Assembly: GCA_902800435.1 (NCBI GenBank)
Contig: CADCEQ010000060.1
Coordinates: 1 to 12,257 of the forward strand
Reading direction: 5' to 3'
From: an uncultured Prevotellaceae bacterium
GTDB taxonomy: Bacteria; Bacteroidota; Bacteroidia; Bacteroidales; Bacteroidaceae
DNA length: 12,257 nucleotides
The notes beneath the pieces are model-generated. The model saw nothing but the letters and a program-made list of their open reading frames with translations. It was not told the origin of the DNA and ran no database searches. How positions within the stretch are numbered: position 1 is the stretch's first letter; each line of letters opens with the position of its first letter. Of this stretch, positions 1-12,257 are shown piece after piece. The position numbers were made by a program, and so were the translations under genes.

Positions 1-366
1 TCCAAAGCTCCTGATGTTGTCAAAACAGGTGTCCAAGGTAAAGCAAAGCAAACAGGATTTCAGTCCCCCAATCCTCCAGTGACAATGAATGAAGAGCAAA
101 TCACGTCAGCAATAGGTGTCCACACCTCTATTCTTGGCGAAGGCTCGATTCTTAGTTCTCAGGTTGGACAGCTGCAAGATACTCAGCCCATGCCAATAAC
201 TTCACGTCCCGATGGCAACTATAATCCTATCGACAAGAGTGCTCATTTCTCTGGTGATGGCACTACTCTCTCAAAGGGCAACATCGTCTGTACGGAATGC
301 CTAAGCAGTAACAGAAGTATTATGGCTGTGGAAACTTCAGATTCAATGAACGATGCCACAGAATAG
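1..366 (+). CDS. 3' end of an unidentified gene next to the mob module (partial)
   Basis: The frame is open from the first base of the window to a TAG stop, giving the last 121 residues of a longer protein. I do not recognise it. The visible tail is rich in Ser, Thr, Gly and Pro, has few charged residues, shows no membrane segment, and holds one CxxC (VCTEC) near its end. A tail this low in structure is typical of the disordered C-terminus of a larger enzyme. In Bacteroidota mobilisable elements the gene before mobC is often a primase or VirE-like protein, but nothing in these residues proves that. An internal ATG at position 79 exists, but there is no reason to prefer it, since the frame continues upstream. 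Confidence 0.55.
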   Translation, partial: SKAPDVVKTGVQGKAKQTGFQSPNPPVTMNEEQITSAIGVHTSILGEGSILSSQVGQLQDTQPMPITSRPDGNYNPIDKSAHFSGDGTTLSKGNIVCTECLSSNRSIMAVETSDSMNDATE

Positions 367-543
367 CGAAAGTAACGGACAGCCAGTCTGCATGTCCTGT
401 AAGAGAGCCGAAAATCCCGGAAGGTTAGTCAAGAAGTCCCAGTGTAATACACGACCGTCCGAGGACCAGTGTATTCCTGCTGGGGTGAAGCCGCTCGCAG
501 GCTCGCAGCAGTTGTCCAAGGCATCATTCAAAATGTAATATTT
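367..543. other. Non-coding stretch before mobC; candidate oriT region
   Basis: This 177-base gap lies between the partial gene and the mobC-like gene, where many small mobilisation modules keep their transfer origin. It contains the inverted repeat AATACAC (446-452) and GTGTATT (469-475), 16 bases apart. The inner GTCC/GGAC (457-460, 463-466) can also pair. The palindrome GTGTA-A-TACAC lies at 442-452. The octamer CCAGTGTA occurs directly repeated at 439-446 and 466-473, and GCTCGCAG is repeated head to tail at 493-508. Repeats of this kind are where a relaxase and a ribbon-helix-helix accessory protein would bind. No nic site can be assigned from sequence alone. Confidence 0.35.
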
Positions 544-927
544 ATGATTAAGAAGAACAATTCGGCTCAGCAGGAGCCAAAGAAGGAGATTATTCGCAGT
601 GTCAGGTACACTTCTGAAGAGGATGCTTTACTTGATGCTAAGTGTGCAACATGTGGACTGCCCAAGAGTGTGCTCATCCATGACACTTCCTTGGGCTACG
701 ACCCTCCACAGCTGATGACCGACAGTCAGGAGGAGGCACTGAAGAGCCTTTCCGCAGCCCGTTCTGAACTTATCGGCATTCGCAATGCTCTCAATGCCCG
801 TAGCCAGGAGCAGCGGAAGCGACTGTTCAGGAACGACCAGTTCATGCTGGCATGGATGGACGGTGTGAACGCACTTATCAGAGAGTGGAAGACAATTCAA
901 GATTATTTTACAGGCATACGAAGATGA
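544..927 (+). CDS. mobC: MobC-like plasmid mobilisation relaxosome protein
   Basis: This 127-residue protein matches the layout of MobC-type accessory proteins. A basic N-terminus (KKEIIRSVRYTSEE) leads into a ribbon-helix-helix type segment at about residues 18-51, with the pattern of a short beta strand, an acidic helix and a Gly-Leu-Pro turn before a second helix. A charged helical C-terminal half follows. Such proteins bind oriT and help the relaxase open the DNA at nic. The ATG at 544 is preferred to a GTG at 469, because residues before 544 have no family resemblance and cover the repeat region. The stop overlaps the relaxase start in an ATGA (924-927), which implies translational coupling. 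The gene symbol is by family analogy. Confidence 0.72.
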   Translation: MIKKNNSAQQEPKKEIIRSVRYTSEEDALLDAKCATCGLPKSVLIHDTSLGYDPPQLMTDSQEEALKSLSAARSELIGIRNALNARSQEQRKRLFRNDQFMLAWMDGVNALIREWKTIQDYFTGIRR

Positions 928-2213
928 CAGCAGTGGGAGATACCGTTCAGAGTGGCCCGGCCATGACGAACTACATTACGAAGAATTTCCGGGCAGACCT
1001 CGTTGTGGTGCATAACCTCAGTGAGGGCCTGCCCCCGATGGGGATGTGGAATGAGATGCAGCTGCACCTCGACCGCTACCGTGCTAAGTTTGCCAGACAT
1101 CCGATAGGCAAGCCAGGCATCATGCTGGTACTTTCCCCATCTGCCGAGGAGAGCAGGGGCTGGGGTGAGAAGGAGTGGCATGACTTCTGCTGGGAGTTCA
1201 TCAGAGAGATGGACAAGGTGGACGAAGTTTACTACAAGGGCAAGCTACATAAGGTGAAGCCGACCAACCTTGCCAGCACACAGATCTTTGCCGGCCTGCA
1301 CCGCGACTCGAAGTCGGGCATCCTTCATCTACACCTGCTGGGGAACCGCATCGACATGTTGGGCAACATCAACGATGCCCACTTCATCGGCGAGCGGGCG
1401 ATGAAGGTATCCGCCATCATCAACAGACGACGCGGATGGAAAGATGCGATGCAGATTCGCGGGGAGCATATCAGACAGATTGCTGGCGACTGCACGGACA
1501 TCCTACGCAAGATGCCTGAGTTCCATTGGTGGACCTACGAGGCGGAACTGAAGAAGCGGGGTTATAAGGTCAAGCTGAACCGCGACAGCATGGGCGAGGT
1601 AAGAGGATATAGCATCAAGATGGGAAACTCGTCCTACAAAGCCTCAGAACTGGGGACAGACCGCCGACTGCTGGCGAGCCGTCTCTACCAAACGTGGGTG
1701 CAGTTGCATAGGGAGCAGGTAGTAGAAGAATATCGTAAGCCCGCACGGCCCCAACAGGACACAAAGGCCCCGATTATCACCGTGCCTCTGCTCCGAAAGA
1801 AGAATGACAGCGAGGAATCCCCAGTGAAGTCAAAGCCACGCAGACCGTTGGATGCTGCAGTGCCTCAGAACGTGAAGCGCGAGACACAGGAGATGTATCA
1901 CGACTCGTTCGGCATGGATGGCATAGACTACGACCTGACCATCCCCATGCCGGTCTATCAGGTGATGAAGGAAGCGGTGGAAGTGGCTGATGGTGCTGCT
2001 CAGACGGTCAACGACGTTCTCCGAGTGGCGATGCTCCTGTTCCTCAACTACGTCGATGCCGCCACTACGATGGCCGAATCCGCTGGCGGTGGCGGCAACA
2101 TTGAGAGTGGCTGGGGGCGCAAGAAAGATGATGACGATGATGAGTGGGCCCGCCGCTGTGCCTGTAAGGCCAACTGGCTCTGCAAGCCGATGCGCAGGAC
2201 TTATAAACGTTAA
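924..2213 (+). CDS. mobA: MOBP/VirD2-type relaxase (mobilisation nuclease)
   Basis: The 429-residue protein is a conjugative relaxase of the Relaxase/VirD2 family, which nicks oriT through a tyrosine and stays bound to the transferred strand. Tyr17 in TNYITKN is the likely nucleophile. The metal-binding signature is His126-x-Asp128 followed by His135-x-His137 and a nearby Asn (LGNRID). The lysine- and arginine-rich C-terminal half is less conserved, and the tail holds a run of five Asp followed by Cys- and Arg-rich residues. The ATG at 924 overlaps the mobC-like stop and replaces an upstream in-frame ATG at 852 that lies wholly inside mobC. Length is normal for a small mobilisation relaxase without a fused helicase or primase. 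No type IV secretion genes are visible, so transfer would depend on a helper element. Confidence 0.85.
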   Translation: MTAVGDTVQSGPAMTNYITKNFRADLVVVHNLSEGLPPMGMWNEMQLHLDRYRAKFARHPIGKPGIMLVLSPSAEESRGWGEKEWHDFCWEFIREMDKVDEVYYKGKLHKVKPTNLASTQIFAGLHRDSKSGILHLHLLGNRIDMLGNINDAHFIGERAMKVSAIINRRRGWKDAMQIRGEHIRQIAGDCTDILRKMPEFHWWTYEAELKKRGYKVKLNRDSMGEVRGYSIKMGNSSYKASELGTDRRLLASRLYQTWVQLHREQVVEEYRKPARPQQDTKAPIITVPLLRKKNDSEESPVKSKPRRPLDAAVPQNVKRETQEMYHDSFGMDGIDYDLTIPMPVYQVMKEAVEVADGAAQTVNDVLRVAMLLFLNYVDAATTMAESAGGGGNIESGWGRKKDDDDDEWARRCACKANWLCKPMRRTYKR

Positions 2214-2226
2214 TTTAAAAAGCACT

Positions 2227-2631
2227 ATGATGAAGAATAAGAACAAGTTTGACGCCATGCTCAATGTCATCGAGTCTGGAGACACGGAGAGCCTGGAGCA
2301 GCAGAATGCCCGGCACATTGAGCAGATGAAAACGCTGTTGGACGACCACTTCGCCCAGCAGCAGGGGCTCCTTGCCGAGTTTACAAAGGGGGGCAAGGCG
2401 AACACAGCGGAAATGAAGAAATGGAGGGAAGAAATGACAAGGGAAAGGAAGGTGCTGACAAAAACACTTGCGGTACACAAAGCACAGATTGACAACCTCT
2501 CTTCCTACAGCGATGGTGTCTTTCTTTCGCAAAGGGTGTATAACTGGTGCCTGGGCATATTTTCCTGCTCTGTGATAATTTCTACAGTGCTTACTACTGT
2601 AGCAGTATTGGTTTGGATGAAAATCATCTAA
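2227..2631 (+). CDS. Coiled-coil protein with C-terminal membrane anchor, mob operon
   Basis: This 134-residue protein starts 13 bases after the relaxase stop and is probably cotranscribed with it. Residues 20-95 are highly charged, Gln/Glu/Lys-rich and heptad-like, which suggests a coiled coil. The final 30 residues form one hydrophobic helix (about 106-131), ending in Met-Lys-Ile-Ile. That topology places the coiled coil in the cytoplasm with the anchor as a tail. I cannot assign it to a named family. Its position suggests a mobilisation accessory factor that could bring the relaxosome to the membrane or to the coupling protein. Two ATG codons in tandem (2227 and 2230) can both serve as start. 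Confidence 0.65.
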   Translation: MMKNKNKFDAMLNVIESGDTESLEQQNARHIEQMKTLLDDHFAQQQGLLAEFTKGGKANTAEMKKWREEMTRERKVLTKTLAVHKAQIDNLSSYSDGVFLSQRVYNWCLGIFSCSVIISTVLTTVAVLVWMKII

Positions 2632-2642
2632 ATCGGTACAAT

Positions 2643-2672
2643 GAGAGCCGAGGCGGTGGTGCCTCGGCTCTC
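2643..2672 (+). terminator. Perfect 12-bp hairpin after the mob operon
   Basis: GAGAGCCGAGGC (2643-2654) pairs perfectly with GCCTCGGCTCTC (2661-2672) around the six-base loop GGTGGT. It begins 12 bases after the stop of the last mob gene. There is no T-tract on either side, so it is not a textbook intrinsic terminator. It could still stop or stabilise the mob transcript. Confidence 0.6.
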
Positions 2673-3021
2673 GTCTGCACTTGCAGCACCGAGTTCGCCA
2701 CTTGCCCGCTTCCGACATCCTCGATGTCATCCACGAGCGGACGGTCGGTGCTCACCACCGTCTTCTCACACGCAGTCATCAGCACCGCCGCCCGCCCGCT
2801 TGGTCGCTCTTGCCACCGAAGGGACGCAAGAACCGCCAGAACAAAAACTTTCTGATCATCGTCATTTGTTTTTTGGTTATTTGGGACTATTCCCATCAAA
2901 AAGAATACAAAAGTAACGAAAACAGCCCGCCGTTCGTCACTTTTAACACGCAAACGCTCCGTTTTACGCAAATAAAATTGTACCTTTGCACACGAATATT
3001 CATCTTAAATACGTATTTATC
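2673..3021. other. Intergenic junction region without a convincing gene
   Basis: About 350 bases lie between the mob hairpin and the mini-ORF. The first part is GC-rich and contains a small stem TCTTGC/GCAAGA (2808-2813, 2826-2831) around a 12-base loop. After about 2840 the composition shifts abruptly to AT-rich and ends in a promoter. Open frames exist on both strands, but none has a recognisable domain, a start with a plausible leader, or a consistent composition. A minus-strand frame here has a weakly lipobox-like LMTAC and could be decayed coding DNA. Confidence 0.5.
2962..2988 (+). promoter_or_regulatory. Bacteroidota-type promoter before the mini-ORF
   Basis: TACCTTTG (2981-2988) is an exact match to the TAnnTTTG -7 box of Bacteroidota housekeeping promoters. 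A T-rich TTTTAC at 2962-2967 sits where the degenerate -33 box is expected. Transcription would begin near 2995, about 27 bases before the ATG at 3022. Confidence 0.6.
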
Positions 3022-3126
3022 ATGGCAAGACCTATCAAAGAGACCCCTATCCTCTATGGTGAAACAGAATGGTTGAGCAGGAGGTTGTGTACCTTTGCAC
3101 CGTTTTTTCAGTATGAGAACCATTAA
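3022..3126 (+). pseudogene. 34-codon mini-ORF, probable 5' remnant of a small conserved gene
   Basis: The ORF reads MARPIKETPILYGE and then an unrelated tail, ending at a TAA inside the regulator gene. From memory, small Bacteroidota proteins of roughly 70-100 residues begin almost identically and then continue with a helical, often Arg/Glu-rich segment. Here the likeness stops at about codon 14, so I read it as a promoter plus first codons left behind by a deletion or insertion. The promoter in front of it is intact, so the mini-ORF may still be translated. It overlaps the regulator start by 14 bases and could act as a leader peptide. The family likeness is recalled, not searched. Confidence 0.4.
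3090..3097 (+). promoter_or_regulatory. -7 box of a promoter for the AraC-type regulator
   Basis: TACCTTTG matches the Bacteroidota -7 consensus exactly and lies 15 bases before the regulator ATG at 3113. No good -33 TTTG is seen at the usual distance. If used, the transcript would have a leader of only about ten bases. The 13-mer TGTACCTTTGCAC is shared with the upstream promoter (2979-2991 and 3088-3100). Confidence 0.45.
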
Positions 3127-4951
3127 GTACATATATATTGTAGGCATGTTTGCTGTGCTGACCTTTGTGAGTTGTCACGGGCCGGCAGAGCAGAAGGCGG
3201 TGACTTCCCAGGAACTGCGGGAACTCTACAAGGAGGTGCTGACGGCAGCTATCAGCAACCCTGACAGCGCGATGATGATGATTGAAAGGCTACGGGTAGG
3301 CGCGCCAGCGGGAATTTCGTTCAGGCAGCATGGTGCAGTGCCCGACTATCACGCCGACCTGATGCGTGCCAAGATATATTCACAATCGCTGGAAGGCACA
3401 AGGCTCGACTCGGCCATCATTATCGGTGAGCGGTTGATGACGCTCGACGTGGCCAAGACCGACTTCGATTACAGGCAAGACGTGCTGGAGATGCTAATCA
3501 GGGCCTGTCGCGCCTACCACGATGACGAGCAAATCATCCACTGGACGACACTGATGATAGACCTCTGCCGACAGCAGGAAAAAAAGCAGCAGACAGATAA
3601 AGTGTATTCAGATATGGAGACCGAAGTGCTGCGCTACAAGACTGACATCGGGTTGACGTACGCTAACCTGGGCAAAGCGGAGGAGGGACTCGCCCTCATC
3701 GACAGTGTCATCACCGAACTCAGCGGCAAGCGGAAATTCAACGAGATGGATGCCTCTGTCATCGCCCTCAAGCGAAAGGTTAATGTGCTCAAGACGGTAG
3801 AGCGCTACAGCGAGATTCCCCAGGCGGCTAAGGTCATGCTCGACCTCATGGCTGACTACGAGCAGCACCCGGATGAGTTCCACGACGGGTCTTATCGTGA
3901 GATACCAGAGAACCTGCGACCAGGATACATCGATTTCTACCGTTCACAGGCATACGTTTTCATGGCGGAAGCATACGCCAACATCGGCGATATGTCCAGT
4001 GCCCGTCATTATCTGGACCTTTTTGAGCATGGCGACCTGTGCAAGACCCTTGAAGGCAGAGAGGAGATAGCACCGACTCTGTGCCTGCTGGGCGAGTACG
4101 ACAAGATGGAGGCCATCTATGGCGAAGTGGCTGCCGGGCTGCGCGAGCAGGGCGACACCGTGAACAACGAATATGCCACTCTGCTCCGCTATCGTGCCAA
4201 GGCTGCCGAAGCACAGGGGCGAAAGGACGAAGCCCTGCGGCTGCTCCATCAGTACGAAGAAGTCAACGACGCGCTCCAGGAGCGTCTGCTCCGCGGCAAG
4301 GCCCACCTCTACGCTGCCCGCTACCATGCCCATGAACAGCAGCAGGAGATAGAGCAGCAGAAGACGGCACGCCGCCATGTCTTTATCGTGGCTCTCTGCA
4401 TCGGCATTGCAGCCCTCGTAGCGATGCTCTTCGCAGCCTATGCCATCCGTCAGCGGCGGCGCGAACATCAGAAGAACCGCGTGTTGGCAGAACAGATAGC
4501 AGAGACATTGGACTATAAGAATATGTATATGGAACTGAGGGCCTCCCCAAGTCCAGTTCCTGCTGACGCGCCTACCCGTCTTTCTGGAGAACAGGATGCG
4601 AAGGAGGCATCTGCCGACCCTGCCTCCCTCTTCCGTTATCTCAGTGATGTCATCATCCATGAGCGCCTGTACCTTGACCCCGCCATAGGGCGACAGATGC
4701 TGTCCGACCGTTTCCACCTGAGCGACCACCTCATAGGCACAGCCTTTGCGCAGGGAAGCAGTTACAAGTCGCTGCCAGAGTTCATCCGCAGCCTGCGCCT
4801 GGAGCACGCCTGCGGCCTGCTCAGAGAACGCCCCGACATGACCATCAGCGAAGTGGCCACCGCCAGCGGCTTCTCCAACCTCAACGTCTTCAGCCGCTAC
4901 TTCAAGGCCAAGTACATGATGACACCGACCGATTTCCGCCAACTGAATTAA
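3113..4951 (+). CDS. Membrane-bound TPR/AraC-type transcriptional regulator
   Basis: This 612-residue protein combines a signal and sensor region with a DNA-binding domain. Residues 1-20 are a hydrophobic N-terminal segment ending in FVSC (Cys21), a lipobox-like export signal. Residues about 175-385 hold TPR-like helical repeats (for example YANLGKAEEGLALI and AEAYANIGDMSSARHYL). A clear transmembrane helix spans about 423-445, followed by an Arg-rich stop-transfer stretch. Residues about 515-612 form an AraC-type double helix-turn-helix with the family signature ISEVATASGFSNLNVFSRYFK and a terminal MTPTDFR. This implies a periplasmic TPR sensor and a cytoplasmic activator in one chain. The ATG at 3113 is preferred to a TTG at 3095 because the TTG lies inside the promoter box. 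Direct repeats upstream of the next operon are its probable target. Confidence 0.85.
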   Translation: MRTIKYIYIVGMFAVLTFVSCHGPAEQKAVTSQELRELYKEVLTAAISNPDSAMMMIERLRVGAPAGISFRQHGAVPDYHADLMRAKIYSQSLEGTRLDSAIIIGERLMTLDVAKTDFDYRQDVLEMLIRACRAYHDDEQIIHWTTLMIDLCRQQEKKQQTDKVYSDMETEVLRYKTDIGLTYANLGKAEEGLALIDSVITELSGKRKFNEMDASVIALKRKVNVLKTVERYSEIPQAAKVMLDLMADYEQHPDEFHDGSYREIPENLRPGYIDFYRSQAYVFMAEAYANIGDMSSARHYLDLFEHGDLCKTLEGREEIAPTLCLLGEYDKMEAIYGEVAAGLREQGDTVNNEYATLLRYRAKAAEAQGRKDEALRLLHQYEEVNDALQERLLRGKAHLYAARYHAHEQQQEIEQQKTARRHVFIVALCIGIAALVAMLFAAYAIRQRRREHQKNRVLAEQIAETLDYKNMYMELRASPSPVPADAPTRLSGEQDAKEASADPASLFRYLSDVIIHERLYLDPAIGRQMLSDRFHLSDHLIGTAFAQGSSYKSLPEFIRSLRLEHACGLLRERPDMTISEVATASGFSNLNVFSRYFKAKYMMTPTDFRQLN

Positions 4952-4981
4952 ACCCCTACTCATCTCATATTCATCGCCTCG

Positions 4982-5004
4982 AAGCCCCCGCTTCGGGGCT
5001 TTTT
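4982..5004 (+). terminator. Intrinsic terminator after the AraC-type regulator
   Basis: AAGCCCC (4982-4988) pairs with GGGGCTT (4995-5001) around the loop CGCTTC, and a run of five T follows at 5000-5004. It lies 30 bases after the regulator stop, so the regulator is transcribed apart from the operon behind it. A second small stem GGCC/GGCC with a TTC loop follows at 5010-5020. Confidence 0.85.
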
Positions 5005-5036
5005 CGTTTGGCCTTCGGCCTTCCTCAGTCGCTCTT

Positions 5037-5075
5037 CGTTTGACCATTCGTGTCAGAGCGTTTGACCATTCGTGT
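5037..5075 (+). promoter_or_regulatory. Tandem 17-bp operator, probable AraC-type activator site
   Basis: The 17-mer CGTTTGACCATTCGTGT occurs twice as an exact direct repeat (5037-5053 and 5059-5075), separated by CAGAG. The 22-bp period puts both copies on the same face of the helix. AraC family proteins bind direct half-sites of about 17 bp spaced by about two turns just upstream of the core promoter, and the layout here is the same. The second repeat ends five bases before the -33 element. The obvious candidate protein is the regulator encoded immediately upstream. Confidence 0.75.
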
Positions 5076-5080
5076 AAACT

Positions 5081-5112
5081 ATTGTATATACGCGCGGAAA
5101 GGCGTATTTTTG
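5081..5112 (+). promoter_or_regulatory. Promoter of the lipoprotein operon
   Basis: TATTTTTG (5105-5112) fits the TAnnTTTG -7 consensus, and ATTG (5081-5084) is a -33-like box with a 20-base spacer, the standard Bacteroidota distance. Transcription would begin near 5119, about 20 bases before the first ATG. The -33 box is imperfect, as expected for an activator-dependent promoter. Confidence 0.75.
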
Positions 5113-5138
5113 CAGGCGAAAATCAAAACGCAAGCGAT

Positions 5139-5360
5139 ATGACGAAACCAGACCAGATGCTCCTCGTAGCGGCAGCCATCGTGCTGCTGCTGGCAGTCAT
5201 GGTGGCAGTGTTGCTGTGGCAGGCGAGGCGACGGCACCGCCTGTTGCGACGACGCGACGAAATCATTGCCGACGAGACCGAGAAGATTGAGACGCTAACC
5301 CGCGAACTCGCCCGGAAGGGCATCCGCGAAAAGGAAACCATCAAATTCAACGAGACATGA
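5139..5360 (+). CDS. Small membrane protein, first gene of the operon
   Basis: A 73-residue protein with a short N-terminus, one strongly hydrophobic helix (about residues 7-27, rich in Leu, Val and Ala), then a very basic stretch (QARRRHRLLRRRD) and a charged amphipathic tail that could form a coiled coil. The basic residues after the helix keep the tail in the cytoplasm (N-out, C-in). It belongs to no family I recognise. The ATG at 5139 follows the promoter by 26 bases; a longer frame to 5040 would cover the operator and promoter and is rejected. Its stop overlaps the next start in ATGA. Likely role: a small membrane subunit or scaffold of the system. Confidence 0.7.
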   Translation: MTKPDQMLLVAAAIVLLLAVMVAVLLWQARRRHRLLRRRDEIIADETEKIETLTRELARKGIREKETIKFNET

Positions 5361-5530
5361 ACATCCACATCCCCCTGTTCCTGCTGCTTGCCGCCCTGGG
5401 CATCGTGCTCGGTGCCATCGCCGTGTGGCTCATCCGCATCAAGCGGCACGAGGAGCATCTCCTGACCCGAAAGACCCGCCAGCAAGTGAAACTCATGAAC
5501 CGCCACTACCGCCTGGCCAGTATGCTCTAA
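5357..5530 (+). CDS. Second small membrane protein (57 residues)
   Basis: The frame starts at an ATG that overlaps the previous stop (ATGA, 5357-5360) and ends in TAA at 5528-5530. The 57 residues consist of one hydrophobic helix (about 5-27, FLLLAALGIVLGAIAVWLI) and a strongly basic tail with many Arg, Lys and His. Topology should again be N-out, C-in, like its neighbour. The start-stop overlap, codon use like the neighbours and the same design as the upstream protein argue that it is real despite its size. The two may form a heteromeric membrane pair. No family is recognised. Confidence 0.65.
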   Translation: MNIHIPLFLLLAALGIVLGAIAVWLIRIKRHEEHLLTRKTRQQVKLMNRHYRLASML

Positions 5531-5543
5531 CCCCGCTGCCACG

Positions 5544-6686
5544 ATGAAAGAACAAAGCCATACCTCCCTGCTCTGGCGGCTCCGCGAGCGCCACGACCGA
5601 CTGAACACCCTCTGCTACTGGATAGAAAGCCACTGGGAGGATGTCCTGCTCTACGCCATCACCGCCACCATCGTGGTGTTGATGGCCGTTCTCACCCTCT
5701 TGATGCTCACTTCATGCGGAAACGACGGCGGCGACACCCCGACGGAGGAGCCATCCGCCGACAACCACGGTGTGGAGGTATGTATCGTCTTTGCGCCCAG
5801 AGACTTGGGCGACCAAGGCTATGCCGACCGCCTGCTGGCCGGATTGTTCCAGTTCGACGGGCAACTGAGTGAGGCTGACTACGACCGCGTGCAACTGCGC
5901 TACATGACCACCTCTGATGCTGAGACCCTGCACGAGCAGTTGCGCCAATGGAACATACAGGGCGGCAGCCCCTACACCCGTCAGCCCTACGAACGCCGTC
6001 TGCTGGTGCTCACTTCCGCCAGCCACTTGCAATATCTGTCCGACACGCCGCTTAGCGACACCGACGAGGTGCTTGTCGTGAACGTTGTTGACTCCGTTTT
6101 TGAGCAAGCCCCTCGCTACGACTGGCTCGGCTCGCGCCTTCACTCACTCTGCATCAGTGCCGCCGAGGGTGCCAGAAAACTGTGTCGCCACATCGACTAC
6201 CAGTTGAGTCGTCCCGAAGAGTTCGGGCGCGAGCGTGCCGTCTATCTGATGCAGTACAACTTCGACTACAGCCATCCCGACAGCCTCTACGAGGTGCTGC
6301 GCGACCATTTCGGTGCCGACCTCCACACCACCGTCCTGCCCCGTACGGCCACGGGCATCGACATCGACCGAGCCTTCCAGATGGGCGAGGCCATACAGAA
6401 CGGCGGCGCTGCCCACATCAGTTATGCCGTCCTCAACTGCGGCTACTACAACCCCTTCATCTACGGCTATTTCTTCACGCAGGGCACGGGTGTCGTGGAA
6501 ACCACCTACCTCGACTCTGATTTCCAGGACCACTATGGCAGTTATCCCTCCATCGTCCGCCATTACGACCGTGCACTCTGCCAGTGGCTTGTACGCTGGC
6601 TCGCCAATCCGGCGGCCATGCCGCAAAAGGAGTGGCACGGTGCATGGGACGGCTACACCACCGACAATATAGAAACCTACGAATGA
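5544..6686 (+). CDS. Membrane-anchored BMP-like periplasmic binding protein
   Basis: 380 residues. A charged, probably cytoplasmic N-terminus of about 33 residues precedes a hydrophobic helix (34-54) that ends in LMLTSC (Cys58). This looks like a lipobox, but the n-region is unusually long, so the protein may be lipidated, membrane-anchored, or both. A low-complexity Gly/Asp/Glu/Pro linker follows. The exported domain opens with VCIVFAPRDLGDQGYADRLLAGL (shown here only as its motif: beta strand, Asp87-x-Gly-Asp-x-Gly-Tyr93, helix), which resembles the start of BMP/Med-type and other type 1 periplasmic-binding folds. Alternating strands and helices continue to the C-terminus. It likely senses or presents a small ligand. 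It starts 13 bases after the preceding gene. The fold assignment rests mainly on the N-terminal motif. Confidence 0.6.
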   Translation: MKEQSHTSLLWRLRERHDRLNTLCYWIESHWEDVLLYAITATIVVLMAVLTLLMLTSCGNDGGDTPTEEPSADNHGVEVCIVFAPRDLGDQGYADRLLAGLFQFDGQLSEADYDRVQLRYMTTSDAETLHEQLRQWNIQGGSPYTRQPYERRLLVLTSASHLQYLSDTPLSDTDEVLVVNVVDSVFEQAPRYDWLGSRLHSLCISAAEGARKLCRHIDYQLSRPEEFGRERAVYLMQYNFDYSHPDSLYEVLRDHFGADLHTTVLPRTATGIDIDRAFQMGEAIQNGGAAHISYAVLNCGYYNPFIYGYFFTQGTGVVETTYLDSDFQDHYGSYPSIVRHYDRALCQWLVRWLANPAAMPQKEWHGAWDGYTTDNIETYE

Positions 6687-6689
6687 CCT

Positions 6690-8972
6690 ATGAACCAGAA
6701 GATGAGACATATTATATATATAGGTATGGCTATCCTCGCCCTCTCTTCCTGCCAGAGCGATGATGACAACCAGCCGTTGCCAGCCACAACGACCCAAGAG
6801 GTGGTGACCGTCAATGTGGATGTCATCCTGCCGGGCAGCGTGCAGAAGAGCCTTCAACCTACCATCGCTGATGCCCTGCACAACATCGACGATGCACAGG
6901 AGAAATGCCCCAAGCGGATAAAACTGAACCTGCGCTACCATGATGAGGATACCACTGACCTGACCAAGTTGGCCTACGCCCTGACCAACCCCGGCCAAGG
7001 TGATGCCGCCTACGTGCAGCCCGACACCTGCCACGCCATCATAGGCCCCTACTACAGCGACCATGCCCGCGCCGTGCTCAATCAGGCCCAGCGGATGCGC
7101 CTGCCGGTGCTGATGCCCTGCACCAGTGCCGAGTTGCAGCGCAGCGAGGCCACGCAGACCAACTCGTTCTTCCTCATCGAGAGCGACATCACCCAGTGCG
7201 AGGTGCTGCTCTCTGCCATCCAAGCGCAGGGACACGAGCGCGTGGCACTGCTCTATAGCGACGACACCTACGGCCAGTCCTACCGCGACTGGTTCGGTTT
7301 CCTGGCCACCGAACTCGGTCTGCAGCCCGTCAGCGGCGGCATACGCGAGTTCCAGTCCGGCGATAATTTCACGGAGTTCTACCAGCACCTTGTCACTGAT
7401 GCCTCCCCCACCAAGCCCGTGGCGCTGATCATTGCCCTCGGCCGGCCTGACCACTACAGCCAGGTGCTCGGTGCCTACAAGCAGTTTGCAGAGGTCATGG
7501 CCGACACGCCCGACAGCAAGCACCTGATACCACACGTCTACGTGACCGACACAGGACTGACCGACGACGTGCTCCAGTACAACGTCCGCGGCACCTATCC
7601 CGCAGGCTCCTCGTCCGACGGCTACGTACAGAACTACCAGGCACTGCACGGCGAGTTTCCCCCCTTCTGTGCCGCCCAGGTGTACGACGCCCTGAGCATC
7701 ATCGCCCTCGGACGAGCCGCGCAGGCCTACGCCGCCGACCCCGAGGAACTGTATATCGACCAGCGCCGCGTGGCCTTCGAGACAGCCCCCTACGGCCCGG
7801 TGCTCAGCGACTGGATGCGCGCCCTGCTGGCCAACAGCAGCCGCAGCACCGAGACCCTCTGGATAGGCTACGGACTGGCCACCGCCTTCATGCTGACGGA
7901 GCGGGGCGTCATGCCCAACCTGCACGGGGCCAGCGGCACCCTGGACTTCGACTCGCAGACGCACACCACCATCCTCAACACGCTCTACCTGCTGTGGGAG
8001 TCGCCCGGCGACGGCAGTGCCATCATCCCCTTCGCCACCCTCTCCACCACGACTGACGGCAGTTTCGCCATGCAGAGCATCTGGAACTGGAAGCACAAGG
8101 TGCATGAGTACGACGACGACCTGGGAGCCAATGCCGGACAGAACCTGCCCGCCACCGAAGAGCGGTGGGCAGTGGTCATCAGCCCCTCCACCAAGTGGAC
8201 CAACTACCGCCACCAGGCCGATGCGCTGGCCATCTATCAGGGGCTGCGCCACTATGGCTACGACGACGACCACATCGTCCTCATCGTAGAGGACAATCTG
8301 GCCGACGACCCGCAGAACCCCTTCCCCGGACAGATATTCGTGGAGCGGGCTAGCCAGCCTGACCCCGCCAACCCACTGGTGAATGCCGACCTGCACAAGA
8401 ACCTGCAGGTGGACTACCACTTCAGCGACCTCAACAGCCCCGACGACCTGGCCGACATCCTCCTGGGCCGAGCCTCCGACCGTCTGCCACACGTCATACG
8501 CCCCACGGCCCGCGACAATGTGTTCTTCTTCTGGAGCGGCCACGGCGATGACGATGACGGCCCAATCTGGGGCGACGAGGACGCCCGCCGCGTGTTCGGC
8601 TCCAGGCTCATCCGCAGCACCGTCGGACAGATGCAGTACCGCCGCATGCTCATGGCCGTCGAGACCTGCTACAGCGGCAAGTGGGGCGAGGCACTCACCG
8701 GCCTGCCAAACCTGCTGGTGCTCACCGCCGCCAATGCCTACGAGACATCGAAGGCCGACGTGTACGACGCAGAGATGCGCACCTTCCTCTCCAACGCCTT
8801 CACCCGCACCTTCCGCAACATCATCAGCCAGCAGCCCGACGTCACCCTGCGCGACCTCTACTACTCGCTGGCCCGCACCACCAGCGGCAGCCACGTGTCG
8901 CTCTACAACATCGAGAACTACGGCTCCGTCTATACCAACGACATGAGTGACTATATAGTAACATCAAAATAA
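6690..8972 (+). CDS. Lipoprotein fusing LivJ-like binding domain to C13 legumain-like peptidase
   Basis: 760 residues. The signal peptide ends in LALSSC (Cys21), and SDDD directly behind it fits the Bacteroidota export signal that sends lipoproteins to the cell surface. Residues about 37-470 form a type 1 periplasmic-binding module of the LivJ/ANF kind (AIIGPYYSDHA, VALLYSDDTYGQSY, and YDALSIIALG near the end). Residues about 492-740 form a peptidase C13 domain. It opens with RWAVVISPS, then NYRHQAD (506-511 region), DNVFFFWSGHG with catalytic His618, VETCYSG with catalytic Cys660, and LTAANAYETS. The His-Cys spacing of 42 matches legumain and GPI8. Expected action is asparaginyl cleavage or transamidation at the envelope, perhaps controlled by the ligand domain. 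It starts three bases after the previous stop. Confidence 0.85.
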   Translation: MNQKMRHIIYIGMAILALSSCQSDDDNQPLPATTTQEVVTVNVDVILPGSVQKSLQPTIADALHNIDDAQEKCPKRIKLNLRYHDEDTTDLTKLAYALTNPGQGDAAYVQPDTCHAIIGPYYSDHARAVLNQAQRMRLPVLMPCTSAELQRSEATQTNSFFLIESDITQCEVLLSAIQAQGHERVALLYSDDTYGQSYRDWFGFLATELGLQPVSGGIREFQSGDNFTEFYQHLVTDASPTKPVALIIALGRPDHYSQVLGAYKQFAEVMADTPDSKHLIPHVYVTDTGLTDDVLQYNVRGTYPAGSSSDGYVQNYQALHGEFPPFCAAQVYDALSIIALGRAAQAYAADPEELYIDQRRVAFETAPYGPVLSDWMRALLANSSRSTETLWIGYGLATAFMLTERGVMPNLHGASGTLDFDSQTHTTILNTLYLLWESPGDGSAIIPFATLSTTTDGSFAMQSIWNWKHKVHEYDDDLGANAGQNLPATEERWAVVISPSTKWTNYRHQADALAIYQGLRHYGYDDDHIVLIVEDNLADDPQNPFPGQIFVERASQPDPANPLVNADLHKNLQVDYHFSDLNSPDDLADILLGRASDRLPHVIRPTARDNVFFFWSGHGDDDDGPIWGDEDARRVFGSRLIRSTVGQMQYRRMLMAVETCYSGKWGEALTGLPNLLVLTAANAYETSKADVYDAEMRTFLSNAFTRTFRNIISQQPDVTLRDLYYSLARTTSGSHVSLYNIENYGSVYTNDMSDYIVTSK

Positions 8973-8990
8973 AGTCTTTAACACAACAAA

Positions 8991-11423
8991 ATGAAAAGAA
9001 ACCTGAACTTCTGGCTGATGGCCGCCCTCATCGGGGGCCTCAGCATGAGCGTCGCCTCCTGCAAGGACGACGACAAGGAACTCTCCGAGGAGGAGAAACA
9101 GCAACAGGCCGAGCAGCAGGCCGAACAAGACATGGCCGATGCCGCCACGTTCTGGGATGTGGTGGGCCAGTTGACCGACGACGTGATGCCCGACGACGAC
9201 TGGCAGAACGCCACCTACGAGCCGTCCATCGGCGAGGCCGACGCCACCAACGCCACCGTCCGCGTCGTCTCCACCGCCGACGTGGAGACCGCTGCCGAGC
9301 GCTTCGCACAACTCACGGGAGCCGACGTCAACGCCTCGACCACCGAGTACACCTATCAGAACCCCCTCGTTGGCTCGCTCACCTACCGCCGCACGGGCGG
9401 ACAGTCGCTGGCCACCGTCGACGTCAGCATCAAGCAGATGCCCGGACTCTCGCAGATTGTCTACAAGACTCCCGAGCAGATGGGCGACAACGCTTCGTTC
9501 AAGGGCACGGCCTACTACCGCTTCGGCGACGTGGTGCAGAAGATGAACGCCGACGGCCAGTATGACTACTGGATCTGCGTGCGGCCCGCCTTCGGCCCCG
9601 AGGGCAAGGGCGACAGCCACTGGATAACGCTCAGCAAACTGCCCTCCAACTACGTGAAGACCGTCAACAAGACCGTCAACGGCCAGAAACTGAGCCACAC
9701 CATGCCCAAGAGTCTGGGCACCAACAAAGAGCACATGCAGAACCTGGCCGAACTGGTCTATGCCATGACCGCCTCGGAAACGTGGGCCATCAACCTGGCC
9801 GCCAACTACAAGACGCTGAAATACTTCAAGGACTTCCACTACGAAACTAACTTCAAGTACCACAACGCCGCCTTCTTCAGCAATGTCAACGAGGGCATGC
9901 CCGACCGCTTGTTCCAGGAAATCTTCGGCCTCACCAAGCAGCAGATGCGGCAGGAACTGGAGCAGTACGGCCTGCACCTCATCTACGGCTCGCCCTCGAT
10001 GAACGGCAACAACATCATCTTGCCTGTGGCCGAATATGCCGGCATCAACATGAAGACCGCGCAATACTACAACTCCTCCACCACATGGGATGCCGCCTCC
10101 TTCAACATCTACGCACTGACCCGCAATCACTACATCAGCGACACCCGCATCACCGGCGGCAACGGCAAGATGTGGGTCTGCCGCTACGCCACCGGAGCCA
10201 CGCTGGCCAAGGGCAGCGCCGAGACCCCGGCCACCTTCGACAAGTACAAACGACTGCCCAACTGCCGCGACGTCTTTGTCTATAATGCCGATGTGGACAA
10301 CCTCGACCTGGACAACCTGAAGAACATCGAGCCGCGTGAAGGCATTGCCGACTTCTCGGGCATACCTTACTATAGTCACGGCGACATCCTGCAAGACCAG
10401 TACGGCCACCGCTGGTTCGTCATCAACCAGGCAGGCAATCCAGACGCTGGGGAAAGTAAGGGCGAGAAGTCTCCCTACAGCGAACTCATCAGTTTCGAGG
10501 ACTTCACCGTCAGCAACGACCGGAAGAAGGCCACCAACCTGCCTACGCTCAAGCAGGCCATCCGAGGCGCATACTTCCTCGAGATGTTCTACAATCAGAC
10601 AGAACATTTGCGTGGCCTTACTAAAGAGCAGGTCATTCAAAAGAACTGGTATCCGCAATGGGGAAGCAGCGTGTTTAATCTGCTGGAGTACTGCGACGTA
10701 CAGATACTCGACCTGTTCCAGCGAATATCCGCTCAGAACGGCAACGTGCGAGAGCCTACTATTGCAGCCAGCATAGCATACGATGACGGCTCGGGCAAGC
10801 AGCGACTGCTGCGATGGATCAGAAACAACCAGGTGGAGGGAGAGAACATGTACCACTATCTCTCCGACCTCTACCCGGCCAGTCCCAATGCTACCACGCA
10901 GTTCTACGAACAATACGCCTATAGCACCCTTCCCATCTATCTGCAGGACATTGCCAGCAAGCAAATGGTGGAAGCCTTTGCCGAGGACACCTACGCCCGC
11001 CAGGGACTGTCGAAAGGAGACAACATCACAAACGATGCCGACACGTCGCCCCGCCAGCCGCGCACCGAAACCGACGACCGCGTGAACGACGTGCGCAACT
11101 GCTTCTACTATCGCACGGCATGGCAATATCGCACCTTCATCGGCGATATGTGGAACGCGCCCATACTCATGTTCCGTATGACACGCGTCTATGACTGTGG
11201 TGAGAACGACCACTCCGACACCACCGTCGACGGACTCCGGCTTACCAGGATTGCCAAACACGAGTGGTACGACAAAGATATTTCTGAAGACGAAGTACGT
11301 GAAACCTTCGGGAATACCATGAACGCCATCTGGGCCAACTGTTACTCTGACGGGCGTTCCTCGGGCTGGTGGTTCCTCAACGGCGAAGCCTTCGACTTCC
11401 CCACATGGCGCACGGCCTGGTAA
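8991..11423 (+). CDS. Large orphan lipoprotein of the C13 peptidase operon
   Basis: 810 residues. The signal peptide ends in SVASC (Cys24), followed by KDDDK, a strong K-(D/E)2 surface export signal. A Glu/Gln-rich, probably coiled-coil linker covers about residues 29-50. The rest is a large soluble part rich in Tyr, Asn, Asp and Trp, as seen in surface-exposed or secreted proteins of this phylum. No catalytic motif is evident to me, and I do not recognise the family. Three spaced segments repeat a pattern of Tyr-rich strand plus GDIxQ or GDVVQ (for example YRFGDVVQ and YYSHGDILQ), which may mark related subdomains. It lies 18 bases after the peptidase gene and is probably its partner or substrate. 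The C-terminus ends in TAW. Confidence 0.7.
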   Translation: MKRNLNFWLMAALIGGLSMSVASCKDDDKELSEEEKQQQAEQQAEQDMADAATFWDVVGQLTDDVMPDDDWQNATYEPSIGEADATNATVRVVSTADVETAAERFAQLTGADVNASTTEYTYQNPLVGSLTYRRTGGQSLATVDVSIKQMPGLSQIVYKTPEQMGDNASFKGTAYYRFGDVVQKMNADGQYDYWICVRPAFGPEGKGDSHWITLSKLPSNYVKTVNKTVNGQKLSHTMPKSLGTNKEHMQNLAELVYAMTASETWAINLAANYKTLKYFKDFHYETNFKYHNAAFFSNVNEGMPDRLFQEIFGLTKQQMRQELEQYGLHLIYGSPSMNGNNIILPVAEYAGINMKTAQYYNSSTTWDAASFNIYALTRNHYISDTRITGGNGKMWVCRYATGATLAKGSAETPATFDKYKRLPNCRDVFVYNADVDNLDLDNLKNIEPREGIADFSGIPYYSHGDILQDQYGHRWFVINQAGNPDAGESKGEKSPYSELISFEDFTVSNDRKKATNLPTLKQAIRGAYFLEMFYNQTEHLRGLTKEQVIQKNWYPQWGSSVFNLLEYCDVQILDLFQRISAQNGNVREPTIAASIAYDDGSGKQRLLRWIRNNQVEGENMYHYLSDLYPASPNATTQFYEQYAYSTLPIYLQDIASKQMVEAFAEDTYARQGLSKGDNITNDADTSPRQPRTETDDRVNDVRNCFYYRTAWQYRTFIGDMWNAPILMFRMTRVYDCGENDHSDTTVDGLRLTRIAKHEWYDKDISEDEVRETFGNTMNAIWANCYSDGRSSGWWFLNGEAFDFPTWRTAW

Positions 11424-11477
11424 GAATAAAAGATATATCTGCAATATAGTTTCACAATTATAATTATCAAAAACAAA
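11424..11477 (+). other. AT-rich 54-bp gap within the operon
   Basis: The gap between the 810- and 142-residue lipoprotein genes is much richer in A and T than its surroundings and holds the palindrome AATTATAATT (11456-11465). No TAnnTTTG box and no terminator are visible, so read-through is the simplest model. The A-rich bases before the ATG serve as a Bacteroidota-style leader. Confidence 0.5.
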
Positions 11478-11906
11478 ATGAGAACAACAGTCAAACATTT
11501 CCGCATGCTCGTGGCCGCTCTGGCCATGGGCGCTGTGGTAGCCGCCTGTTCCGACGACAACTACAGCATCAATGAGGCCCGGCTCGACGGCAACATCACC
11601 GTGCTCGGACAACTGGAGGCCTACAGCCACGTGACCTCCTTCAACCTCGTGACCGACGCCGACGCCGCGCTGACTACATCCGCCGAAGAACAGGCAATGT
11701 TTACGGCGAGCCTTACGAACTTCGTGAAGCGAGGCGACATAGCTCTCTCCGAACTTGTCAGCGACACCCAGTTGCAAACCATTCGACGTGCCATTGGTAT
11801 GGCCCGCGGACAGAACAGCCTCACTGCCATTAAGAGTTTCTGTACCCCCGACATTGACTTTGGACAGATACGTCTGGTGCTCGATTCCATGAAGAGGGAA
11901 TCGTAG
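11478..11906 (+). CDS. Small lipoprotein, last gene of the operon
   Basis: 142 residues. A basic N-terminus and hydrophobic stretch end in VVAAC (Cys24), and SDDN after the cysteine is an acidic export-type signal, so the protein is probably on the cell surface or in the outer membrane. The mature part has a mixed, mostly helical pattern with no motif I recognise. It could be a fasciclin-like or accessory fragment, but nothing supports a name. It probably belongs to the same transcript as the 810-residue lipoprotein. Its TAG stop (11904-11906) touches the stop of the converging helicase gene with no base between. Confidence 0.65.
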   Translation: MRTTVKHFRMLVAALAMGAVVAACSDDNYSINEARLDGNITVLGQLEAYSHVTSFNLVTDADAALTTSAEEQAMFTASLTNFVKRGDIALSELVSDTQLQTIRRAIGMARGQNSLTAIKSFCTPDIDFGQIRLVLDSMKRES

Positions 11907-12257
11907 CTATGCGAAGAATTGCCTGATGGTATTAAGCAGGGGCGACGGCTGGCGAGCATACAGTCGTCCCCACCGCGATACCTGTTGCTGTGAGATGGCT
12001 ATGAAAAGGCGCTTCTTTGCACGCGAGATAGCCACATAGAACTTGCGTGCCTCTTCTTCTTGCGACTCGTTGCTATTGGCATAGTAGCTGGGGAATTTTC
12101 CCTCAACTGCGTCGTAAACGATGACATTGTCGAACTCCAAGCCTTTTGCTTTATGCACAGTAGAGATGAAGATCCGCTCCTGCATGCTGACACTGCCGCA
12201 GAGATCGGCCTCTTTCATCGTGTTCAACTCCTGCAGATGCGCTTCAAGCTGGGTGAT
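11907..12257 (-). CDS. C-terminal end of a UvrD/PcrA-type ATP-dependent helicase (partial)
   Basis: The frame stays open to the end of the window, so 116 C-terminal residues are visible and the ATPase N-terminus lies beyond it. A TTG at 12227 is internal and not a start. The block STVHKAKGLEFDNVIV is superfamily 1 helicase motif V, and the block RKFYVAISRAKKRL is motif VI with its arginine finger. They belong to the UvrD-C/PcrA domain that couples ATP hydrolysis to movement on single-stranded DNA. The protein would act in DNA repair or recombination. The gene is probably resident chromosomal DNA flanking the lipoprotein system and shows no link to it beyond the convergent junction. Confidence 0.85.
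   Translation of the reverse strand: MTQLEAHLQELNTMKEADLCGSVSMQERIFISTVHKAKGLEFDNVIVYDAVEGKFPSYYANSNESQEEEARKFYVAISRAKKRLFIAISQQQVSRWGRLYARQPSPLLNTIRQFFA

Follow-up and report, generated by a model that had tools for sequence, protein, structure and literature searches.

Legumain and GPI8 have been studied mostly in eukaryotes, and the locus described here raises the question of what an enzyme of this type does in a bacterium when it is joined to a binding module within a single lipoprotein and encoded in a run of other lipoprotein genes. The window, that is, the whole 12,257-nt stretch of DNA analyzed, comes from an uncultured Prevotellaceae bacterium (GCA_902800435.1, CADCEQ010000060.1, positions 1 to 12,257, forward strand), and its main gene encodes a 760-aa protein, here named C13-PBP (Table 1). 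Other readings that were considered and rejected are a known defence-system or phage protein (PHROGs matched none of four window proteins and PADLOC none of five, and tblastn of the 760-aa protein returned zero matches in plasmid and phage collections) and an RNA feature (no Rfam match above the gathering score).

Table 1. Positions of the features identified in the window.
Feature	Position	Strand	Basis
NikA-like mobilisation protein and MobA/VirD2 relaxase, left side	544-2213		Pfam
TPR and AraC-type (HTH_18) regulator, membrane segment by eye	3113..4951	+	Pfam
Candidate operator, two perfect 17-bp direct repeats	5037..5075	+	
Small protein, 73 aa, membrane segment by eye	5139..5360	+	Sequence, inner ATG of ORF
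Small protein, 57 aa, membrane segment by eye, start overlapping the preceding gene	5357..5530	+	
Bmp/PnrA-like binding lipoprotein, 380 aa	5544..6686	+	Homology
Main gene, C13-PBP, 760 aa	6690..8972	+	ORF, Pfam, predicted structure
Signal peptide of C13-PBP with lipobox ALSSC	6690..6752	+	Sequence
Type 1 periplasmic-binding module of C13-PBP, residues ~37-450	6798..8039	+	
C13 peptidase domain of C13-PBP, residues 492-743	8163..8918	+	Pfam
Catalytic His618 (SGHG)	8541..8543	+	Sequence; invariant in 60/60 rows
Catalytic Cys660 (ETCYSG)	8667..8669	+	Sequence; invariant in 60/60 rows
N810 lipoprotein, 810 aa	8991..11423	+	No Pfam match; homologues
Truncated start of a BACON-MACPF lipoprotein, 142 aa	11478..11906	+	Identity to L032 protein

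A legumain-type peptidase and a binding module in one lipoprotein

The preliminary description had read C13-PBP as a C13 peptidase fused to a type 1 binding module in one lipoprotein, and Pfam, alignment and predicted fold all confirm this reading. The peptidase domain matches PF01650 with 127.9 bits, against a cut-off of 22.8, and in the predicted structure it superposes on legumain with a caspase-like (clan CD) fold; profile, sequence and fold together exclude a chance match to the C13 motifs. The type 1 periplasmic-binding assignment was likewise borne out, both by a profile match and by a LivJ/ANF receptor fold, and the proposed surface lipoprotein is supported by a lipobox in which Cys21 is invariant in 60/60 aligned rows. 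C13-PBP combines a lipoprotein signal, a LivJ/mGluR-like module and a complete legumain-type C13 domain with a conserved catalytic dyad, His618-Gly619 and Cys660 being invariant throughout the same 60 rows. Following Cys21, the presumed lipidated residue, the acidic stretch QSDDD is what we take to be a surface-export-like signal motif. Among lipobox-positive proteins, two or more acidic residues after the lipobox cysteine are found in 18/32 C13-PBP, 16/22 Bmp-like, 18/24 MACPF and 18/24 N810 proteins, as counted with a simple pattern that at times takes an earlier cysteine.

The legumain S1 pocket for Asn is made up of Arg44, Glu187 and Asp231. In a register counted by hand on a gap-free stretch of the alignment, the equivalents in C13-PBP are Arg507 (invariant in 60/60 rows), Glu658 (at least 90% conserved) and, at the Asp231 position, Asn702, itself at least 90% conserved. 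Besides this substitution, C13-PBP departs from legumain in being a lipoprotein and in its fusion to a binding module, and it lacks the C-terminal activation/LSAM prodomain of legumain (MEROPS C13): residue 760 of the model, the end of the chain, aligns to legumain residue 288. Only 17 mostly polar residues follow the C13 Pfam match, which leaves no room for the C-terminal membrane helix of GPI8/PIG-K in this bacterial lipoprotein.

A profile of 14 N-terminal domains matches LivJ (3.7e-10), 4mlc (1.7e-7; the same sequence was solved with Leu as 4q6b), mGluR1 (3.1e-6) and others. The GPxxS and TS stretches of C13-PBP align with those of LivJ, 4mlc and mGluR1-type proteins, where they presumably hold the amino acid backbone, as in the type 1 binding superfamily at large; Ser123 is listed as at least 90% conserved in the 60-row alignment and Thr145/Ser146 are listed at that same level in the 14-row alignment, each in its own list only. 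These similarities suggest an amino-acid-like ligand and, since both the binding fold and the catalytic dyad are conserved, ligand-gated proteolysis is plausible. Literature searches brought up no publication on the C13-PBP fusion or on a C13-MACPF operon, though the fusion itself is visible in database annotation. The domains are known, as is the logic of a clan CD peptidase accompanying pore formers; it is their arrangement at this locus that is new.

Distribution of the family and its gene neighbours

The fusion is not unique to the window genome. A whole-protein search over about 5.8 billion proteins, made among the 7,996 candidates sharing most words, returned 291 matches, and PF01094 and PF01650 occur together in all 120 of the matches listed (PF13458 also in 117). 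The C13 part alone returned 1,837 matches; among the 120 listed, six carry no binding-module label, all shorter than 600 aa. Automatic annotation names the family 'ABC transporter substrate-binding protein' or gives it a composite name with GPI8. Named records exist for six loci, all of them metagenome assemblies assigned to Prevotella, Bacteroidaceae or Bacteroidales, and five have a title that names a ruminant stomach. The gene is present in 11 of 100 relatives, with eight near-full copies in genome G033, and in 7 of the 393 genomes of an order-wide sample; in a phylum-wide sample of 395 genomes a full-length copy occurs only in G001, which is counted in both the order sample and the same-genus sample.

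C13-PBP lies in a tight run of same-strand genes, 3 bp from the upstream 380-aa lipoprotein and 18 bp from the downstream N810 gene, which in turn ends 54 bp before the next lipoprotein; the gene for the 73-aa small protein opens the predicted operon. On homology, the 380-aa protein is probably Bmp/PnrA-like. The window copy itself has no Pfam Bmp match, nor do four of the six homologues scanned together, and PF02608 matches were obtained for homologues in L046 (1.1e-9), L069 (8e-9) and, below the cut-off, L049 (4.2e-4); the window protein scores 382 bits against a Bmp-like profile of which it is itself one of the 12 rows. Such a gene lies directly upstream of C13-PBP in 28 of 31 loci, the other three being L035, at a contig edge, L051 and L071. 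The N810 protein belongs to a family of large lipoproteins with a common N-terminal part and varied lengths, present in tandem copies at some related loci; it matches no Pfam family, and its confident model (pLDDT 89.7) has no PDB match at E 0.001.

Upstream of the operon, the regulator gene matches HTH_18 (7.7e-15) and, below its cut-off, TPR_12 (1.8e-4). Between this gene and the operon, the two 17-bp repeats, spaced 22 bp start to start, are a candidate operator for an AraC-type regulator. After the repeats, at 5082-5112, a TTG-N20-TATTTTTG arrangement was noted by eye, which we take to resemble the Bacteroides promoter pattern. With mobilisation protein and relaxase genes at the left, the locus may be part of a mobilisable element or adjoin one.

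Linkage to MACPF lipoproteins in one clade

In several relatives, lipoproteins with a MACPF domain, often with BACON domains in front, are encoded on the same strand and in the same run as C13-PBP, with Pfam E values of 1.5e-9 and 4.1e-7 (L046), 1.1e-11 and 3.7e-12 (L069), 1.8e-8 and 7.1e-9 (L070), and 9.4e-9 to 3.8e-8 (L076, L034 and L068). Three types recur: long, short and MAC3. The profile of the long type matches perforin-1 (2.6e-6) and complement C6 (8.9e-6), and the short type, with only weak PDB matches, is joined to it by hhalign (99.9%). No Pfam MACPF match was found in the four MAC3 proteins scanned; hhalign joins this type to the short one (97.1%, E 5.4e-11), and its PDB match (2.9e-4) is to 6fbm, presumably a MACPF protein. 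The genes run MAC3-long-N810-short-Bmp-C13PBP in L034, L044 and L068, and MAC3-short-long-N810-Bmp-C13PBP in L040 and L046. In L032, the locus closest to the window, a single MACPF gene follows Bmp-C13PBP-N810 before the contig ends; it encodes a 930-aa protein (933 stop to stop; MACPF E 2.8e-8), and residues 1-105 of the 142-aa window fragment are 60% identical to its start. The fragment has an HTH_40 match at 79-135, overlapping the L032 match at residues 79-105, and Pfam finds no MACPF domain in it, the window copy breaking off before that point. The truncated gene directly adjoins the end of a UvrD-like helicase gene on the opposite strand (window 11478-12257), which may reflect a real rearrangement or an assembly joint. 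Separately, an open frame at L041:10426-11280 (G033:C12) matches both the long MACPF profile and the C-terminal 77 residues of C13-PBP, which points to recombination inside such loci.

The association is statistically supported at two scales. Among 60 same-genus genomes, C13-PBP occurs in 11, MACPF in 11 and both in six (P 0.003); among the 393 genomes of the order sample, C13-PBP occurs in seven, MACPF in 24 (21 above the Pfam cut-off) and both in four (P 3.3e-4). It is also physical: the six of 11 C13-PBP-bearing relatives with MACPF hold 14 matches, 12 of them on a C13-PBP contig and the other two on a short G019 contig that has the same gene order and ends in N810, and all nine MACPF matches of the four double-positive order-sample genomes share the C13-PBP contig. 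By locus, 15 of 31 are MACPF-linked; among these, both L037 rows depend on a weak fragment of 85 aa (22 bits), and the window depends on its truncated gene. The count omits C13-PBP frames shorter than about 600 aa and leaves L042 unlinked, its MACPF genes lying outside that locus. In the 13 linked loci other than L037, C13-PBP and its nearest MACPF frame are 1.0-4.7 kb apart; on G033:C87 the distance is about 14 kb.

On the C13-PBP tree, a clade B of nine rows, none MACPF-linked, stands apart from a larger group that holds all 16 labelled rows. These labels were set by hand, that of L045 being inferred from a separate contig (L075) and that of L042 from an overlapping stretch of the same contig (L076). 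The label requires nine changes, a number that overstates gains and losses because seven P-id rows have no known context and others lie at contig ends. MACPF accompanies clade A copies in 6/6 same-genus genomes versus 5/54 of the rest, and in 4/4 versus 20/389 in the order sample; in both tests the clade split was made after seeing the tree and the long-branch G016, basal to clade A and with zero MACPF matches (L051), was omitted. Typical clade A copies occur in nine of the sampled genomes, each with MACPF genes linked to them (G001, G019 by inference, G033, G042, G050, G059, G168, G350 and G386), and no MACPF match was found in the seven clade-B-only genomes (G010, G023, G025, G035, G161, G315 and G346); L038 and L039 are single clade A loci without MACPF. 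In one clade, the gene run of C13-PBP also holds N810 lipoproteins and between one and three lipoproteins of MACPF fold.

MACPF genes also occur without C13-PBP, in five of the 60 same-genus genomes (G008, G021, G041, G043 and G045) and in 20 of the 24 MACPF genomes of the order sample; five of these 20 hold weak partial C13 matches (12 in all, best 4.8e-8), none on a MACPF contig. G008 and G041 each carry six tandem MACPF-like lipoprotein genes by a loose profile match (L079:4588-13986 and L080:5452-15037), of which Pfam recognizes four in each and a fifth in G041. No C13-PBP profile match was found within 19-20 kb of these arrays, and C11 matches lie on other contigs; the arrays are followed by large proteins that have GLUG motifs or lack a known domain, and the five flanking proteins scanned gave an AraC-type regulator, GLUG motifs or nothing. 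In G045 (L083:4920-8886), a C11 (clostripain) gene (2.4e-36, lipobox by eye) adjoins a same-strand MACPF lipoprotein gene, possibly a C11 counterpart of the C13 arrangement. It is the only case of C11 near MACPF among the 25 MACPF genomes without C13-PBP, C11 genes in G193 and G295 being on the MACPF contig at a distance of more than 700 kb. MACPF loci without a linked peptidase therefore exist, and such a peptidase is not obligatory for them.

A candidate sensor-peptidase and the alternatives to it

C13-PBP is predicted to be a surface-anchored sensor-peptidase, and the whole explanation, processing of MACPF and N810 lipoproteins included, is one we favour tentatively, at slightly short of an even chance. 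The binding module would control the peptidase by sensing an extracellular ligand, either amino-acid-like or a peptide. Cleavage by the peptidase would fall after Asn, or perhaps Asp, in the MACPF and/or N810 lipoproteins encoded alongside; it would either free these proteins from their lipid anchor or remove a brake, and a MACPF pore would then assemble on a competitor, with a mixed composition wherever more than one type is present. In clade B, where MACPF genes are absent, the same sensor-peptidase pair would act on some other substrate. All of these steps are proposed by analogy: that cleavage occurs, where it occurs, which ligand is bound, and whether control means activation, release or protection. 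A search for a conserved cleavage site found none, and counting Asn residues in the linkers of BACON-MACPF proteins gave no useful signal. A fuller version, in which a receptor-gated legumain-family peptidase matures up to three kinds of MACPF protein (MAC3, long and short) into a mixed pore, as in a complement-like system, is doubtful.

The linkage might instead mean only that surface lipoproteins gather in a variable island, functionally unconnected with the peptidase. The loci are indeed rich in lipoproteins and bear signs of recombination (L041), the left part of the window carries mobilisation genes, and clade A loci without MACPF exist alongside MACPF loci without a peptidase; yet the gene order recurs in near-contiguous frames across genomes of several families and, none of the Pfam MACPF matches of the nine clade A genomes was placed clearly outside such an operon, so that clustering alone appears quite improbable. 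It is unlikely, too, that the pair serves nutrient scavenging, digesting proteins at the cell surface and binding the freed amino acids or nucleosides while MACPF proteins, where present, lyse neighbours for nutrients. Both binding modules resemble nutrient-binding proteins, clade B loci do without MACPF, and ruminant stomach is the source of five of the six named loci, but the gene lists, read with a minority of neighbours scanned by Pfam, show no recurring transporter gene beside the pair, and legumain-type enzymes are in most settings narrow-specificity processing enzymes, not digestive ones. That C13-PBP is a GPI8- or butelase-like transpeptidase attaching surface proteins such as N810 to an acceptor seems very unlikely, given that the partner proteins have lipoprotein signals of their own.

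A further alternative is protection of the producer. C13-PBP, a surface-type lipoprotein in the same gene run as MACPF, would on this account cut or block the producer's own MACPF proteins, acting as an immunity factor and not as an activator. The surface lipoprotein BcdI, encoded in the CDCL operon of B. fragilis, is an immunity factor that blocks pore formation (PMC11169675), and cleavage of perforin-2 by asparaginyl endopeptidase (AEP) may inactivate pores (PMC7614779). BcdI, however, blocks pores as a lipoprotein and is not described there as a peptidase; self-protection would also leave the conserved binding module unexplained, and clade B has the pair without MACPF genes, which together make it improbable.

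Several published systems bear on the preferred reading, processing of the co-encoded lipoproteins by C13-PBP. The two-component CDCL pore formers of Bacteroides are activated by the surface C11 peptidase DpnB, and in B. fragilis both proteins need the surface C11 cut to form pores, the activating enzyme acting on the target cell and lying outside the toxin operon (PMC11169675); the structure of the proteolytically activated form has been solved (PMC11952106). Fragipain activates BFT and Fab1 (PMC8406203), and mammalian AEP/legumain cleaves the MACPF protein perforin-2 (PMC7614779). As in the CDCL system, the loci described here combine several proteins of the pore-former superfamily with a candidate activator, a lipoprotein that is a cysteine peptidase of clan CD, and with an accessory surface lipoprotein. 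Unlike in that system, the peptidase is of type C13, sensor-fused and operon-encoded, whereas the CDCL C11 enzyme acts on the target cell; the families of pore formers also differ, those here being Pfam MACPF proteins, often with BACON.

The likeness to BSAPs lies in the lipoproteins with a Pfam MACPF domain (PMC4999547; PMC12853789); BSAP-1 and BSAP-2 act as single-protein toxins, whereas up to three MACPF proteins and a peptidase occur here. For BSAP-1 a proteolytic trigger is discussed by the authors, and mutation of three candidate C11 sites left killing unaffected (PMC12853789); antimicrobial activity was absent from the other Bacteroides MACPF proteins that were assayed (PMC4999547). It cannot therefore be taken for granted that MACPF lipoproteins are activated by proteolysis or that they kill. 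Dendritic cells offer a pairing of a legumain-family enzyme with a MACPF protein, in perforin-2 processing (PMC7614779); that case is eukaryotic, lysosomal and backed by experimental cleavage, whereas cleavage here is a proposal.

In gut Prevotella and related bacteria, the family provides a legumain-type enzyme with its own small-molecule receptor module, beside perforin-fold genes in one clade. Since perforin-like proteins are encoded in many of its gene clusters, C13-PBP may act as an on or off switch for a 'complement-like' weapon of these bacteria, and a sensor-peptidase-perforin cassette, if real, would be analogous in logic to complement and to legumain-processed perforin-2. If C13-PBP matures MACPF proteins, this would be a new route by which Bacteroidales pore formers are activated. 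The locus would then also serve as a model, compact in genetic terms, of a membrane-attack cascade under sensor control, and as a small system for testing the dendritic-cell relation between legumain and perforin.
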